A program made the position numbers and the translations under genes. Shown piece by piece: positions 1 to 64,000 of a DNA stretch of 64,000 nucleotides (positions within the stretch are counted from its first letter, which is position 1; each line of letters starts with the position of its first letter). The DNA is from Helicobacteraceae bacterium (GTDB lineage: Bacteria > Campylobacterota > Campylobacteria > Campylobacterales > Sulfurimonadaceae), in contig JALVUF010000057.1 in the NCBI GenBank assembly GCA_027023805.1, positions 1-64,000 on the forward strand, read 5' to 3'. Below the pieces are notes generated by a model. The model saw nothing but the letters and a program-made list of their open reading frames with translations. It had not been told where the DNA came from and did no database searches.

Positions 1-106
1 CTTGGTTTTGCACGATATTGTTATCTATATAAATATAACTTGGAGCAATAATGTTCATTTTATAACTTTGTATGTAAACTTTAAACAATATTATGCTTAA
101 TTTTGG

Positions 107-112
107 TAAAAT
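107..112 (+). promoter_or_regulatory. Putative sigma70 -10 element for the aroQ-flh operon
   Basis: TAAAAT preceded by TTTTGG in a very AT-rich leader, about 90 nt before aroQ. Campylobacterota sigma70 promoters usually show a good -10 and a poor -35, which fits. No other strong -10 is seen in positions 1-196. This assignment is inference from sequence alone. Confidence 0.4.
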
Positions 113-199
113 AATAACTTAAAGTTCATCTCGTAAAACTTGAACAAGCAAAGTGCAGGTATTTAGGGGTGTTTTAAAATCAATCAATCAAGGAATATG

Positions 200-673
200 A
201 TGAAAATAACTGTAATACAAGGTCCTAATTTAAATATGTTAGGTACAAGAGAGCAACATATTTACGGAACTATGAAACTAGAAGAAATTCATGCACAGAT
301 GAAGGATGTAGCAGCGCAAAATAATATAGAAATAGAGTTTTTTCAAAGTAATCTTGAAGGTGAGCTTGTCGATAAGATCCAAGAATGTTATGGAGACGCA
401 AACGGGATTATTATAAATCCTGCTGCATATACTCATACATCTATAGCTATTCGTGATGCGATTGCCGCTGTGTCTTTACCGACTATCGAAGTTCATATCT
501 CAAATCTATATCGCCGCGAAGAGTTTAGGCAAAAGAGTTTGATTTCGCCTGTTTGTGCGTCAACATTGATTGGTTTTGGTCCATTTGGATATCATCTGGC
601 GATGATTGGCATGCTGCAGTTATTTAGTGAAATTGAAGCGATGAAAGAAGCCGAAAAATCTACGCAGAAATAA
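200..673 (+). CDS. aroQ: 3-dehydroquinate dehydratase, type II
   Basis: Cytoplasmic shikimate-pathway enzyme that dehydrates 3-dehydroquinate to 3-dehydroshikimate. The N-terminus carries the type II signature [11 protein letters not shown] followed by the catalytic Tyr (about residue 22). The IEVHISN strand supplies the catalytic His, and the REEFR segment completes the active site. Length (157 aa) is normal. Two adjacent ATGs exist (197 and 200); the AAGGA at 190-194 sits at better spacing for 200. It heads the row aroQ-folK-flhF-flhG, the same order as Campylobacter jejuni Cj0066c-Cj0063c, and is probably co-transcribed with it. Confidence 0.95.
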
Positions 674-681
674 ATCTATAG

Positions 682-1167
682 ATGTTAAAGCAGGCAATAA
701 ACAACAAATTGATATCTATAAAGTCCAAATACTATCCATGTTGTTATTATCATGTTAAGCCCTATAGATTTATAGCAACAATAGGCATAGGTGGAAATGT
801 TTCAAATGTTTTGCACCGTTTTAATCACCTTATTTTTAAGTTTCGCAGGGATAAAGCGGTTCAAATTCTAAAAACTGGATTTATTTTAAAAAATCCACCT
901 TTTGGATATACCCAGCAAGAAGATTTTTATAATTCTGTCATTTTAGTCGGCACGTCTATGCAGCCTAAAGAGTTGCTAGCTTACCTTATGAGAGTGGAAA
1001 AATATTTTTCAAGAAAACGTACATTTAAAAATGCACCAAGGACATTGGATTTGGATATTTTGTTTTTTGATAACCGTGTAGTTAATACGCCGAAATTAAT
1101 TATTCCGCATCCTCATTGGCAAGAGCGTGATAGCGTAGTAATTCCACTGTTGAGTTTGTCGGCATGA
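682..1167 (+). CDS. folK: Hydroxymethyldihydropterin pyrophosphokinase
   Basis: Transfers pyrophosphate from ATP to 6-hydroxymethyl-7,8-dihydropterin in folate synthesis. The protein (161 aa) has a roughly 30-residue N-terminal extension before the IGIGGN strand, as in Campylobacter homologues. It then shows the QQEDFYNSV pterin-binding segment, the RTLDLDILFFD metal-binding motif with its two Asp pairs, and the IPHPHWQERDSVVIPL C-terminal signature. Its stop overlaps the flhF start by 4 nt, indicating translational coupling. The partner folP lies elsewhere in the window (33459-34604). Confidence 0.9.
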   Translation: MLKQAINNKLISIKSKYYPCCYYHVKPYRFIATIGIGGNVSNVLHRFNHLIFKFRRDKAVQILKTGFILKNPPFGYTQQEDFYNSVILVGTSMQPKELLAYLMRVEKYFSRKRTFKNAPRTLDLDILFFDNRVVNTPKLIIPHPHWQERDSVVIPLLSLSA

Positions 1168-2438
1168 AAATTTTAACTTTTAGCGGTAGTACCCCCACAG
1201 AAGCACTAAAGAAGGCGCGATTAACGGTAGGCGAAGATGCAATGTTGATCGAAACGCGCGAATTGCAAAAAAAATCATTAGGCAAGCCCGCTTTGTATGA
1301 AATCGTAGTCGGAATAGATGAATCTAATATTAAGGCAAAAGTACCGAAAAAGAGGTCTTTGCGTAATCAAAACTCAATTGCAAAAGAGAGCAAGGATGTT
1401 CTTTATAATATCTCAAAGGCAGCTAGGCAAATATCTGAAATTGCCAAAACTACCACAAACATGGACTCAGATGATGCTCATATAGATCATGATAATGTAC
1501 AAAATAACAATGACGGCACATTGAGTGAAATTAAAAATGAGATATCAAAATTAAGTGATAAGGTCAGATTGATACAAAATATGTTTTGGGAAGAAAAATC
1601 TGAAACAATTACACCTGCCATACCTTCAGAGTTTGCACAGATTTACAAAATGGCTCTTCAAAGCGGCATGAATACCAACCATCTTAATGAGATGATGCGC
1701 CTTAGTTTAGAGCATATGCCGCTTAAAATGCGTGAAAATTCTCAGACCGTCCAAAGATATTTTAAATCATTATTACGCAAGATTATTCCCGTGAGAATGG
1801 AAAATAATCTTAGTGTCGGTAAAAAAAAGATTATGATGCTTGTGGGACCTACAGGGGCGGGTAAAACAACATCTATAGCAAAATTAGCCGCTAGATACTC
1901 ATATCTTTTAGAGAAAAAATACAAAGTTGGCTTGATTGTACTAGATACCTATCGTATAGGAGCGGTTGAGCAGTTGATGCAGTATGCCAGAATGATGAAA
2001 TTGGCGATTGAGACAGTTGTCGATCCGCCTGAATTTTCTTTGGCGTTGGACTCGCTACAGTACTGCGATTATATTTTAATAGATACTATGGGATCTAGTC
2101 CGTATGACAAAGAAAAACTGAAAAAGCTATACGATTGTCTAAATTCAAATACGACACAAAACAGTATTGATGTTGTTTTGGTGTTACCTAGTTCAATTAA
2201 ATATGAAGATTTAATGATAACGTATAAAAATTTTTCAACCCTAAATATCGATACGCTGATGTTTACAAAACTAGATGAGACAAAAGGGTTTGGTAATATC
2301 TTTTCATTAGTCTATGAAACAAAAAAGCCAATTAGTTATTTTTCTGTGGGACAGGAAGTCCCTGAGGATCTAGTAGTGGCAAGTAGTGATTTTTTGGTTG
2401 ACTGTTTACTGCACGGACTAAACGGGAGTAAAATATAA
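1164..2438 (+). CDS. flhF: Flagellar biosynthesis SRP-type GTPase FlhF
   Basis: SRP-family GTPase that sets polar placement of the flagellum and, in Campylobacterota, is needed for sigma54 flagellar gene expression. The N-terminal basic domain (1-110) is followed by a poorly conserved linker and then the NG domain. P-loop GPTGAGKTT lies at 228-236, with DTYRIGAVEQ after it and G4 TKLDET near 370. The G3 motif reads DTMGSS where SRP GTPases usually have DTAGR, so the hydrolysis-linked loop is divergent. Length 424 aa. Overlaps flhG by one base. Partner ATPase FlhG follows directly. Confidence 0.95.
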   Translation: MKILTFSGSTPTEALKKARLTVGEDAMLIETRELQKKSLGKPALYEIVVGIDESNIKAKVPKKRSLRNQNSIAKESKDVLYNISKAARQISEIAKTTTNMDSDDAHIDHDNVQNNNDGTLSEIKNEISKLSDKVRLIQNMFWEEKSETITPAIPSEFAQIYKMALQSGMNTNHLNEMMRLSLEHMPLKMRENSQTVQRYFKSLLRKIIPVRMENNLSVGKKKIMMLVGPTGAGKTTSIAKLAARYSYLLEKKYKVGLIVLDTYRIGAVEQLMQYARMMKLAIETVVDPPEFSLALDSLQYCDYILIDTMGSSPYDKEKLKKLYDCLNSNTTQNSIDVVLVLPSSIKYEDLMITYKNFSTLNIDTLMFTKLDETKGFGNIFSLVYETKKPISYFSVGQEVPEDLVVASSDFLVDCLLHGLNGSKI

Positions 2439-3310
2439 TGCAACATCAGGCTAAAAAACTAGAAAAGCTAGTACAAGAGCAGTCTGCGCCAAGAACTACT
2501 AAAACAAGATTTATCGCTATAACTAGCGGAAAAGGCGGCGTAGGCAAAAGTACCATCAGCTCTAATCTTGCTTATATATTGTCCCAAAAAGGTCTAAATG
2601 TCGGCATATTTGATGCTGATATAGGACTTGCTAATTTAGATGTAATGTTTAATGTAAAAATCCGAAAAAATATATTACATGTAATGCGCAAAGAAGCATC
2701 TGTTGCAGATATTTTAATACCAATTACAAGAAATCTCATATTAATACCAGGAGACAGTGGAGATGAGATATTAAAGTATCTTGATGAGACTATGTTTGCC
2801 AGTGTTATGCAAGATGCGCATGTGCTTGATAAGCTGGATGTTATGTTGATTGATACGGGTGCGGGTATCGGGGAGCATATGAAAATGTTTATCAAAGCAG
2901 CAGATGATGCAGTTGTAGTAACAGTCCCAGACCCGGCAGCTATTACGGATGCTTATGCAACTATTAAAACAATATCATCTTTAAAAAATGATATTTATGT
3001 GATTATGAATCAGGTACGCAGCAAAAAAGAAGCTAATGCAATTTTTAATAAAATCAAAAAGGTTGCACAATCTAATGTTAGAGAAGAGTTGAATTTACAA
3101 TTGTTGGGCAACATAGCAACAAGCAGCAAAGTTGCAATGTCTGTTAAAAAGCGAGAGTTAGTAGCAGTTACATACCCTAGATCACAGCCTGTTGCAGAAC
3201 TTGAGGCTATTGCCCAGAGGTTAATGCAGAATTTGGAACAAAATATGCTAGTTTCTTCTACAGACAATGGCTTAACGGGGCTTTTTAAACGCCTGTTGCA
3301 GCATTTTTAA
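2438..3310 (+). CDS. flhG: MinD-like flagellar number regulator FlhG
   Basis: ParA/MinD-family ATPase that works with FlhF to limit flagellar number; in C. jejuni it also affects cell division site choice. A short N-terminal segment resembling the FlhF-activating helix (1-25) precedes the deviant Walker A SGKGGVGKST at about 30-39. DADIGLANLD and the Walker B-like LIDTGAG follow. Amphipathic residues near the C-terminus could provide membrane targeting. Length 290 aa is normal. It lies in the flhF-flhG-fliA operon. Confidence 0.95.
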   Translation: MQHQAKKLEKLVQEQSAPRTTKTRFIAITSGKGGVGKSTISSNLAYILSQKGLNVGIFDADIGLANLDVMFNVKIRKNILHVMRKEASVADILIPITRNLILIPGDSGDEILKYLDETMFASVMQDAHVLDKLDVMLIDTGAGIGEHMKMFIKAADDAVVVTVPDPAAITDAYATIKTISSLKNDIYVIMNQVRSKKEANAIFNKIKKVAQSNVREELNLQLLGNIATSSKVAMSVKKRELVAVTYPRSQPVAELEAIAQRLMQNLEQNMLVSSTDNGLTGLFKRLLQHF

Positions 3311-3325
3311 TGTATTGGAGTATAA

Positions 3326-3649
3326 ATGTTTGGATCTAATTTTGTCGCATTTTTAACGGTACAGGGATTTTTTATAGGTATTGTATTTGGTATTTTAAAT
3401 TCAAGTAGTGCTCTTAGTTTACTGATAGATACACTCCTTATATCAATATTTTTTTATCTTTTTGCCCATATTGTTGTGGCACTGTATTTTACAACGTTAC
3501 AGATGACTACCAGACATTTTTCTAAAAAGATGCTAGAATCGGATTTGGATCGATTTGTATTAGAGATCAATAAAAGAGAAAAGTTAATAGACAGCACTAC
3601 CGCAGCATCATTTTTTGATGAGGTATCCTTGCCTGGAGACAAAGCATGA
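3326..3649 (+). CDS. Small membrane protein of the flhG-fliA interval
   Basis: 107 aa with two hydrophobic segments (about 5-25 and 32-60) followed by a charged cytoplasmic-looking tail. No known domain is recognised. C. jejuni carries an uncharacterised membrane gene (Cj0062c) at the same place between flhG and fliA, and the position suggests orthology. Its stop overlaps the fliA start by 4 nt, so it is co-translated with the flagellar sigma factor. A flagellar or polar role is inference from position only. Confidence 0.75.
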   Translation: MFGSNFVAFLTVQGFFIGIVFGILNSSSALSLLIDTLLISIFFYLFAHIVVALYFTTLQMTTRHFSKKMLESDLDRFVLEINKREKLIDSTTAASFFDEVSLPGDKA

Positions 3650-4332
3650 TATGTGCATATGAAAATGAGATTAAACATGCAAAAGATGAACTTGCCGTCC
3701 AGTTTCTCCCCGCTGTTAAAGCTATGGCATTTCGTCTCAAAGAGCGACTGCCTAGTTCTGTGGATTTTATGGATCTTTATGCTATAGGTACCGAAGAGTT
3801 GGTAAAATTAGCAAGAAAATATGATAAAAAGCAAAATGATTCTTTTTGGGGATATGCTAAAACAAGAACTTACGGTGCTATGTTAGATTATTTACGCTCC
3901 TTAGATGTAGTAAGCAGAGCAAATAGAAAACTCATCAAAAAAATCGACAAAGCTATTGAAGAATATCTTATTTTACATAATCAAGAACCGACTGATGATG
4001 AGCTAGCTGCCATGTTGCCAGATGAAGGCCTTAAAAAGATACATCAAGCACGTATCGCCTCAGAAATATTTATGGTGATGCCGCTTGAAGACCAACTTCA
4101 AGAAGCTGATTGTTGTGATACAATGATGACTGTTGAGCGAGAACAACTAATAGAAATTATTGAAAATATATTATCCTTATTAACACAGCGAGAGCAAATG
4201 GTGATACAGTTGTATTATTTTGAAGAGTTGACTTTGCGAGAGATTAGCGCTATTTTAAATATCACAGAATCTAGAATTTCTCAAATCCATAAATCTGTGA
4301 TTAAGCAGATTAAAAATAGTTTGGGAGTATAG
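3646..4332 (+). CDS. fliA: Flagellar sigma factor sigma28
   Basis: RNA polymerase sigma factor for late flagellar genes. Region 2 is visible around YDKKQNDSFWGYAKTRTYGAMLDYLRS. Region 3 is reduced, and region 4 carries LTQREQMVIQLYYFEELTLREISAIL with the HTH ITESRISQIHKSVIK. Length 228 aa is normal. Its anti-sigma factor FlgM is encoded at 46715-46921, behind a candidate sigma28 promoter. One base separates the fliA stop from the fliM ATG, so the sigma factor and switch proteins are made from one message. Confidence 0.95.
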   Translation: MICAYENEIKHAKDELAVQFLPAVKAMAFRLKERLPSSVDFMDLYAIGTEELVKLARKYDKKQNDSFWGYAKTRTYGAMLDYLRSLDVVSRANRKLIKKIDKAIEEYLILHNQEPTDDELAAMLPDEGLKKIHQARIASEIFMVMPLEDQLQEADCCDTMMTVEREQLIEIIENILSLLTQREQMVIQLYYFEELTLREISAILNITESRISQIHKSVIKQIKNSLGV

Positions 4333-5433
4333 ATGGCTGATATACTTTCACAAGAAGAGATAGATGCACTGCTTGATGTTGTAGATGAGAGTGATGAAGC
4401 GATAGAAGAATCTCCTCAGGAATCTTTATTTGCACAGCGTCAAATTACCCTTTATGATTTTAAGCGACCAAATAGGGTATCAAAAGAGCAATTGCGTGCA
4501 TTTCGTGGGATTCATGACAAAATGGCACGTTCGCTCTCTTCACAAATATCGTCAATCATGCGTTCTATCGTAGAGATACAGCTTCACTCGGTTGATCAAA
4601 TGACTTATGGCGAATTTTTAATGTCTTTGCCAAATCCGACCAGTTTTAATGTTTTTTCTTTTAAGCCGCTTGAGGGTAATGGTATTTTGGAGCTAAATCC
4701 ATCTATCGCTTATCCTATGTTAGATAGGTTGCTAGGCGGCAAAGGCGATCCTTTTGAGTCAAGCAGAGAGTTTTCAGATATTGAACTTAGCCTGTTTGAG
4801 ACAATACTGAAAGTTATTATGTCAACACTAAAAGAGGCATGGACACCTGTAACGGACTTTTATCCAAATATTGAATCAAAAGAGTCCAGCCCGAATGTTG
4901 TCCAAATTGTTGCTCAAAATGAGATTGTAGTGATGATTGTTATGGAGATCATTATAGGTCATAGCTCAGGCATGATGAATATCTGCTATCCGGTTATTTC
5001 ATTAGAGCCCTTGTTGCCTAAATTGGCCAGCAGAGATTTGATGTTAAGTGAAACCAGTTCTAAAAAAAGTAGAAATCAGGAGCTTCAAGTCTTACTCGGT
5101 GGAGCACATGTGCATGTTGAAGCGATACTGGGAGAAACAGAATTGACAATGCGCAATATATTAGAACTTCAAGATGGTGATATTATACGATTAGATAATG
5201 CAGCTAATGATATTGTAATGTTATCAGTTGATGGTAAAAATAGATTTCAAGGCGAAATAGGGCTGAGACGCTTTAGAAAATCGGTTAAAATTATCGAACT
5301 GCTAGAAACAGAAAAAGATCATGTAAAACGCGCTTTAGAGAATTTTGAATTGCAAAGAAAAGAGAAAATAGAGGGTGCTAAAGATTATATCCATCAAGTT
5401 GAGCAAGATGAACAGGAGATTATAAATGAGTGA
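4333..5433 (+). CDS. fliM: Flagellar motor switch protein FliM
   Basis: C-ring protein that binds CheY-P and sets rotation direction. The CheY-binding peptide SQEEIDALLD is at the extreme N-terminus. The middle CheC-like domain (about 45-240) contains the GGxG-type turn (LLGGKGDPF), and the SpoA/FliN-like domain occupies about 245-330. After residue 330 comes a charged, helical tail (KRALENFELQRKEK...) somewhat longer than in enteric FliM. The 3' end overlaps fliY by 8 nt. Confidence 0.95.
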   Translation: MADILSQEEIDALLDVVDESDEAIEESPQESLFAQRQITLYDFKRPNRVSKEQLRAFRGIHDKMARSLSSQISSIMRSIVEIQLHSVDQMTYGEFLMSLPNPTSFNVFSFKPLEGNGILELNPSIAYPMLDRLLGGKGDPFESSREFSDIELSLFETILKVIMSTLKEAWTPVTDFYPNIESKESSPNVVQIVAQNEIVVMIVMEIIIGHSSGMMNICYPVISLEPLLPKLASRDLMLSETSSKKSRNQELQVLLGGAHVHVEAILGETELTMRNILELQDGDIIRLDNAANDIVMLSVDGKNRFQGEIGLRRFRKSVKIIELLETEKDHVKRALENFELQRKEKIEGAKDYIHQVEQDEQEIINE

Positions 5434-6295
5434 TTTTAGAACATTATTTGAACAAGAGATAGTGGCAACCATACAAAGCTTGACCGGGCATTCTCCTAAC
5501 ATTGCTAAAAAAGAGGAGGAAACTTTATCTATAGTGTCTAACGTTCTGCCTCCGATCTCTCTTGTCAATATTGCAGTAAGCGGAGCTATAGACGCTAAAG
5601 TAGTTTTAGCTTTTCCTCCGATAATTGCAACAGCTTTGGGCGACTTGATGCTGGGCGGTGAGGGTCAAAGTAAAGATAGTATGGATGATGATGACCTTGA
5701 TGCAATAAAGGAGATTGTCTCAAATATAATGGGGTCAATTTCTACTAGCTTGGGAGCGCAAAAAGAGTTGCCTGCCGTAACTTTTAAAGTTGAATCTGTA
5801 GATTTTATCGGTGAAGACGGAACGGTTAATTTAGATCAATATAGTCAAATGTATGTTTATGATTTTACTATTGGTGAAACTAATTCTATCTTTATGTTTA
5901 TTGTTGATGATGCATTTAAAAATCTCTTTTTAAGTCCAGAAAATAAAGCCAATGATATAAAAAATAATATTTCTAGCCATGAGCATAAAGAACCTTTGGA
6001 GACAGAAAGTGTAAATTTAGACACTAAAGAGATGAATAATATCTCATTGATTTTAGATGTCAAATTACCGTTAAAAGTGCGCATAGGAAAAAAGAAAATG
6101 CTTTTAAAAGATGTCCTGAGTATGGATATCGGATCTGTCATAGAGTTAAATCAATTAGCCAATGATCCGTTGGATATTTTAGTGGACGACCATGTAATAG
6201 CGCAAGGTGAGGTGGTAATAGTCGATGGAAACTTTGGTGTGCAAATAACTAGTATCGGCAGCAAAGCAGATAGATTACATAAATTAAAATCATAA
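5426..6295 (+). CDS. fliY: Flagellar motor switch protein FliY (FliN-type)
   Basis: C-ring component. Campylobacterota carry FliY, often alongside a separate FliN. The N-terminal part (1-185) looks CheC/FliM-middle-like, including a GDLMLGGEG turn near 72. A polar linker follows (190-215). The C-terminal SpoA domain (about 216-285) contains LDVKLPLKVRIGKKKMLLKD and DILVDDHVIAQGEVV. Length 289 aa matches the family. It is the last flagellar gene of the operon; mnmA follows after 12 nt and may share the transcript. Confidence 0.9.
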   Translation: MSDFRTLFEQEIVATIQSLTGHSPNIAKKEEETLSIVSNVLPPISLVNIAVSGAIDAKVVLAFPPIIATALGDLMLGGEGQSKDSMDDDDLDAIKEIVSNIMGSISTSLGAQKELPAVTFKVESVDFIGEDGTVNLDQYSQMYVYDFTIGETNSIFMFIVDDAFKNLFLSPENKANDIKNNISSHEHKEPLETESVNLDTKEMNNISLILDVKLPLKVRIGKKKMLLKDVLSMDIGSVIELNQLANDPLDILVDDHVIAQGEVVIVDGNFGVQITSIGSKADRLHKLKS

Positions 6296-6307
6296 GAAAG
6301 ATAAAAC

Positions 6308-7339
6308 ATGAATAACAATAAAGTATTAATAGGCATGAGTGGGGGCGTAGATTCTACGATCTCGACACTTTTGTTAAAAGAGGAGGGGTATGAGGTTGAA
6401 GGTGTTTATATGAGACTACACTCAAGACCCGGTTATCATGAGATTCATCAAGCTCGTGCCCAAGCGGCTGCGGACTTTGTGGGTGTTAAGCTGCATATTT
6501 TGAATTTGGAAGATACCTTTCAAGATAAAGTTGTTAATCCGTTCGTGCAGACATATAAAGAGGGGCACACCCCAAATCCATGCGCTTTATGCAACAGAAA
6601 TCTCAAGTTTGGTGAAATGGTAAAATTTGCCGATACAATCAATGCCAAATATATAGCAACAGGGCACTACATACAGCATGATGGAAAATATTTACTCAAA
6701 GCAAAAGATGAAAATAAAGATCAGAGCTATTTTTTATTTTTTATAAATAAAGAGATAGTTCCCAGACTGCTTTTTCCGATGGGTTTGAGAAAAAAAAGCG
6801 ATGTGAAAAGATTTGCCTCTCAAATAAAAGGACTAGAGTCATTTGCATCACAACCAGAATCTAGTGAAATTTGTTTTGTAGAGACAACATACACAGATGT
6901 TTTAAGAGATTATGTTGAGGTAGATAGCAGTGGAGATGTTTTAGATACCAGTGGTCAAGTAGTTGGAACGCATAAAGGCTATATGCATTATACCATAGGC
7001 AAAAGAAAAGGTTTTACCGTTCGTGGGGCTCATGAGCCCCACTTTGTGCTTAGCATTAACCCAAAATTAAATCAGATCGTAGTTGGCACGCGGGATGAAC
7101 TTGCTTGCCATATAGTTAAGTTGCGTGATATTAATATGTTTGATGAAAAGACTCATTTTGAAGCGTTTGTAAAACTAAGATACAGGACGATAGCTATCAG
7201 ATGTGTTGTAGATATTGATGTGGATAAGCAAACTGCGGTTGTTTCATTAAAAGAACCCGCATTTGGCATAGCGCAGGGACAAGCGGCAGTTTTTTACGAT
7301 GAAGATGACAGGCTTTTGGGAGGAGGATGGATAACGTAA
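6308..7339 (+). CDS. mnmA: tRNA-specific 2-thiouridylase
   Basis: Makes the 2-thio group of U34 in Lys, Glu and Gln tRNAs using persulfide sulfur. The PP-loop GMSGGVDST is at 9-17. The catalytic Cys pair lies in the NPCALCNRNLKFG segment (about 97) and the SSEICFVE segment (about 195). The C-terminal beta-barrel ends in LLGGGWI. The protein is slightly short (343 aa) for the family but complete. It follows fliY closely and may be read from the same transcript. Confidence 0.95.
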   Translation: MNNNKVLIGMSGGVDSTISTLLLKEEGYEVEGVYMRLHSRPGYHEIHQARAQAAADFVGVKLHILNLEDTFQDKVVNPFVQTYKEGHTPNPCALCNRNLKFGEMVKFADTINAKYIATGHYIQHDGKYLLKAKDENKDQSYFLFFINKEIVPRLLFPMGLRKKSDVKRFASQIKGLESFASQPESSEICFVETTYTDVLRDYVEVDSSGDVLDTSGQVVGTHKGYMHYTIGKRKGFTVRGAHEPHFVLSINPKLNQIVVGTRDELACHIVKLRDINMFDEKTHFEAFVKLRYRTIAIRCVVDIDVDKQTAVVSLKEPAFGIAQGQAAVFYDEDDRLLGGGWIT

Positions 7340-7375
7340 GAGTCGCTCTTAAGTTAAACCTTTGGTTTGCTTTGA

Positions 7376-7381
7376 TATAAT
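7376..7381 (+). promoter_or_regulatory. sigma70 -10 element for rpmB
   Basis: Perfect TATAAT preceded by TTTGCTTTGA, 38 nt before the rpmB start, giving a predicted start site near 7388. A well-placed AGAAGGGAG Shine-Dalgarno lies just before the ATG. Confidence 0.7.
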
Positions 7382-7419
7382 TCGAAACTTTAATTTTTGT
7401 AACAGAAGGGAGCCTAATT

Positions 7420-7608
7420 ATGGCAAGAAGATGTGCTATCAGCGGCAAAGGCCCAATGAGTGGAAACAATGTTTCTCATGCTAAAAATAGAACTAAGCGT
7501 CGTTTTTTACCAAACTTGCGGGTAGTCCGCATATCCTTAGATGACGGAACAACAAAAAAGATTAAAATATCTGCAAAAGAACTTAGAACTCTTAAGAAAA
7601 ACTCTTAG
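7420..7608 (+). CDS. rpmB: 50S ribosomal protein L28
   Basis: Small basic ribosomal protein (62 aa). The signature [12 protein letters not shown] and [11 protein letters not shown] are clear. It appears monocistronic, with a strong -10 at 7376 and a Rho-independent terminator at 7632-7671. Confidence 0.97.
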
Positions 7609-7631
7609 AAGTTTTAGTTTAAGTAATTTTA

Positions 7632-7671
7632 TACAACAGAGTTGCATTTGCATAAATCTGTTGTAATTTTT
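7632..7671 (+). terminator. Rho-independent terminator after rpmB
   Basis: Inverted repeat TACAACAGA (7632-7640) / TCTGTTGTA (7657-7665), 9 bp perfect with a 16-nt loop, followed by a run of five T at 7667-7671. It lies 24 nt after the rpmB stop. The arms are AT-rich, as usual for this genome. Confidence 0.7.
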
Positions 7672-7764
7672 AATAAAATATGCGGTTAATATCTTTTAAT
7701 ATCTCTTTTTTATCTATCAACAAAATAACTTATCTAACTAAACTCTTTACACAAAGGATTATAG

Positions 7765-8946
7765 ATGCGAAAAATTATACAAAAAGATGCTGCAATATTT
7801 TTACCGGACGGTTTTTACATGGATGGAATCAATGCGGGTTTGAAACAAAACGGAGCACTTGATTTAGCATTTATATATAGCGATAATATATGTGATATAG
7901 CATCTTCATTTACCACAAACAAGATGGCGGCAGCACCGATTAGACATTTTAAAAATAAGGGATTTTTCCAAACAAATTTTCTTTTAATCAACTCTAAAAA
8001 CGCCAATGCTATGACTGCTCAGCGAGGTATTGATGATATTGATGAGATATTAAATTCTTTGGAGTATGACAATATTATCAATCCTATTATGAGCTCAACG
8101 GGTGTTATAGGCGTAAGACTCCCAAAAGAGAAAATTATCAAAGGTGTAAAGTGTTTTGACTTAACAGCAAAAAATCCATATAATGCAAGTACTGCAATCT
8201 TGACAACCGATAAATATGCAAAACGAATCTCCTATGAAGTTGTTTTGGAAGATGGTAAGAGTTTTGGTATTTGGGCAATGGCTAAAGGTGCGGGTATGAT
8301 AAATCCGGCTATGGCTACAATGTTATCATTTATCTTAACGGATGCAGATGTAGATGCAAATACTATGCAAGATATCTTAGATGATGCTGTTGAAGATACT
8401 TTTAATGCTATTAGCGTTGACGGCGATACTTCTACAAACGATACGGTTTTGATGATGTCAAACAAAAAAAGCGGTAACTTTGATAAAGAGATGTTTAAGC
8501 AAGCCGTAAAAAAAGTTATGCAATATTTGGCTTTAGAGATTGTTAGAGACGGCGAAGGTGCTACAAAAGTTGTGGCGTATCGTATTACCGGTGCGAAAAA
8601 TAGACAAGAAGCGCAAAAGGCAGCTAAGGCGCTAAGCAACTCTTTGTTAGTTAAAACGGCTATTTTTGGAGAAGATCCAAATTGGGGACGTATCGCTTCA
8701 ACGATAGGCGCAAGCGGTATTTCATGTAAAGAAGAACTGCTTAGTATCTCATATGATGATGTGTGTTTATTTAAAAAAGGTGAACTCCTTTTTGATGATA
8801 CATACGAGCAGCAAGCTAAAGATATTATGAAAAAAGATCATTTTACAATCACTTGTGATTTAGGTATATCTGATGCAAGCTTTACAGCTTATGGCTGCGA
8901 TTTAGGACATGAGTATATTAATATTAATGCAGACTATAGAACATAA
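7765..8946 (+). CDS. argJ: Glutamate N-acetyltransferase / amino-acid acetyltransferase ArgJ
   Basis: Ornithine acetyltransferase of the cyclic arginine pathway; moves acetyl from N-acetylornithine to glutamate. The precursor self-cleaves before a nucleophilic Thr; here KGAGMINPAMATML places cleavage at A184/T185. The GDTSTND oxyanion region and the C-terminal EYININADYRT are intact. Length 393 aa is normal. The gene is convergent with the TRIC-like gene, with only 1 base between the stops. Confidence 0.95.
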   Translation: MRKIIQKDAAIFLPDGFYMDGINAGLKQNGALDLAFIYSDNICDIASSFTTNKMAAAPIRHFKNKGFFQTNFLLINSKNANAMTAQRGIDDIDEILNSLEYDNIINPIMSSTGVIGVRLPKEKIIKGVKCFDLTAKNPYNASTAILTTDKYAKRISYEVVLEDGKSFGIWAMAKGAGMINPAMATMLSFILTDADVDANTMQDILDDAVEDTFNAISVDGDTSTNDTVLMMSNKKSGNFDKEMFKQAVKKVMQYLALEIVRDGEGATKVVAYRITGAKNRQEAQKAAKALSNSLLVKTAIFGEDPNWGRIASTIGASGISCKEELLSISYDDVCLFKKGELLFDDTYEQQAKDIMKKDHFTITCDLGISDASFTAYGCDLGHEYININADYRT

Positions 8947-8947
8947 A

Positions 8948-9568
8948 TTACCGGTTTAACCGTGGAAGACGCCACTGTTTTTTATACGCTATGAGGCGCA
9001 GTAAAATACCAAAGAGTGCCGTGAGTACAATTGTAGTAGAACTAAGCATGCCGGCGGCATGCAAAACAAGCAGTAAAACCGCAACAATAACGGCAACCGA
9101 GCCGTAAAAGTCACTCTTTAGTACTATTGGCACCTGATTTATCAAGACATCTCTCATGACCCCGCCACCAACAGCAGTGATAAAACTTAAAATTATAACG
9201 CCAAAAAAGTTATATTTAGCATTGATAGCCAAAAGCGCACCCGATACACTAAATGCAACTAGTCCTATTGTATCACTGATAATAAAAATCCATTTTTTTT
9301 CAAAATTTGTATATTTGTATAATTTCATGGAAAATGCAATCACTAAAACAATAATTAAGGCTATGGCAGGGTATGATGTCTCAAACGCGAATGGTTTAAC
9401 AAGCAGTAAAGTATCACGTATGATGCCACCGCCAAGTGCTGTTAGTGAAGAGGTTATGATTAGGCCAAGAATATCAAGTTTATGCCTTGCTCCAATTAAA
9501 AAACCTGAGACGGCAAACGCAAAAATACCTATAATATCAACCACTATAAGAGGATGTATATAATGCAT
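8948..9568 (-). CDS. TRIC-type / UPF0126 membrane protein (YicG/YadS family)
   Basis: Six to seven hydrophobic helices with the duplicated UPF0126 pattern. The family motif (G-hydrophobic-GGG-hydrophobic-RD) occurs twice, as LGGGIIRDTLL and VGGGVMRDVLI. The family is distantly related to trimeric intracellular cation channels, and prokaryotic members conduct monovalent cations in vitro. A longer reading starting at 9658 would run into the neighbouring hexapeptide gene; the ATG at 9568 (MHYIHPL) gives the usual 206-aa length and leaves 1 base between the genes. Confidence 0.85.
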   Translation of the reverse strand: MHYIHPLIVVDIIGIFAFAVSGFLIGARHKLDILGLIITSSLTALGGGIIRDTLLLVKPFAFETSYPAIALIIVLVIAFSMKLYKYTNFEKKWIFIISDTIGLVAFSVSGALLAINAKYNFFGVIILSFITAVGGGVMRDVLINQVPIVLKSDFYGSVAVIVAVLLLVLHAAGMLSSTTIVLTALFGILLRLIAYKKQWRLPRLNR

Positions 9569-9569
9569 A

Positions 9570-10097
9570 TTAGATTGCGTATTCGTTTTTAAAGGCGATA
9601 TATCTTTTAGCTGAAGCATATAGCTCTTTAACTTCTTCCTTTGTGAGCTGTCTGACAACTTTGGCGGGAGAACCTATAATTAGTGAGCGTGGAGGAAAAT
9701 ATTTATTTTTAGTGACCAAACTTCCAGCTCCTACGATAGATTCTTTGGAGATGACAGCGCCATCTAAGATAGTAGCACTCATTCCAATAAGACATGCATC
9801 TTCAATTGTACAGCCATGCAGCATGACTTTGTGTCCGACAGTCACGTCATTGCCTATAATGGTTGGATGCCCATCACTTTTATCTGCTTTCTTGTAATGT
9901 GTTACATGTATCATGCTAAGGTCTTGTATGCTTGTTCTGTGACCTATTTTAATATAATGAACATCAGCCCGTATTACAACTCCAAACCATATAGAGCAGT
10001 CATCTCCTATGGTTGCATCTCCTATAACATCTGCTGACGGTGCAATCCAAGTTTTATCACCTATAAGAGGGGATATGTTTTTGTATGGATATAGCAT
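9570..10097 (-). CDS. Gamma-carbonic-anhydrase-like hexapeptide-repeat protein (YrdA family)
   Basis: Left-handed beta-helix protein of 175 aa with hexapeptide repeats across about 20-140 (for example IGDATIGDDCSIWFG and GNDVTVGHKVMLHGC). The His residues of the zinc site (IHVTHY and GHKVMLHG) are present, as in gamma carbonic anhydrases. Family members often lack strong anhydrase activity, so the reaction is uncertain. It sits between ppk1 and the TRIC-like gene, all leftward with gaps of a few bases, suggesting one transcript. Confidence 0.85.
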   Translation of the reverse strand: MLYPYKNISPLIGDKTWIAPSADVIGDATIGDDCSIWFGVVIRADVHYIKIGHRTSIQDLSMIHVTHYKKADKSDGHPTIIGNDVTVGHKVMLHGCTIEDACLIGMSATILDGAVISKESIVGAGSLVTKNKYFPPRSLIIGSPAKVVRQLTKEEVKELYASAKRYIAFKNEYAI

Positions 10098-10100
10098 AAT

Positions 10101-12197
10101 TTACTCCTTTACTAGTCTGTTGACCAGTCTTGCGACATAGTTTGATGACTCTTTTTTTATTGATTTATAAACACGATTGACATGGGTTTCCATTAATTTT
10201 TGACTATTGATTATGTTTGCAGGATCTGTTTCAATTTTTTTATAATTACCATCGCTTAGAAGCTGATATGAGAGTACATTGTCGGAGCATTGTAGATGTA
10301 AGATTTGTAATAGTTTTTCAGATGACTGTTTATCTTCTACAGCTGTTAAAAGCTCTATGCGCCTTACTAGATTTCTAGGCATCCAGTCTGCACTGGATAT
10401 AAATATTGATACAGGTGCATTTTTAAAATAAAATATTCTGGCATGTTCTAGATATTTTCCTATAAGCGATATCACTCTTATATTGTCGCTGACGCCTTCA
10501 ATCCCAGGTTTTAAGCAACATATGCCTCGTACGATTAGATCAATCTTTACTCCAGCTTGACTAGCTTTGTAGAGTGCTCGTATCACATCTTCATCAACTA
10601 GCGAGTTCATTTTAGCTATTATTCGACCTTCATCTTTTTTTCTGGTTTCATTGTGTATTAGTGATAAAAACTTGGGTTTTATTTGGCTTGGGGACATATA
10701 GAGCTTGTCGAGTTTGCCTTTTTTGCTAAAGCCGGTTAAAAAATGAAAAAACTTTGTTATATCATGAGTGATAGTATCTTGGCTTGTCATATAGCTGACG
10801 TCAGTGTATATTTTTGCAGTTGTAGGATTGTAGTTTCCGGTGCCTAGATGAGCGTATTGCTTAAGCTTGCCACCTGCTCTGCGTGTTATGAGCGCAACTT
10901 TTGCATGAACTTTAAATCCGAAAATACCATATATAACATGTGCGCCGGCTTTTTCAAGCGCCTTTGCCCAGATAAGATTATTTTCTTCATCAAACCTTGC
11001 TTTAAGTTCCACCATGACGGTAACCTGTTTTCCTGATTCAGCGGCACTCATAAGTGATGTTACTATCGGAGATTTTGCACCGGCACGGTACAGTGTCATT
11101 TTGATTGTTACTACATCAGGGTCTTTAACGGCGGTTTGTATAAGTTGCATTACAGGCTCAAAACTCTCATAGGGGTGATATAGTGTGACATCTTGCTTCT
11201 CTAGTATATCAAAAATATTTTCATTACCATCAAGAGGAGGCAGGATTTTTGGATTAAAGGAGGTATTTAAAAGCTGTGCAAAATTTTTATTTCCTACAAT
11301 TTGCCAAAATGAGGATAAATTTAAAAGTGTATGGAATTTGTAGATATCGTTTTTAAATACATTTGTATGGCTGTTAAAAAAATCAATAATCTCATCATCT
11401 GCGTTTATACCTAACTCAAGGCGAACGATTTCACCTTTTCTTCTTAATTTTAGCCCTTCCTCTAAAATCTCAAGAAAATCATCCGCTTCCTCTTCCTCAA
11501 TTTGGATATCTGCATTTCTAGTTACTCTAAAAGGAACACTTTTTATCAATTTGTATCCCGGAAAAATATCTTCTATATATTCACAAACTATCTCTTCAAC
11601 GGGAATATATACGCCATCACTGATCTCAATAAATCTTGCAAGGACTCTAGGCAGTCGTATAATTCCGTATCTTTGAATTAATGTGTCATCTTTATCGGCT
11701 AATTTTACAATGGTGCCAAAACTTAGATTGTTTAGATGTGGAAATGGGTGTGTGGCATCAACTGCAATAGGGATTACGATAGGGTAGATATTGGCTAGAA
11801 ACTCTTTGTGTATTTTGCTGATTTGAGATTTATTTAGATCCTTGTAAGTTTTAAACACTATGCCATGTTTTTGCAGCTCTTTTAAGATCTCTAATAAACA
11901 ATGCTCTACTACCTGCTGCTCTTGGTGAAGGTAGTGTCTTATATCTATAAGTTGTTGAAGCGGTGTCAGCCTATCCGCGCCCGATACTATGACACCGACA
12001 TTAAATAATTTTTTTAATCCGGCTACGCGAATCATATAAAACTCATCTAAATTTGTCCCATAGATAGCTAAGAATTTTAGCCTCTCAAGCAAAGGCAGAG
12101 ATTGGTTTTGAGCTTGCTGTAAGACTCTTGTGTTAAATTGTAACCAAGATAGCTCTCGATTGTTGTATAATTTTGGATCTTTTAGGTTTTTTATCAT
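10101..12197 (-). CDS. ppk: Polyphosphate kinase 1
   Basis: Reversibly polymerises the gamma phosphate of ATP into polyphosphate. The four-domain PPK1 layout is complete at 698 aa. The N domain starts with NRELSWLQFN, and the first catalytic domain contains MTLYRAG, the FKVHAK histidine region and the HLGTGNYN signature. The second contains RGICCLKPG and SSADWMPRN. A TATAAT on the minus strand about 30 nt upstream and a GGAAA near the ATG support the start. Polyphosphate supports stress and stationary survival in related Campylobacter. Confidence 0.96.
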   Translation of the reverse strand: MIKNLKDPKLYNNRELSWLQFNTRVLQQAQNQSLPLLERLKFLAIYGTNLDEFYMIRVAGLKKLFNVGVIVSGADRLTPLQQLIDIRHYLHQEQQVVEHCLLEILKELQKHGIVFKTYKDLNKSQISKIHKEFLANIYPIVIPIAVDATHPFPHLNNLSFGTIVKLADKDDTLIQRYGIIRLPRVLARFIEISDGVYIPVEEIVCEYIEDIFPGYKLIKSVPFRVTRNADIQIEEEEADDFLEILEEGLKLRRKGEIVRLELGINADDEIIDFFNSHTNVFKNDIYKFHTLLNLSSFWQIVGNKNFAQLLNTSFNPKILPPLDGNENIFDILEKQDVTLYHPYESFEPVMQLIQTAVKDPDVVTIKMTLYRAGAKSPIVTSLMSAAESGKQVTVMVELKARFDEENNLIWAKALEKAGAHVIYGIFGFKVHAKVALITRRAGGKLKQYAHLGTGNYNPTTAKIYTDVSYMTSQDTITHDITKFFHFLTGFSKKGKLDKLYMSPSQIKPKFLSLIHNETRKKDEGRIIAKMNSLVDEDVIRALYKASQAGVKIDLIVRGICCLKPGIEGVSDNIRVISLIGKYLEHARIFYFKNAPVSIFISSADWMPRNLVRRIELLTAVEDKQSSEKLLQILHLQCSDNVLSYQLLSDGNYKKIETDPANIINSQKLMETHVNRVYKSIKKESSNYVARLVNRLVKE

Positions 12198-12252
12198 ATT
12201 ATTTCCATGATTTATATCTTTATAGTATTATAACCTAAGAAAGATTACAAAA

Positions 12253-12267
12253 CGGTTATCATAACCG
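12253..12267. repeat. Operator-like 15-bp palindrome upstream of the TPR gene
   Basis: CGGTTAT-C-ATAACCG is perfectly symmetric about position 12260. The one-base centre cannot form an RNA hairpin, so a DNA-binding dimer site is more likely. It lies between divergent ppk1 and the TPR gene, 15 nt before the latter's ATG. No regulator is assigned. Confidence 0.45.
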
Positions 12268-12282
12268 GCAAAGAAGTTGCTC

Positions 12283-12849
12283 ATGAATCTATTTCAAATA
12301 GCTATGTTGCTGGTAAGCACATATTTTGCATATCAAGTTTATAAGCATATCCATACTTTAAAAGACACAGATACTAAGAGTGCTAAATACGGTATTGATG
12401 ATGTCGATGGGCTGGTCAAAAATGCAGATAACTCTTTTTTAGATGGCAACTATAAGCAAGCTTCTTCATTTTTACAAAAAGCATATGCACAAAATCAGCA
12501 TGATTTGGAGATTTTAGTAAAATTGGGGTATGTTATGGCTATGCAAGATCAAAATGAACAGGCCTTGACATACTATAAAAAGGCACTGCAACTTGAACCG
12601 GAAAATAGTTCACTTTGCAAAAAGATAGCATCTGTGTACCGTAATTTAAAACAATATGGCAAAGCTAAAGAGTTGCTAGAGCGCTCAATAGCTTTAGATT
12701 CTACTGATAAAACTACATATTATAATTATGGTAATTTACTAGTAGATATGAACGAGAAAGACAAAGCAGTGCAGATGTATAAAAAAGCTTTAAAGATTGA
12801 TCCAGACTTTAAAGAAGCAAAAAATGAGATAAACAGGGTGAAAAATTGA
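12283..12849 (+). CDS. Membrane-anchored TPR protein
   Basis: 188 aa: one N-terminal hydrophobic anchor (about 2-20), then tetratricopeptide repeats from about 45 to the end (NQHDLEILVKLGYVMAMQD, ALTYYKKALQLEPEN, TYYNYGNLLVDMNEKD, AVQMYKKALKIDPDF). TPRs mediate protein contacts; no partner is evident. The ATG at 12283 has AAAGAAG upstream and is preferred to an in-frame TTG 6 nt earlier. Its TGA overlaps the TTG start of the NYN gene, so the two are translationally coupled. Confidence 0.85.
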   Translation: MNLFQIAMLLVSTYFAYQVYKHIHTLKDTDTKSAKYGIDDVDGLVKNADNSFLDGNYKQASSFLQKAYAQNQHDLEILVKLGYVMAMQDQNEQALTYYKKALQLEPENSSLCKKIASVYRNLKQYGKAKELLERSIALDSTDKTTYYNYGNLLVDMNEKDKAVQMYKKALKIDPDFKEAKNEINRVKN

Positions 12850-13598
12850 AAAATGAACAAAAAAAATTGGCTGTTTTGATAGATGCAGATAATGCACAGA
12901 TAGGCATCATAGAGGGTCTGTTGGAGGAGATTGCCAACTTAGGAGTTGCAAGTGTAAAGAGAGTGTATGGTGATTGGACGGATATGCGTCTAAAGAACTG
13001 GAAAAAAATTTTATTAGAATATGGCATTGAACCTATTCAGCAGTTTGCTTATACGACAGGCAAAAATGCGACTGATTCAGCTCTTATTATAGATGCTATG
13101 GATCTGCTCTATACAGATACTTTTGATGGTTTTTGTATAGTATCTAGCGATAGTGATTTTACACGTCTTGCCTCAAGAGTAAGACAAAGCGGATTGTTGG
13201 CGTACGGATTTGGTGAAAAAAAGACACCGAGAGCTTTTATGAGTGCCTGCGATAAATTTATATATACTGAAAATTTACGTGCTAATGCGATTCATGAGAT
13301 AAAAAAGAGCAATCATAAAATCAAAGATATCTTAAAAGATAAAAAGATGATATTAATTTTAAGAAATATGGTTGAAGATATTTCAGATGATTCCGGATGG
13401 TCATATTTAGGATCTGTCGGCATTAAGATTGCCAATTATATGCCGGATTTTGATCCACGAAATTATGGGTTTAAGAAATTAATTGACCTCATGAAAGCTG
13501 TATCATTGTTTGAGTTTAAAGATAATTCAACAGCTAAGGCAAAGGCTGTATATGTAAGAGTAAAGCATCAAAGAGGATATCTTGATGAGAATAGCTGA
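12846..13598 (+). CDS. NYN-domain putative RNase with C-terminal OST-HTH/LOTUS-like domain
   Basis: 250 aa. The N-terminal PIN-like NYN fold is clear: LAVLIDADNAQ (strand 1 and catalytic Asp), then NATDSALIIDAMDLLY and FCIVSSDSDFTRLASRVR with the remaining acidic residues. The C-terminal about 90 residues (ILRNMVEDISDDSGWSYLGSVG, FDPRNYGFKKLIDLMK) fit an OST-HTH/LOTUS module, which binds RNA. The pair matches the bacterial LabA/MARF1-like layout, presumably RNA-processing. The start is TTG, overlapping the upstream stop; no in-frame ATG fits the fold. It overlaps the Nif3-like gene by 14 nt. Confidence 0.85.
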   Translation: MKNEQKKLAVLIDADNAQIGIIEGLLEEIANLGVASVKRVYGDWTDMRLKNWKKILLEYGIEPIQQFAYTTGKNATDSALIIDAMDLLYTDTFDGFCIVSSDSDFTRLASRVRQSGLLAYGFGEKKTPRAFMSACDKFIYTENLRANAIHEIKKSNHKIKDILKDKKMILILRNMVEDISDDSGWSYLGSVGIKIANYMPDFDPRNYGFKKLIDLMKAVSLFEFKDNSTAKAKAVYVRVKHQRGYLDENS

Positions 13599-14307
13599 GA
13601 TTTATAATCATCTTGAATTATTGTCGAGTTTTTCATTGCAAGAGAGTTGGGATAATTCAGGACTATTAGTTGGTGACATGAAAGACAGTGTGGATAAGAT
13701 TTATCTCAGTATTGATATTGACGAGAAGTTGATTGACACAATCGATGCGAATTCATTGTTAATTACACATCATCCTGTTATTTTTGATAAAATCAAACAG
13801 CTGCAGTTTGATAGATATCCAGCCAACTTGATACGCAAGATGATACAAAAAAATATCTCCAATATAGCCATGCATACAAATTTTGACAAAACACATCTCA
13901 ATAAATATGTAGCTACGCAAATCTTAAAATGGCCAATCATTAAACAAGATGGATTTGTGCTTTATTTAGAAGTTGATGAGATATTTGATACATTTGTACA
14001 AAAAGTCTCCGATATTTTTCATTTAAACCATCCAAGATGCGTAAAGGCTAGAGATACGATTAAAACTGTAGCACTTGTTACGGGTTGCGGGGCTTCTTTA
14101 ATCGACCGAATTCAGGCAGATTGTTTTTTGACAGGAGACATTAAATATCATGATGCAATGCAGGCAAAAAGTAGTAATTTATCCATGATTGATATAGGAC
14201 ATTATGAAAGTGAGTGCTTTTTTGGAGAAATTTTGCAAAAGTATTTGAAAAATTTAGGATTAGCGGTTATAATTTCACAATCAGAGAATCCTTTTTTATA
14301 TATATAA
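13585..14307 (+). CDS. Nif3/YqfO-family dinuclear-metal protein
   Basis: 241-aa class Nif3-like protein with the metal ligands LLITHHPVIF near 62 and MHTNFDK near 98, and a C-terminal DIGHYESECF (about 209) giving the last His and Glu. The ring-forming family binds two metals; proposed roles include GTP cyclohydrolase-like (H. pylori HP0959), but function is unsettled. The ATG at 13585 is chosen over a TTG one codon earlier. Order Nif3, FlgZ-like, waaA, RluA-like resembles the H. pylori HP0959-HP0956 block. Confidence 0.85.
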   Translation: MRIAEIYNHLELLSSFSLQESWDNSGLLVGDMKDSVDKIYLSIDIDEKLIDTIDANSLLITHHPVIFDKIKQLQFDRYPANLIRKMIQKNISNIAMHTNFDKTHLNKYVATQILKWPIIKQDGFVLYLEVDEIFDTFVQKVSDIFHLNHPRCVKARDTIKTVALVTGCGASLIDRIQADCFLTGDIKYHDAMQAKSSNLSMIDIGHYESECFFGEILQKYLKNLGLAVIISQSENPFLYI

Positions 14308-14341
14308 GGACTTGTTTGCTACACATAACAAAAGGAATTAG

Positions 14342-15064
14342 ATGAATGAGCATTTAAAACAATTGGTTGATCTATCCAAAATCGATAAAGAGATAGACGC
14401 TTTTGAACCTCAAATAGATGAGGCTAACTATAAATATGAGGCTGTTTTGGCTAAAAAAAATAATATCGATAAAGATATTAATGAGCTTGAAGAAGAGATT
14501 AAAACAAATACTCTAAAAAAACATAAAAATGAATTACATTTGCATGAATTGTCTCAAAAATTAGAAGAAAACAAAACAAAGTCTTCAACTATTAAGACAG
14601 AGCGCGAAATGAAATCGTTGCAGCTTGAAGAAGAGATAGCTAAGGAACAGATAAGTTTTGCCAATGAAGAGATTGAGCGTTTGGATAAAATCATAGCAAC
14701 TATGCGTGATAAAATCAATGAGCTAGCTACTGCTAAAGATGAGGTAGAACAAACATTGCAGACAGTCAAAGATGAAGTGGATAAGAAGATTAAGGATATT
14801 GACAAAGAGCGCCAGGTTGTTTTTGATAAAAAAGAGAAATTGATATCTAAAATCAACCAAAAAGGATTGGTGTTTTATCAAAAAATTCGACGCTGGGCAA
14901 AAAATACAACAGCAGTTGAGGTACGAGATCAAGCTTGTATGGGCTGTTTTATGCTCATTAATGATAAAGTATATGCGGATGTTATCAAAGGCGAAGATAT
15001 TGTGCTGTGCCCACATTGCGGTAGGATTTTATATATGCCAGAAGACGAAGCAATCCAAGCATAG
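14342..15064 (+). CDS. Coiled-coil zinc-ribbon protein, HP0958/FlgZ-like
   Basis: 240 aa: a long charged coiled coil (about 10-170) followed by a C4 zinc ribbon with CMGC (about 200) and CPHC (about 223). This is the DUF164/FlgZ layout. In H. pylori, HP0958 stabilises sigma54 (RpoN) and binds flaA mRNA, so it links to flagellar control. The neighbour order (Nif3-like before, waaA and RluA-like after) matches H. pylori, strengthening orthology. Function here is inferred from those studies. Confidence 0.85.
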   Translation: MNEHLKQLVDLSKIDKEIDAFEPQIDEANYKYEAVLAKKNNIDKDINELEEEIKTNTLKKHKNELHLHELSQKLEENKTKSSTIKTEREMKSLQLEEEIAKEQISFANEEIERLDKIIATMRDKINELATAKDEVEQTLQTVKDEVDKKIKDIDKERQVVFDKKEKLISKINQKGLVFYQKIRRWAKNTTAVEVRDQACMGCFMLINDKVYADVIKGEDIVLCPHCGRILYMPEDEAIQA

Positions 15065-15067
15065 GCT

Positions 15068-16231
15068 TTGAAGCTGTTTTTTTTCTTATATTATCTAAGT
15101 GCCTGTATAATATATATCGTTTCATTACCGATTTTATTGGTATTGATATTTAAGAAAAAGTACCGCGATTCTATACCTGCCCGTTTTTTTTTGTTTAACA
15201 ATAAAAGATTTAAAAACTCTGGCGGTTTGTGGTTTCATGTCTGTTCATTAGGCGAAGCCAAAGCGTTAAAGCCTATCTTGTCTGAACTTGATTCAGATAA
15301 GATTAGCATTACCGCCATTACTCATACGGGCTATGATGCAGCTAAGATGTATGATGCAGATGTAAGATATCTTCCTTTTGAGATTTTTTTACCATTTTGG
15401 GTTAAGCCGCAGAAAAAGCTAATCGTACTTGAGGCTGAATTTTGGTATCTTTTATTTGCGGTAATGAAGGCAAAAGGAGCCAAGGTTATTTTGTTAAATG
15501 CGCGTATATCGGAAAAGAGTGTTAAAAAATATATGAGGTTTTACTGGTTTTATAAAAAAATCTTTGCGCTAGTAGATAAAATTTATTGTCAAAGTGAGAT
15601 AGATGCTTATCGTTTAGAATCTTTAGGCGGTAGAAATATTGAGATTATAGGCAATATTAAACTTGCACAAAGCATATATACTACAATAATTTATCAAAAA
15701 CCTGATGCAACTGTTTTAACTATTGCCAGCACTCATGAAGGTGAAGAGAAGATAATTCTGCCACAGATATTAAAATTTATAAATTCTACAAAAACAAAGC
15801 TTGTTATAGTTCCTAGACATCCAGAGCGTTTTAATGGCGTTTACAAGATGCTGACAGAATTTTCTAAAAAGTACAACTTAACCCTTTGTCGTTTTTCCGA
15901 TAATAAAGCATTAGATTGTAATATCACGCTTGTAGATATGATGGGAGAGCTTAACAATATATATAATATTAGCGATATAGTGATAATGGGAGGATCGTTT
16001 ATTCCCAAGATAGGTGGGCACAATCCGCTTGAACCGGCTCATTTTGGCTGTAAGATTATAACAGGAAAATATATTGATGATCAAAAAGAGTTATATAAGA
16101 ATGTTTATCATGTTCAGTATGTTCAGGAGAGTTCTTTGTCAGATGCACTCTTTACATGTAAAGAGTTACCGCCGTCATATATTGCACAGAGTGTTGATTT
16201 GAGCCATGTGATTGATGAATTAAGGAAATAA
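15068..16231 (+). CDS. waaA: 3-deoxy-D-manno-octulosonic acid (Kdo) transferase
   Basis: Inner-membrane GT30 glycosyltransferase that adds Kdo to lipid A precursor from CMP-Kdo. The N-terminal membrane anchor (1-25) is followed by the family segment HVCSLGEAKALKPI with its catalytic Glu. The C-terminal lobe contains PRHPERF and GGSFIPKIGGHNPLEPA. Length 387 aa is slightly short but complete. The start appears to be TTG at 15068, 3 nt after the previous stop; no nearby in-frame ATG precedes the anchor. The RluA-like gene follows after 1 base. Confidence 0.9.
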   Translation: MKLFFFLYYLSACIIYIVSLPILLVLIFKKKYRDSIPARFFLFNNKRFKNSGGLWFHVCSLGEAKALKPILSELDSDKISITAITHTGYDAAKMYDADVRYLPFEIFLPFWVKPQKKLIVLEAEFWYLLFAVMKAKGAKVILLNARISEKSVKKYMRFYWFYKKIFALVDKIYCQSEIDAYRLESLGGRNIEIIGNIKLAQSIYTTIIYQKPDATVLTIASTHEGEEKIILPQILKFINSTKTKLVIVPRHPERFNGVYKMLTEFSKKYNLTLCRFSDNKALDCNITLVDMMGELNNIYNISDIVIMGGSFIPKIGGHNPLEPAHFGCKIITGKYIDDQKELYKNVYHVQYVQESSLSDALFTCKELPPSYIAQSVDLSHVIDELRK

Positions 16232-16232
16232 A

Positions 16233-16970
16233 ATGGAAAAAGAAAAAGCGTATAAACTATTGGCAGTGCAGGAAAATATATCAAATAAAGAAGCTAAGTC
16301 GTTAATTGACAGAGGTCTTGTTTATGTGGGTGCAAAAAAACTGATGATCGCCAGAGGCAATATAGGCGTAAAAACGGTTTTTAAAGTTCAGAAAATTGAA
16401 AAAGCAAAAATTATTTTTGAAAATAATGATTTGATCGTTGTAGATAAGCCTGCGTTTATAAATTCTGATGAAATTGTCAGACAGTTTGGTAAAGTTAAGC
16501 TTCTTCATAGGCTAGATCGTGAAACGAGCGGAGTTTTGATGCTTGTAAAAAATGAAGAGTTTCAAAAAAAAGCTATACAGGAATTTAAAAGAGATAGAGT
16601 TTATAAAGAATATACAGCGTGGGTTGACGGTCTTGTTGCTGAAGGTTTTGAGATTAATAAGCCCATTGTTACCAATAAGCGGGGCAATAAAGCATATTCT
16701 AAGGTAGATAATTTTGGAAAACCGGCTTGTACGGAAGTCTTTGTTGAAGCCATCAGCGGTAAAAAAAGCAAACTTAAATGTATTATTCATAACGGAAGAA
16801 CACACCAGATAAGAGTTCACTTACAAAGTGCAGGACTTGGTATAATAGGCGATGAACAGTATGGAGGCAGAAGATATAGCCGAGTGATGTTACATGCTAG
16901 AAAAGTAATATTGCTTGGACTAACTTTTGAAGCCAAAGAGCCTGCTTTGTTTAAACACTTTGAAGCATAA
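16233..16970 (+). CDS. RluA-family 23S rRNA/tRNA pseudouridine synthase
   Basis: 245 aa with a short S4-like N-terminal region (1-50, including SNKEAKSLIDRGLVYVG) and the RluA catalytic motif HRLDRETSG with its Asp at about 95. RTHQIRVHLQSAG and a GDEQYGG segment follow. The exact uridine modified cannot be told from sequence. Related to H. pylori HP0956, which sits next to waaA in the same order. Confidence 0.88.
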   Translation: MEKEKAYKLLAVQENISNKEAKSLIDRGLVYVGAKKLMIARGNIGVKTVFKVQKIEKAKIIFENNDLIVVDKPAFINSDEIVRQFGKVKLLHRLDRETSGVLMLVKNEEFQKKAIQEFKRDRVYKEYTAWVDGLVAEGFEINKPIVTNKRGNKAYSKVDNFGKPACTEVFVEAISGKKSKLKCIIHNGRTHQIRVHLQSAGLGIIGDEQYGGRRYSRVMLHARKVILLGLTFEAKEPALFKHFEA

Positions 16971-17097
16971 GTATTTAGCCGATTTTATGCATTTTGAGAA
17001 ACATCTATTTAGGAGTTCTTCGCTTATTTTGATGGACTTTTACTCATCATGGTGCGTAACGTCAGATACTTAAAATAAAAATAAAGTATTTTTTTGC

Positions 17098-17103
17098 TAT
17101 AAT
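17098..17103 (+). promoter_or_regulatory. sigma70 -10 element for ffh
   Basis: TATAAT preceded by TTTTTTTGC, 27 nt before the ffh ATG, with a GAGGAGAG Shine-Dalgarno between. The 160-nt gap before ffh holds nothing else that I can identify. Confidence 0.7.
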
Positions 17104-17130
17104 GCGAAACTTTAAATCGAGGAGAGAGAG

Positions 17131-18474
17131 ATGTTTGACACATTAACAAATTCATTTACAACAGCTATAAAAAAACTTCGTTTTTATGATGATGAAAAAT
17201 CTCTTAAAAAAGCGACCAATGAACTTAAAAAAGCCTTACTTAAAGCTGACGTAAATCATAAAGTCGTAAAAAACCTCGTAGCACAAGTTGAGTTAAAAAC
17301 TAAAGAAAAAGGTATCGGGAAAGATCAGTTTTTAGATGCCTTAAAGACAACGCTGTATGATATCTTAGAAGTAGGCGGCAATAAGGGTTTTGTTTTTGCA
17401 CCGAACCCTCCGACGGTTATTTTAATGACAGGATTGCAGGGTTCGGGAAAAACAACTACTACCGGAAAGTTGGCACTTTATCTAAAGAATAAAAAGAAGA
17501 AAGTTTTGGTCGTAGCTGCGGATTTACAGCGTTTAGCGGCAGTTGAACAGCTTCGACAGATCACTTCTAAAATCGATATTGAGTTATTTGAAGATGAATC
17601 TCATAAAAATCCGGTCGAGGTTGTTAAAGATGCTTTAAAGTATGCCAATAGTGCACTTTATGATGTTATCTTAATAGATACAGCAGGTCGTTTAGCGATA
17701 GATGATGAGTTGATGGATGAGCTAGAACAAGTGAAAAAAGTTGCAAATCCTGATGAAATTTTTTATGTAGCAGACTCATTAACCGGTCAAGATGCGGTTA
17801 AAACAGCCATTAGCTTTAATGATAAAATAGGTATTGACGGTGTTATCTTAAGCAAATTTGACGGAGATGGGAAGGGTGGAGTGGCATTAGGATTGTCTTC
17901 TTTGGTGCAAGTACCGCTTCGTTTTATCGGTAACGGTGAAAAGATGGAAGATTTAGAGATCTTTTTACCTGAGCGTATTGTTAATCGTTTAATAGGCTTA
18001 GGCGATATAGAAGGCTTGGCTGAGAAAACATCTGGTGTAATTGATGAAAAAAAGGCAAAGCGAGTTGCCAAAAAAATTCAAAAAGGTAGTTTTAACTTTA
18101 ATGATTTTTTAGAGCAGATGGAAAGTATGAAAAAGATGGGGAGCATGAAATCGATCATGGGCATGATTCCGGGTATGGGAAATATGTCTAAAGCTCTTAA
18201 AGATTTTGATCTTGAGAATTCACAAGAATTAAAACATATGAAAGCCATGGTGTCATCAATGACGCCAAAAGAGCGTGAAAATCCAAATCTTTTAAACAAT
18301 ATGAGAAAATTAAGAATAGCATCAGGCTGCGGTCTTTCACAAGCAGAGGTTAATAAAATTATCAAACAGTTTAAAAATGCCGGTAAAATGGCAAAGAAAT
18401 TTTCAGGCAAAAAAGGGATGCAAAATCTTCAAAATTTGCTGTCTCAATCCAATCTTGGAAATATACCAAGATAA
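17131..18474 (+). CDS. ffh: Signal recognition particle GTPase Ffh
   Basis: Targets nascent membrane proteins with 4.5S RNA. The N domain is followed by the G domain: P-loop [10 protein letters not shown] near 107, DTAGR near 188, and [10 protein letters not shown] near 246. The methionine-rich M domain fills the last 140 residues ([21 protein letters not shown]) and contains the RNA-binding SGCGLS. Length 447 aa is normal. The 4.5S RNA gene was not found in this window. Confidence 0.97.
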
Positions 18475-18485
18475 AGAGTTCTCTT

Positions 18486-18535
18486 CATAAATGTAGATTT
18501 CTGTATTTATTGAAATATAGAGATTTGCATTTATG
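18486..18535 (+). repeat. Long RNA hairpin between ffh and rpsP
   Basis: Arms 18486-18508 and 18513-18535, 23 bases each, pair at every position around an ATTG loop. Nineteen pairs are Watson-Crick and four are G-U (18494-18527, 18496-18525, 18499-18522, 18503-18518). All four become A-C mismatches in the minus-strand RNA, so the structure makes sense only in the + transcript. No T-run follows, so it is not a classic terminator. An RNase III site or leader structure is more likely. Confidence 0.75.
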
Positions 18536-18549
18536 CAGTTATCAAATTT

Positions 18550-18566
18550 TGCAGAAAAATTCTGCA
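18550..18566 (+). repeat. Short hairpin in the rpsP leader
   Basis: TGCAGAA-AAA-TTCTGCA, 7 bp with a 3-nt loop, placed 6 nt before the AAGGAAG Shine-Dalgarno of rpsP and 14 nt after the longer hairpin. It could influence ribosome access; no matching known leader motif is recognised. Confidence 0.5.
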
Positions 18567-18584
18567 TATATAAAGGAAGTGTTC

Positions 18585-18815
18585 ATGGCAACAGTAGTTC
18601 GTTTAACCCGTATGGGTCGTAAGAAAAAACCATTTTATCGTATAGCGGTAACTGATTCACGTAAGCGTAGAGACGGTGGTTGGATAGAGTTGATTGGTTA
18701 TTATAATCCAGTGGGTGAGCAAAAAGTTGTACAGTTTGATGAAGAGCGTCTTAATTACTGGCTTAGTGTTGGTGCGAAGATGAGCGACAGAGTAAAAAAA
18801 ATCACCGGTAAATAA
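18585..18815 (+). CDS. rpsP: 30S ribosomal protein S16
   Basis: 76-aa ribosomal protein starting [20 protein letters not shown], the family signature. The frame is open further upstream to 18510, but that extension would start inside the hairpin leader; the ATG at 18585 has AAGGAAG at good spacing. First gene of rpsP-khpA-rimM-trmD-rplS, the common bacterial 21K operon order. Confidence 0.97.
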
Positions 18816-18817
18816 TT

Positions 18818-19060
18818 ATGATAAATGATTTTATTGCTGATTATGCACGATTAATTGTATCGCATCCTGATAATATTAAAGTCGTATCAGTTGAAAATCA
18901 TGATATTGTTGAGATTATTTTGTATGCCCATGGAGACGATGTCGGAAAGTTGATAGGTAAGCAGGGTAAAATGATAGGTGCTATCAAAACTGTGATATCA
19001 GGCTGTAAAGCAAAAGATGGAAAGAGTTATCGCATCAATGTCGAATCAATTGAGCAATAA
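18818..19060 (+). CDS. khpA: KH-domain RNA-binding protein KhpA
   Basis: 80 aa, a single type II KH domain with GKLIGKQGKMIGA supplying the GxxG loop. KhpA binds RNA broadly and in several bacteria pairs with KhpB/Jag. Its place between rpsP and rimM is the usual one. Two bases follow rpsP and the 3' end overlaps rimM. Confidence 0.9.
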   Translation: MINDFIADYARLIVSHPDNIKVVSVENHDIVEIILYAHGDDVGKLIGKQGKMIGAIKTVISGCKAKDGKSYRINVESIEQ

Positions 19061-19577
19061 TGAGTTCTTGCATATTGCAACACTCGGTAAAAGTGTTGGT
19101 TTAAAAGGTTTTATGAAGCTACATATGATCTCTGATTTTCCAGAACTCTTTGACGTCGGAAGAAGCTTTATGCTGAGTAATAATCAAAATATTACAATAG
19201 AGGCGATAGATAAAAACTTAGTTAAATTACAGGGTGTCAATTCTTTGCAAGAGACTAAACGCTTTATTAATAAAAAGTTATTTATGTCGTATCAGCAGAC
19301 ACGAGAAAATTGTTTATTGCAAAAAAATCAATATTTTTATTTTGATATTATTGGTTCACATATATTTGAAAATAATCAACAACTAGGCGTTGTTTCAACT
19401 ATTGAGAGAATAGCAGAGATAGACTATCTGCTTATTCAAACAGATGCGAATCTTGTGGCTCAAAAATTATCAAAATCTTTTCTGATTCCTTATCAAGATA
19501 AATATATTTTACATGTAGATACTGTCAACCAGACTATTTTAGTATCCGGTGGCCTTGATATTTTGGCGGCATCATAA
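19038..19577 (+). CDS. rimM: Ribosome maturation factor RimM
   Basis: Helps assemble the 30S head around S19. The N-terminal barrel begins IATLGKSVGLKGFMKLHM, a good RimM signature, and the PRC-barrel half follows (about 90-175, including YFYFDIIGSHIF and FLIPYQDKYI). Starts at 19017 or 19038 are possible. I chose 19038 because AAAGAG lies 12 nt upstream and overlap with khpA is smaller. About 179 aa. Confidence 0.9.
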   Translation: MSNQLSNNEFLHIATLGKSVGLKGFMKLHMISDFPELFDVGRSFMLSNNQNITIEAIDKNLVKLQGVNSLQETKRFINKKLFMSYQQTRENCLLQKNQYFYFDIIGSHIFENNQQLGVVSTIERIAEIDYLLIQTDANLVAQKLSKSFLIPYQDKYILHVDTVNQTILVSGGLDILAAS

Positions 19578-19583
19578 AAGTTT

Positions 19584-20285
19584 ATGCAATACACATTTGT
19601 TACTTTGTTTTCAAAGCTTATTCAAGGGTATTTTGAGGATTCTATACTATCTAGAGCTATCAAGCATGGATTAATAGATATAAAATATGTGAATCCAAGA
19701 GACTATTCTCGCAATAAACATAAAAAAGTTGACGATACATCTTTTGGCGGGGGCGCGGGTATGCTTATGTGCCCTCAGCCGTTATATGATACATTAGAAT
19801 CCATAAAGCATAAAGATGATAATACTTATATTATTTTTTTACTGCCTGCAGGTAAGCAATTTGTTCAAAATGACGCTAAAAGACTAGCAAAGAAAGAGCA
19901 TATAGTTTTTGTAAGTGGCAGATATGAAGGAATAGATGAGCGTGTTATAGAGGAGTTTGCAGATGAAGTTTTTAGTATTGGTGATTATGTTTTAACAGGA
20001 GGCGAACTTCCCTCTTTGGTGATGTGTGATGCAATCTCCAGAAATATTGACGGGGTGCTAGGAAATGCAGAATCATTGATAGACGAGAGCTTTGAAGAAC
20101 ATCTTTTAGAATCACCATCCTTCACAAAACCGCAAAAATATAAAGAAAAAGGCGTTCCATCAGAATTTTTAAAGGGTAATCATAGTAAAATTCGCTCATT
20201 AAAATTCGCTTTGGCAAAATGCAAAACATCTTTTTTTCGTCCGACACGATATCTGGCGTATAAAGCTGAGGATAGATTTGTTTGA
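19584..20285 (+). CDS. trmD: tRNA (guanine-N1)-methyltransferase TrmD
   Basis: Methylates G37 of tRNAs with G36, preventing +1 frameshifts. Family signatures [23 protein letters not shown] and the SPOUT knot [10 protein letters not shown]...[13 protein letters not shown] are all present. Length 233 aa is normal. It lies 6 nt after rimM; rplS follows after 62 nt. Confidence 0.97.
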
Positions 20286-20347
20286 TGGCAGATGCTTTTG
20301 TCAGTATTTGACAGTGCTAAAAAATATGTACAATAAAAGGGACTATT

Positions 20348-20707
20348 ATGAGAAATAGATATATAGAAAATTTTGAAAAAAAGCAACTTGCACAAAAATC
20401 AATTCCTGAATTTCGTGCAGGAGATACGGTTAGTTTAGCAGTTATTATCAAAGAAGGTAGCAAAACTAGACTTCAAAATTATGAAGGTGTTTGCATAGCA
20501 ATACGAGGTGAAGGCACCGGTAGAACTATTATGGTTCGTAAAATTAGTGCCAACGGTGTAGGTATTGAGAGAATTTTTCCTATTTATTCTGATAGTATAG
20601 ATAATATAAAAGTAATTCGCCGTGGTCGCGTGCGTCGTGCGAAATTATTTTATTTACGCGACTTAGCCGGTAAAAAAGCAAGAATTAAAGAGTTACGAAG
20701 AAAATAG
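20348..20707 (+). CDS. rplS: 50S ribosomal protein L19
   Basis: 119 aa with [26 protein letters not shown] and the basic C-terminus [16 protein letters not shown], all typical of L19. Last gene of the rpsP operon. The ATG at 20348 has AAAGGGAC upstream. Confidence 0.97.
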
Positions 20708-20758
20708 TTGCTTAAATAGCAGGTGGGTTACAAAACGTAATCATAATAAGGGCTTAAT

Positions 20759-22357
20759 GTGTCTAATACTGCTTCAAAACATATTGGCATCTTTGGTCCT
20801 ACCGGATATATAGGAACAAAACTGATTATTGATTTATATAATCAGGGATATAAGTTAAGCCTTTTTGCAAGAAATATACGGAAATTATCTTATTTACAGC
20901 AAAACGATTGTACTCTTCTTTCTTTTCAAGAATCTAGAATATGCGTAATAGAGTCATTTTTAGAAGAAAAGAATTTTAACACTCTTTGCCAAAATCTACA
21001 AGGTGTGGATACTGTTTATTATCTTGTGCACTCATTAGGAACACAAGAGAATGATTTTTTAATACAAGACAATAAGTTGGCATCTTTAGTAGCGCGAGCT
21101 GCTTCACGGGTAAATGTAAAACAGATAGTTTATCTAGGCGGTCTTGGTGTTGATCTTTCTTATGCTCCATTATCAAAACATCTAAAAAGCAGACAAGAAA
21201 CCGGAAATCATTTAAGACGTCATCATGCCTGCGTTACGGAACTTCGTGCCGGTGTTATTATCGGTGCCGGGTCGGCAAGCTTTGAAATTATAAGAAGCCT
21301 TGGAATGAAATTGCCATTTTTACCTCTTTTGCATCAAAGAGAGGGTTTGTGTCAGCCAATATTTGCAGATGATGTCATAGCTTACTTAAAACATGTGCTG
21401 TTAAATAATGTTTATTATGGAAAAATTGCAGAAATTGGCTCTGATAATGTACTCAGCTATGGTGATATGGTAAAGATTTTTGCCAAAACCGTAGTACATA
21501 AAAATCTTAAAAAGATACCTTTACCAATTTTTAACCGTCTTTTAACCAATAATTTACTTAGCTTTATTATTGCTAAAATGACCCAAATGCCGTATTTGTT
21601 AGTTAGAAGCTTAATAGAAGGCATGAGTTGCGACGCTGTTGTAAATAAATATCCGATTAGCAAGATTGATCCGCTTATTACCATACGTCCGTTGTGCTAC
21701 CGAGATTCTATTAGAATTGCTATGGTTCGGACTGAGGGCAGGATGATAAATAGTGTTTGGTCAACTCCTTATGAATCATCGGTTATGAATGCCCAGCACC
21801 AAAAACAATTTATTTCGCTTAGTTCTAAAGAGATAGAAGGTATGTTATTTGAAGAGTACAGCAGACATATTGGAGTTGAGCAGATCTCCTGTGTTTTTGA
21901 TAACATCAAAGATATAGGCGGTGATCGTGGTTATTTTTCTCCTAAATGGTTATGGAGCATAAGGGGATTTGTAGATAAACTCTTGGGTGGACCTGGACTG
22001 TCCTCCTATAAGGTAGATAAAAATTATATTAAGGTAGGAAGTAGAATTGATTTTTGGGTAGTCACATACTATAGAGATTGGACATATGAGAAAACCCTAC
22101 GCTTAAAAGCTAAAATGAAATCGCCAGGTCATGCGTGGCTGCAGTTTAGCATTAAAACATCCAAAGATAAACAAGATGCGGTATTGAGCTTAAAAGCATA
22201 TTTTGAACCTATAGGCATTTTTGGCTATATCTATTGGTATAGTCTTTATTTTATACATAAATATATCTTTCGGACAATGGTCAATAATATTATTGATGAA
22301 GCGACCTCAAATCATCTTAAACATATAATTGATCCTAATAATCCTTTAAAGCTCTAG
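20759..22357 (+). CDS. NAD(P)-binding SDR protein with DUF2867 domain
   Basis: 532 aa. The N-terminal Rossmann domain has [11 protein letters not shown] (GxxGxxG) at 12-22, YYLVHSLG and YLGGLG, as in atypical short-chain dehydrogenases. After about residue 330 comes a DUF2867-type region ([33 protein letters not shown]). The reaction is unknown; the fusion is found in many bacteria. The start is GTG with AAGGG 7 nt upstream. The 3' end overlaps the convergent smpB by 23 nt. Its neighbours give no clear pathway link. Confidence 0.8.
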
Positions 22358-22787
22358 CAATATCTCTTTTCATATCCTTTTGCTTTAAATCTTCTCGTTT
22401 ATCATGTAAGTTTTTACCTTTAGCGATAGAAATTTGGATTTTTACTAAATTTCTATGATTAAAATATAATTGTAGCGGTACTATCGTATATCCGTCTCTT
22501 TGTACAGCACTTTTTAGTTTACTTAACTCTTTTTTGTGAAGCAGGAGTTTTCTATTTCGTCTTTCTTCGTGAGTATAATAATGATGCGTAGTTGATAACC
22601 GTCCAATATGGGCATTAAACAAAAATGCCTCATCTTTTACAAGCCTGACAAAACTATCTTTTAGATTTACTCTTGAAGCGCGTACGGCTTTAACTTCGCT
22701 TCCTTCTAAAACTAAACCTGCTTCAAGTTTTTCAAGTATATGGTAGTCATGAAAAGCCTTTTTATTTTTAGCTATTGTTTTACCCAT
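22335..22787 (-). CDS. smpB: SsrA-binding protein SmpB
   Basis: Partner of tmRNA in trans-translation. Starts [24 protein letters not shown], a classic SmpB opening, and ends with a basic helical tail ([14 protein letters not shown]). An upstream in-frame ATG (22802) exists, but GGAG lies 9 nt before the ATG at 22787, so the shorter 150-aa form is preferred. The tmRNA gene is not in this window. Confidence 0.95.
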
Positions 22788-22830
22788 TGTCTTTTGCTCC
22801 ATCTGTTTGATTCTGATTTTAGGGATACCT

Positions 22831-23595
22831 TCATAGATAGAAAAAGCTGCTCCCGCTCCCGCTGAAAAAATAATCTGCCCGATAAAAATTCTTTAACTGC
22901 GGATATAGATGCAGTGCCGGTGCAAAAAGATCATTCGCCTGATTGATATCCATGTTCTTTAAAACATCTATTGACTTAATCTGTAGATACTCTTGCGCTT
23001 TGGCATCTGGCAGAGGATTGTAGAAATTTTGTCTATATTGTTTATAAACTTGAGGCGTTGATATTTGTATATCCGGTGTGATTATTTTTAAAGGCAGTGT
23101 GTCTTCATCAAATTGTTCCACTATCTCTCCGGTACCGCTAACATTTGCGCTGTTTACGTCATATATAAAAAAAGGAACATCAGCGCCCACTTTTGCACCT
23201 ATTTTTACTAGTTCTTGAATACTTAGACCCAAATGAAGCACTTCATTGCACATTCTTAGAAACACTGCAGCATCACTACTTCCACCGCCTAATCCTGCAA
23301 AAGATGGAATATTTTTATTTACATGTACACCGTAAGATGACAACAGTCTGCTTAACTTATCGGAATTAGTAGCTTTTTTTAGTTCAATATATGCTTTATA
23401 TATGGTGTTTTGCTCTATTTCACATGTAAAATCACCGATTATTTCAAATTTACTGCTTTGTTTTTTTACAAATGATAATTCATCATATAGATGCGGGACT
23501 TTCATAAATCTTGAGACTAGTTCATGGTACTCGCCTCTTTGAGAGGTAATTTTTAAAAAAATATTCACTTTAGCATGTGCTTGATAGATTTTCAT
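22831..23595 (-). CDS. ispE: 4-diphosphocytidyl-2-C-methyl-D-erythritol kinase
   Basis: GHMP kinase of the non-mevalonate (MEP) isoprenoid route. [11 protein letters not shown] (N-terminal catalytic region) and the phosphate loop [13 protein letters not shown] are clear; the C-terminus ends in FSGSGSSFF. Length 254 aa is typical of Campylobacterota. The same pathway's ispDF is at 58513-59634. Its start overlaps the csrA stop by 4 nt. Confidence 0.95.
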
Positions 23596-23828
23596 GGTTT
23601 TTTTGTAAACTTTTTGTAAAAATTATCTAAAATTGATGTATCGGCATGCAAAGAAGCATTTTGATTTGCATTTTTTACCGCAGTTATTAACTCTTGTCTT
23701 AGTACTATAACTTCTGATGGCGCCTCAATACCGAGTTTGACGACACCTTTGTCTATTGAGATTATTTTTACTTCTATATTATCTCCGATGATAATAGACT
23801 CATTTAACTTGCGAGATAAAATTAACAT
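23592..23828 (-). CDS. csrA: Carbon storage regulator CsrA
   Basis: 78-aa post-transcriptional regulator that binds GGA motifs in mRNA leaders. MLILSRKLNESIIIGD and the VEAPSEV-type segment (here IEAPSEVIVLRQEL) are conserved; the tail is 15-20 residues longer than in enterics. In C. jejuni CsrA represses flagellin translation under control of FliW. Overlaps truB by 7 nt. The truB-csrA-ispE-smpB order matches C. jejuni. Confidence 0.96.
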   Translation of the reverse strand: MLILSRKLNESIIIGDNIEVKIISIDKGVVKLGIEAPSEVIVLRQELITAVKNANQNASLHADTSILDNFYKKFTKKP

Positions 23829-24646
23829 AATGGAACCTTGTTCAACTCATACGTTACATCAGAGTCGGTTATTTTTATAATTGTAATTGTATCATTATTA
23901 TCTAGCCAATAGTAGCCATCTGTTTTTTTATCAAAATTACTTATGCTTAATACTTTTCCAAGCAATATATTATTAATATCTGCGTTATAGTTATTTTTTG
24001 GAATGTTTAGCGATTGTTTAATATCTATCGGCTCCTCTTGATTGTAGATGAATTTTCCTTCACTGAGTCTTGTAAGTGAACTAAGAGAGGCATGCTTTAC
24101 GCCAAGGCGATTAGCTAAAATTTCACCTAAAGAACGGATATATGTTCCCTCGCTGACTGTTACTTCAAAAGTAATAAATGGATGTGAATACGCTATTAGT
24201 TTGGTTTGATAGATATTAGATGTAATCTGTTTTAGTTTTACATCAATATCGTCTCTTGCAAGTTCATAAGCTCTTTTGCCATTAACCCTTTTAGCGCTAA
24301 AGCTAGGCGGTGAATATGTAAGTGTGCCCTGAAGATTATCAATGGAGTCTTTGATGCTTTGTTGGTTGAGCTCATGCGTTTGCCAGATACTTTCTACCCG
24401 TTCTATATCTAGGCTTTTAGAATATGCCCCAAGCCATAGAGTTGCCCGATATCTTTTTGGTGTTTTATCTAAAAAGCGAAATAGTTTTGTGTGCGCACCA
24501 AAACCTACTACTAAAACGCCACTAGCAAATGGGTCTAGCGTTCCTGTAAAGCCGGCTTTTTTTTGATTATATTTCCTTTTTAAAGAGGAGAGAAAATGGT
24601 TTGAACTGATACCTGCAGGTTTATTGGCTACGAAAATTTGATTCAT
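23822..24646 (-). CDS. truB: tRNA pseudouridine-55 synthase TruB
   Basis: Forms pseudouridine 55 in the T loop of tRNAs. NKPAGISSNHFL and the catalytic-Asp segment TGTLDPFASGVLVVGFG are intact, as is VSEGTYIRSLGEILA. At 274 aa it lacks most of the PUA extension of longer TruBs, as usual in this group. Overlaps the uvrD-like stop by 4 nt. Confidence 0.93.
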   Translation of the reverse strand: MNQIFVANKPAGISSNHFLSSLKRKYNQKKAGFTGTLDPFASGVLVVGFGAHTKLFRFLDKTPKRYRATLWLGAYSKSLDIERVESIWQTHELNQQSIKDSIDNLQGTLTYSPPSFSAKRVNGKRAYELARDDIDVKLKQITSNIYQTKLIAYSHPFITFEVTVSEGTYIRSLGEILANRLGVKHASLSSLTRLSEGKFIYNQEEPIDIKQSLNIPKNNYNADINNILLGKVLSISNFDKKTDGYYWLDNNDTITIIKITDSDVTYELNKVPLC

Positions 24647-26718
24647 AGTTTTTCTACAAATGAAGCAAGTATATCACGGTGGTTGCCGCTAAAATTAATC
24701 TTTAGTTTAGTCTCCCTGCCGCTTGCGCTAATACTGAGTATTCGTCCTGCTCCAAATATTTTATGTCGCACCAAATCTCCTTTTTTAAACATTTGATTTT
24801 TTTCTATAATCAGGGAGCCTTTGCATAGTCCGGCTTCGTTTAAAAACCTGCTTTTTAACAGCTCGCTTCTTCTGCCTTTGTAAAACCTGCTTTGTGAATG
24901 TGAAAGAGTTAAGGTATCTCTAGCTCTTGTAAAAGCTACGTATCCAAGTCTTCTTTCCTCTTCTAAGTCATTTCCATCTCCAAGCAAAGGTAAAAATCCT
25001 TCCTCAAGACCTATAGTAAATACATGATCAAATTCAAGCCCTTTTGCCGCGTGAATACTCATAATATAAATACTATCACCCTCAATCTCATCCTGATCGC
25101 TTTGAAGTGCTATATCGTTTAAAAATTCATCTAAAGTGGTTTGTGGATATTCTTTAACATACTCACGAAACATTCCGAAAAATTCATCTAAATTTAGTAT
25201 TTTATCCTGCCCATCGGGTAGATTGCTGTAAATCTCTTTTAGATGAAACTTATCCTCTACATAATCTATAAATTGATATATTGATTGTTGTGACGCTCTT
25301 CTTGCATCTTTTATATCGTCTATAAATTGTTTTAGTGTTTTTGTATTTTTTGCTTTAACTATAGACTCTAGCGTTTTATTATCTGTTTGGTCAATATATC
25401 CAAATATAGAGATACCGTTTTGTAATGCGGCTAACTCTAGTTTATCTAAAGTTGCTTTACCGATTCCTCTTTTTGGTTTATTTACTACTCTTTTAAAGGA
25501 AAAATCATCATGCATGTTTGTTGTTAGCCGTAGATATGAGATAATATCTTTTATCTCGGCACGGTCATAAAATTTTAGACCCCCGACTAGCCTGTAAGAG
25601 ATATTTGATCTGTTTAAGCCATCCTCAAGAGCACGACTTAAGGCATTTACCCTGTATAAGACAGCTATGTTTTTTGGTTTGGTGCCACTGTCGATGAGTT
25701 TTGCAATTATTTGTGTTATCTTTTTTGTTTCTTCATTTTCATTATCTGAGTAAAGTATGGTTATCTCATCGCCTCTGCCGCGAGTTGAGATCAGTTTTTT
25801 ACCTAATCTTGACCTGTTGTGCTGGATTAAAGAGTTCGCAGCTTCAATAATCGGATGTTTTGATCGGTAATTTTCCTGTAGTTTAATGATTTTTGACTCT
25901 TTAAAATCTTGATCAAACTCTAAAATATTTCTTATATGCGCTCCTCTCCAGCCATAGATACTTTGATCGTCATCTCCTACAACGCATATATTGTTATGCG
26001 TAAGGCATAGCTTTTGAATCAGTTTTAACTGCAGTTCATTTGTATCTTGGTATTCATCAATCATAATATACTGATATTTTTGACTTGTTTTTATAGCTAG
26101 CTCTTCATTGTTGTCTAGTATTTTGTATGTTATAGCCAATAAGTCGTCAAAGTCAACTAGATTATTGTTAAGCAGATAATTTTCATACTCTTCATATACT
26201 TTTGCTATAACTTGATAATTATAAAATTCAGCCTGCTTATATACTTGATCAGGAGAAAGTAGAGAATTTTTATATTTTGAAATCTCACTTGCTATGAGTG
26301 CTGTTGGGAGTTCATTATTTAGTTTTTTTATGATTTTCTTTTTATCATCTGTGTCTATGACAACAAAATTATTTTTTCTTTGTAGTAGATGAATGTTAAA
26401 TTTTAAAAAAAGCAGTCCAAATTTGTGAAACGTACATAAAAGAGGAGGGTATGTGTTATCCTCAATCATATTAAGAGCGCGTTCTCGCATTTCAAGAGCT
26501 GCTTTATTTGTAAATGTAAGCGTGAGTGTATTTGCTGCGGGAATACCTACTACTTTCAGCAGATATGCCAATCTTGTAGTAATGGTAGTTGTTTTACCGC
26601 TCCCGGCACCGGCTAGTATCAGTATGGGACCGTTTATCTGCCGTACTGCTTCTTGCTGTGCTTTGTTTAATTTACTTATTGCTTGCTGTGTTTTATTTTT
26701 CGCCTCTTTGTTAATCAT
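24643..26718 (-). CDS. UvrD/Rep/PcrA-type superfamily 1 DNA helicase
   Basis: 691-aa ATP-dependent 3'-5' helicase. Motif I GAGSGKTTTI near 35, Q-motif upstream, motif II DEYQDTN near 220, motif III GDDDQSIYGWRGA, motif IV QENYRS, motif V MSIHAAKGLEFDHVF, and motif VI VAFTRARDTL are all intact. It most likely serves repair or fork restart. Family placement between UvrD, Rep and PcrA cannot be settled here. A C-terminal FKKGDLVRHKIFGAGRILSI tail like PcrA/UvrD is present. Confidence 0.93.
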   Translation of the reverse strand: MINKEAKNKTQQAISKLNKAQQEAVRQINGPILILAGAGSGKTTTITTRLAYLLKVVGIPAANTLTLTFTNKAALEMRERALNMIEDNTYPPLLCTFHKFGLLFLKFNIHLLQRKNNFVVIDTDDKKKIIKKLNNELPTALIASEISKYKNSLLSPDQVYKQAEFYNYQVIAKVYEEYENYLLNNNLVDFDDLLAITYKILDNNEELAIKTSQKYQYIMIDEYQDTNELQLKLIQKLCLTHNNICVVGDDDQSIYGWRGAHIRNILEFDQDFKESKIIKLQENYRSKHPIIEAANSLIQHNRSRLGKKLISTRGRGDEITILYSDNENEETKKITQIIAKLIDSGTKPKNIAVLYRVNALSRALEDGLNRSNISYRLVGGLKFYDRAEIKDIISYLRLTTNMHDDFSFKRVVNKPKRGIGKATLDKLELAALQNGISIFGYIDQTDNKTLESIVKAKNTKTLKQFIDDIKDARRASQQSIYQFIDYVEDKFHLKEIYSNLPDGQDKILNLDEFFGMFREYVKEYPQTTLDEFLNDIALQSDQDEIEGDSIYIMSIHAAKGLEFDHVFTIGLEEGFLPLLGDGNDLEEERRLGYVAFTRARDTLTLSHSQSRFYKGRRSELLKSRFLNEAGLCKGSLIIEKNQMFKKGDLVRHKIFGAGRILSISASGRETKLKINFSGNHRDILASFVEKL

Positions 26719-26738
26719 AACTTATTATATCAAGTAAA

Positions 26739-27770
26739 TTATAAAATTAACATAGCATCGCCGTATGAATAGAAACGATAATTATTTTTAATCGCTTCAT
26801 CATAGAGCTGTAGCGTTTTTTCTAATCCTACAAATGAAGCCACAAGCATTAAAAGAGTAGATTTTGGAAGATGAAAATTTGTAAGCAGATGATTGACTCG
26901 TTTTGGGGTGTTGCCGGGATGCAAAAATAAATTGGCCTCTCCTGCTATTTTGTGGGTGTTGCGGATAAAATACTCTATAGTTCTAGTTGTGGTGGTGCCA
27001 ACACTTAAGATGGGCGTGTCTGCGTTTATAAGCTCTAATGCCTGGCTTGATATCTTGTAATATTCACCATGCATAGGGTGTTGTGTTATCAAATCTGTTT
27101 GAACGGGTTTAAAAGTTCCCGCTCCTACATGTAAGGTTATAAATGCATGTTTAAAAGTCTGACAAGTTTCTTTATATTGTTTAGATGTAAAATGCAATGA
27201 TGCCGTTGGGGCAGCTACTGCTCCGTCATACAGAGCAAAAACACTTTGATAATCCTCTTTGTCTTGTTGTGTATCTTCTCTTTGCAAGTACGGCGGTAGT
27301 GGTATGTGTCCAATCTCATCAAGAATACTTAACAGCTTTTCAAAACGTATCTGTTTATTTTGCTGCAAAAAGACAATATCGCGAGATCCATCATTATTTA
27401 AACTTACCACTTTAGCAAAAATATTATTTTGAAATCTAAGCAGAGTGTCTGCTTTTACTCTGCCTTTGATATAAACATTCACAAGGTGCGCATTTATCGG
27501 CTTATTGATTAATAATTCTATACTGCCGCCGCTTTGCTTGTGCCCATAAAGTCGTGCTTTGATTACTTTAGTGTCATTGAATATTAAAGCGCATTCTTTT
27601 GGAATAAAATGTGCAAGATTATAAAAATATGTATGTATTATCGTATCGGTATGTCTGTTATATACTAATAATTTTGCACTGTTTCGTGGAGTGACGGGAT
27701 GAGTCGCTATAAGATTATCCGGTAGAGAAAAATTATAGCTTGATGTTAATAATGGATCAAGATTTGTCAC
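26739..27770 (-). CDS. queA: S-adenosylmethionine:tRNA ribosyltransferase-isomerase
   Basis: Makes epoxyqueuosine in tRNA from preQ1 using the ribose of SAM. The N-terminal YNFSLPDNLIATHP and the C-terminal LHVGAGTFKPV, GTTTTRTIE, TNFHLPKSTLLMLV signatures are clear. Length 343 aa. Abuts tatC by one overlapping base. The tatB-tatC-queA row is as in C. jejuni. Confidence 0.96.
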   Translation of the reverse strand: MTNLDPLLTSSYNFSLPDNLIATHPVTPRNSAKLLVYNRHTDTIIHTYFYNLAHFIPKECALIFNDTKVIKARLYGHKQSGGSIELLINKPINAHLVNVYIKGRVKADTLLRFQNNIFAKVVSLNNDGSRDIVFLQQNKQIRFEKLLSILDEIGHIPLPPYLQREDTQQDKEDYQSVFALYDGAVAAPTASLHFTSKQYKETCQTFKHAFITLHVGAGTFKPVQTDLITQHPMHGEYYKISSQALELINADTPILSVGTTTTRTIEYFIRNTHKIAGEANLFLHPGNTPKRVNHLLTNFHLPKSTLLMLVASFVGLEKTLQLYDEAIKNNYRFYSYGDAMLIL

Positions 27771-28795
27771 TATTTATCTTTTTTATCATCTGTATCGGAG
27801 TTTGATTTATCTTTGTTTTCTTCTAAAAGTGCATCTTCACCAAATGTCTCTTTGGCCAGTTTTTCGAATGCTTCATCAAAATCTTCTTCTGCTTCTGGAT
27901 TTTCTTGTGTTTGTGGTTGTTTTGGGGCAGTTGGCTCTTTTGATGTTGCTGCATCAGTATGCTTTGTGCCTTGCTGATTCTCTTTTTGTTCGCTCGTTTT
28001 ACTGCTTTCTTGTTTGTTTTGTGTGCCGTAGTCGTCAGATGTTTCTTTTTCATTTTGTTTTTTAGCCGGATTTACCATTTTAACAACAAGTATGGACAAA
28101 CCGTAAAGAACCAGCAACGGCCCCGCCATCAACATCTGAGTCATCACATCAGGAGGTGTAAGCAGCGCTGCTACTATAAATATGATAACTACTGCGTATT
28201 TGAAAAAATCTATAAGATTTTTATCTGTTATAAGTCCTATAAGAGCAAAAAAGTATGCAAATACGGGTAATTCAAAAGCGATACCAAATCCGGCCATTAT
28301 TTTAGTAAAAAATCCTATATAATTTTCTATATTTATAAGAGGGACAAACTTAAAGCTTGCAAAGGTAATTAGAAATTTAAATCCAAAAGGTGTAACGACA
28401 TAATACGCAAAAGCAACACCAACTAAAAACATAATAGTTCCACCGATAATAAACGGCAAAATAATCTTTTTTTCATTGGCATACAAAGCGGGAGCTATAA
28501 ATAACCAGATTTGCCACAATATAATTGGGAGCGAAGCAAGTATGGCAGCAAAAAATGATACTATCATAGCTACAAAAAATGTTCCACCGACTTGATTTGT
28601 GGTAATCATGCCCTTTGCGGCCACATGTGATACTTTGCCGACGCTCTCAAGGGCGTGATTAAGGGGCGCTACTATCCAATCTAGTAGAGCCTGATGAAAA
28701 TAAAACATAACTATAAACATAATAAACAGAGTTGCTACTGATATCGTAAGGCGTTTTCTTAAATCTGCAATGTGCGGGTGTAATTCTTTAAGCAT
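27770..28795 (-). CDS. tatC: Sec-independent translocase TatC with long acidic tail
   Basis: Core receptor of the twin-arginine translocon. Six membrane spans fill residues 15-240; ELHPHIADLRKRL matches the family N-terminus, and the periplasmic and membrane Glu/Pro segments are recognisable. At 341 aa it is about 90 residues longer than usual. The tail (after about 245) is low-complexity, rich in Lys, Gln, Ser, Thr and acidic residues, and ends in a possible helix FDEAFEKLAKETFGED. Co-operonic with tatB (8-nt overlap). Confidence 0.95.
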   Translation of the reverse strand: MLKELHPHIADLRKRLTISVATLFIMFIVMFYFHQALLDWIVAPLNHALESVGKVSHVAAKGMITTNQVGGTFFVAMIVSFFAAILASLPIILWQIWLFIAPALYANEKKIILPFIIGGTIMFLVGVAFAYYVVTPFGFKFLITFASFKFVPLINIENYIGFFTKIMAGFGIAFELPVFAYFFALIGLITDKNLIDFFKYAVVIIFIVAALLTPPDVMTQMLMAGPLLVLYGLSILVVKMVNPAKKQNEKETSDDYGTQNKQESSKTSEQKENQQGTKHTDAATSKEPTAPKQPQTQENPEAEEDFDEAFEKLAKETFGEDALLEENKDKSNSDTDDKKDK

Positions 28796-29426
28796 TGTCG
28801 TTGTTTCTCTCTTTTAGGGCTTTGTATGTTTTGGAGTCGTACGCTGTTTGATATGGTGATGGCGCTACAGATGGTTCTGGTGCTTCTTGCGGCATCTCTT
28901 TAGACGTTTGCTTAAAAGTCTGCTGGGGCTCATGCGTGACTTGCCGAGGTTTATTTATGGGTTCGGTGTTATGCTGTGTCGGCTGGTCTGGTTCTTGCGG
29001 TATCTCATCTGATGTTGAAGTTTGTGTCTGAGCTTCATGTTCTTGTTTTGCTTGATTGGTTTGTGATAGTTTATTTGCATCCTCATGAAACGAACTCTCC
29101 ATCTCAGCTGTCTCTGCTTTAGTTTTTTCTTTTTGCTCTTTAAATTGATCAATCGGATTTAGTTGCGCTAATTTTTCTCTTGCTTCAAGCAGTTCTTGTT
29201 TATATGCCAATGCTTCATTTTTTATATCATCAAGACCCAGCTCTTTTTTTAGCTCTTCAAGATTTAATTCACTGTTTAGTGATTCTTTAGCGTCTGTAAC
29301 GGCAGATTTGGCTTTTTTGATAAATTTTGCAATCTCAACCATCGCACCGGGCAGTTTATCAGGACCCAAAAAGATAACCGCCACAATAGCAATCATTAAT
29401 ATTTCACTAAAACCGACTCCAAACAT
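28788..29426 (-). CDS. tatB: Sec-independent translocase TatB
   Basis: 212 aa. One N-terminal hydrophobic helix (about 5-22) with MFGVGFSEILMIAIVAVIFLGP is the TatA/B signature, followed by an amphipathic helix (25-60). The Glu near 8 favours TatB. The rest, about 130 residues, is Gln/Pro/Thr/Glu-rich low-complexity, like the tail of the adjacent TatC. Confidence 0.93.
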   Translation of the reverse strand: MFGVGFSEILMIAIVAVIFLGPDKLPGAMVEIAKFIKKAKSAVTDAKESLNSELNLEELKKELGLDDIKNEALAYKQELLEAREKLAQLNPIDQFKEQKEKTKAETAEMESSFHEDANKLSQTNQAKQEHEAQTQTSTSDEIPQEPDQPTQHNTEPINKPRQVTHEPQQTFKQTSKEMPQEAPEPSVAPSPYQTAYDSKTYKALKERNNDNA

Positions 29427-29482
29427 ATTTATATCCTGTACTTAAGTTATAAAATTTTATCTCAAAACTCATTTAACTTCAA

Positions 29483-30538
29483 TTAAGTGGTTATAAACAA
29501 TGCTAGTTCATCACTTAGAAGATAATTTTTGTTATAAATTTTGTTATTTTTTTGAAAAACTTTGTTTTCTTGTATCAGTATAGATACACGATTCATTTCA
29601 TGCGACGTCAATAGACTGATCTCAACTCCAACTACACTTCTTAGTCCTAAAAGTATTTTTTCATCTTTTTGTTGATCTAAAGAGAGGGTTTCATGCTCTA
29701 CATGTAAGGGATCGTTTATATATAGTTGGATATCTTTGTCTGGATAGTAACGCACACCGTCGATACAGCCTACAGCTCCGCTACCGATACCTATATAATC
29801 TTTATATTGCCAATAACCCAGGTTGTGTCTGCTTTGATATGCTCCAAAATTGGATATTTCATATTGTGTAAATCCATGGTTGCCAATCTCTTGAAAGAGT
29901 AACTGCGTCAAATCCATTTTGTGATTAGCCGCGTCAGGCGTATTTTGAAACACGGTTCCCTCTTCGATACTCAAGGCATATGCGCTTATATGATTAATAG
30001 GTAACTCAAATGCCTGCTCTAAATCATATTGAAGCATCTCTTTTGTGTCCATATTTGTTGCATATATCAAATCTAAAGATATATTGTCGATGCCGATATC
30101 TTTGGCGCTTTGCACTGCTGAAATCGCGTCTTTGCTACTATGCGCTCTGTTTAAAAATTTCAGTTTTGTGTCATTGAAACTTTGCACGCCAAAACTTATT
30201 CTGTTTATACCAAGTAAAAACATGCCCTTTATCCACTGCTTTGACGCACTATTAGGATTTGCTTCTGTTGTAATTTCCGGATTTTTAGATAAATATGGCT
30301 TGATATAAGAAAAAATAGGTTCATATAACGAAGCCTCAACGGTTGATGGTGTTCCACCGCCTATAAAAATGGTTTCAATTGACTCTTTAGCTACATTATA
30401 TAGAGCAATATCTGATCTTAATTGCTTTAAGACAGCTTGCATGTATTGCTGTTTTAAATGAAATTTATCAACATATGAATTAAAACTACAGTAGTGACAT
30501 TTTGAATCACAAAATGGGATATGGATATATAAAAGCAT
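29483..30538 (-). CDS. hemW: Radical-SAM heme chaperone HemW
   Basis: 351-aa HemN-like protein that delivers heme to respiratory enzymes. The radical-SAM cluster motif CDSKCHYC (CX3CX2C) is at 10-17. GGGTPS and the NRISFGVQSF segment follow. The C-terminus is the short HemW type, and the true coproporphyrinogen dehydrogenase signature (extra N-terminal segment and fourth Cys) is absent. The start ATG at 30538 lies 5 nt after a perfect TATAAT, suggesting a leaderless mRNA. Confidence 0.92.
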   Translation of the reverse strand: MLLYIHIPFCDSKCHYCSFNSYVDKFHLKQQYMQAVLKQLRSDIALYNVAKESIETIFIGGGTPSTVEASLYEPIFSYIKPYLSKNPEITTEANPNSASKQWIKGMFLLGINRISFGVQSFNDTKLKFLNRAHSSKDAISAVQSAKDIGIDNISLDLIYATNMDTKEMLQYDLEQAFELPINHISAYALSIEEGTVFQNTPDAANHKMDLTQLLFQEIGNHGFTQYEISNFGAYQSRHNLGYWQYKDYIGIGSGAVGCIDGVRYYPDKDIQLYINDPLHVEHETLSLDQQKDEKILLGLRSVVGVEISLLTSHEMNRVSILIQENKVFQKNNKIYNKNYLLSDELALFITT

Positions 30539-30543
30539 TTGGC

Positions 30544-30549
30544 ATTATA
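30544..30549 (-). promoter_or_regulatory. sigma70 -10 element for hemW, predicting a leaderless mRNA
   Basis: TATAAT on the minus strand, then GCCAA, then the hemW ATG. With a normal 6-nt discriminator the first transcribed base is the A of the ATG. Confidence 0.6.
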
Positions 30550-30571
30550 CTGTTTTTAATACATTTTTTTA

Positions 30572-30577
30572 TATAAT
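30572..30577 (+). promoter_or_regulatory. sigma70 -10 element for rppH-lysC-hobA-holB-folP
   Basis: TATAAT preceded by ATTTTTTTA, 33 nt before the rppH ATG, back to back with the hemW promoter. Start site near 30584. Confidence 0.65.
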
Positions 30578-30610
30578 TGCAAAGTATTAATACCAATCTA
30601 AGAGCAGTTA

Positions 30611-31081
30611 ATGAAACATATAAAACCGTATCGCCCAAATGTAGCCGCAGTTATAATGTCTAGTGAGTATCCGCAAAAGAATTTAGTTTTGGTTGCAAAG
30701 CGCATAGATGTTAAGAATGTATGGCAGTTTCCACAAGGAGGCATAGATAGAGGCGAGAGGGCAAAAGAAGCTTTATTTCGTGAATTAAAAGAAGAGATAG
30801 GTACAGATGATATCGATGTAGTAGCTAAGTATCCTAAATGGCTTACATATAAGTTTCCTCCTAAAATAAAAAAGCATATGAAGCCTTTTAGCGGGCAGAC
30901 TCAAAAATTTTACCTTGTTAGATTAAAGAAAAAAGCATTAATTAATCTACAAACAAAACATCCTGAGTTTATAGATTATAAATTTGTTACCGTTGATGAA
31001 GCCATGTCAATGGCGACTGAGTTTAAGAAGCCTTTGTACAGGGAAGTTGTACTGTATTTTAAGAAAAAGGGACTATTATAA
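30611..31081 (+). CDS. rppH: RNA pyrophosphohydrolase (Nudix)
   Basis: Removes pyrophosphate from the 5' end of mRNAs to start decay; also hydrolyses Ap4A in vitro. The Nudix box GX5EX7REXXEEXG begins at residue 39 and is intact. KPYRPNVAAVI and VWQFPQGGID are the RppH-type flanks. Length 156 aa. It is the first gene of a five-gene row (rppH, lysC, hobA, holB, folP) with overlaps or short gaps, as in Cj0581-Cj0585. Confidence 0.94.
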   Translation: MKHIKPYRPNVAAVIMSSEYPQKNLVLVAKRIDVKNVWQFPQGGIDRGERAKEALFRELKEEIGTDDIDVVAKYPKWLTYKFPPKIKKHMKPFSGQTQKFYLVRLKKKALINLQTKHPEFIDYKFVTVDEAMSMATEFKKPLYREVVLYFKKKGLL

Positions 31082-32292
31082 TGTTGATTGTGCAAAAATT
31101 TGGCGGAACGAGCGTCGGAGATTTAGACAAAATACAAAATGTAGCTAGACGTGTGGCAGTAACTAAAAAAAATGGAGATGATGTCATTGTAGTCGTGTCT
31201 GCTATGAGCGGAGAAACCAATAAGCTGATAGAGTTTGCTCATCACTTTAGTCAAAACCCCGTCAAAGAATCTATGGATATGCTTTTAAGTTCGGGAGAGA
31301 GAGTAACGGCGGCGCTGCTTTGTATAGCGCTAAACGAAATGGGAGTTGATGCTGTTGCTTTAACTGGACGACAGGCGGGCATAAAAACAGACAGTATCCA
31401 TACAAAAGCTAGAATTACCGATATTGATCCATCACTCATGCAGCGTGAAATCAAACAGAACAAAGTTATCGTAGTTGCAGGTTTTCAGGGTATCGATGAG
31501 CGTGGACATGTAACAACACTGGGTCGCGGCGGGAGTGATCTCTCGGCTGTTGCGATAGCCGGGTCTATAAAAGCAGATTTGTGTGAGATATATACGGATG
31601 TAAACGGAATATACACAACAGATCCAAGGATAGAGCCAAAAGCTAAAAAGCTTGATAAGATTTCATATGATGAAATGCTTGAACTAGCTAGTCTGGGTGC
31701 TAAAGTATTACAAAATCGTTCAGTTGAATTAGCTAAAAAATTAAATGTCAATCTTGTAACTAGAAGCAGTTTTACAGACGAAGAGGGGACATTGATTACT
31801 AAGGAGGAGAATATTATGGAAGAACCATTGGTAAGTGGAATTGCATTAGATAAAAATCAGGCACGAATATCTTTATTTGGCGTCAAAGACAGACCCGGCA
31901 TAGCTTCAGATATATTTACAAGCCTAGCGTCAGAAAATATTAACGTGGATATGATTATTCAAACAGTCGGACACGATGATTCTGCCAATCTTGATTTTAC
32001 GGTAACGATCAATGAGCTAAATGATGCTAAATCGATTGTAAATAAATTTATTTCAAACGGTGATATTACCGATGTTTCTTATGATGATAGTATCTGCAAA
32101 GTATCAGTCGTTGGTGTTGGTATGAAATCTCATACAGGCGTAGCAGCCAGAGCATTTGTAACTATGGCAAAAGAAAATATCAATATCTTGATGATATCGA
32201 CATCTGAGATAAAGGTATCTATGGTTGTTAGCGAAAAGTATGCAGAACTAGCCGTTAGATCTCTTCATAACGCTTATGAACTAGATAAGTAA
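31081..32292 (+). CDS. lysC: Aspartate kinase
   Basis: Phosphorylates aspartate at the head of the Lys/Met/Thr/diaminopimelate pathways. N-terminal KFGGTSVG, TGRQAGI, and GRGGSDLSAVAIA are catalytic-domain signatures. Two ACT domains after residue 250 provide the likely Lys/Thr feedback site. Length 403 aa. Its ATG overlaps the rppH stop by one base. Confidence 0.96.
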   Translation: MLIVQKFGGTSVGDLDKIQNVARRVAVTKKNGDDVIVVVSAMSGETNKLIEFAHHFSQNPVKESMDMLLSSGERVTAALLCIALNEMGVDAVALTGRQAGIKTDSIHTKARITDIDPSLMQREIKQNKVIVVAGFQGIDERGHVTTLGRGGSDLSAVAIAGSIKADLCEIYTDVNGIYTTDPRIEPKAKKLDKISYDEMLELASLGAKVLQNRSVELAKKLNVNLVTRSSFTDEEGTLITKEENIMEEPLVSGIALDKNQARISLFGVKDRPGIASDIFTSLASENINVDMIIQTVGHDDSANLDFTVTINELNDAKSIVNKFISNGDITDVSYDDSICKVSVVGVGMKSHTGVAARAFVTMAKENINILMISTSEIKVSMVVSEKYAELAVRSLHNAYELDK

Positions 32293-32295
32293 TGT

Positions 32296-32847
32296 ATGCC
32301 TATGCAGGATTTTGAAAAATGGACTCTTGATGCTATTCGTAGCGAAGATGCCAGTTTTAGTTGGCTTGAAGAGTATAGATTTGAGTGGATAAAAACTATA
32401 CAGGTTACTTTATCTCTTATACTAAGCGGCAAGACAATTATTTTGATTACCGATTGTGACAGAAAGTGGTTTGGAGCTTATATTAAAAGATTTATCAATA
32501 AGGCCTCAAATGCAAGACCATTGATATGTGTGCTTGATATAGAGCAGATTTATTCATATTTTGATGAAATTTCTACAAATCAATCTTTAGATATGATTGA
32601 AGATATGCTAAATATTTCATGGCAGTCTAATTATTTTTTCTGGTACATAGGCAAAGGTGAAGATAAAAGAGCCGATATAGCCAAGCGAAAAGATGATAGT
32701 TTGATGTGGCTGTTTGATGAAGACTCTTTAAACGCTTTTACTATGAACTCAAATGATAAAAAACTTGATATTAAATTATTGCAGTTATTTCATATGTTTG
32801 ACATATCTATAAATGCCGCACTGTTTGGTGAGATAGATGTCTCGTGA
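32296..32847 (+). CDS. hobA: DnaA-binding initiation factor HobA
   Basis: 183 aa. Matches HobA, the Campylobacterota protein that tetramerises and bridges DnaA molecules at oriC, a structural analogue of E. coli DiaA. Visible features: the N-terminal FEKWTLDAIRSEDASFSWLEEYRF helix region, the SIS-like core (TIILITDCDRKWFG), and position between lysC and holB. Start at 32296; an ATG two codons later is also possible. Its 3' end overlaps holB by 11 nt. Confidence 0.9.
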   Translation: MPMQDFEKWTLDAIRSEDASFSWLEEYRFEWIKTIQVTLSLILSGKTIILITDCDRKWFGAYIKRFINKASNARPLICVLDIEQIYSYFDEISTNQSLDMIEDMLNISWQSNYFFWYIGKGEDKRADIAKRKDDSLMWLFDEDSLNAFTMNSNDKKLDIKLLQLFHMFDISINAALFGEIDVS

Positions 32848-33472
32848 TAATCAGATACAATGTGGAATTATCGTTTCACCGGATATTGAAAATGAAGTAA
32901 TAATTTTAAAAAAGAAGCTGCATGATTTTCGTGTTGTTGTTTTTATGGAGGATTCATTTAAGATAGAGCATGCAAAAGCCGTGATTGCTGAAGCGTATAT
33001 AAGCGAAAGTGATAAAAAATATATTTTACTTGCTGCTAAAACTTTTAATAGTATCTCCCAAAATGCACTTTTAAAGCTGCTAGAAGAACCTCCAAGAAAT
33101 ATCTGTTTTATCATGATAGTCCAATCAAAATCGGTTTTGCTAAGCACTGTGAGATCCAGGCTACCTATTTTAAAAAATAGCATACAGCATAAACAAATAA
33201 GTGCCGAGATTAATTTTACAAAAATAGACAATGAGATAATTTTTGCATTTTTAAAGGCAAATGAGAGACTTAAAAAAGATGAAGCAAAAGAGTTATTGCA
33301 AGCATTATACTTTCGTGCTACGGTGGTTGATAAACTGATTTTAAACAAATATCAATTGGAATGTTTTGAAAAAGGATATCAGCTTTTGGAGCTCAATGCA
33401 CAAACTCAGCCTATCTTAGCTCTTGTGCTGATGAGTTTTACGGTAAATAGGAGCGCACATGAATCTTTATAA
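32837..33472 (+). CDS. holB: DNA polymerase III delta'-like subunit (short)
   Basis: Clamp-loader subunit. At 211 aa it is much shorter than E. coli delta' (334 aa) and lacks a P-loop. The sensor-region segments NALLKLLEEPP and TVRSRLPIL are clear (the usual SRC Cys is Leu). A short delta' is the norm in Campylobacterota, and the place between hobA and folP is conserved. The replication pairing hobA-holB is notable. Confidence 0.8.
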   Translation: MSRDNQIQCGIIVSPDIENEVIILKKKLHDFRVVVFMEDSFKIEHAKAVIAEAYISESDKKYILLAAKTFNSISQNALLKLLEEPPRNICFIMIVQSKSVLLSTVRSRLPILKNSIQHKQISAEINFTKIDNEIIFAFLKANERLKKDEAKELLQALYFRATVVDKLILNKYQLECFEKGYQLLELNAQTQPILALVLMSFTVNRSAHESL

Positions 33473-34604
33473 ACTGTCTAACGATATTGATATAAAAAAA
33501 TATCTTAAAGAGTTGCATGTAGATATCGGCGGAATTAATATTTTGACATCAAAAGCACAGTGTCAGATTTTTTATATAACTCATATGCATGTAGGCGCTG
33601 CAAATATTTTAAAACAAGATGCACTCTCAATAGGAGCTGATTTGGCAGTACCAAGAGGAGTTGTGACAGCACATGAACCTTATGTCGATGCGCTTTTAAT
33701 AGCAAATGAGCGACATCTGAAAATTTTGGCAAAAAAAGAGTTAACCCAACCGTTTGGACTAAAAGATGTAGCCGCACAGTTGAAACAATTTATCAATATA
33801 CAAAAACCAAAGCAAACACAACTGATGGGCATAATCAATGCAAATGATGATAGTTTTTTTGAGGCAAGCAGGTTTAAAGATGCTAAAGCTGTAGGTAAAG
33901 TATACGAGATGATAGAAGATGGTGCTTCTATTATAGATATCGGAGGTGTTTCATCGCGACCGGGAAGTTTAGCTGTAGATGCCGATGAGGAACTAGAGCG
34001 CATTAAGCCGATTGTCGATATCTTATATAAAAAATCTTTATATGAACAAGTAAAGCTCAGCATAGACAGTTATGAGCCTAAAGTGATCTCTTATGTATTG
34101 GAGCGAGGTTTTAGCATTGTAAATGATATAACAGGTTTACAAAACGATAGTGTTTGCAGATTGTGTGCTGCATATGATGCAACTGCCGTTATTATGCATA
34201 TGCAAAAAAATCCACACGTGATGCAGCAATCACCATATTATGAGAATATAATACTAGATATAGATAACTTTTTTACCGCGCAGATACAAAAAGCAAAACA
34301 GTTTGGTATTAAGGATATTATTTTAGATGTGGGCATAGGTTTTGGAAAAACTTTGCAGCACAATACCGCTCTTATTAACAATCTTACCCATTTTTTGCAT
34401 TTTAATAAACCATTATTGATCGGCGCTAGCAGAAAGTCTATGATAGGAGATATTACCAAAACAGATGTAAGCGATAGACTACCGGGTACACTTGCTCTGC
34501 ATTTAAGAGCTGCCAATCACGGTGCTTCGATATTGCGCGTACATGATGTTTATGAACATTACCAGGCGCTGCAGGTTGATGAATATCTAAAAAATGCTAA
34601 TTGA
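33459..34604 (+). CDS. folP: Dihydropteroate synthase
   Basis: Condenses p-aminobenzoate with the pterin pyrophosphate made by FolK. The TIM-barrel core starts around residue 120 with MGIINANDDSFFEASR; GASIIDIGGVSSRPG and LIGASRKSMIG are pterin-site signatures. A 110-residue N-terminal extension is present, typical of this group. 381 aa. The rpsF promoter begins in its last codons. Confidence 0.93.
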   Translation: MNLYKLSNDIDIKKYLKELHVDIGGINILTSKAQCQIFYITHMHVGAANILKQDALSIGADLAVPRGVVTAHEPYVDALLIANERHLKILAKKELTQPFGLKDVAAQLKQFINIQKPKQTQLMGIINANDDSFFEASRFKDAKAVGKVYEMIEDGASIIDIGGVSSRPGSLAVDADEELERIKPIVDILYKKSLYEQVKLSIDSYEPKVISYVLERGFSIVNDITGLQNDSVCRLCAAYDATAVIMHMQKNPHVMQQSPYYENIILDIDNFFTAQIQKAKQFGIKDIILDVGIGFGKTLQHNTALINNLTHFLHFNKPLLIGASRKSMIGDITKTDVSDRLPGTLALHLRAANHGASILRVHDVYEHYQALQVDEYLKNAN

Positions 34605-34629
34605 CTCTTAAGGCAAATAAAAGTATAAT
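34601..34629 (+). promoter_or_regulatory. sigma70 promoter of rpsF-ssb-rpsR
   Basis: TTGACT (34601-34606), 17-bp spacer, TATAAT (34624-34629). The -35 overlaps the folP stop. Predicted start near 34636 gives a leader of about 75 nt before rpsF, with AAGAGGAG close to the ATG. I did not find a clear S6:S18-binding leader motif. Confidence 0.75.
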
Positions 34630-34711
34630 TCCAAGTTCCTTTCTCTTTGTATTGCAAGACGTAATATATTGATATCCAAAAGGGAGAAAATTCAAGAGGA
34701 GATTATACTTT

Positions 34712-35170
34712 ATGAGACATTACGAAAATTTAGTTATCGTAAAACCAACACTAACACAAGAAGAGATTGAAAATACCATTGCAGCGATTGAAGACGTATT
34801 AATGTCAAACGGCGCTGAGATTACCGCTAGAGATAAGATGGGTATTCGCAAACTGGCTTACCCTATACAAAAAAACGAGCGTGGATATTTTCATGTTATG
34901 TATTATACCGCTAAGCCATCAGTAATTGGTGAAATTGAAAGACGCTTTCGTATCAATGAGGCAATATTGCGTTTTGTAACTATCAAATATGATAGTAAAC
35001 GAGAAATTGCTGCATGGGATAAATTAGTTCAAAAAGCAAATACTATAAATAAAAGTACTCCCGTACAAGTAAGTTCAGAAGAAGAAGTTGTTGTAAAAGA
35101 GACAATTGTTACTACTCCTGAGGCTGTGGTTGAAGAGGTAGTCGTACAAGAAACAACGATTCAAGAATAA
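34712..35170 (+). CDS. rpsF: 30S ribosomal protein S6
   Basis: 152 aa; MRHYENLVIVKPTLT and DKMGIRKLAYPIQKNERGYFHVMYY are S6 signatures. A 50-residue Val/Glu-rich tail extends past the core, as in other Campylobacterota. First gene of rpsF-ssb-rpsR. Confidence 0.97.
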   Translation: MRHYENLVIVKPTLTQEEIENTIAAIEDVLMSNGAEITARDKMGIRKLAYPIQKNERGYFHVMYYTAKPSVIGEIERRFRINEAILRFVTIKYDSKREIAAWDKLVQKANTINKSTPVQVSSEEEVVVKETIVTTPEAVVEEVVVQETTIQE

Positions 35171-35186
35171 TTTTTAAAGGTAATCT

Positions 35187-35678
35187 ATGTTTAACAAGAT
35201 AATACTAGTTGGAAACCTGACAAGAGATATTGAACTTCGATATGCGCAGTCAGGTACAGCGATTGCAAAAACAGCTATTGCTACAAGTCGTAAGTTTACC
35301 AGTAATGGTGAAAAAAAAGAGGAAGTCTGCTTTGTGGATATTACTTTTTTTGGCAGAAGCGCAGAAGTTGCAAATCAATATCTTAGAAAAGGAAGTAAAA
35401 TTCTTGTTGAAGGTAGATTGAACTTTGAGCAGTGGAGTGATCAAAATGGTCAAAAACGCTCTAAACATTCTGTTATAGTAGAAACTATGCAGATGCTAGA
35501 CAGCAAAGGTGAGCAAAGCTCAAGTGGTTATAAGAATCTTCAGCAGCAGTCAAATCAGGCAACGCCGTATGATAGCTCATATAATACTCCACAGCAACAA
35601 CCATCTTATTCACAAAAATCAATGCCTCAAAAAGATATTCCGGAGATTGATATAGATGAAGACGAGATACCGTTTTAA
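35187..35678 (+). CDS. ssb: Single-stranded DNA-binding protein
   Basis: 163 aa: OB fold in 1-105 (MFNKIILVGNLTRDIELRY, FVDITFFGRSAEVANQYL), a Gln/Ser-rich linker, and the acidic interaction tip ending DEDEIPF. In operon between S6 and S18, the usual order. Confidence 0.97.
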   Translation: MFNKIILVGNLTRDIELRYAQSGTAIAKTAIATSRKFTSNGEKKEEVCFVDITFFGRSAEVANQYLRKGSKILVEGRLNFEQWSDQNGQKRSKHSVIVETMQMLDSKGEQSSSGYKNLQQQSNQATPYDSSYNTPQQQPSYSQKSMPQKDIPEIDIDEDEIPF

Positions 35679-35713
35679 AATACACCAAATTATAAATGTA
35701 AAAAGGACAAGAT

Positions 35714-35977
35714 ATGGCAGAAAGAAGAAAATATAAAAAAAGATATTGTAAATATTGTGAGGCTAAAGTAGATTTTATAGACTATAAAGATGTTGCATCT
35801 TTACGTTTTTCACTGTCTGAACGCTATAAAATCATGCCACGCCGATTAACAGGTAACTGTAAACGTCACCAAGATATGATTTCAATTGTAATCAAACGTG
35901 CTCGCGCAGTAGCGCTAGTACCATATACAGTTACAAGAAAAACAGTTGTAACCGCTCCGTTTGAAAATTTAAGATAA
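35714..35977 (+). CDS. rpsR: 30S ribosomal protein S18
   Basis: 87 aa, with [16 protein letters not shown] (CXXC) and a basic C-terminal half ([13 protein letters not shown]). The 253-nt gap after it (35978-36230) holds no gene that I can support. It has a weak inverted repeat (35995-36002 / 36026-36033, 8 bp perfect, extendable via G-U) without a T-run, plus AT-rich promoter-like sequence for the next gene. Confidence 0.96.
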
Positions 35978-36230
35978 TCCGTTAATGACATACTAAAATC
36001 AATAAGCAGCCGTAAATCTAGTTTGTTGATTTTGGGGTTCATGCTCGTAGGCTATGAAATCCTTACAGATGTTACAGAATTTTTAACAAACTTAGTAAAT
36101 CGTAATGATGTACTAAGTCAACTTCCTCTTAATAACTGCGTTTTCTGCTTTATATGAATTTCACATTAGAATAAATCTCAGCTAGAGGAATGATATTTGC
36201 TTTTCTACTAATTAAAAACAAAGAAGTTAG

Positions 36231-37463
36231 ATGAAACACCTCTTTTGGTTGATAATGTTTACTTTTACGCTATACGCCTCTAGTAACAATTATGACGTAG
36301 TTATTAAATCAAGATTTAATGATGCTTTAAATACAGTAGTTCAAGACTACGGCAATACAATAAGCGCAGCCGGCTTTTATAGAAAATATAATATCGTTAG
36401 TGGAAATTCGCATGCCGTTTATAATGATGCATTTAGCTATTTACAAAACCATATAAGCGGATACGGCGTCTATATGCAATTAGTAAAGTTAAATGAAAAA
36501 GCCAAGGTTATCGTATCAAAAACTATCAAGGTAAGTAATGTAAGCACAGCAGTCTCAGTCGTAAAAACTCCATCTAACGGGTATCTTATAGGTGGTTATG
36601 CAAAAGATGGCAGGCTAATTGTGGTAAAATTAAACAATTCCGCTCATCTAGTGTTTAGTAAAGAGGTAGAAGACGGGCATTATAATACTATGAGCAAACT
36701 AATCAGGCTGCTTAGCGGCAATATACTAATCGTCGGTTCATCAATGAGCCATGTTAGCACATACGGTTCCATGTATAACAATGGATTAGGATTGCATGAT
36801 ATTTTATTGGTATGTCTATCTAAAAACGGTACAGTGCTATGGAAGCATAAATTTGGCACACCTTATGATGACAGAGGTATTGATGCAGTTGAGGCAAATG
36901 ACGGATCAATTATAGTGTTGGGCGAGACATACTATAAAAAAGACAAAACAATTGTTTTGATGCGTATTACAAATTATGGAGATAAAATATGGTATAAAAC
37001 ATATCTTGATAGAGAGCATTTAATACCATATTCCCTTGCAAAATTAAGAGGTAATAAGTTTATAATCTCCTTTGATACGGTTTCAAATGAACAACAACAG
37101 ATAAATTTAACAACATTTAATATACAAGGCAATATATTAAAACATGTTGAAATACCTACACAGTATCCATCAAAATTATTAGATATAAAAGAGGATAAAA
37201 ATGGATATATTATAGGAGTAGGACAAGTCACAGATAACGGTTTTTTCAACACAGACGGATTATGGATGAAACTCTCAACATCGCTTCATCTGATGTTGCA
37301 AAGACATTACGGTGGACGTTATTTCGATTCTTTTAACAACTTTGCAATATTAAGAGATGGTGATTACGCGGTAGTCGGTAACAAAACAGGCAAAAACCCA
37401 GAAGTTTCAAATATGTGGATATTGCAGCTAAATCCTAGCGGCCTTATTGTCAAAACGCAATAA
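36231..37463 (+). CDS. Secreted beta-propeller-like protein of unknown function
   Basis: 410 aa with a Sec-type signal peptide (MKHLFWLIMFTFTLYASS, cleavage after about 17-19). The rest is a string of short beta-rich repeats of the form GYLIGGYA..RLIVVKLN..., GNILIVGSS...DILLVCLSKNGTVLWKH, and DYAVVGNKTGK...MWILQLN. The pattern resembles eukaryotic-type/PQQ-like propeller blades that recur every 45-50 residues. Likely periplasmic or outer-surface. No catalytic motif is seen. It stands alone between rpsR and purH. Confidence 0.7.
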   Translation: MKHLFWLIMFTFTLYASSNNYDVVIKSRFNDALNTVVQDYGNTISAAGFYRKYNIVSGNSHAVYNDAFSYLQNHISGYGVYMQLVKLNEKAKVIVSKTIKVSNVSTAVSVVKTPSNGYLIGGYAKDGRLIVVKLNNSAHLVFSKEVEDGHYNTMSKLIRLLSGNILIVGSSMSHVSTYGSMYNNGLGLHDILLVCLSKNGTVLWKHKFGTPYDDRGIDAVEANDGSIIVLGETYYKKDKTIVLMRITNYGDKIWYKTYLDREHLIPYSLAKLRGNKFIISFDTVSNEQQQINLTTFNIQGNILKHVEIPTQYPSKLLDIKEDKNGYIIGVGQVTDNGFFNTDGLWMKLSTSLHLMLQRHYGGRYFDSFNNFAILRDGDYAVVGNKTGKNPEVSNMWILQLNPSGLIVKTQ

Positions 37464-37524
37464 TAGTGCTTATTTTTAGGTATAAATTGTTAAAATTTTA
37501 AAAGAAGTTTATTAAAGGAAGAGT

Positions 37525-39060
37525 ATGAAGCGTGCATTGCTAAGTGTTAGTGATAAAAGTGAAATAGTTGAATTTGCAAAGTCTTTAGTTGTTGAAGGTT
37601 TTGAAATAGTGTCAACCGGAGGAACGTTTAGTTTATTGAAAAAACATGGCGTAAAAGCGATTGAAATAGATGAGATCACACAGTTTCCTGAATGTTTTGA
37701 AGGACGCGTTAAAACATTAAATCCATATATTCATGGAGGGATTTTATATAGACGCGATAAAGAAACACATATCAACCAGGCAGTGCAGTTAAATGTGCAG
37801 GCAATTGATCTAGTTTGTGTAAATCTGTACCCTTTTAAACAAACAATACAACGAACCGATAACTTTGAAGAGATTATAGAAAATATTGATATCGGCGGAC
37901 CTACGATGGTTCGTTCGGCTGCCAAAAATTTTAATGATGTTATTGTTGTTACAAGTCCGACTGATTATGCTTTTGTTGTAAAAGCTTTGCATGACAATAA
38001 AAATACACTTGAATTTAGAAGAGAATTGATGATTAAAGCTTATGAGCATACAGCAGCGTATGACAGTATGATTGCAAATTATATGAATCAAAGATTTCAT
38101 AATGGTTTTGGACAAAAACAGTTTATTGTCGGAGAAAAAGTTTTAGATGCTAGATATGGAGAAAATCCACACCAAAAAGGTGCTTTGTATGAGTTTGATA
38201 AATATTTTTCCGATAACTTTAAAACATTAAAAGGAGAGGCTAGTTTTAATAATCTAACAGATATTAATTCAGCTGTAAAAATAGCGTCGGCTTTTAAAGA
38301 TGAAGCAGCAGTTTGTATCGTCAAACATGGCAACCCCTGCGGATTTGCAATTAAGGATAATTTATTAGATGCTTATACAGAGGCTTTAAAATGTGATCCT
38401 GTTTCAGCTTATGGCGGAGTCGTTGCTATCAACGGTATGCTTGATGAGAAGCTGGCAAATAAGATTAATGAGATTTTTATCGAAGTTATCATAGCTGCGC
38501 ATATAACGCAAAAGGCTGTAGATGTTTTTGCCAATAAAAAACGCATAAAACTATTTGAATACGGTAGTGATACAATGGTTTTATCAAATGATAAATATGA
38601 TTTTAAACATATTGAGGGTGGATTTGTATATCAAGAAGCCGATAAGGTAGAGGATGATGAGGTGTTGCTTGCTAAGCAGGTAAGTGATAAAAAGGCCACA
38701 AAACAAGAACTAAAAGATATGGACATAGCCTATAAAGTGGCTAGTCTTACAAAATCAAACTGTGTTGTATATGTTAAAAATTCAGCTATGGTAGCTGTTG
38801 GGATGGGGATGACATCACGTGTGGATTCGGCTCAGTGCGCATTAAAAAAAGCCGCGGAGCTGGGTCTTGACGTGACTGGTTCAGCTTTAGCTTCTGAAGC
38901 TTTTTTTCCATTTAGAGATAGTATTGATGCTGCAGCAAAAGCCGGGGTGAGTGCCGTTATAGAGCCCGGAGGTTCAATTCGAGATGAAGATATTATCCAA
39001 GCAGCTAATGAATATGATATGTCATTGTATTTTTCTAATAAAAGACATTTTTTACATTAA
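37525..39060 (+). CDS. purH: Bifunctional AICAR transformylase / IMP cyclohydrolase
   Basis: Last two steps of IMP synthesis. The N-terminal MGS-like cyclohydrolase domain begins [10 protein letters not shown]; the STGGT segment binds substrate. The transformylase half contains LRYGENPHQ-type sequence (here [13 protein letters not shown]), [10 protein letters not shown] with its catalytic Lys-His, and the C-terminal SDAFFPFRD-like [10 protein letters not shown]. Length 511 aa is complete. Confidence 0.96.
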
Positions 39061-39072
39061 ATATATATTTAA

Positions 39073-39093
39073 GTTGATTGACATAGACTCAAC
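39073..39093. promoter_or_regulatory. HAIR-like HspR operator on the cbpA-hspR promoter
   Basis: GTTGATT-N7-ACTCAAC, matching the HspR-associated inverted repeat CTTGAGT-N7-ACTCAAG at 5 of 7 and 6 of 7 positions. It covers the -35 of the cbpA promoter, a position suited to repression by the HspR encoded two genes on. Confidence 0.65.
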
Positions 39094-39107
39094 TTTTATG
39101 ATATAAT
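39078..39107 (+). promoter_or_regulatory. sigma70 promoter of cbpA-hspR
   Basis: TTGACA (39078-39083), 18-bp spacer, TATAAT (39102-39107): one of the strongest promoters in the window, with a predicted start near 39114. The -35 lies inside the HAIR-like repeat. Confidence 0.75.
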
Positions 39108-39149
39108 AACATACAATTAAGTAGATAAATTTTATAGGATAGTAAAAAA

Positions 39150-40028
39150 ATGAGTAAATCTTTATATGAAACTCTTGGAGTGTCTGAGAGTAGTAGTGAA
39201 GCGGATATTAAAAAAGCGTATAGAAAATTAGCGCGTAAGTATCATCCTGATGTTAATAAATCATCTGAAGCTGAAGAAAAATTTAAAGAGATTAATGCAG
39301 CTTATGAGGTGTTGAGCGATAAAGAAAAACGAGCACAGTATGATCAATACGGCGATTCTATATTTGGTGGTCAGAATTTTCATGATTTTGCACAAAATCA
39401 AGGCAGTAACGTCGATCTTGATGAGATTTTACGAAGCATGTTTGGTGGAGGCGCAAGAGGAGGTTTTAGCAGTAGTACAGGCTTTGGCGGCTTTGGCGGG
39501 TTTGGAGGATCGGGGTTTTCGCAACAACAGCCAAATCTTGATTTAGAGACTAGCATTACCATACCATTTAGCACTGCAGTTATTGGAGGTTCTCATAGTG
39601 TTTCGGTAAATAACGAGCGATTTGATATTAAAATACCCGCAGGTGTCAAAAGCGGAGAAAAGATGCGCGTTAAAGGGAAAGGAAACAAACAAGGCGGACG
39701 AGCGGGAGACCTATTTTTAAAGATTACCGTTGCACCATCTACTGAATACACCAGAGAAGGTGATGATCTTATAAAATCATTTGACATTGGGCTGCGTGAT
39801 GCTCTTTTTGGCGGTAAAATAACTGTACATACTCTTGAAAAAGATATCACACTCAAAGTTCCAAAAAATACAAAAAATGGACAACGTTTTCGAGTTAAAG
39901 GCATGGGCGTTATGAACCGTAAAACAAAAATACGGGGTGATTTATATCTTAAATCAAATATTATTTTGCCAAACATAGATGATTTAGATAAAGACTTAGT
40001 CAAGCTAATGCAGGACAAATTACCATAG
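39150..40028 (+). CDS. cbpA: CbpA/DnaJ-class co-chaperone
   Basis: 292 aa. J domain (1-70) with YHPDVNK, a Gly/Phe-rich linker (about 85-125), then the DnaJ C-terminal barrels. The zinc-finger cysteines of DnaJ are missing, giving the CbpA type. Partner of DnaK. In H. pylori cbpA and hspR are co-transcribed and HspR represses this promoter; the same pair here, with a HAIR-like operator, suggests equal control. Confidence 0.92.
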
Positions 40029-40040
40029 GAGTAGATTATC

Positions 40041-40421
40041 ATGACACACCATTATGAAGAACCGGTTTATATGATTAGCGTGGTTGCGAAGATACTAGAC
40101 ATTCATCCTCAAACACTGAGACAGTATGAACGTGAAAATCTTATCTCACCGTCACGCTCAGACGGTAGAATCAGAATGTATTCTCAATGTGATATAGATA
40201 AAATCAAGATGATTTTACGATTAACTAGAGAGTTGGGCGTTAATCTTGCAGGTGTTGATATCGCTTTAAGACTAAAAGAACAGATAGATAAGATGGAACA
40301 AGAAATTGCAAATTTAAGGTATGACTTAAATAAGGCAGAGCGTTCTCATTGTGTATCACCGGACAAATCATTAGTTACGAAAAAAAGCATTTATGAGATG
40401 ATTATTTTTGAAGACGAATAA
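40041..40421 (+). CDS. hspR: MerR-family heat-shock repressor HspR
   Basis: 126 aa. MerR-type HTH at 10-40 (YMISVVAKILDIHPQTLRQYERENLISPSRS segment) and a coiled-coil dimer helix (MEQEIANLRYDLNKAE). HspR represses chaperone genes via HAIR repeats. The gene follows cbpA by 12 nt. It is convergent with murA, 1 base between stops. Confidence 0.9.
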   Translation: MTHHYEEPVYMISVVAKILDIHPQTLRQYERENLISPSRSDGRIRMYSQCDIDKIKMILRLTRELGVNLAGVDIALRLKEQIDKMEQEIANLRYDLNKAERSHCVSPDKSLVTKKSIYEMIIFEDE

Positions 40422-40422
40422 A

Positions 40423-41685
40423 TTACTCTTTTAATCTTAAAATATCGGCGCCTACATTTTGTAGCTTTTGTTCCAATTTTTCGTACCCTCTGTCTAAATG
40501 ATATATTCTATGTACGGTTGTTTTTTTATCAGCTACTAAAGCAGCCAGTATAAGCGCACTTGATGCTCTTAAATCAGTTGCCATTACATCCGTTCCTGAT
40601 AATTTTGTTTTTCCGGTAATTGTTGCTACATGACCATTTAGTTTTATATCTGCACCCATTCTTTGTAGTTCGCTTATATGCATAAACCTATTTTCAAAAA
40701 GACGTTCTTCAATGATTGACGTACCGTTTGCCTGTGTTGCTAATGCTAAAAATTGAGCCTGCATATCTGTTGGAAATGCGGGATACTCTTGTGTGACAAT
40801 ATTGACAGGACGTAGATTTTTAGCCGGATGTATAGTGATAGCATTGCATGCAAGAGTAAAAGCACATCCCATCTCTTCAAGTTTTGATATTACTGCATGT
40901 AGATGTTCATGATTGGCACCGCTTAGTGTTAAAGACGATTTTGTAATCGCACCTGCGCATAGGTACGTACCAGCTTCGATGCGATCAGGGATGATAGTCA
41001 CAGGAGCAATTTCTATTAATTTTCCTGATGTGCCTGTAATGGTCAAAGAAGAGGTTGCTATGCCTTCTATTTTAATACCACTTTTACTTAGAATTTCGCA
41101 AAGTTGTACCACCTCAGGTTCTTTTGCCGCATTTGTTATTGTTGTAGTTCCATGTGCCAAAGCCGCGGCCATTACGATATTTGCAGTACCCGTAACAGTG
41201 ATTTTGTCAAAGACTATATCAGCGCCCCTGAGCCCTTTATATGCTTTTGCTTGGATATATCCGGATTTTATTTCAATAGATGCTCCCATTTGCTCCAATG
41301 CTTTTAGATGCAGATCTACAGGCCGCTGTCCAATCGCACATCCACCCGGAAGTGAAACTTCACAATGTCCAAATCTCGCAAGCAGCGGACCTAAAACAAG
41401 TATAGAGGCTCTCATGGTTTTTACTATATCGTATGTTGCTTTTGTATGCAATATTTTCGATGTATCAATTGCTGCTTGATTGTTTTTAAATGTATAAGTT
41501 GAGCCTAGATTTTGCAATAATGTCATTAGCGTTGATATATCTTTTACGCATGGCATATTGCTTAGATTCACGCAATTGTGAGCTAAAATACACATAGCTA
41601 TCAGTGGAAGAGCGGCATTTTTGGAACCGGATATATTGATTGATCCATGCAGGGTATTAGCTTTAGTAATGCTTAAATAATCCAT
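40423..41685 (-). CDS. murA: UDP-N-acetylglucosamine 1-carboxyvinyltransferase
   Basis: First committed step of peptidoglycan synthesis. GSKNAALPL near the N-terminus and the loop [11 protein letters not shown] with catalytic Cys116 (fosfomycin target) are present; DRIEAGTYL and [13 protein letters not shown] follow. Length 420 aa. A minus-strand TATAAT at 41706-41711 gives a leader of about 14 nt. Confidence 0.97.
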
Positions 41686-41705
41686 AAAACTCTTTTTTTG
41701 ACAGT

Positions 41706-41711
41706 ATTATA
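41706..41711 (-). promoter_or_regulatory. sigma70 -10 element for murA
   Basis: TATAAT on the minus strand, 20 nt before the murA ATG; predicted start near 41699 and a short leader carrying AAAGAG. Confidence 0.6.
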
Positions 41712-41733
41712 ACTTTTAAAAGCTAATAAACGG

Positions 41734-41739
41734 TATAAT
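41734..41739 (+). promoter_or_regulatory. sigma70 -10 element, near-leaderless start of the pre-pglB gene
   Basis: TATAAT, then 7 nt, then the ATG at 41747. Transcription would begin 0-2 nt before the start codon. Confidence 0.5.
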
Positions 41740-41746
41740 TTTTGCC

Positions 41747-42175
41747 ATGAATACACCATTGGATAGATTAAAAAATCTTACAAGTAAAATATCGGGATAT
41801 GAAGTAGCTAGAAAAGAAAACCTTACTATCTTAAGAACACTTTACGCATTATTAAAAATAGATGACAAAGTAGAGTGTTTTGATGATATTTTTTTATTTA
41901 AAGCTATAAACTTATCAGGCATCTCCTTAAAAGAAGAGGAGGTAGGTAGAATTAAAGAGGGTAAATATCTTCAGGTTTTAGCTATTTTGTATGATAAAGA
42001 AGCACCGATAAAAAGCAAAAATATTTCACTTGGATATTTCGGACGCGTTGAGGCTGTAGAAAAAAAATTACGAGAGAATATTGTTGAATTTGTGTTAAGA
42101 TGGCGTTTTGAAAAAAGCTTTAAAACATTGGAGCATTATCACGATATGATTAAATACATTAAGGGAGATATTTGA
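41747..42175 (+). CDS. Uncharacterised 142-aa protein preceding pglB
   Basis: Soluble, charged, mostly helical protein; no domain recognised. The stop TGA overlaps the pglB ATG as TGATG, so translation is coupled. The -10 lies only 7 nt before the ATG, so the mRNA may be almost leaderless. The coupling suggests a role with PglB or in its expression, but this is inference from position only. Confidence 0.65.
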   Translation: MNTPLDRLKNLTSKISGYEVARKENLTILRTLYALLKIDDKVECFDDIFLFKAINLSGISLKEEEVGRIKEGKYLQVLAILYDKEAPIKSKNISLGYFGRVEAVEKKLRENIVEFVLRWRFEKSFKTLEHYHDMIKYIKGDI

Positions 42176-44301
42176 TGGAGAATGAGTTAAATAAAAAACA
42201 ATTGCTGTTGCTAATACTGATAGCTTATGTCTTTAGTGTAGCGGTACGCTTTATCTGGGTTTATCAGTTTCACGGTTACGCGCCGTTTATGTTTCACGGT
42301 CAGTTTATGATAAATACCAATGATGGTTATTATTATGCACAAGGAGCACAAAATCTACTTTTGAGCCCTCATCATAAATGGTACCATTCTCCAGTGCAAA
42401 GCGCCTTATCTGTACTAACATATATTATAGTTAGAGTAACGCATCTAAGATTAGATACCGTTATGTTTTATATGCCTATGTATATCTCTTCGTTGATTGT
42501 TGTCCCGGTTATCTTGATTTCAACTTTATTTAAGCATCTTGAGATCGGTTTTATTGCCGCTTTGCTTTGCTCTATTGCTTGGAGTTATTATAATCGTACA
42601 ATGGTTGGTTATTATGATACTGATATGCTCACTGTGGTACTGCCGTCATTCGTGATGTATGGCATTATGGCGGCACAACAAACCAGCAAGAGCAAATATT
42701 TACTCTTTACTGCTATTTTTGTTTTGCTGTATAGTTGGTGGTACCATGCGAGCTTTTCATTAAATTTTGCATTTGTAGGGCTATATTTTTTATATACGGT
42801 TATTGTTGACAGAAAAAATATTTATAACTATAAACTCTTGGCGATTATGTTAACTGCCATGATAGCAATAAATCTCTTGCTAAAAGCTATAATCATTATT
42901 GTTTTGTATTTTATATTTAAAAATAGTAGATTCGATAAATTTGTGTATTATATTTTCGGTGCAGCGATAGCTGCCATGTTTGCCACAGGAGGCTTTAACC
43001 CTATCATGTCCGAACTAAATGGTTATGTATTTAGGTTATCGGTAAGTGATGTAAAAGATAATGGGTTAAATCTTCATTTTTTCAGCGTTATGCAGACTGT
43101 TCGTGAATCTGCAGGTATCCCGTTTACTCTTTTTGCAGATAGAATCAGCGGCAGTATCACAACTTTTGTAATTTCCATTGTCGGCTATATCTGGCTTAGC
43201 TATAGATTTAGATTTATGTTGTTTGCTCTGCCTATGATAGGTCTTGGTTTTCTTGCAATGCACAGCGGGCTTAGATTTACTATTTATGCTATCGTTCCGC
43301 TGGCTCTTGGCATAGCTTACCTTATCTTTGAAATAGCAAAAAAAATGCCGAGTTATTTTTTATACTACAGCACACTAATAGTGGGCACACTTCTAATTTT
43401 AATCCCAAATCTTTTACATGTAAAGGCATACAGAGTTCCGACTGTTTTTAATAATAGCGAAGTGGGGGTATTAAATCATTTAAAAGAGATATCAAACCCT
43501 AAAGATTATGTCATATCTTGGTGGGATTATGGGTATCCGCTTCGCTATTATGCTCATTTGCGAACTTTGATAGACGGAGGTCTGCATGGCGGAAGCGCTG
43601 ATTATCCTGTTAGCTATATATTAACGCATCCGCAAAGTATAAGTGCAAAACTGGCTCGTCTTGAGGTTGAGTATGAGATAAAAGATGCAAAGATTGCTAA
43701 AAAAGCTGCTCTAGCAAAAAAGTATATTAAACTTTTTTCACCCATAGAGCAGATGACAACTGCTAACGGTTTTAAAGATGTCAATAATTTTTTAATAGCA
43801 CTTAAAAATAATCATATTAAAATTCCATCTCCAACAAGAGAGATATATCTTTACATACCTTATAAAATGATTGAGATATATCCTACAATCGCACTGTTTT
43901 CTAATTTAAATATTATGAGTGGGCAACGCTATGCAATGCCTCTTTATTTTGTTTCATCAGCTTTAAAACAAGAGGGTGCAAAGATTTATCTACGAGAGGG
44001 CGTAGTGCTAAATGCTAAAAATGCAACAGTTAAGTTTTCAAATGCTACGGCTCATATTAATCATTTTGTTAAAACATGGTATGACAAAAGCGGCCATTTG
44101 CATAAAATAAGTAAAATAGTTGATCCAAATTCTAACGTTAATGTTATTTTTATGTCCAGTTACGGAAAATTTCTTATCATTGATAATGCTACGTATAATT
44201 CACTTTTTGTGCAATTGTTTGTTTTACAAAATTATAATCCAAAATTATTTCAACCGGTGGAACTTTCTCCTTACAGTGTTGTTTATAAATTAAAAATATA
44301 G
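42175..44301 (+). CDS. pglB: Oligosaccharyltransferase PglB (STT3 family)
   Basis: Transfers lipid-linked glycan to Asn of acceptor proteins in the periplasm. About 13 membrane helices fill residues 1-420, then a periplasmic domain. Metal/catalytic acids match characterised PglB: TNDG (Asp50), YYDTD (Asp148, Asp150) and VRESAG (Glu311). WWDYGYP (449-455) is the acceptor-recognition motif. 708 aa. No glycan-synthesis pgl genes are next to it here, unlike C. jejuni, so the donor is built elsewhere. Confidence 0.95.
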   Translation: MENELNKKQLLLLILIAYVFSVAVRFIWVYQFHGYAPFMFHGQFMINTNDGYYYAQGAQNLLLSPHHKWYHSPVQSALSVLTYIIVRVTHLRLDTVMFYMPMYISSLIVVPVILISTLFKHLEIGFIAALLCSIAWSYYNRTMVGYYDTDMLTVVLPSFVMYGIMAAQQTSKSKYLLFTAIFVLLYSWWYHASFSLNFAFVGLYFLYTVIVDRKNIYNYKLLAIMLTAMIAINLLLKAIIIIVLYFIFKNSRFDKFVYYIFGAAIAAMFATGGFNPIMSELNGYVFRLSVSDVKDNGLNLHFFSVMQTVRESAGIPFTLFADRISGSITTFVISIVGYIWLSYRFRFMLFALPMIGLGFLAMHSGLRFTIYAIVPLALGIAYLIFEIAKKMPSYFLYYSTLIVGTLLILIPNLLHVKAYRVPTVFNNSEVGVLNHLKEISNPKDYVISWWDYGYPLRYYAHLRTLIDGGLHGGSADYPVSYILTHPQSISAKLARLEVEYEIKDAKIAKKAALAKKYIKLFSPIEQMTTANGFKDVNNFLIALKNNHIKIPSPTREIYLYIPYKMIEIYPTIALFSNLNIMSGQRYAMPLYFVSSALKQEGAKIYLREGVVLNAKNATVKFSNATAHINHFVKTWYDKSGHLHKISKIVDPNSNVNVIFMSSYGKFLIIDNATYNSLFVQLFVLQNYNPKLFQPVELSPYSVVYKLKI

Positions 44302-44309
44302 GTTGAACC

Positions 44310-44666
44310 ATGAAAATCGCCGTACTTTGTAAATCACCGCTTCTGCAAAAAAGTCTTGAGCTGTTTTTATCAGGCTATTTAAGCTCGCTAAAGCAGTGTG
44401 ATGCGGTTATAAGTGATTTTGAAATTCAGACAGAAAAACCGGTAGTGTCAGTCGGTTATGAAAATTGTGATATTTATAAGCCGTTTACAAGAGCACAGCT
44501 TTTTATGACATTGGAGCAAAGATTTAAGCATAAAACATATGAGCAAGAAAATATCTCTCAAGAAAAAATAGAGATACCAACTATACAAAGCGAAATAGAG
44601 CGGTTAACTGATAAATACAAAAATGATATTTTACAACTTATAAAGAAGCATTATGAAGGTCAATAA
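44310..44666 (+). CDS. Small protein at the rsmD-flg locus (Cj1460-like position)
   Basis: 118 aa, no domain I can name with confidence. The first 80 residues (MKIAVLCKSPLLQKSLELFL...) have the alternating pattern of a degenerate receiver-like or Rossmann-like fold; the last 35 are a charged helix. It overlaps rsmD by 14 nt. C. jejuni has a small uncharacterised gene at the same place before its methyltransferase and flgI; orthology is inferred from position. Confidence 0.6.
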   Translation: MKIAVLCKSPLLQKSLELFLSGYLSSLKQCDAVISDFEIQTEKPVVSVGYENCDIYKPFTRAQLFMTLEQRFKHKTYEQENISQEKIEIPTIQSEIERLTDKYKNDILQLIKKHYEGQ

Positions 44667-45240
44667 GAAATTCACCAAAAGGATTGTTACCGGTAAATAC
44701 AAATCTACTGTTATAGATTTACCGTCAAAATTAACAACAAGAAGTTCTAAAGGTATTGTTTTAGAATCTTTTTTCAATAGCATAGGTTACGATATTATCG
44801 ACTCTATTTTTGTTGAAGTATTTGCAGGAAGCGGATCGATTGGACTGGAGGCTTTAAGCAGAGGTGCTAAAAAAGTGTATTTTTTAGAAAAAGATAGTGA
44901 CGTTATTAGAGTTTTAAAAAATAACATAGCCAAAACAGATCCGACAAAGTGCAGGGTTTTAGCGGGAGATAGTTTTCAAAATATTGATGAGGTGTTGTCA
45001 GCCTTATACAAAGACAAGAGTAAGGCATATTTTTATGTTGATCCGCCTTTTAGCATCAGAGAGAACATGGAAGATATTTATGATAATAGTATCAAATTAA
45101 TCAGCACCATTGCAAAAGAAGCAGTTTGCGCAATTGCTATAGAACATATGAGCGGATTGACCTTGCCAAAATATATAGGTCCTTTTACATGTATAAAAAC
45201 TAAAAAATTCGGCAAGACGACATTGACATATATGGAATAA
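44653..45240 (+). CDS. rsmD: 16S rRNA (guanine-N2)-methyltransferase RsmD
   Basis: 195 aa. SAM-binding FVEVFAGSGSIGLEALSRGA and the catalytic FYVDPPF (NPPY-like) motif are both clear; KFGKTTLTYME closes the domain. It acts on G966 of 16S rRNA in E. coli. Sits just before flgI, as in C. jejuni. Confidence 0.9.
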   Translation: MKVNKKFTKRIVTGKYKSTVIDLPSKLTTRSSKGIVLESFFNSIGYDIIDSIFVEVFAGSGSIGLEALSRGAKKVYFLEKDSDVIRVLKNNIAKTDPTKCRVLAGDSFQNIDEVLSALYKDKSKAYFYVDPPFSIRENMEDIYDNSIKLISTIAKEAVCAIAIEHMSGLTLPKYIGPFTCIKTKKFGKTTLTYME

Positions 45241-45274
45241 TATTTGCTTAATAGACTTAATAAAGGATTGTTGA

Positions 45275-46321
45275 GTGAGAATAATATATTTTATACTTTT
45301 TAATGCATTGGTTTTGCATGCGATACAAATAAAAAATATTTCATCCGTTATCGGTGTTCGAAATAATCAGCTTATAGGTTATTCATTGGTTGTTGGTCTG
45401 CATAAAACAGGCGATGGCATCACTTCGACTTTTACACTACAATCTTTGGCAAATATGTTAAAGGCCATGAATATTGATCTAAACCCTGCAACGATAGTTT
45501 CAAAAAATGTTGCAGCAGTTGTAGTTACTGCCAATTTAGGTCCTTTTGCCCGCTCTGGCGATAAATTAAATGTAACGGTCTCTTCTATAGGTGATGCAAA
45601 ATCGCTGCAAGGAGGAACTTTGCTTATGACGCCGTTAAAAGGTGTTGACGGTCAGATATATGCTTTGGCTCAAGGACCGGTAAGTATAGGAGGTGTTAGT
45701 CAAGGAAATACCCAAACAAAATCTGATCCGACGACGGGCATAGTTTATGGCGGAGGACTGGTTGAAAAAGGTGTTAATTTTGATCTGTACCATAAAAGAT
45801 ATGCAACATTGTCGCTAAAAGAATCTAATTTTCAAAATGCCATAAATGTTCAAAATATTTTAAATAATAGATTTAAATCTCAGGTGGCCGTTGCTATTGA
45901 TTCACGAACCATACGGCTAAAGTGTCCAAAAAAACTTAGTATGGTTGAATTTCTAGCAGATGTTGAAAATACAAATACAGATTATAAACCAAACAGTAAA
46001 ATTATTATTAACGAAAGAACTGGAACTATTGTTGCTGGTGTTGGGATAGAGGTTATGCCGGTTGTAATTACTCAAGGTTCTATTACGATTAAAATCCATG
46101 AGCAAAATCGTGTGACAGTGCCTTCAGGAGGCATGGGAGTAGATAAAAATTTGGCACTTGGTTTAAACCAGGACGAAGTTTATACTAAGCGTGGTACTAC
46201 AACTGTGGCAAATGTTGTAAGAGCCCTGCAAAAGCTTGGAGCAACGCCTAAAGATACTATTTCTATATTAGAAGCTATGAAAAGTGCGGGTGCAATTTCC
46301 GCACAATTACAAGTTATTTAG
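45275..46321 (+). CDS. flgI: Flagellar P-ring protein FlgI
   Basis: 348 aa with an N-terminal signal peptide (about 1-16). Core motifs: GVRNNQLIGYSLVVGL, the AVVVTANLGPFARSGDKLNV segment and C-terminal LGATPKDTISILEAMKSAGA are family-specific. Forms the peptidoglycan-level bushing of the rod. The start is GTG at 45275; no ATG gives a full signal peptide. Confidence 0.95.
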   Translation: MRIIYFILFNALVLHAIQIKNISSVIGVRNNQLIGYSLVVGLHKTGDGITSTFTLQSLANMLKAMNIDLNPATIVSKNVAAVVVTANLGPFARSGDKLNVTVSSIGDAKSLQGGTLLMTPLKGVDGQIYALAQGPVSIGGVSQGNTQTKSDPTTGIVYGGGLVEKGVNFDLYHKRYATLSLKESNFQNAINVQNILNNRFKSQVAVAIDSRTIRLKCPKKLSMVEFLADVENTNTDYKPNSKIIINERTGTIVAGVGIEVMPVVITQGSITIKIHEQNRVTVPSGGMGVDKNLALGLNQDEVYTKRGTTTVANVVRALQKLGATPKDTISILEAMKSAGAISAQLQVI

Positions 46322-46333
46322 GAGATTGAAATT

Positions 46334-46630
46334 ATGATTAGTTCCCCACTTATAAACGGTAGTTTGGTTACAAACAGTTTGGGTAAAATTCCGTCTGTTG
46401 CGCATGTTCAAAATGATAAGCAGTTACGTAAACAAACAAATTCGTTTGAAGCTTTGATTTTGCAAATTATTTTAGATACCTCCATGAAAGGTGATAAAAA
46501 CATATTTGCAGATAAAAATAAACCGGGTGATCGGATATATCAATCCATGTATAGAAGTGAAATTGCAAAAGCAAGTGCAGGAAGTTTTGGCATTTCACAA
46601 ATGCTATACAATTACTTGAGCAAAAAGTAA
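46334..46630 (+). CDS. flgJ: Rod-binding protein FlgJ (short form)
   Basis: 98 aa: only the rod-capping domain (FEALILQIILDTSMK and DRIYQSMYRSEIAKA), with no C-terminal muramidase. This is normal for Campylobacterota, where a separate enzyme opens the wall. Follows flgI by 12 nt. Confidence 0.85.
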   Translation: MISSPLINGSLVTNSLGKIPSVAHVQNDKQLRKQTNSFEALILQIILDTSMKGDKNIFADKNKPGDRIYQSMYRSEIAKASAGSFGISQMLYNYLSKK

Positions 46631-46638
46631 AACTATTC

Positions 46639-46665
46639 TTTAGTATTTTTTTATTTTGTCGATAT
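46639..46665 (+). promoter_or_regulatory. Candidate sigma28 promoter for flgM-flgN-flgK
   Basis: TTTAGTAT (46639-46646) and CGATAT (46660-46665) resemble the FliA -35/-10 of Campylobacter (T-rich AAGT-type -35 and CGATWT). It lies 50 nt before flgM, whose product binds FliA, giving a feedback loop as in other flagellated bacteria. Confidence 0.55.
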
Positions 46666-46714
46666 GTATATATCACTATGATGTATTGTCAAAGCGCATA
46701 CAAAAGGATATACA

Positions 46715-46921
46715 ATGGTTTCAAAAGTAAATAATTTAGGTGTTTTTAACAATTATCAAAACGACAATAAAGATACAAAGAAAACGGAAACTAAAATGGA
46801 TGATACCAACAAAGCAGCGGCTTTAAGTAAGACCGATGCTTTAAAACAGTCGATATCATCGGGAAGCTATAAGATAGATATTAAAGCATTAGCTGCAAGG
46901 GTGGCTGATAGTTTATTGTAA
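46715..46921 (+). CDS. flgM: Anti-sigma28 factor FlgM
   Basis: 68 aa, very hydrophilic N-terminal half (likely disordered) and a C-terminal helix pair KTDALKQSISSGSYKIDIKA matching FlgM (binding region for FliA). FlgM export through the completed hook releases FliA in enterics; Campylobacter uses a related, partly different scheme. The identity rests on motif and position. Confidence 0.85.
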   Translation: MVSKVNNLGVFNNYQNDNKDTKKTETKMDDTNKAAALSKTDALKQSISSGSYKIDIKALAARVADSLL

Positions 46922-46934
46922 AAAGGGGTTTATT

Positions 46935-47363
46935 ATGTTATCACATCATCTGCAATGCGCTGCGAAGGATTTACAAGATCTAATTGATATAACCGAGTCT
47001 GACATCCAGGATATCAAAGAAGCCAGGCAAGATAGTCAATTTGCCAGAATTGCATTAAAAGATGAAAAAATTAATAGTTTTGAATCTAAAAAAAGTATGA
47101 TAGACCATGAAATTATGAAGCTTATCCAAAATTTTCCCGATAAAGATTTGTCAGAATTACTGAGTCAAGATGAGCAAGATAGGCTAAATACATTAAAAAA
47201 TAATCTAGCCCTTTTGCATAAAGTTAATCAACAGTACGCTAAACTTGTTCTAACGGTCAGTTCGTTTTACAATTCACTTCTTGAGAGTTTGGTTCCAACA
47301 GAAATGGATGGTTATAAAAAAGTTACCTCTAAAAAACCAAATTTTTTAGAGACTAGGGTATAG
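46935..47363 (+). CDS. flgN: FlgN-type hook-junction protein chaperone
   Basis: 142 aa, helical throughout with heptad-like charge patterns; DLIDITESDIQDIKEARQDS and the long C-terminal helix fit FlgN, the chaperone for FlgK/FlgL. Sequence similarity in this family is weak; identity is supported by its place between flgM and flgK. Confidence 0.75.
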   Translation: MLSHHLQCAAKDLQDLIDITESDIQDIKEARQDSQFARIALKDEKINSFESKKSMIDHEIMKLIQNFPDKDLSELLSQDEQDRLNTLKNNLALLHKVNQQYAKLVLTVSSFYNSLLESLVPTEMDGYKKVTSKKPNFLETRV

Positions 47364-47367
47364 CGCG

Positions 47368-49257
47368 ATGGCATCAATTTTTAGTGCACTAAACACCGGT
47401 TATTCAGGTCTAAATGCTGCGCAAATAGGCATTACCACAACAGGTAATAATATCAGTAATGCCAGCACTCCGGGCTATACAAGAGAGATTGTAACTCAAG
47501 GTGAATCTACATCTAATTCTATCGCATCTTTGTCAATTGGAACCGGCACAAAAGTTGAAAATATTACACGTGTATTTAATCAGTTTGTGTATCATAATTA
47601 TTCATCTGTATCGGCTGATAAGTCTTATTCAGATTTGATGCAAAATAATTTAAAGCAGTTATCTACATATTTTCCTTCACTCTCAAGTACGGGTAAGAAT
47701 GCCGGCATATCGTCCGATTTAAATTCATATTTTTCTGCTTGGCAGTCACTATCCGACAATCCTAGCCTTAGTGCCGTCAAAACAACACTAGCGGCACAAA
47801 CAACAACTTTAACCAATGCGATTCAAGCAACTCATACCGAGGTTGTAAATCTACAAAAAAGTTTAAATGAGCAATTAAAAACAAATATTGACGAGGTCAA
47901 TACATTAGCCGGTCAAATAGCAAATTTAAATAAATCAATCAATGTCGCCGAGGCAGGGACAAACCAGCAGGCAAATGCCTTACGTGACAAGCGCGATCAT
48001 CTTGCTTTGTCGTTATCAAAATTAATCGGTACAAAGATGATGAGCAGTCAAATCAACGGCAATACGCCGGTAAGCAGCAAGATTGCAACACAGGGCGGCA
48101 ATATAACGATTAATATCGGAGGATTTAATATCGTTGACGGCGGTAGCTTTCATCCGCTCGGTATAGATAATTCAACCAATGCAAACGGTATGTATGATAT
48201 CTATTATCAGCGTCAAGATGGGCTTAAGATACCCGTTTCAAAAAATATTCAAAATGGAGAAGTCGGTGCGCTGTTACACTTGCGGGGCGCAGTTTTAAGT
48301 CCAACTAACGCAACACCGACTGACGGTGTGATACCTGATATAATAAGCAAACTAAACGCCTTTGCAGCAGGCATGATTGAACAAACTAACAATTTATATG
48401 CACAAAGCCCTACAACATCTATGCAGTCAAATAATTTGAATATAGATTCAACTGTACCGCTGGTTCAGTCCGGTTTGAACATTAAACAGGGCAGTTTTAA
48501 TATAATCTTATATAATCAAGCAGGAGATATCGTTGCGTCAAGAGCGATTACCATCGATGCAAACACTACGCTTGACGGTGGTTCGGATTCTATTGCCACG
48601 CAGATACAAGCATCTATCGATGATAATCACGACAATAATGCAAATGATAATATAAATAATTTTTTAACGACTGGATATAACTCGACACCGCCAAATGCTT
48701 CATTTTCTATAAGTTTTAAAAACTCATCGTTTGCGGCACAGGGATACAGTTTTGCCATTAAAGACAATTTAACTAACAATACTGATTTAAATTCAGGTAC
48801 TAATTTTGCAGGAGCTATGGGCATGCATAGATTTTTAGACGGATCAGATGCTTCAAATATCGCCTTGTCATCTGCTTTACAAAATAATGCGTCTCTTATC
48901 TCCGCCAACACAACCCCAGTAAGCGGCAACAATCAAACAGCATCTAATATGGTTCAGATGCAATTTGAAAAAAACAATTACAATATTAACGGTACCATTT
49001 ACAATTATACAGTAGGGGGTATGTTTGCAAATATCGCAACAGGCGTAGGAGCATTGGCCAATCTAGCGATATCTAACAGTACAGCAGTAGATGCAAAATA
49101 TAATGCAGTGCAACAACAGTATCAATCTATTTCAGGCGTAAACACGGATCAGCAAATGACCAATCTTTTAAAATACCAAACTGCTTACGCAGCTGCAGCA
49201 AAGGTAATTACTACAATAGAAAAAATGATGAATACGCTTCTTAGTATTAAACAATAA
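47368..49257 (+). CDS. flgK: Hook-filament junction protein FlgK
   Basis: 629 aa, exported through the flagellar apparatus. N-terminal D0/D1 SIFSALNTGYSGLNAAQIGI...GNNISNASTPGYTRE and the matching C-terminal coiled helix GVNTDQQMTNLLKYQTAYAAAAKVITTIEKM are classic. The middle (about 250-540) is the variable outer domain. The gene meets the cyclase gene convergently, 6 nt apart. Confidence 0.96.
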   Translation: MASIFSALNTGYSGLNAAQIGITTTGNNISNASTPGYTREIVTQGESTSNSIASLSIGTGTKVENITRVFNQFVYHNYSSVSADKSYSDLMQNNLKQLSTYFPSLSSTGKNAGISSDLNSYFSAWQSLSDNPSLSAVKTTLAAQTTTLTNAIQATHTEVVNLQKSLNEQLKTNIDEVNTLAGQIANLNKSINVAEAGTNQQANALRDKRDHLALSLSKLIGTKMMSSQINGNTPVSSKIATQGGNITINIGGFNIVDGGSFHPLGIDNSTNANGMYDIYYQRQDGLKIPVSKNIQNGEVGALLHLRGAVLSPTNATPTDGVIPDIISKLNAFAAGMIEQTNNLYAQSPTTSMQSNNLNIDSTVPLVQSGLNIKQGSFNIILYNQAGDIVASRAITIDANTTLDGGSDSIATQIQASIDDNHDNNANDNINNFLTTGYNSTPPNASFSISFKNSSFAAQGYSFAIKDNLTNNTDLNSGTNFAGAMGMHRFLDGSDASNIALSSALQNNASLISANTTPVSGNNQTASNMVQMQFEKNNYNINGTIYNYTVGGMFANIATGVGALANLAISNSTAVDAKYNAVQQQYQSISGVNTDQQMTNLLKYQTAYAAAAKVITTIEKMMNTLLSIKQ

Positions 49258-49263
49258 ATATTT

Positions 49264-51177
49264 CTAATTCTTTTTAGAAATTTGTGTATAAAAAACAGAT
49301 TGATTTTTTCCATTTTTCTTTGCTTTGTACATGGCTGTGTCGGCATTATTGATAACAAGGTCTATGTTATCTAAATTGTTTGGAAAAATTTCTATGCCTA
49401 TGCTCGCACCGATTTGTATAGAGTTATTGTGTATTTGGAAGATTTTTGATATCTTTTTTATAATTTTTGTTGCTATGGCTTGTATATGATTTCGTGCATT
49501 TTGTTGATCTAAATTTAATAAGATAACGGCAAACTCATCCCCACCCAGCCTAGCTGCGAAATCATCTTCTCTGATGCTTTGTTTTAATCTGCGTGAGACT
49601 TGAATAAGCAGTTTATCTCCTATTTCATGACCGAAAGTATCATTAACTTTTTTAAAACCGTCTAAATCGATAAATAAAAAAGCATGAGTAAAGCCGAATT
49701 TTTTGGCTTTTTGAAATTCATCCGCTAATTTTTTTAACATAAATTTTCTGTTTGGCAACTTGGTTAAAAAGTCATGATAAGCTTGATAGGTAGCATCGTC
49801 TTTTGCCCGTTTTAATTCAGAAATATCTATAAAATTTGCTATATAATTAGTTGTAGCTCCATGATCGTCTTTAATGGCGGTGATTGAGAGCTGTTCGGGA
49901 AATATTTCACCATTTTTTCTTTTGTTATATATTTCACCCTTCCAGAATCCTTTGGTTATTAAACTGTTCCACATTTTTTTATAAAATGCTTTTGAATGCT
50001 TGTTTGATTTTAGTATCCTTGGATTTTTATTAAAAGCCTCATCTTGCGTATATCCGTTAATTTTTGTAAACGCATGATTTACTCGTAAAATATCTCCTTT
50101 TGCATTTGTGATTATCATAGCTTCGTTTGACTCAAACATATAAGAAAGTATCTTGAGTTCAATTTTGTTTTTCTCCTCATTTTTCATTAAAACATATAAA
50201 AAATAGAGCAAAATTAATATCAAAATAGTTGAAAGAAACAGTATGATTATTATTGCTATCAGGGTGATTTTTGCATTATTATAAATATTTTTAATTGTCG
50301 CTAAATGAGCATTTAAAATTATTGATGATACGGTTTTGTATTGATTGATTAGTTTGGTGTCTAATTTAAACCATAAATTTGCACTACAGTGAGTTTGTTT
50401 ATTTTTAGAGATATTGAGTGTGATTGTATTAATTTTTTGTTGAAGTTTTTTATTTACAGTATGACTAAATACCGTCATACATTTTGTGTTGGTGTCGATA
50501 AAAAAATCTTGTCGATACATTGATTCTTTTTGCATAAGCTTGTTTGTTATTGCTGTAATATTGTTGGTAAAACTATGAGATAAGATATAGTTGTATATAT
50601 ATGCTCTACCCTTTCCTGATATCTCTTTTAAAGCTTGTATATCATAAATTACAGTATTAGAATCATTATGTTCATTGTCGGTCATTGTAAGATTTCTTAA
50701 AATATCCAATAAATTAGTATTTATTAATGTGTAATAATTAAATTCATGTGTAAAGCTAATGGAGTGAGAAAAAACTTTTTTTCTTATTAAATTTATCTTT
50801 TTCATTTGCTGTTTTATATTAGCTATTTTTTTAATATTATTTATCTGAATAAACTTGTATATCTCTTTTTTATAAGTTATTAAAGATAGAAAGTTTTTAT
50901 AATCTTTATCGGTTATTTTTTGTTGTTTTAGTAGCCTTGTTTTATATTTGATTCCATCTTTCATGATGATATACCCACTACTAAGACCACGCTCCAGCTG
51001 CATGGATTGTAACAAACTGCTGATTGAGGTAATCATCTTTGCAGAGTAAAGAAGTGTGGAATTTTTTGTTAATTGTTTATATTTGATATTTAGTATATAA
51101 AATGCTAAAGAAAAAAGCACTACCGTCAAAACGGTAAAAATAACAAAAATTTTTAATTTAAAGAATTTTTCTTTCAC
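49264..51177 (-). CDS. Membrane diguanylate cyclase with NIT-like sensor and PAS
   Basis: 637 aa. TM1 near 10-30, a periplasmic all-helical domain of about 270 residues (LLQSMQLERGLSSGYI, the NIT-domain opening), TM2 near 305-330, PAS (about 345-460; NHAFTKINGYTQDEA), then GGDEF with RLGGDEF and an upstream I-site REDD. NIT domains are linked to nitrate/nitrite sensing. It likely makes cyclic di-GMP in response to a ligand. Start GTG at 51177 has GAGG 6 nt before; the TTG one codon earlier is too near. An 11-bp inverted repeat surrounds the predicted -10. Confidence 0.88.
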   Translation of the reverse strand: MKEKFFKLKIFVIFTVLTVVLFSLAFYILNIKYKQLTKNSTLLYSAKMITSISSLLQSMQLERGLSSGYIIMKDGIKYKTRLLKQQKITDKDYKNFLSLITYKKEIYKFIQINNIKKIANIKQQMKKINLIRKKVFSHSISFTHEFNYYTLINTNLLDILRNLTMTDNEHNDSNTVIYDIQALKEISGKGRAYIYNYILSHSFTNNITAITNKLMQKESMYRQDFFIDTNTKCMTVFSHTVNKKLQQKINTITLNISKNKQTHCSANLWFKLDTKLINQYKTVSSIILNAHLATIKNIYNNAKITLIAIIIILFLSTILILILLYFLYVLMKNEEKNKIELKILSYMFESNEAMIITNAKGDILRVNHAFTKINGYTQDEAFNKNPRILKSNKHSKAFYKKMWNSLITKGFWKGEIYNKRKNGEIFPEQLSITAIKDDHGATTNYIANFIDISELKRAKDDATYQAYHDFLTKLPNRKFMLKKLADEFQKAKKFGFTHAFLFIDLDGFKKVNDTFGHEIGDKLLIQVSRRLKQSIREDDFAARLGGDEFAVILLNLDQQNARNHIQAIATKIIKKISKIFQIHNNSIQIGASIGIEIFPNNLDNIDLVINNADTAMYKAKKNGKNQSVFYTQISKKN

Positions 51178-51189
51178 CAAATACCTCGT

Positions 51190-51223
51190 AAAGTGATAAT
51201 TGCACTAATCAATATATCACTTT
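51190..51223 (-). repeat. Inverted repeat in the cyclase leader
   Basis: AAAGTGATA (51190-51198) / TATCACTTT (51215-51223), 9 bp perfect with a 16-nt loop, between the predicted start site and the coding start of the diguanylate cyclase. It could form an mRNA hairpin just before the ribosome site. Confidence 0.45.
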
Positions 51224-51250
51224 TATCATTTAAATTATATTAAATGATAA
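51223..51250. promoter_or_regulatory. Inverted repeat enclosing the -10 of the cyclase promoter
   Basis: TTATCATTTAA (51223-51233), six bases, TTAAATGATAA (51240-51250): perfect 11-bp arms. The six-base centre reads TATAAT on the minus strand, so a regulator bound to the repeat would sit directly on the promoter. It could alternatively act as a hairpin in transcripts of the gene at 51254-51970. Confidence 0.5.
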
Positions 51251-51253
51251 TTT

Positions 51254-51970
51254 TTATTCATCATTTTCAATATTTTGGGGGTTACTGTATCCAAAAGCTC
51301 TTTTGTATAAGATACCGTTTACTATAAAAATAAACGGCAATAACCAGATAAGTGTTATGCCAAGCGTAAGCGTAATGGATAAAAGAACTAAAATGACTAA
51401 AGATGCGTAAATAGCAAAGAATTTAAACCATTTTTGAGAAACTGCAAGAAGTGATATTTTCATGGCTTTTAAAACGCCAAGTTGCTTATCTACTATCAGC
51501 GGTGTTGTAAAACTAAACGCAACTGCAAGATAGATTCCCGGAAGAATAAAAAATATAAATCCCGCAAAAGTCGCTAAAGCAACAAGGATTGATGCAAAAA
51601 CCAAAGACCAAGTAATCGTGTAATAATTGAAAATAGATAAAATTGTTATTTTTTTTAATGCTGAGCGTTTTACTCCAAGCATGACTATACCTGCGGTAAC
51701 GGGTGCGATTATAGGTAAAGAGAGTAAGGATTGTGTCTCATCGGCTAATATGGCTTTTATGATATCGTGTGATGCATAATATATCTGTGGATTTATCGCT
51801 AATGATATTAGTTTTTGCAGCACCATAGCTATGAGGATATAAAGTAGCAAAGAGATATTAAAAATCAGTTTGGAGCCTTTAACGAGCATCCAAGCTTCTT
51901 TGAATATATCTTTTATTGTAAAATCATATTCACCGCGCAACGCAGTTTCTATAGAGCCGTTATTTGTCAT
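51254..51970 (-). CDS. Integral membrane protein, YciC/DUF975-like
   Basis: 238 aa with about six membrane helices and glycine/proline turns (FILPGIYLAVAFSFTTPLIVDKQLG), the pattern of the glycerophosphodiester-phosphodiesterase membrane-domain/YciC group. Function is unknown. It precedes the diguanylate cyclase by 76 nt on the same strand and may be co-transcribed or separately terminated. Divergent from gdhA. Confidence 0.65.
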   Translation of the reverse strand: MTNNGSIETALRGEYDFTIKDIFKEAWMLVKGSKLIFNISLLLYILIAMVLQKLISLAINPQIYYASHDIIKAILADETQSLLSLPIIAPVTAGIVMLGVKRSALKKITILSIFNYYTITWSLVFASILVALATFAGFIFFILPGIYLAVAFSFTTPLIVDKQLGVLKAMKISLLAVSQKWFKFFAIYASLVILVLLSITLTLGITLIWLLPFIFIVNGILYKRAFGYSNPQNIENDE

Positions 51971-51994
51971 TATTGTTTGCCTTTAAAAATTTGC

Positions 51995-52000
51995 TATAAT
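51995..52000 (+). promoter_or_regulatory. sigma70 -10 element for gdhA
   Basis: TATAAT preceded by TTTGC, 31 nt before the gdhA ATG, with AAAGGTAAAAG near the start codon. Confidence 0.65.
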
Positions 52001-52031
52001 AATAGCATAAAGTATTCAATAAAGGTAAAAG

Positions 52032-53390
52032 ATGACAGATGGTCTAAAAAGTGAAATTAAAAGTTTTGAAGATGTAAACTGTGCTGAAGAAAAGATATTT
52101 TATCAGGCGATGGAGGAGGTTATTTTATCTATTGCTCCTTTGCTTGAATCTGACAGCAGATATAAAGAGTATGCTATATTAGAGCGGTTAGTTATTCCTG
52201 ACAGGATCATAAAATTTAAAGTAACATGGCTAGATGACAATAACCATATACGGGTAAATACAGGCTACAGGGTGCAATTTAATAACACGCTTGGTCCATA
52301 CAAAGGAGGCTTGAGGTTTCATCCAAGCGTCACTGAGGGTGTGTTGAAGTTTTTAGGTTTTGAGCAGATTTTTAAAAATTCACTAACCGGACTTCCTATA
52401 GGCGGAGGAAAAGGTGGGAGTGATTTTGATCCGAAAGGAAAAAGTGATTTTGAAATCATGAAATTTTGTACCGCTTTTATGACTGAACTGCATAAATATA
52501 TAGGTCCGCGCATAGATGTTCCCGCAGGTGATATAGGCGTAGGCACGCGTGAGATAGGTTACCTTTTTGGACAATATAAAAAGATAACATCATCTTATGA
52601 AGGTGTACTGACGGGTAAACCTTATACTTTTGGAGGTTCTTTTATGAGACCGGAGGCCACGGGATACGGCGTTGTGTATTTTACCGAAGCTATGCTCGCG
52701 TATGAGAAAAAGGATCCATTAAATGGTAAGATATGCACTGTCAGCGGTGCAGGAAATGTTGCTATCCATACGATAGAAAAACTACTTCAAATCGGCGCTA
52801 TTGTTGTAACTTGTTCAGATTCACAGGGGAGTGTTTATGATAGTAGAGGTATAGATATAGAGCTGTTAAAAAGCATCAAGATAGACAGAAGAGGATCCTT
52901 AAAAGAGTATATAGACACGCACAATGAGGCAGAATATACACCTGTTGGTGAGTACGAAGATGGTGCGCATTCGGTATGGAGCATACCTTGTTATGCGGCT
53001 TTTCCCTGTGCAACTCAAAATGAATTGACTGAAATTGATGCACAAAGCCTTATATCAAACGGCTGTATTTCCGTGAGCGAAGGCGCAAACATGCCATCCA
53101 CTCCGGAAGCAACAGCGCTGTTTTTGCAGCACGGTATCTGTTTTGCACCTGCAAAAGCTGCTAATGCAGGAGGGGTGGCAGTTAGTGAATTTGAGATGAG
53201 TCAAAATGCTTCTATGCAAAAATGGGGTTTTGAACGGGTTGATACTAAGTTAAAAGAGACAATGGAGCAAATATGTAAGCGTGTCGCACTGACAGCAAAA
53301 GATTATGGCGTTGAAAACAATTATGTTGATGGTGCTAATATAGCTGGGTTTAAGCGCGTTGCCGATGCTATGATTATTGAGGGAATATAA
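52032..53390 (+). CDS. gdhA: Glutamate dehydrogenase (NADP-type)
   Basis: Assimilates ammonium into 2-oxoglutarate. PYKGGLRFHPSV, LPIGGGKGGSDFDPKGKS (active-site Lys and Asp) and the Rossmann motif SGAGNVA are intact. Length 452 aa corresponds to the hexameric NADP form. Transcription appears to start at its own -10 (51995). The accessory cluster begins 68 nt after its stop. Confidence 0.96.
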   Translation: MTDGLKSEIKSFEDVNCAEEKIFYQAMEEVILSIAPLLESDSRYKEYAILERLVIPDRIIKFKVTWLDDNNHIRVNTGYRVQFNNTLGPYKGGLRFHPSVTEGVLKFLGFEQIFKNSLTGLPIGGGKGGSDFDPKGKSDFEIMKFCTAFMTELHKYIGPRIDVPAGDIGVGTREIGYLFGQYKKITSSYEGVLTGKPYTFGGSFMRPEATGYGVVYFTEAMLAYEKKDPLNGKICTVSGAGNVAIHTIEKLLQIGAIVVTCSDSQGSVYDSRGIDIELLKSIKIDRRGSLKEYIDTHNEAEYTPVGEYEDGAHSVWSIPCYAAFPCATQNELTEIDAQSLISNGCISVSEGANMPSTPEATALFLQHGICFAPAKAANAGGVAVSEFEMSQNASMQKWGFERVDTKLKETMEQICKRVALTAKDYGVENNYVDGANIAGFKRVADAMIIEGI

Positions 53391-53393
53391 AAC

Positions 53394-53407
53394 TTGACAT
53401 GTATCAA
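53394..53407. promoter_or_regulatory. FNR/DNR/NNR-type operator
   Basis: TTGACATGTATCAA fits TTGAY-N4-ATCAA. Its centre is 41.5 bp upstream of the start predicted from the TAAAAT at 53430-53435, the distance for class II activation. FNR-family regulators (oxygen or nitric-oxide sensing) use this site; which one is present cannot be told here. Confidence 0.7.
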
Positions 53408-53422
53408 TGACACAAATGAAAA

Positions 53423-53455
53423 AACCTCCTAAAATATGGGAAAACTTAGGAGGTT
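53423..53455 (+). repeat. Inverted repeat occluding the DUF2249 Shine-Dalgarno
   Basis: AACCTCCTAA (53423-53432) and TTAGGAGGTT (53446-53455), 10 bp perfect, 13-nt loop. The second arm contains the entire AGGAGG (53448-53453) of the gene starting at 53459. RNA that begins upstream would hide the ribosome site; RNA from the predicted start near 53442 would not include the first arm. Confidence 0.65.
53430..53435 (+). promoter_or_regulatory. -10 element of the DUF2249-FmdE cluster
   Basis: TAAAAT at -12 to -7 relative to a predicted start at 53442. It falls inside the inverted repeat, and the FNR-type site replaces the -35. Confidence 0.55.
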
Positions 53456-53458
53456 GTT

Positions 53459-53803
53459 ATGAGTATAATTCCAAATGAAGCTGAAAAGATTGAGGTAGAG
53501 GGTGCGACCGTTGATTTTTTCAAAAGTATAAAAGATGGTTGTTCGGTGTATTATTTTGATACTAGCAAGTGCGGTCCACCGGATCCTATGGTAAATGCGA
53601 TGGTCGGGCTACAGTTGTTAGATGAAAAATCAAGCTTAGTTATGATCAATCATAAAGCTCCCGCCGGTCTTTTTCCAAAAATTGAACATGATTTTAATTA
53701 TGAAGTTACAGACCTTGATGACGGAAGAGCTAAAGTAGTGTTTACAAAAAAAGATAGCTCAGAGAGTAAGACGGATTTTAATTCTACGAATTGCCACGGA
53801 TAG
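53459..53803 (+). CDS. DUF2249 / TusA-like protein
   Basis: 114 aa. YYFDTSKCGPPDPMVNAMVG and HKAPAGLFPKIEHDFNYEV match the DUF2249 fold, a SirA/TusA relative. Cys38 sits where TusA proteins carry their sulfur-relay Cys; Cys28 and the C-terminal CHG are extra. DUF2249 genes often accompany denitrification or hemerythrin-type genes. It leads a four-gene operon. Its AGGAGG is unusually strong and lies in an inverted repeat. Sulfur or metal handling is inference. Confidence 0.75.
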   Translation: MSIIPNEAEKIEVEGATVDFFKSIKDGCSVYYFDTSKCGPPDPMVNAMVGLQLLDEKSSLVMINHKAPAGLFPKIEHDFNYEVTDLDDGRAKVVFTKKDSSESKTDFNSTNCHG

Positions 53804-53812
53804 GGAACTACT

Positions 53813-55045
53813 ATGGCAGTTTCACAGGAGTTTGCACCGCCGTTCAAGCTTATAGCACCATATTTTATCTTAGGCGTTATTGCATTTGTGATTAGTGTAT
53901 TGTCGCTTTTTGGCTTTAATATCATAAATTTGACATATCAGGATATTTCTGTATTGTCGTGGGCTCATCTATTTTTACTGGGCTTTGTGATGATGGTTAT
54001 TTTTGGTGCAATGGCACAACTGATTCCGGTTGTCCTTGAGGTAGGTCACTTTGCTGTTGAGCTTTATTATGTGATATATCCGCTGTTATTTGCCGGGATG
54101 GTTATGATGGTAGCAGGCTTTAAATTCGTTCCTGCACTTTTACCGTATGGCGGATCTGTAGTGTTAATCGCGCTTTTAATTTTCATCTTTGAAACTTTTA
54201 TGACGATAAGAAAAGTCAAAAAATTCAATCTCGTCATTACTAGTGTTGCAATAGCAAACGGATTTTTGCTTTTAGGGCTTATTTTTGGTATTTTGATGGC
54301 CTTGGGGTTTGCCGGTGTTATAAGCATTGATTTTACCTCTTTGCTTCGTGCGCATGTGTTTTTGGTTTTAGTTGGATATGTGGGAATCACGATTATGGGC
54401 ATGAGTATGATTTTATTGCCCATGTTTTGGCTCTCACATAGCTATAGTGATAAAAATGTCACATATGCTTTGTGGTTTATCAGTATCGGTGTTATTATTG
54501 AGGTTATCTCATCAATTATAAACAGCCAAATACTGGAATATACCGGATATTTTTTAACGATTGTGGCGTTGGGGCTCTATTTTTGTCAAATGTACGTTAT
54601 TTACAAAACAAGAGTAAGGGCAGACAAAGATATTTATTTAAAAAGCATGATTTTTGCGTATGTTAGTTTGATTGTTGCTCTAGTAACGTTGACTCTTGCT
54701 ATCTTTTTACATACAACATCATTGATCCTTGCTGTCGGTTGGATTGCATTTTTTGGATATATTGGTTTTATGATTACGGGACATTTGTATAAGATTGTTC
54801 CGTTTTTAGTATGGTATGAAAGATTTTCACCTCTTGTGGGAAAAGAAAAGGTGCCAATGCTTGCCGATATGCTGCCAAAAAAAAGTGCAAATCTACAATT
54901 TATATTTTCAGCAAGTGGCATAGCAGTAGGGTATTTCGGCTTACTTTTAAGAGATAATACTATTTTTCATATAGGTGTTTATGCACTTAGTATAGGAAGT
55001 ATATTTGTTTTGAAAGATTTACTATATATGATAAGGTTTAAATAA
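53813..55045 (+). CDS. Heme-copper-oxidase-subunit-I-like / NnrS-like 12-TM membrane protein
   Basis: 410 aa, about 12 membrane helices. A 16-residue motif (G[FY][VI]xxxIxGxxxx[LI]xP) occurs three times, at 57-72, 188-203 and 315-330, about 130 residues or four helices apart. Threefold four-helix arcs are the known architecture of heme-copper oxidase subunit I. Membrane His residues include His52, His181, His300 and His324. The complete ligand set for heme a/b plus CuB is not obvious, so it is not a standard oxidase. It may be a heme protein of nitric-oxide metabolism like NnrS. Function inferred. Confidence 0.65.
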   Translation: MAVSQEFAPPFKLIAPYFILGVIAFVISVLSLFGFNIINLTYQDISVLSWAHLFLLGFVMMVIFGAMAQLIPVVLEVGHFAVELYYVIYPLLFAGMVMMVAGFKFVPALLPYGGSVVLIALLIFIFETFMTIRKVKKFNLVITSVAIANGFLLLGLIFGILMALGFAGVISIDFTSLLRAHVFLVLVGYVGITIMGMSMILLPMFWLSHSYSDKNVTYALWFISIGVIIEVISSIINSQILEYTGYFLTIVALGLYFCQMYVIYKTRVRADKDIYLKSMIFAYVSLIVALVTLTLAIFLHTTSLILAVGWIAFFGYIGFMITGHLYKIVPFLVWYERFSPLVGKEKVPMLADMLPKKSANLQFIFSASGIAVGYFGLLLRDNTIFHIGVYALSIGSIFVLKDLLYMIRFK

Positions 55046-55347
55046 TGTGTACAAAAGAAGAAATATTTAAAGCGGTTTCAACCGTAAAAGATCCTGAGAT
55101 AGGTTTTAATCTTGTAGAGCTTGGCTTAATTTACGATGCTAGTTGTGATGAAGAAGGCAATGCAGTCGTGACCATGACTCTTAGCACAAAAGCATGTCCG
55201 CTTCATCAGATGATAGTGCAATGGGTTGAAGAGGCTGTCATGCGTGACGTAGAAGGTGTTAAATCTGTGCATATAGATGTGGTATGGGAGCCCCAATGGG
55301 ATATTACAATGGCTAGTGATGATGTTCGAGAGAAATTAAGGATGTAA
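55045..55347 (+). CDS. DUF59/MIP18-family iron-sulfur assembly protein (SufT/PaaD-like)
   Basis: 100 aa. KDPEIGFNLVELGLIYD, TMTLSTKACPLH with conserved Cys51, and VWEPQWDITMASD form the SufT/PaaD-type core. Such proteins help insert Fe-S clusters into target proteins. Its ATG overlaps the upstream stop by one base. Present within a cluster of putative redox proteins, it suggests one member needs a cluster or its repair. Confidence 0.82.
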   Translation: MCTKEEIFKAVSTVKDPEIGFNLVELGLIYDASCDEEGNAVVTMTLSTKACPLHQMIVQWVEEAVMRDVEGVKSVHIDVVWEPQWDITMASDDVREKLRM

Positions 55348-55349
55348 TT

Positions 55350-55946
55350 ATGAAGTATCCAGATTTTTTTAATGATTTGCCAAGTATTACACTGCAAGAT
55401 GAGTTATCGGAATTTTTAGGCACATTTGCAAATGGAATAGTTGAATTTAGTTACCTGGATATCGTAAAAAGTGCAGGGCACAGCTGCCCGACCGTACTAG
55501 GTGCATATCTCTCCTGTATAAATGGTTTAAATGCGCTGTTTGGTGAAGATGTACCAAAACGTGGTCAAATTTTTATCTCTTTTAAAGAGCATGAAAACGA
55601 GGGTGTAGCAGGAGTCATTGCAAATGTATATACCCAGATCACCGGTGCGACTAAAACAAGTGGTTTTAAAGGGATAGCCGGTAATTTTGTCAGACATTCC
55701 TTGATGGACTTTGGTGCCAATATCTCATCTGATGTTAAAATAACCAGACTAGATACCAATAAAAGCGTAGAAGTTGTATATAATCCAAATCTGGTTCCCG
55801 GCTCACCAAAACAGATGGAGCTTATGCAAAAAATTATACAAAATAGAGCGACAGATGATGAAAAAATAGAATTTGGACAACTTTGGCAACAAAGAGTTGA
55901 AGATATTTTTTTACATCAAGACAAATGTTTAAGGGTTAAATTATAA
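55350..55946 (+). CDS. FmdE-like Cys/His protein
   Basis: 198 aa. VKSAGHSCPTVLGAYLSCING (His44, Cys46, Cys56) matches the start of FmdE-domain proteins, where GHxCP binds metal. FmdE stands for subunit E of formylmethanofuran dehydrogenase, but most bacterial members are of unknown role. C-terminal zinc-ribbon cysteines seen in some are missing; only a Cys near the end remains. It follows the DUF59 gene by 2 nt and overlaps pgpA convergently by 6 nt. Confidence 0.65.
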   Translation: MKYPDFFNDLPSITLQDELSEFLGTFANGIVEFSYLDIVKSAGHSCPTVLGAYLSCINGLNALFGEDVPKRGQIFISFKEHENEGVAGVIANVYTQITGATKTSGFKGIAGNFVRHSLMDFGANISSDVKITRLDTNKSVEVVYNPNLVPGSPKQMELMQKIIQNRATDDEKIEFGQLWQQRVEDIFLHQDKCLRVKL

Positions 55947-56444
55947 GAGAAACTTTACGATAAGCAGCTGCCACAGGGCAGCAGTTAAGATGCCGGCTGC
56001 AAAGCCCGCTATTACGTCATCTCCCATAACCCCGATGCCGCCTTTTACTTTTTTATCTATTCTTCCTATGATTGATGGTTTTGTTATGTCAAAATATCTA
56101 AAAAGTAAAAATGATAAAATACTTTGAAGTAAAAATCCATTTTTAAAATCACCGATATACTCTAACGGCATTGTTGTACCCGGCGCAATGCTTAGTGCTA
56201 TCCACATGCCTGCAAGTTCATCTATTACGATACGTTTATCGTCATGCGTATTTGTTGCACGTTCATATTTGTTTATAGACTTTACAGCTATGATAGTGAT
56301 TAAAATAGATGCTAAAAAGAGTGTTTGTGAACCGCCGTAAGCCAGTATAGGGATTCCCAAAAGAAGCGCTACAAACGAACCGACCGTGCCGGGTGCTTTT
56401 GTTAATAAACCGCTGTAACCCAGTGTGATAAAAAACCAATTCAT
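55941..56444 (-). CDS. pgpA: Phosphatidylglycerophosphatase A
   Basis: 167-aa inner-membrane enzyme; removes phosphate from phosphatidylglycerophosphate. GYSGLLTKAPGTVGSFVAL and the acidic KGGIGVMGDDVIAGFAAG motif at the C-terminus are typical. Ends the ispDF-regulator-sulfurylase-like-pgpA row, the same as Cj1607-Cj1610. Confidence 0.92.
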   Translation of the reverse strand: MNWFFITLGYSGLLTKAPGTVGSFVALLLGIPILAYGGSQTLFLASILITIIAVKSINKYERATNTHDDKRIVIDELAGMWIALSIAPGTTMPLEYIGDFKNGFLLQSILSFLLFRYFDITKPSIIGRIDKKVKGGIGVMGDDVIAGFAAGILTAALWQLLIVKFLL

Positions 56445-56460
56445 GAGTATATTTCCTTTT

Positions 56461-57651
56461 TTATGTTAGAGATGTTGTTTGATAAAGCTTCATAAGGGCT
56501 TTGTAAAATTCCTCTTCGGTATGGTTTTCTATCAAACCGCTGGCCGGCAAAAGGTCGTAATAAAGCTTTTCAAGATTTTTAAATCTATTTGGAAACATTT
56601 TAGATAGGATAAGTGCTGAAATCTCTTTTCTCAGTAAAACCGCAGGAGGCATAATGCCAAGTTTAAGAAGCTCTAAAATAGAATCTGAATGGTATGAAAT
56701 ATGATGATGATGTCCGTGTGGGCATGTGTTTGTGCTGACTAGAGTTTTACATGTATCGCAATAAACATACTCCCTTGCAATAGAGATCTTAATATCTATG
56801 CCTTTGATGCTATCTATGATGGATTTATTTGAATTACTCTCATAGTACATTCCAAGACCTGCGTGATTCGGACCTATTAATAGTTGTGTACATCCATAAT
56901 TTTTAGCCAGTATCGCATCTATAATAATCTCATTAATACCGGCAAAGATATAATTTTGCTCTAAAGGAACTATAATAACTTGGTTTTTAGGCAAATAATT
57001 ATCTGCAAAATATTTTACCATATCATATCTTATATCATATGCGATATCTTGCTTACAATGCGGTTTTAGTAAAAATACAACAACAAGGTTACTGCTGTCT
57101 AAAGATTGTCTTATTAATCTTTCATGGGCACGATGCAATGGATTGGCAGCCATCATAATTGCCGTAACGCTATTGGCGTTTATGCGCTCTTTTGCCTGAA
57201 TGATGGTTTGTTTATGTAAATTAGGCAGTGGCTCTTTTAGTGTGTACTCGCCACAGACTGCATAATTGCCTATTCTTTGATATGTAGATTTTACACCCGG
57301 ATGCGATTTGTCTGAAGTACCGTAAATTTGACGTAATCTCTCTTTTGGATCGATTTGAAAAATTTCATCAACTTTTAGTGTCGCAAAAAGTTTACCTTCA
57401 CATATCAAATCCAGCGTATCACCCCTTTGGCTGCTTTTTAATACTTGCGTATTGCGTTTTCCAGCAGGAGTTAATATAAAAGGAAACGGACATGTTGTTC
57501 CATGGTAAGATGAATGTCGTAAAACATCAAGAACTTCAGATTTATTCATAAGCGCCGTAACTGGAGAGAGCAAACCGGCTTTTAGCATTTGTAAAGCAGC
57601 AACAGCTTCTTGATCTATATACAGACTTTTATTTTTTCTTTTCAATGCCAT
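56461..57651 (-). CDS. ATP-sulfurylase-like protein with altered active site
   Basis: 396 aa, collinear with Sat: an N-terminal PUA-like part, a nucleotidyltransferase core, and the C-terminal zinc site Cys298, Cys301, Cys310, His312. Key motifs are changed. QTRNPxHxAH is MAANPLHRAH (167-176), losing Gln and Arg; GRDHAG is GPNHAG (260-265), losing Arg and Asp; the SGT and RPE segments near the end are also altered. True sulfate activation is doubtful. C. jejuni has a sat-like gene at this same locus. It overlaps the upstream regulator gene by 23 nt. Confidence 0.75.
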   Translation of the reverse strand: MALKRKNKSLYIDQEAVAALQMLKAGLLSPVTALMNKSEVLDVLRHSSYHGTTCPFPFILTPAGKRNTQVLKSSQRGDTLDLICEGKLFATLKVDEIFQIDPKERLRQIYGTSDKSHPGVKSTYQRIGNYAVCGEYTLKEPLPNLHKQTIIQAKERINANSVTAIMMAANPLHRAHERLIRQSLDSSNLVVVFLLKPHCKQDIAYDIRYDMVKYFADNYLPKNQVIIVPLEQNYIFAGINEIIIDAILAKNYGCTQLLIGPNHAGLGMYYESNSNKSIIDSIKGIDIKISIAREYVYCDTCKTLVSTNTCPHGHHHHISYHSDSILELLKLGIMPPAVLLRKEISALILSKMFPNRFKNLEKLYYDLLPASGLIENHTEEEFYKALMKLYQTTSLT

Positions 57652-58516
57652 ATCTTTTTCTTTTTTCCCACAAGCTCTTTCTGGAGATACCCAATTTTTT
57701 AGATAATTCTGTGTCTGGAAATTTTGTTTGATAGTTTATGATAATGTATTTTACATATTCTTCTATTTGTAAAATATCGCTTTGTTCAAAGATATTTGTT
57801 TCATTTTTAATGTTTAATACAGGATAATCAATGTCTTGTATTTTGTCTGTGCTACAGACAATGATTTGTTTATCTTTAATTATATCTAAAAATTCTTTTT
57901 TATCAGTTTTTTTAATATCTTGAAAATCTGTGGCATAGATAAGTATATTGTTAGGCAGAGAGGCTATCTCTTTTAGAGCATAAGAGTCGGCAAGAGATAT
58001 AAAAAATAGGGCATTATCTGTATGTTTAGCATATTTAAAAGCAAAAGAATCGGAATACTTTTGAAAACTGCTTGATATAAAAATAGGGAGTTGAATATTT
58101 TCAACATCCTGCTCTTTTTCAATAGTGGCAAATTGGTGTTCTAAGTATTTATCATATGATTGAACTTTTAGCTTTAGTTTTTCATAATCTCTGTAATGCT
58201 CTATTTTTCTTATCAGCTCACCAATCATGAATGGCTTTAAGATATAATCTGTTGCACCCAGAGACAGAGGTTTTGATACGGTATCGTTACTAACATATGA
58301 AACCATTAAAATAATAATTATTTTTTTAAAAGCTTCTATAGCATGGTTAAAATCTTGGCCGTTTAGATTTGTTGATAATAAAACAACATCATAATTTTTA
58401 TACTCTAAAGCATATCTTATAGAAGTTGATATCTCACATACATGTCCTAGATCAGCTAATTTTGTTGCAATGCTTTGAGCAAGATAGATTTCATTTTCAA
58501 TTATTAATATTTTCAT
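57629..58516 (-). CDS. Orphan atypical response regulator, HP1021/Cj1608-like
   Basis: 295 aa. A receiver fold at 1-115 keeps KP (Lys94) but has Ser48 where phosphorylated Asp belongs (VVLLSTNLNG). The C-terminus carries a Fis-type HTH (LSKKLGISRKSLWEKRKRYGI). In H. pylori HP1021 also has Ser there, acts without phosphorylation and controls oriC/DnaA and many genes in a redox-linked way. Gene order ispDF-regulator is conserved. Only two Cys here (Cys27 and one near 228). Start ATG at 58516 overlaps the ispDF TGA; an ATG 4 codons upstream is less likely. Confidence 0.88.
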   Translation of the reverse strand: MKILIIENEIYLAQSIATKLADLGHVCEISTSIRYALEYKNYDVVLLSTNLNGQDFNHAIEAFKKIIIILMVSYVSNDTVSKPLSLGATDYILKPFMIGELIRKIEHYRDYEKLKLKVQSYDKYLEHQFATIEKEQDVENIQLPIFISSSFQKYSDSFAFKYAKHTDNALFFISLADSYALKEIASLPNNILIYATDFQDIKKTDKKEFLDIIKDKQIIVCSTDKIQDIDYPVLNIKNETNIFEQSDILQIEEYVKYIIINYQTKFPDTELSKKLGISRKSLWEKRKRYGIEKKK

Positions 58517-59634
58517 GTATCTTTCCAATTTAAATAGCTAAGTGATGCAGATGCTAAAACGCCCACACCCTCTTTACGCCCTATAAATCCTAAATGCTCG
58601 GTAGTTGTAGCTTTAATATTTATTTTTGACGGGGATATCTGCAGTATGGAGGCTATCGTTTTTCGCATATCGGCTTTATAGTGTTGAAGTTTTGGAGTTT
58701 GTGCAATTATCGTTAAGTCGATATTGTTGATTATGAAACCGTATCTGTGCAGTTTCCCAACAGAGCGTGTAAGTAAAATTTTTGAATCGATATCTTTATA
58801 TTTTGAATCGTTATCGGGAAACAGCATTCCGATATCACCAAGACCAGCAGCACCAAGAAGTGCATCTATAAGCGCATGAATAGCAACATCACCATCGCTG
58901 TGCGCAAGAAAACCAACATTATGGCCAATTTTAACACCGCCTAAATACATGGTGCCGGTAGTGTCAAATTGATGTACGTCAAAACCGTTGCCTATGAGTG
59001 TTACACTATGTGGAGCTTTTAGGCACTGAAGCTTTTTTAAATCTTCGACTGTTGTCACTTTTAGTGCTTTATCATCACCGTCAATAAAAATTCTTGAGCC
59101 TTTGTTAGCTGCTATAGCGCTACTTTCATCGGTATATTGCGTATCTGATTGCAAGGCTTGTATCAGCGCACTGGTTTTGGACAACTGAGGGGTTTGAATA
59201 CGCAAGATTTTTTCACGATCGATAGTTTGATTGCCATAAACCACGGTATCATGCACTTTAATAGCCGGTACGATACAGTCGGCATGACCTTTTGCCTGCA
59301 AAAGATCATTGAATAGTTTGTTGCTAATACACGGTCTTGCTATGTCGCTGACTAGCACATAGGGAGTGGCTACATGCGTTAAAGCGTTTTTGAGTGACTG
59401 CTGCCTTGTATCTGCTCCTCCTACGACTAAAAAATCCGTAAATGTGTCCATAAAAGTAACATCTTCATAAGGTGCAGCTATGATAATTTTATCAAAAGCA
59501 TATCGTTTGCTAAAATTTTGTGCAACAAACTCCCATAAAGGCTTGTCCTGTATGCGCAGCCACTGTTTTTTGACATTGATTTTAAAGCGCGTCGAAGCAC
59601 CTGCTGCGAGTAAAATAAGCGTTAAATCGGACAA
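58513..59634 (-). CDS. ispDF: Bifunctional MEP-pathway enzyme IspDF
   Basis: Fusion of CDP-ME synthase (IspD, about 1-215; LLAAGASTRF) and MECDP synthase (IspF, about 218-373; GNGFDVHQF, GDVAIHALIDALLGAAGLGDIG). Campylobacterota often carry this fusion, which would couple steps 3 and 5 of isoprenoid synthesis around IspE (22831-23595). Start TTG at 59634 has AGGAG 5 nt upstream and begins SDLTLILLAAG; an upstream ATG at 59676 would add 14 residues. Confidence 0.92.
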   Translation of the reverse strand: MSDLTLILLAAGASTRFKINVKKQWLRIQDKPLWEFVAQNFSKRYAFDKIIIAAPYEDVTFMDTFTDFLVVGGADTRQQSLKNALTHVATPYVLVSDIARPCISNKLFNDLLQAKGHADCIVPAIKVHDTVVYGNQTIDREKILRIQTPQLSKTSALIQALQSDTQYTDESSAIAANKGSRIFIDGDDKALKVTTVEDLKKLQCLKAPHSVTLIGNGFDVHQFDTTGTMYLGGVKIGHNVGFLAHSDGDVAIHALIDALLGAAGLGDIGMLFPDNDSKYKDIDSKILLTRSVGKLHRYGFIINNIDLTIIAQTPKLQHYKADMRKTIASILQISPSKINIKATTTEHLGFIGRKEGVGVLASASLSYLNWKDT

Positions 59635-59699
59635 ATAAACTCCTGTTTTTTTAAACACTGTTACGAAATTATACACTTTAAAAGCTTTTTTTTATCTTG

Positions 59700-59721
59700 T
59701 TTGTGTAAAATTGTACACAAA
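59700..59721. repeat. Operator-like palindrome between ispDF and thiC
   Basis: TTTGTGTA-N6-TACACAAA, 8-bp arms exactly complementary, with an AAATTG centre. It lies in the 215-nt divergent gap. No known regulator site is matched with confidence. Confidence 0.45.
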
Positions 59722-59840
59722 TGTCTGAGATGGATATTATATGTATTTAATTTTTAAAGAAAATTTAATTTTTTTACCTTGAGTGTAAATTAGATGTTAT
59801 TTTTTTGTATAGTCGTGTATAAGTATGATATGAAATGTAG

Positions 59841-61226
<1,386 letters not shown>

Positions 61227-61246
61227 TATAAATTAAGGAGAAATAT

Positions 61247-62359
61247 ATGACACAAGAGCTAGTTAAATCAGCACTCAGTAAAGTTATGTATCCCGGTTTT
61301 ACCAAGGATATCGTAGCGTTTGGTTTTGTAAAAGAGATAAACATACATGACAATAACGTAAGTTTTACTATAGACATTACCTCAAGTGCACCGGAAGTTG
61401 CACAGCAGATTAAAGATGAAGCTATGCAAGAGCTTAAAAATATAGGAGCAGAAAAAGTAATTATAAACATGAAAACACCTGCAATGCCCAGAGAGAGCTC
61501 TTCAAAAGGAAAAAATATAGCTCCTCAAGTTAAAAACTTTTTAATGATAAGTTCGGGTAAAGGCGGTGTTGGTAAATCTACAACTTCAGTAAACATTGCC
61601 ATAGCTCTTGCTATGAGCGGTAAAAAAGTAGGTCTTTTAGATGCTGATATTTATGGACCAAATATCCCTCGTATGCTTGGTCTTGAAGGTGTTAAGCCGG
61701 AAGTTAACGGCAATAAGGTTTTGCCTTTAAAAGTGTATGGTATTGAGATGATGTCGATGGGCTCATTGATGGAAGAGGGTCAATCACTAATCTGGCGCGG
61801 TGCTATGATTATGAAAGCTATTGAGCAGTTTTTGCGTGATATTTTATGGAGTGAGCTGGATATTTTAGTTATTGATATGCCACCAGGTACCGGTGATGCA
61901 CAACTAACACTGGCTCAAAGCGTTCCTGTTACTGCTGGACTGACAGTTACAACACCGCAAATGGTAGCGCTAGATGATTCACGTCGCTCTTTGGATATGT
62001 TTAAAAAGCTAAACATCCCGGTAGCGGGTATTGTTGAAAATATGAGCGGTTTTATAGCGCCTGACACCGGAGTTGAATATGATATTTTTGGCAAAGGGAC
62101 ATCTGAACCTATAGCAAAAGAGTTTAAAACTGAGGTTATCGCACAGATTCCTATTGAGCCTGCAATTAAAATAGGCGGAGATGAGGGTAAACCGATAGTT
62201 TACAATGCACCAACCAGCGAGAGTGCAAAACGGTATATGCAAGCAGCACAGACAGTATGGAGCGTTATTGAGAGGATCAATGAAGGAGGCGGCGTGGATA
62301 ACGAAGCGATTCAGCCGACAACACCCCCTGGAGTTAGCGCCTGTTCTACAAAAAAATAG
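61247..62359 (+). CDS. mrp: Mrp/ApbC-type P-loop ATPase lacking the CXXC motif
   Basis: 370 aa: DUF59 N-domain (1-75), then a MinD-like ATPase with ISSGKGGVGKSTTS near 104 and DADIYGPNIPRML. Mrp/ApbC normally has CPxC after ENMS to hold a transferable cluster; here the sequence is NMSGFIAPDTGVEYDIFG, with no Cys. The DUF59 part also lacks its Cys (SSAPEVAQQ). The only Cys is 366, near the C-terminus. Cluster carriage must be different or absent. Follows thiC by 20 nt. Confidence 0.9.
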   Translation: MTQELVKSALSKVMYPGFTKDIVAFGFVKEINIHDNNVSFTIDITSSAPEVAQQIKDEAMQELKNIGAEKVIINMKTPAMPRESSSKGKNIAPQVKNFLMISSGKGGVGKSTTSVNIAIALAMSGKKVGLLDADIYGPNIPRMLGLEGVKPEVNGNKVLPLKVYGIEMMSMGSLMEEGQSLIWRGAMIMKAIEQFLRDILWSELDILVIDMPPGTGDAQLTLAQSVPVTAGLTVTTPQMVALDDSRRSLDMFKKLNIPVAGIVENMSGFIAPDTGVEYDIFGKGTSEPIAKEFKTEVIAQIPIEPAIKIGGDEGKPIVYNAPTSESAKRYMQAAQTVWSVIERINEGGGVDNEAIQPTTPPGVSACSTKK

Positions 62360-62362
62360 GAG

Positions 62363-62412
62363 TTATCTCAATCTTCATCAAAAGATGATTGAGATAAGTG
62401 CTCAAGCACTTA
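62363..62412 (-). terminator. Tandem hairpins between convergent mrp and GGDEF gene
   Basis: Hairpin 1, 62363-62397: TTATCTCAATC / GATTGAGATAA plus a bulged CATC / GATG extension. Hairpin 2, 62395-62412: TAAGTGC-TCAA-GCACTTA. Read leftward, hairpin 1 is followed by CTCCTATTTTTT, giving a T-run for the GGDEF transcript. The rightward side has no T-run, so mrp termination here is less certain. Confidence 0.6.
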
Positions 62413-64000
62413 TTAGAAAGCTTCTCCTTCATGCATTTGGCTTTTAAATTCTACTACTTGATCTCTACCATGTTCTTTGGCATAATATAGAGCAATATCA
62501 GCCATTTTTATAACTTTCCATAATGAGTCTCCATCATCAGGAAAATGCGCAACACCTATACTGATTGTCTTTTGAAAAGTTTCTGCTTTAGTATCAAAAA
62601 TAGCTTTAGCAAATTTTAAATTGATAGTTTGCGCTACTTTTAGCGCCCCTTCTTTAGTGGTGTTATAAAGCAGTATTAAAAACTCTTCTCCACCGTATCT
62701 TATTGCCATATCAGATTGACGGATGGAATCTTTCATGATATCTGCTAAAGTTTTGATAACCAAATCTCCAATATTATGCCCATAAGTATCATTTACCATT
62801 TTAAAGAAGTCTATATCTAGCATTAATACGCTGTATGTTATAGAAGAGTCTCTTTTGGATTGTTTGGAAAATGTTTCTATAAACTCTTCAAGAAAACGTC
62901 TATTGTAAAGTTTTGTCATGCCGTCGCGCAATGATGTATCGCGAAGTTTGTCCGTGAGTATCTTTGACTCTATAACCGGCTTGGCGGCTTCAAGATAATT
63001 TTTGATACTAGATATATGTTCATTTGCTTCATTTAGAGTTTTTTCATCTTCAAATATCATTTCAATAACAAGAGTAACATCTTCATTTATATTGTAAGGC
63101 ATACATATATACTCTCTGTTTTGGCTAGTGCAGCTCTCACACAAATCTGGAAAATCCGTTGATGTGATATCGCTGTTTGTTCTGTATGCTCTACATAAAT
63201 CTACATTTGAGTTAACTGCAGCATCACAAATACACATGCCTGAAGTATAAACCATCTTTCGTGTTCCACTTGTTTTATCTGCTTCAAACAGACAAAAATT
63301 TTGTATATTAAACTTTGTCTGCATAATTAGAACAAACCTTGAATATATCTCATCTCGTGTTTTATCAAGTTCTATGGTTTTTTTAAACTTATATATATCT
63401 GATAGCTCGCTGATAATCATTTTAGCTTCATATAAAGGATCATTACACGAAACATTTGACTTTGTAACAAACGTAGCTAAAGTATTTTTTATTTCACCAA
63501 AAGCTTCTTGCATCTTTTTAAATAAAGTATTTATTTGATCGGCAACTTCTTGTGCCTCACCTTTTACATTGGTATAAATCTTTGATGTAAAATCACCATA
63601 ATGTGCTTTTTTGATACCTTGTCTTAAATCATCAAAAAATTTCATGTAGGGTTTCATATAATAATTTAGTATAAGCAGTACAAGAATTAAAAATGCTATA
63701 TTGATACCAAAAATTTTAACAAGCGTAACGGCTCCGGCATTTCTTGTGCCGTCGATATTCATCTCCATGCTTACTGCACCAAGAGTCGCGCCGTATGCTA
63801 CATGGTGGCATTTTATACATGTAGTTGTTGGGTTAGATATAGCTTTATAGGGAATAGTTATTCTTAGTCTGGCATTATCTGCGTTTTCTGTAAATTTTTC
63901 CACCATTTTACCTGTTGATAGAACTTGCCTATCTATTAAGTCCCTTGGCGCCTCATCAGAAAACCCCGGACCAAACTGCTCGTTAACATTTTTTCCGCGT
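62413..64000 (-). CDS. Membrane diguanylate cyclase with heme-type N-domain (N-terminus beyond window)
   Basis: The open frame runs past the window end, so the true start is missing; at least 528 residues are present. A CIKCHH heme-c/DUF3365-like motif lies in a periplasmic region, followed by one TM, a HAMP-like segment and a Cys-rich GAF-like region (CIC, LCRAY, LCESC, YICMPY). The GGDEF domain has RYGGEEF and I-site RQSD, so cyclase activity and product inhibition are likely. Heme or metal sensing of redox or gas signals is inferred. Confidence 0.85.
   Translation of the reverse strand, partial: RGKNVNEQFGPGFSDEAPRDLIDRQVLSTGKMVEKFTENADNARLRITIPYKAISNPTTTCIKCHHVAYGATLGAVSMEMNIDGTRNAGAVTLVKIFGINIAFLILVLLILNYYMKPYMKFFDDLRQGIKKAHYGDFTSKIYTNVKGEAQEVADQINTLFKKMQEAFGEIKNTLATFVTKSNVSCNDPLYEAKMIISELSDIYKFKKTIELDKTRDEIYSRFVLIMQTKFNIQNFCLFEADKTSGTRKMVYTSGMCICDAAVNSNVDLCRAYRTNSDITSTDFPDLCESCTSQNREYICMPYNINEDVTLVIEMIFEDEKTLNEANEHISSIKNYLEAAKPVIESKILTDKLRDTSLRDGMTKLYNRRFLEEFIETFSKQSKRDSSITYSVLMLDIDFFKMVNDTYGHNIGDLVIKTLADIMKDSIRQSDMAIRYGGEEFLILLYNTTKEGALKVAQTINLKFAKAIFDTKAETFQKTISIGVAHFPDDGDSLWKVIKMADIALYYAKEHGRDQVVEFKSQMHEGEAF

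What the first reader, a model, noticed from the sequence alone, without database searches (positions are those of the whole stretch)
18486..18535. 23-bp hairpin with four G-U pairs between ffh and rpsP
Every one of 23 positions pairs, and all four non-Watson-Crick pairs are G-U in the + RNA but would be A-C in the other strand. The asymmetry points to selection on RNA structure. It is long enough (two helical turns) to be an RNase III substrate and could split ffh from the ribosomal operon or regulate S16.
Basis: partly seen in the sequence, partly recalled or inferred. Interest (0 to 1): 0.6.

Follow-up and report, generated by a model that had tools for sequence, protein, structure and literature searches.

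The report
Conserved RNA hairpin leader before rpsP
The RNA between two essential genes (ffh and the ribosomal-protein gene rpsP) folds into a long hairpin that many related sulfur-oxidising bacteria preserve by matched mutations, so it is a real RNA element, probably a cutting site that releases the rpsP message; the cutting itself has not been shown.

Summary
In detail: 18486-18535 is a 23-bp hairpin with a 4-nt loop and four G-U pairs. It is the longest hairpin in the window, while 60 random 64-kb sequences gave at most 17 bp. The window comes from a Sulfurimonadaceae-like campylobacterote. Homologous hairpins lie between ffh and rpsP in its family. On 35 relatives, 95% of pair cells form in P1 and P2 together, and 19 of 26 pairs show changes on both sides (0 of 500 shuffles reach this). 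Helix mismatches in 49 relatives are 109 G-T against 24 A-C, so selection acts on the + strand RNA.

The hairpin (P1) is part of a larger rpsP leader. The base of its 3' arm can pair instead with downstream sequence (P1'), and a second hairpin (P2) precedes the Shine-Dalgarno sequence. A covariance model finds the leader once in nearly every genome that has it. It matches no Rfam family. A different, possibly pseudoknotted leader with its own promoter repeatedly replaces it at the same site.

Best explanation: an RNase III processing site that separates rpsP mRNA from ffh, after which the freed arm refolds as a 5'-terminal hairpin. The structure is shown; the cleavage is inferred. S16 autoregulation is the main rival.

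The parts
18486..18508 (+). P1 5' arm, 23 nt, beginning 11 nt after the ffh stop codon
   Evidence: covariation in relatives
18509..18512 (+). P1 apical tetraloop AUUG
18513..18535 (+). P1 3' arm; its lower part (UUUGCAUU) is shared with the alternative helix P1'
18522..18543 (+). P1', an alternative hairpin that excludes the base of P1: 18522-18529 with 18534-18538 and 18541-18543. It is reduced here; relatives have TTTGCATT/AATGCAAA
   Evidence: fold of the 3' product; covariation in relatives
18550..18566 (+). P2 counterpart: 7-bp hairpin TGCAGAA-AAA-TTCTGCA just before the Shine-Dalgarno sequence. The sequence conserved in most relatives is absent here
18573..18577 (+). Shine-Dalgarno AAGGA of rpsP
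   Evidence: sequence
18585..18815 (+). rpsP (ribosomal protein S16), the gene the leader precedes
17131..18474 (+). ffh (signal recognition particle protein), upstream gene in the same direction

Best explanation
The hairpin is the core of a conserved cis-acting RNA leader of rpsP. Shown: P1 and P2 are maintained by compensatory changes in the + strand RNA; P1 keeps a nearly fixed distance to rpsP but not to ffh; the lower 3' arm of P1 can also form a conserved alternative hairpin, P1'; the intergenic region has no evident promoter in lineages with this leader. Inferred: ffh and rpsP are co-transcribed, RNase III cuts the P1 duplex (mostly 18-27 bp), and the freed 3' arm refolds as P1' at the new 5' end of the rpsP-rimM-trmD-rplS mRNA. 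This separates the message needed in large amounts (ribosomal protein) from ffh mRNA, and P1' protects its 5' end from decay.
For: P1 and P2 on 35 relatives: 95.3% of cells paired, 19 of 26 pairs with changes on both sides, 0/500 shuffles, and no slid version comes near. P1': 95.7% of cells paired, three pairs with double changes. G-T 109 against A-C 24 in 49 relatives, + strand fold more stable in 46 of 49. Near-perfect helices, mostly 18-27 bp, with little sequence identity, a pattern expected of a length- and pairing-specific enzyme. P1 to rpsP ATG is 61.5 +/- 4.9 nt while ffh stop to P1 is 17.7 +/- 12.3 nt. rnc present and RNase E/G not above cut-off. TATAAT occurs in the intergenic region of 3/49 relatives with this leader (8.5 expected) but 38/50 with the alternative leader (19 expected). 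When P1 is cut in silico 8 nt into its 3' arm, P1' lies within a few nt of the new 5' end in most relatives folded. C. jejuni RNase III cuts a standard hairpin substrate (PMC3839596). In B. subtilis the same ffh-rpsP intergenic region is cut, by RNase Y (PMC10100781).
Against: No transcript-end data exist for this organism. Some relatives have only about 16 uninterrupted pairs with mismatches below, near the lower limit for RNase III, and L058 has about 13 pairs. The invariant unpaired bases around P2 in most relatives are not explained by processing. P1' covariation is modest (four double-change cells) and P1' is weak in the window itself. The 8-nt cut position was assumed.
Confidence: 0.5

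Rival explanations
1. An autoregulatory S16 leader: excess S16 binds the P2 and Shine-Dalgarno region (or a P1/P1' switch) and blocks rpsP translation. It could coexist with processing.
For: The leader sits before rpsP in the hits checked. P2 covaries, and the unpaired flanks TTTAACATATACAG and GCAGAGAAGGA are nearly invariant. P1 and P1' exclude each other, as in a switch. An S16 leader is proposed in Flavobacteria (PMC7247131). Two different leaders replace each other at this site.
Against: No significant similarity of the leader to 16S rRNA. The conserved P2 sequence is missing in the window lineage, which keeps P1. P1' does not cover the Shine-Dalgarno sequence. No Rfam match.
Confidence: 0.3
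2. A 3'-end barrier: P1 stops exonucleases and stabilises ffh mRNA, as stem-loops do in selective RNA processing and stabilisation.
For: P1 starts 8-57 nt after the ffh stop. Stem-loops at processed 3' ends protect upstream messages in C. cellulolyticum (PMC4423207).
Against: P1 is held at a nearly fixed distance from rpsP, not from ffh. It shares sequence with P1', and the conserved remainder of the leader lies on the rpsP side.
Confidence: 0.1
3. A transcription terminator or attenuator between ffh and rpsP.
For: Position between genes; strong hairpin.
Against: No U-tract follows P1 or P1' in the window or core relatives. The terminator scan finds nothing here. The stem is A+T-rich and unusually long.
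Confidence: 0.06
4. A DNA-level palindrome or mobile repeat with no RNA role.
For: It is a near-perfect inverted repeat.
Against: One copy in the genome, one leader per genome apart from weak opposite-strand echoes in three, conserved position, and G-T over A-C mismatches by 109 to 24.
Confidence: 0.02

Closest known systems
ffh-rpsP intergenic RNase Y cleavage site of Bacillus subtilis (PMC10100781)
   Same: Same gene junction; an endonuclease cut separates ffh from the rpsP-rimM-trmD-rplS message.
   Different: RNase Y there, with a transcription start site 18 nt downstream; no long conserved duplex is described in the passages read.
RNase III intercistronic site of rpsO-pnp in E. coli (PMC8708148)
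   Same: Hairpin between a ribosomal-protein gene and another gene in a polycistronic mRNA.
   Different: There the ribosomal-protein gene is upstream, and cleavage destabilises the downstream pnp mRNA.
Candidate S16 leader of Flavobacteria (PMC7247131)
   Same: Structured RNA directly upstream of rpsP.
   Different: Different phylum; no Rfam family matched here. Its structure was not compared base by base.
Selective RNA processing and stabilisation in Clostridium cellulolyticum (PMC4423207)
   Same: Intergenic processing sites with stem-loops set the ratio of neighbouring messages.
   Different: There the stem-loops protect 3' ends of upstream messages; here the alternative hairpin would sit at the 5' end of the downstream message.

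Membership tests
RNase III intercistronic processing site | Near-perfect RNA helix of about two turns (20 bp or more) | tested here: met
   23 bp in the window; about 18-27 bp in most relatives, though some have about 16 uninterrupted pairs
RNase III intercistronic processing site | Helix maintained by compensatory change in the transcribed strand | tested here: met
RNase III intercistronic processing site | RNase III gene in the genome | tested here: met
   TIGR02191 above cut-off in 7 of 7 genomes, including the window's
RNase III intercistronic processing site | rnc-dependent cleavage with staggered ends in the duplex | not testable with these tools
   needs RNA ends in wild type and rnc mutant
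Ribosomal-protein (S16) autoregulatory leader | Structured, covarying RNA directly upstream of rpsP only | tested here: met
   covariance model hits one place in every positive genome; those with loci checked lie before rpsP
Ribosomal-protein (S16) autoregulatory leader | Match to a described leader family in Rfam | tested here: not met
   no Rfam hit in the window or 20 loci
Ribosomal-protein (S16) autoregulatory leader | Resemblance to the S16 site of 16S rRNA (common but not obligatory) | tested here: inconclusive
   no consistent significant local sequence alignment to 16S rRNA of three relatives; structural mimicry not tested
Ribosomal-protein (S16) autoregulatory leader | S16 binds the leader and represses | not testable with these tools
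   needs a binding assay and reporter fusion
Intrinsic terminator | Hairpin followed directly by a U-run | tested here: not met
   sequence after 18535 is CAGUUAUC; scan negative
Dispersed palindromic repeat | Several copies per genome | tested here: not met
   single copy

The most novel reading that the evidence does not exclude
A cleavage-triggered RNA switch: RNase III cutting of P1 frees a pre-programmed sequence that refolds into a 5' cap hairpin (P1'), so one conserved RNA segment encodes first the cutting site and then the stabiliser. Campylobacterota swap this leader at one site with a promoter-driven, possibly pseudoknotted leader.
Probability: 0.3. Interest if true: 0.68.

Novelty: new variant of a known kind. 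Interest (0 to 1): 0.5.

Why it matters
It adds an undescribed structured RNA leader for rpsP, a gene with few known leaders. It gives a directly testable case of three-strand conservation (P1 against P1') that could link RNase III processing to 5' protection of a ribosomal-protein message in bacteria where no RNase E/G was found. Repeated replacement by an unrelated leader at the same junction suggests strong, convergent pressure to set rpsP expression apart from ffh.

Tried and rejected
A second copy in the genome was not found. No Rfam families matched the window or 20 related loci, nor five loci at a relaxed threshold apart from one weak microRNA hit. An intrinsic terminator was rejected because there is no U-run. 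16S rRNA mimicry by local alignment was not significant; one marginal hit in a single genome did not recur. I first suspected the alternative leader class was 6S RNA. The Rfam 6S model finds nothing in 8 genomes, and 6S lies upstream of purD in C. jejuni and H. pylori (PMC3847290), so I dropped that reading. A strict DNA pattern for the alternative class was too narrow, so I used a covariance model instead. Paper searches found nothing on this leader.

Full report
Observation. Positions 18486-18508 pair with 18513-18535 around the loop AUUG; 19 pairs are Watson-Crick and four are G-U. The fold is far more stable than shuffled sequence (z -6.7). No other hairpin in the window exceeds 14 bp, and 60 random 64-kb sequences with the same dinucleotide make-up reached at most 17 bp. 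Rfam has no match, and the genome has no second copy.

Context. The gene order is ffh, rpsP, KH-domain gene, rimM, trmD, rplS, all on the + strand (names from the translated sequences). The best public match is a 99% identical ffh on a contig titled Helicobacteraceae bacterium; most other matches are Sulfurimonas and relatives, so the window is a Sulfurimonadaceae-like member of the Campylobacterota.

Relatives. I extracted the ffh-rpsP intergenic regions of related loci. They fall into two classes. Class A, 49 distinct sequences including the window's, almost all carry a hairpin of about 18-27 bp; the primary sequence varies widely, from A+T-rich stems to G+C-rich ones such as that of L084 (AAGGAGTGTTGCGGATTGGGTCT TGAG AGACTTAGTCCGCAGCACTCCTT). 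A tally that treats both mismatch types alike finds 109 G-T and 24 A-C oppositions, and the + strand is the more stable fold in 46 of 49. In three of these loci (L004, L021, L079; L004) the automatic choice picked an additional upstream hairpin. Related sequences are not independent, so the binomial p value (about 4e-14) is only indicative.

Anatomy. On the alignment of 35 sequences (A1), P1 and P2 together have 95.3% of cells paired; 19 of 26 pairs have changes on both sides (shuffled mean 10.1, 0/500), and sliding the partner by 1-3 columns drops pairing below 47%. The lower part of the 3' arm, TTTGCATT, is also complementary to AATGCAAA just downstream. This alternative helix P1' is 95.7% paired, with three pairs showing double changes. 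P1 is least well kept at pairs 24-64 and 25-63, near its base, where P1 and P1' compete. In L095, A64 has become C, and both its P1 partner and its P1' partner have become G. The wobble at window 18494.18527 is U.G in 27 of 35 and C-G in 8, whereas the same G pairs with C or U in P1'. P2 is a 6-7-bp hairpin, followed in most relatives by GCAGAGAAGGA with the Shine-Dalgarno sequence. The window keeps P1 at full strength, has a shortened P1' and a 7-bp hairpin of different sequence at the place of P2.

Whose leader is it. P1 ends 61.5 +/- 4.9 nt before the rpsP start but starts 17.7 +/- 12.3 nt after the ffh stop (34 relatives), so it belongs to rpsP. A covariance model of the leader (R1) hits 48 of 151 genomes of the family, in 10 of 18 genera; three of these have an extra weak hit on the opposite strand of the same place, and the rest have one hit. 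Among 200 genomes of the order it hits only this family. Other families often have short intergenic regions, some with unrelated hairpins.

The second class. Class B relatives, including the other sampled members of the window's genus except its near-twin G005, have a TATAAT-like promoter and a different RNA: a covarying helix (22 cells with double changes) around a loop whose CCUCU is complementary to an invariant AGAGG downstream (a possible pseudoknot, untested by covariation because it never varies). Its model R2 hits 16 of 200 genomes in three families. On the ffh tree the two classes interchange at least five times by well-supported branches, and the window (class A) groups with class B members of its genus on both ffh and trmD trees. 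Class A in that tree is a label for 'not class B' and includes a few distant sequences with unrelated hairpins.

Mechanism. Class A regions lack TATAAT (3 of 49, 8.5 expected), whereas class B regions have it (38 of 50, 19 expected). This suggests rpsP is co-transcribed with ffh in class A and separately transcribed in class B. The long, sequence-tolerant duplex, the rnc gene and the absence of an RNase E/G above cut-off fit RNase III processing. If P1 is cut about 8 nt into its 3' arm, P1' becomes a 5'-terminal hairpin in most relatives folded. Co-transcription, cleavage and protection are inferred, not shown.

Rivals. The near-invariant unpaired bases around P2 suggest a bound partner, for which S16 is the natural candidate; a candidate S16 leader exists in Flavobacteria (PMC7247131). 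Local alignment to 16S rRNA gave no support. Processing and autoregulation may both operate. A terminator, a mobile palindrome and a purely 3'-protective role for ffh fit less well.

Verdict. The hairpin is real, conserved RNA structure. It appears to be an undescribed leader of rpsP: a new variant of known kinds of intercistronic processing site or ribosomal-protein leader.

Noticed in passing
L017:4887-4988, L098:1785-1870 (- strand), L016:4888-5001 and others (alignment A2): Class B rpsP leader: a conserved RNA with its own promoter and a possible pseudoknot (loop CCUCU with downstream AGAGG), in three families of the order and with no Rfam match. It may be a new S16 leader.
   Followed up: partly
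G000 against G001-G004, G006, G007; ffh-rpsP junction: The window and its near-twin carry the class A leader while the sampled sister species in the genus carry class B, although their ffh and trmD genes group together. Leader replacement or recombination at this junction is likely.
   Followed up: partly
L004, L021, L059, L079 (intergenic region directly after ffh): Some relatives have an extra strong hairpin GGCATGTGGAA.../...TTCCACATGCC upstream of P1; many others have a short ACATGT palindrome at the same place.
   Followed up: no
window 18426-18438 and 18543-18555: A 13-nt, 92% complementary pair (end of ffh coding sequence with the P1-P2 spacer) could enclose P1; it may be chance.
   Followed up: no
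L145, L147, L150, L155 (other families of the order): Unrelated hairpins of roughly 16-19 bp also occur between ffh and rpsP in several other families, suggesting recurrent origin of a hairpin at this junction.
   Followed up: partly
G000, G004, G006, G008, G017, G031, G039, G051: The Rfam 6S RNA model finds nothing in these campylobacterote genomes although 6S RNA is known in C. jejuni and H. pylori; the model seems too narrow for this group.
   Followed up: no

Follow-up and report, generated by a model that had tools for sequence, protein, structure and literature searches.

A denitrification-linked operon of Campylobacterota combines a heme-copper-oxidase-fold membrane protein with DUF2249-like and MIP18-type partners

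Denitrifiers are poisoned by their own NO, and, to our knowledge, no activity has been assigned to several of the proteins in their NO regulons. The window analysed here, a 64,000-nucleotide stretch of a Campylobacterota genome, contains four closely packed genes behind an FNR/DNR-type operator, which a preliminary description had taken for a possibly undescribed redox or nitric-oxide system. Do these genes form a genuine unit, how is it controlled, and what might it do? The genes are called A, B, C and D in 5′→3′ order (53459–55946), and the features of the locus are as follows.

53394–53407, + strand: FNR/DNR/Nss-type operator TTGACatgtATCAA, a perfect palindromic match
53430–53435, + strand: −10 hexamer TAAAAT, 22 nt 3′ of the box (class II spacing)
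53448–53453, + strand: Shine-Dalgarno sequence AGGAGG of gene A, from the sequence
53459–53803, + strand: gene A, DUF2249-like, 114 aa (ORF; match to Pfam DUF2249, PF10006, below cut-off)
53813–55045, + strand: gene B, 12 TM helices, heme-copper-oxidase fold, 410 aa (ORF; alignment, AlphaFold, Foldseek)
55045–55347, + strand: gene C, DUF59/MIP18 (SufT/PaaD-like) Fe-S assembly protein, 100 aa (PF01883, alignment)
55350–55946, + strand: gene D, FmdE-like, 198 aa, an optional member (alignment, Foldseek)

The open reading frames and the intergenic gaps of 9, −1 and 2 nt (A/B, B/C and C/D) reproduce those of the preliminary description exactly. The cluster is flanked by gdhA on the 5′ side (stop at 53390) and by a convergent pgpA on the 3′ side. 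The family labels assigned earlier are all right, but C alone passes its Pfam cut-off, with 56.5 bits against PF01883 (MIP18/DUF59; cut-off 23.5). The corresponding values are 21.8 bits for A against DUF2249 (cut-off 29.5; the match spans profile positions 2–70 of 70), 19.2 bits for B against COX1 (PF00115; cut-off 34.8), with a weak match to the same profile in 8 of 20 B members, and 17.1 bits for D against FmdE (PF02663; cut-off 22.9). Sequence-profile searches of PDB returned no match for A, B or D.

The operator begins 4 nt past the gdhA stop codon and is one of two perfect TTGAYN4RTCAA sites in the whole window. The other site (58969–58982) lies within an IspDF-like ORF (58513–59676) and probably occurs there by chance. 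A perfect box was found 5′ of A in 49 of 71 upstream regions of relatives, compared with 0.17% in shuffles, and its usual position is 65–75 nt ahead of A. In 42 of the 49 perfect-box relatives the best −10 hexamer lies exactly 22 nt 3′ of the box. Recurrence in one position, at a fixed −10 spacing, is more than chance would explain, and by this sequence evidence the A–D operator is very likely genuine. The predicted geometry is that of a class II activator, with the box centred at about −41.5, and it agrees with that of the Nitrosophilus napA, norE and nosB promoters, in which the distance from box to transcription start is 48–49 nt (PMC11539149). The operator of the preliminary description is thus both conserved in relatives and properly placed for activation. 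Some close relatives lack the box; two of these (loci L098 and L103) have a gene for an Rrf2-type regulator directly 5′ of the operon.

The same box is present at other positions in the host genome: 5′ of narG (L067:6675) and of moaA (L177), about 62 nt 5′ of the nnrS ORF (L188), 5′ of a cytochrome-like gene (L180), and 5′ of a gene for a protoglobin–PsiE fusion (L189). The fusion gene itself (L189:1282–2250; G000:C59) is divergent from a nitrite/sulfite-reductase-like gene. Altogether the host genome has 22 perfect sites, about half or more of them intragenic, against 9 for a reversed control pattern. The notion that every perfect box is regulatory was rejected on these grounds, and the intragenic boxes are probably due to chance. 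The host genome also encodes proteins with cNMP-binding domains, one of which is 33% identical to the regulator linked to the operon in locus L083. The Nss regulators of Wolinella are responsive to nitrate, NO and N2O (PMC6682613).

An inverted repeat, AACCTCCTAA/TTAGGAGGTT (53423–53455; z = −2.6), covers the Shine-Dalgarno sequence of A. The hairpin has no Rfam match and is not visible in relatives when these are compared by eye, and we rejected it as an RNA switch of the box promoter on both counts. Moreover, the −10 hexamer at 53430–53435 starts the regulated transcript 3′ of the 5′ arm of the hairpin. The hairpin would therefore be limited to mRNA reading through from gdhA, whose translation of A it could block.

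The host belongs to Campylobacterota, and its genome (1.64 Mb, 73 contigs, an estimated 99.96% complete) best matches Sulfurimonadaceae- and Arcobacteraceae-type MAGs among named relatives. On a single contig it carries narGHJI, nirS along with accessory nir genes, norCB, and a gene of the Rrf2 type; nosZ and nrfA were not found in the genome. NO and N2O should be products of host metabolism. A second NorB-like gene of the COX1 family (G000:C50:1279–2619), 39% identical to NorB of the host cNOR, possibly encodes another class of NO reductase.

How typical is this gene order? B orthologs, counted at E ~1e-29 or better, occur in 70 of the 201 Campylobacterota genomes sampled. Among 20 larger neighbourhoods from across the phylum, A-B-C is found in order in 16, one of them with a stop-split B, while two have A-B without C and two have B alone. 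The split gene (L036:9055–10287; G044), from an Arcobacter-type MAG, contains an in-frame TAG stop codon. A, B and C are also together in about 66 of another 80 loci, drawn from a public collection of genomes; these loci are the ones nearest to B and come partly from the same genomes as the 201-genome sample (L103 is G010), so that the two samples are not independent. In these loci the A-B gap ranges from −28 to 28 nt and the B-C gap mostly from −11 to 40 nt. Relatives of A that precede B are 38–63% identical to it. Three contigs, titled Helicobacter pylori, Desulfosporosinus and Methylomirabilis (L089, L116 and L133), have Sulfurimonas/Arcobacter-like B genes, probably because the bins were mislabelled or contaminated. 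In an Aliarcobacter butzleri plasmid (L170:1683–10780), A-B-C is flanked by Tn3-type and IS21 transposition genes, a setting that suggests mobility.

D behaves differently. Besides the window, the only loci in which it shares the operon are L049 (G047), L086, L090, L094, L096 and L101, about 6 of some 100 relatives; otherwise it is found within a few kb, beside B′ (G003, G058, G125, G131, G145 and G199), or apart. Here B′ denotes an uncharacterised sister family of B, with paralogs of about 420 aa that have Met in place of the TM10 His, lack any Pfam match and often adjoin D (for example, L040:6487–8351 and L090:10719–11987). Because D is mostly outside the operon in relatives, the unit is better described as A-B-C with an optional D. 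The four genes do make up a single operon in the window, and A-B-C is recurrent, but the earlier notion of a four-gene unit does not hold for D as a constant member.

The preliminary description had proposed a check of co-occurrence with nirS, NO reductase and nosZ. In the Campylobacterota sample, B turned out to be associated with all three: it is present in 24 of 26 nirS genomes (p = 9e-11), in 46 of 50 nosZ genomes (p = 7e-23) and in 44 of 53 NO-reductase genomes (p = 2e-17). Counting by genus, which lessens the effect of shared ancestry, gave 10/11 for nirS and B (p = 3e-4) and 12/13 for nosZ and B (p = 2.5e-5). Every nirS genome of the sample (26 of 26) also has D. Furthermore, B and nirS are less than 45 kb apart (11–41 kb) in 14 of the 15 genomes that have both on one contig. 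The proposed tie to nitrogen-oxide metabolism is borne out by both the co-occurrence and the linkage, and a conserved, correctly promoted and denitrification-linked operon is established.

Such tight linkage of B to the nir-nor region might mean that A-B-C acts as a maturation factor, assisting metal-centre assembly in NO, nitrite or N2O reductase, and not as a means of general protection. The poor activity of nitrate reductase in Thermus drpAB mutants (PMC6282519) points the same way. However, 18 of the 70 B genomes have neither nirS nor nosZ nor a detected NO reductase, and 13 of these 18 have nrfA. Conversely, B is missing from nine NO-reductase genomes, and G008 and G187 lack it despite having both nirS and norB. 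We consider a dedicated reductase maturation factor unlikely, at perhaps one chance in four.

The AlphaFold (AF2) model of B has 12 long helices with a pLDDT of 90.8, and the 50 best PDB matches by Foldseek are all oxidase or NOR entries (TMq up to 0.75). Structural alignments to cbb3, aa3 and cNOR gave TM-scores of 0.58–0.75 at 10–15% identity. The modeled structure therefore agrees with the label of a 12-TM heme-copper-oxidase-like protein given earlier. With helices assigned from secondary structure and order, His 52 (TM2) and His 181 (TM6) are invariant across 90 sequences. His 324 (TM10) is invariant in 85 orthologs, being replaced by Met in B′ and Thermus and by Gln in Mesorhizobium. The TM7 His pair, which in heme-copper oxidases ligates CuB or FeB, is absent from the B alignment, so the set of six His ligands is incomplete.

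These features bear on the idea that B might be a terminal oxidase or NO reductase of a new kind, matured by the products of the other three genes. B has in common with subunit I of heme-copper oxidases and NO reductases (PF00115) the fold and, in orthologs, the His residues in TM2, TM6 and TM10; it differs in the missing TM7 His pair, in its length of 410 aa and in the low identity. As the TM7 pair is absent, no copper or second-iron catalytic site is expected in B, and the low-oxygen reductase considered in the preliminary description is unsupported for the same reason. In addition, the TM10 His is not universal and the host genome already has a complete cNOR. With ligands missing, a role of B as an oxidase or NO reductase is disfavoured, and we regard this explanation as very improbable. 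The earlier prediction of a heme protein fares better, though only in part: the TM2 and TM6 His residues are invariant, and the aligned residues would permit a single low-spin heme between helices TM2 and TM10 of B orthologs, but the replacement of the TM10 His by Met or Gln in distant members makes heme in B uncertain.

NnrS (PF05940) is likewise a membrane protein of N-oxide regulons, and the host nnrS shares the box of the operon. B is nevertheless not an NnrS homolog by profile comparison: none of 20 members matches PF05940, the hhalign probability is 1%, and a separate nnrS is present in the genome.

The gene neighborhoods also bear on function. In L090 and L094 the order on one strand is nifS-nifU-A-B-C-D-hemerythrin-B′. 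L083 and L085 have a Crp/Fnr gene directly 5′ of the operon, L083 also having a YgbA_NO gene 3′ of C, and L101 has a YgbA-like gene (identified by eye) and a Crp/Fnr gene 3′ of D. E. coli YgbA belongs to an NsrR-controlled, NO-responsive set (PMC5320621). Outside the phylum, Thermus plasmids carry narGHJI, an MFS gene, drpA, drpB, a small COX1-like gene and a protoglobin gene followed by B-C. In Mesorhizobium the order is B-A-C, then DUF1858, Crp/Fnr, pseudoazurin, NnrS and nosRZ genes. The N-oxide link of the module is thus observed across phyla. The small Thermus protein (L166:7665–8096, 144 aa), whose gene separates drpB from the protoglobin gene, matches COX1 profile positions 344–406 only and is possibly a small free-standing HCO unit.

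DUF2249 proteins have a history in this context. They (COG4309) were placed in the NO-reductase regulon in 2005, within NnrR and NsrR regulons (PMC1274295), and were tied to nitrate respiration in 2018 through Thermus DrpA and DrpB (PMC6282519). The COG4309 proteins are, like A, under an NO-type regulator in denitrifiers, but they are co-transcribed with nor genes, whereas A of the window is grouped with the 12-TM HCO-like B and the DUF59 factor C. DrpA and DrpB are DUF2249 proteins encoded beside nar and, on plasmids, just 5′ of homologs of B and C, which the Thermus study (PMC6282519) did not cover. PMC11218638 cites Pei et al. 2014 for an association of DUF2249 with relatives of the heme-copper oxidase superfamily. 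The literature that we searched, to which Pei et al. 2014 as the most probable source did not belong, returned no description of the A-B-C(-D) combination. The term "undescribed" is partly wrong, DUF2249 being already present in the literature on NO regulons and nitrate respiration.

The Thermus arrangement also raises the idea of nitrate or NO sensing in the manner of DrpA/DrpB, in which B, as a membrane sensor, would signal through A to the activator. The adjacency of B-C to drpAB, the Crp/Fnr genes directly 5′ of the operon in L083 and L085, and a DUF1858+DUF2249-type protein (identified by eye) adjoining A-B-C in L045 are in line with it. On the other hand, A shows no BLAST similarity to DrpA and does not qualify as its ortholog, DrpB has no counterpart in the window, and the Fe-S factor C and the NifS, NifU and hemerythrin neighbours better match maturation or repair. 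We give the sensing scheme roughly one chance in eight. A TusA-type sulfurtransferase activity for A is also unsupported, Cys 38 being kept as Cys in just 15 of 19 sequences.

C is a member of the MIP18/SufT/PaaD family: Cys 51 and His 54 are invariant in the alignment, the DPE motif is kept, and its PDB relatives are 1uwd and 2cu6 (TTHB138). However, in NCBIfam it stays below the equivalog cut-offs of the SUF-associated, SufT and PaaD families. D has the FmdE fold, with 2glz, 2gvi and 3d00 as its sole credible Foldseek matches, and an invariant GHSCPTV motif. It is located 3′ of nirK and 5′ of a hemerythrin gene in Azospirillum, and between an Rrf2 gene and genes for an ABC transporter and NnrS in Paracoccus. 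An unannotated D homolog in a Neisseria gonorrhoeae record (L174:4989–5615) lies between genes for a siderophore-type ABC permease and an ATPase, judged from ORFs. The Paracoccus and Neisseria settings suggest a role for D in iron handling. As D also occurs among iron-uptake genes, this role may be separate from that of A-B-C.

Taken together, we put at about even odds that A-B-C, frequently partnered by D, is an accessory module of the NO/denitrification regulon that protects or rebuilds Fe-S or iron centres; the protective or maturation role is what we infer from the evidence above. In the proposed mechanism, a Crp/Fnr-type activator, putatively of the Nss/DNR kind, would bind the box at about −41.5 and turn the operon on with nitrate or NO under low oxygen. 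NO is the presumed signal, sequence alone not separating it from nitrate, N2O or low oxygen. B would be non-catalytic, with a heme-copper-oxidase fold and an NnrS-like membrane role, and would bind or sense NO or a metal, perhaps via a predicted b-type heme, without reducing NO. C, of the MIP18/SufT type, and A would deliver or rebuild Fe-S or iron centres, and D would deal with released iron or thiols. The outcome would be iron proteins protected or re-matured during the cell's own NO production.

A broader proposal, which we advance tentatively and hold at around one chance in three, sees A-B-C as a dedicated module of old origin that occurs in Campylobacterota and also, with differing gene orders, in Alphaproteobacteria and Thermus. 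In it, a catalytically dead HCO relative in the membrane, a MIP18-type factor and DUF2249 would let membrane NO or nitrate directly control the rebuilding of Fe-S and iron centres, a defence against NO distinct from Hmp, NorVW, Hcp, YtfE and NnrS. Under a switch of the nar/nnrS type, A-B-C is a defined and deletable target, and it would allow tests of non-catalytic heme-copper-oxidase relatives and of DUF2249, unexplained since 2005.
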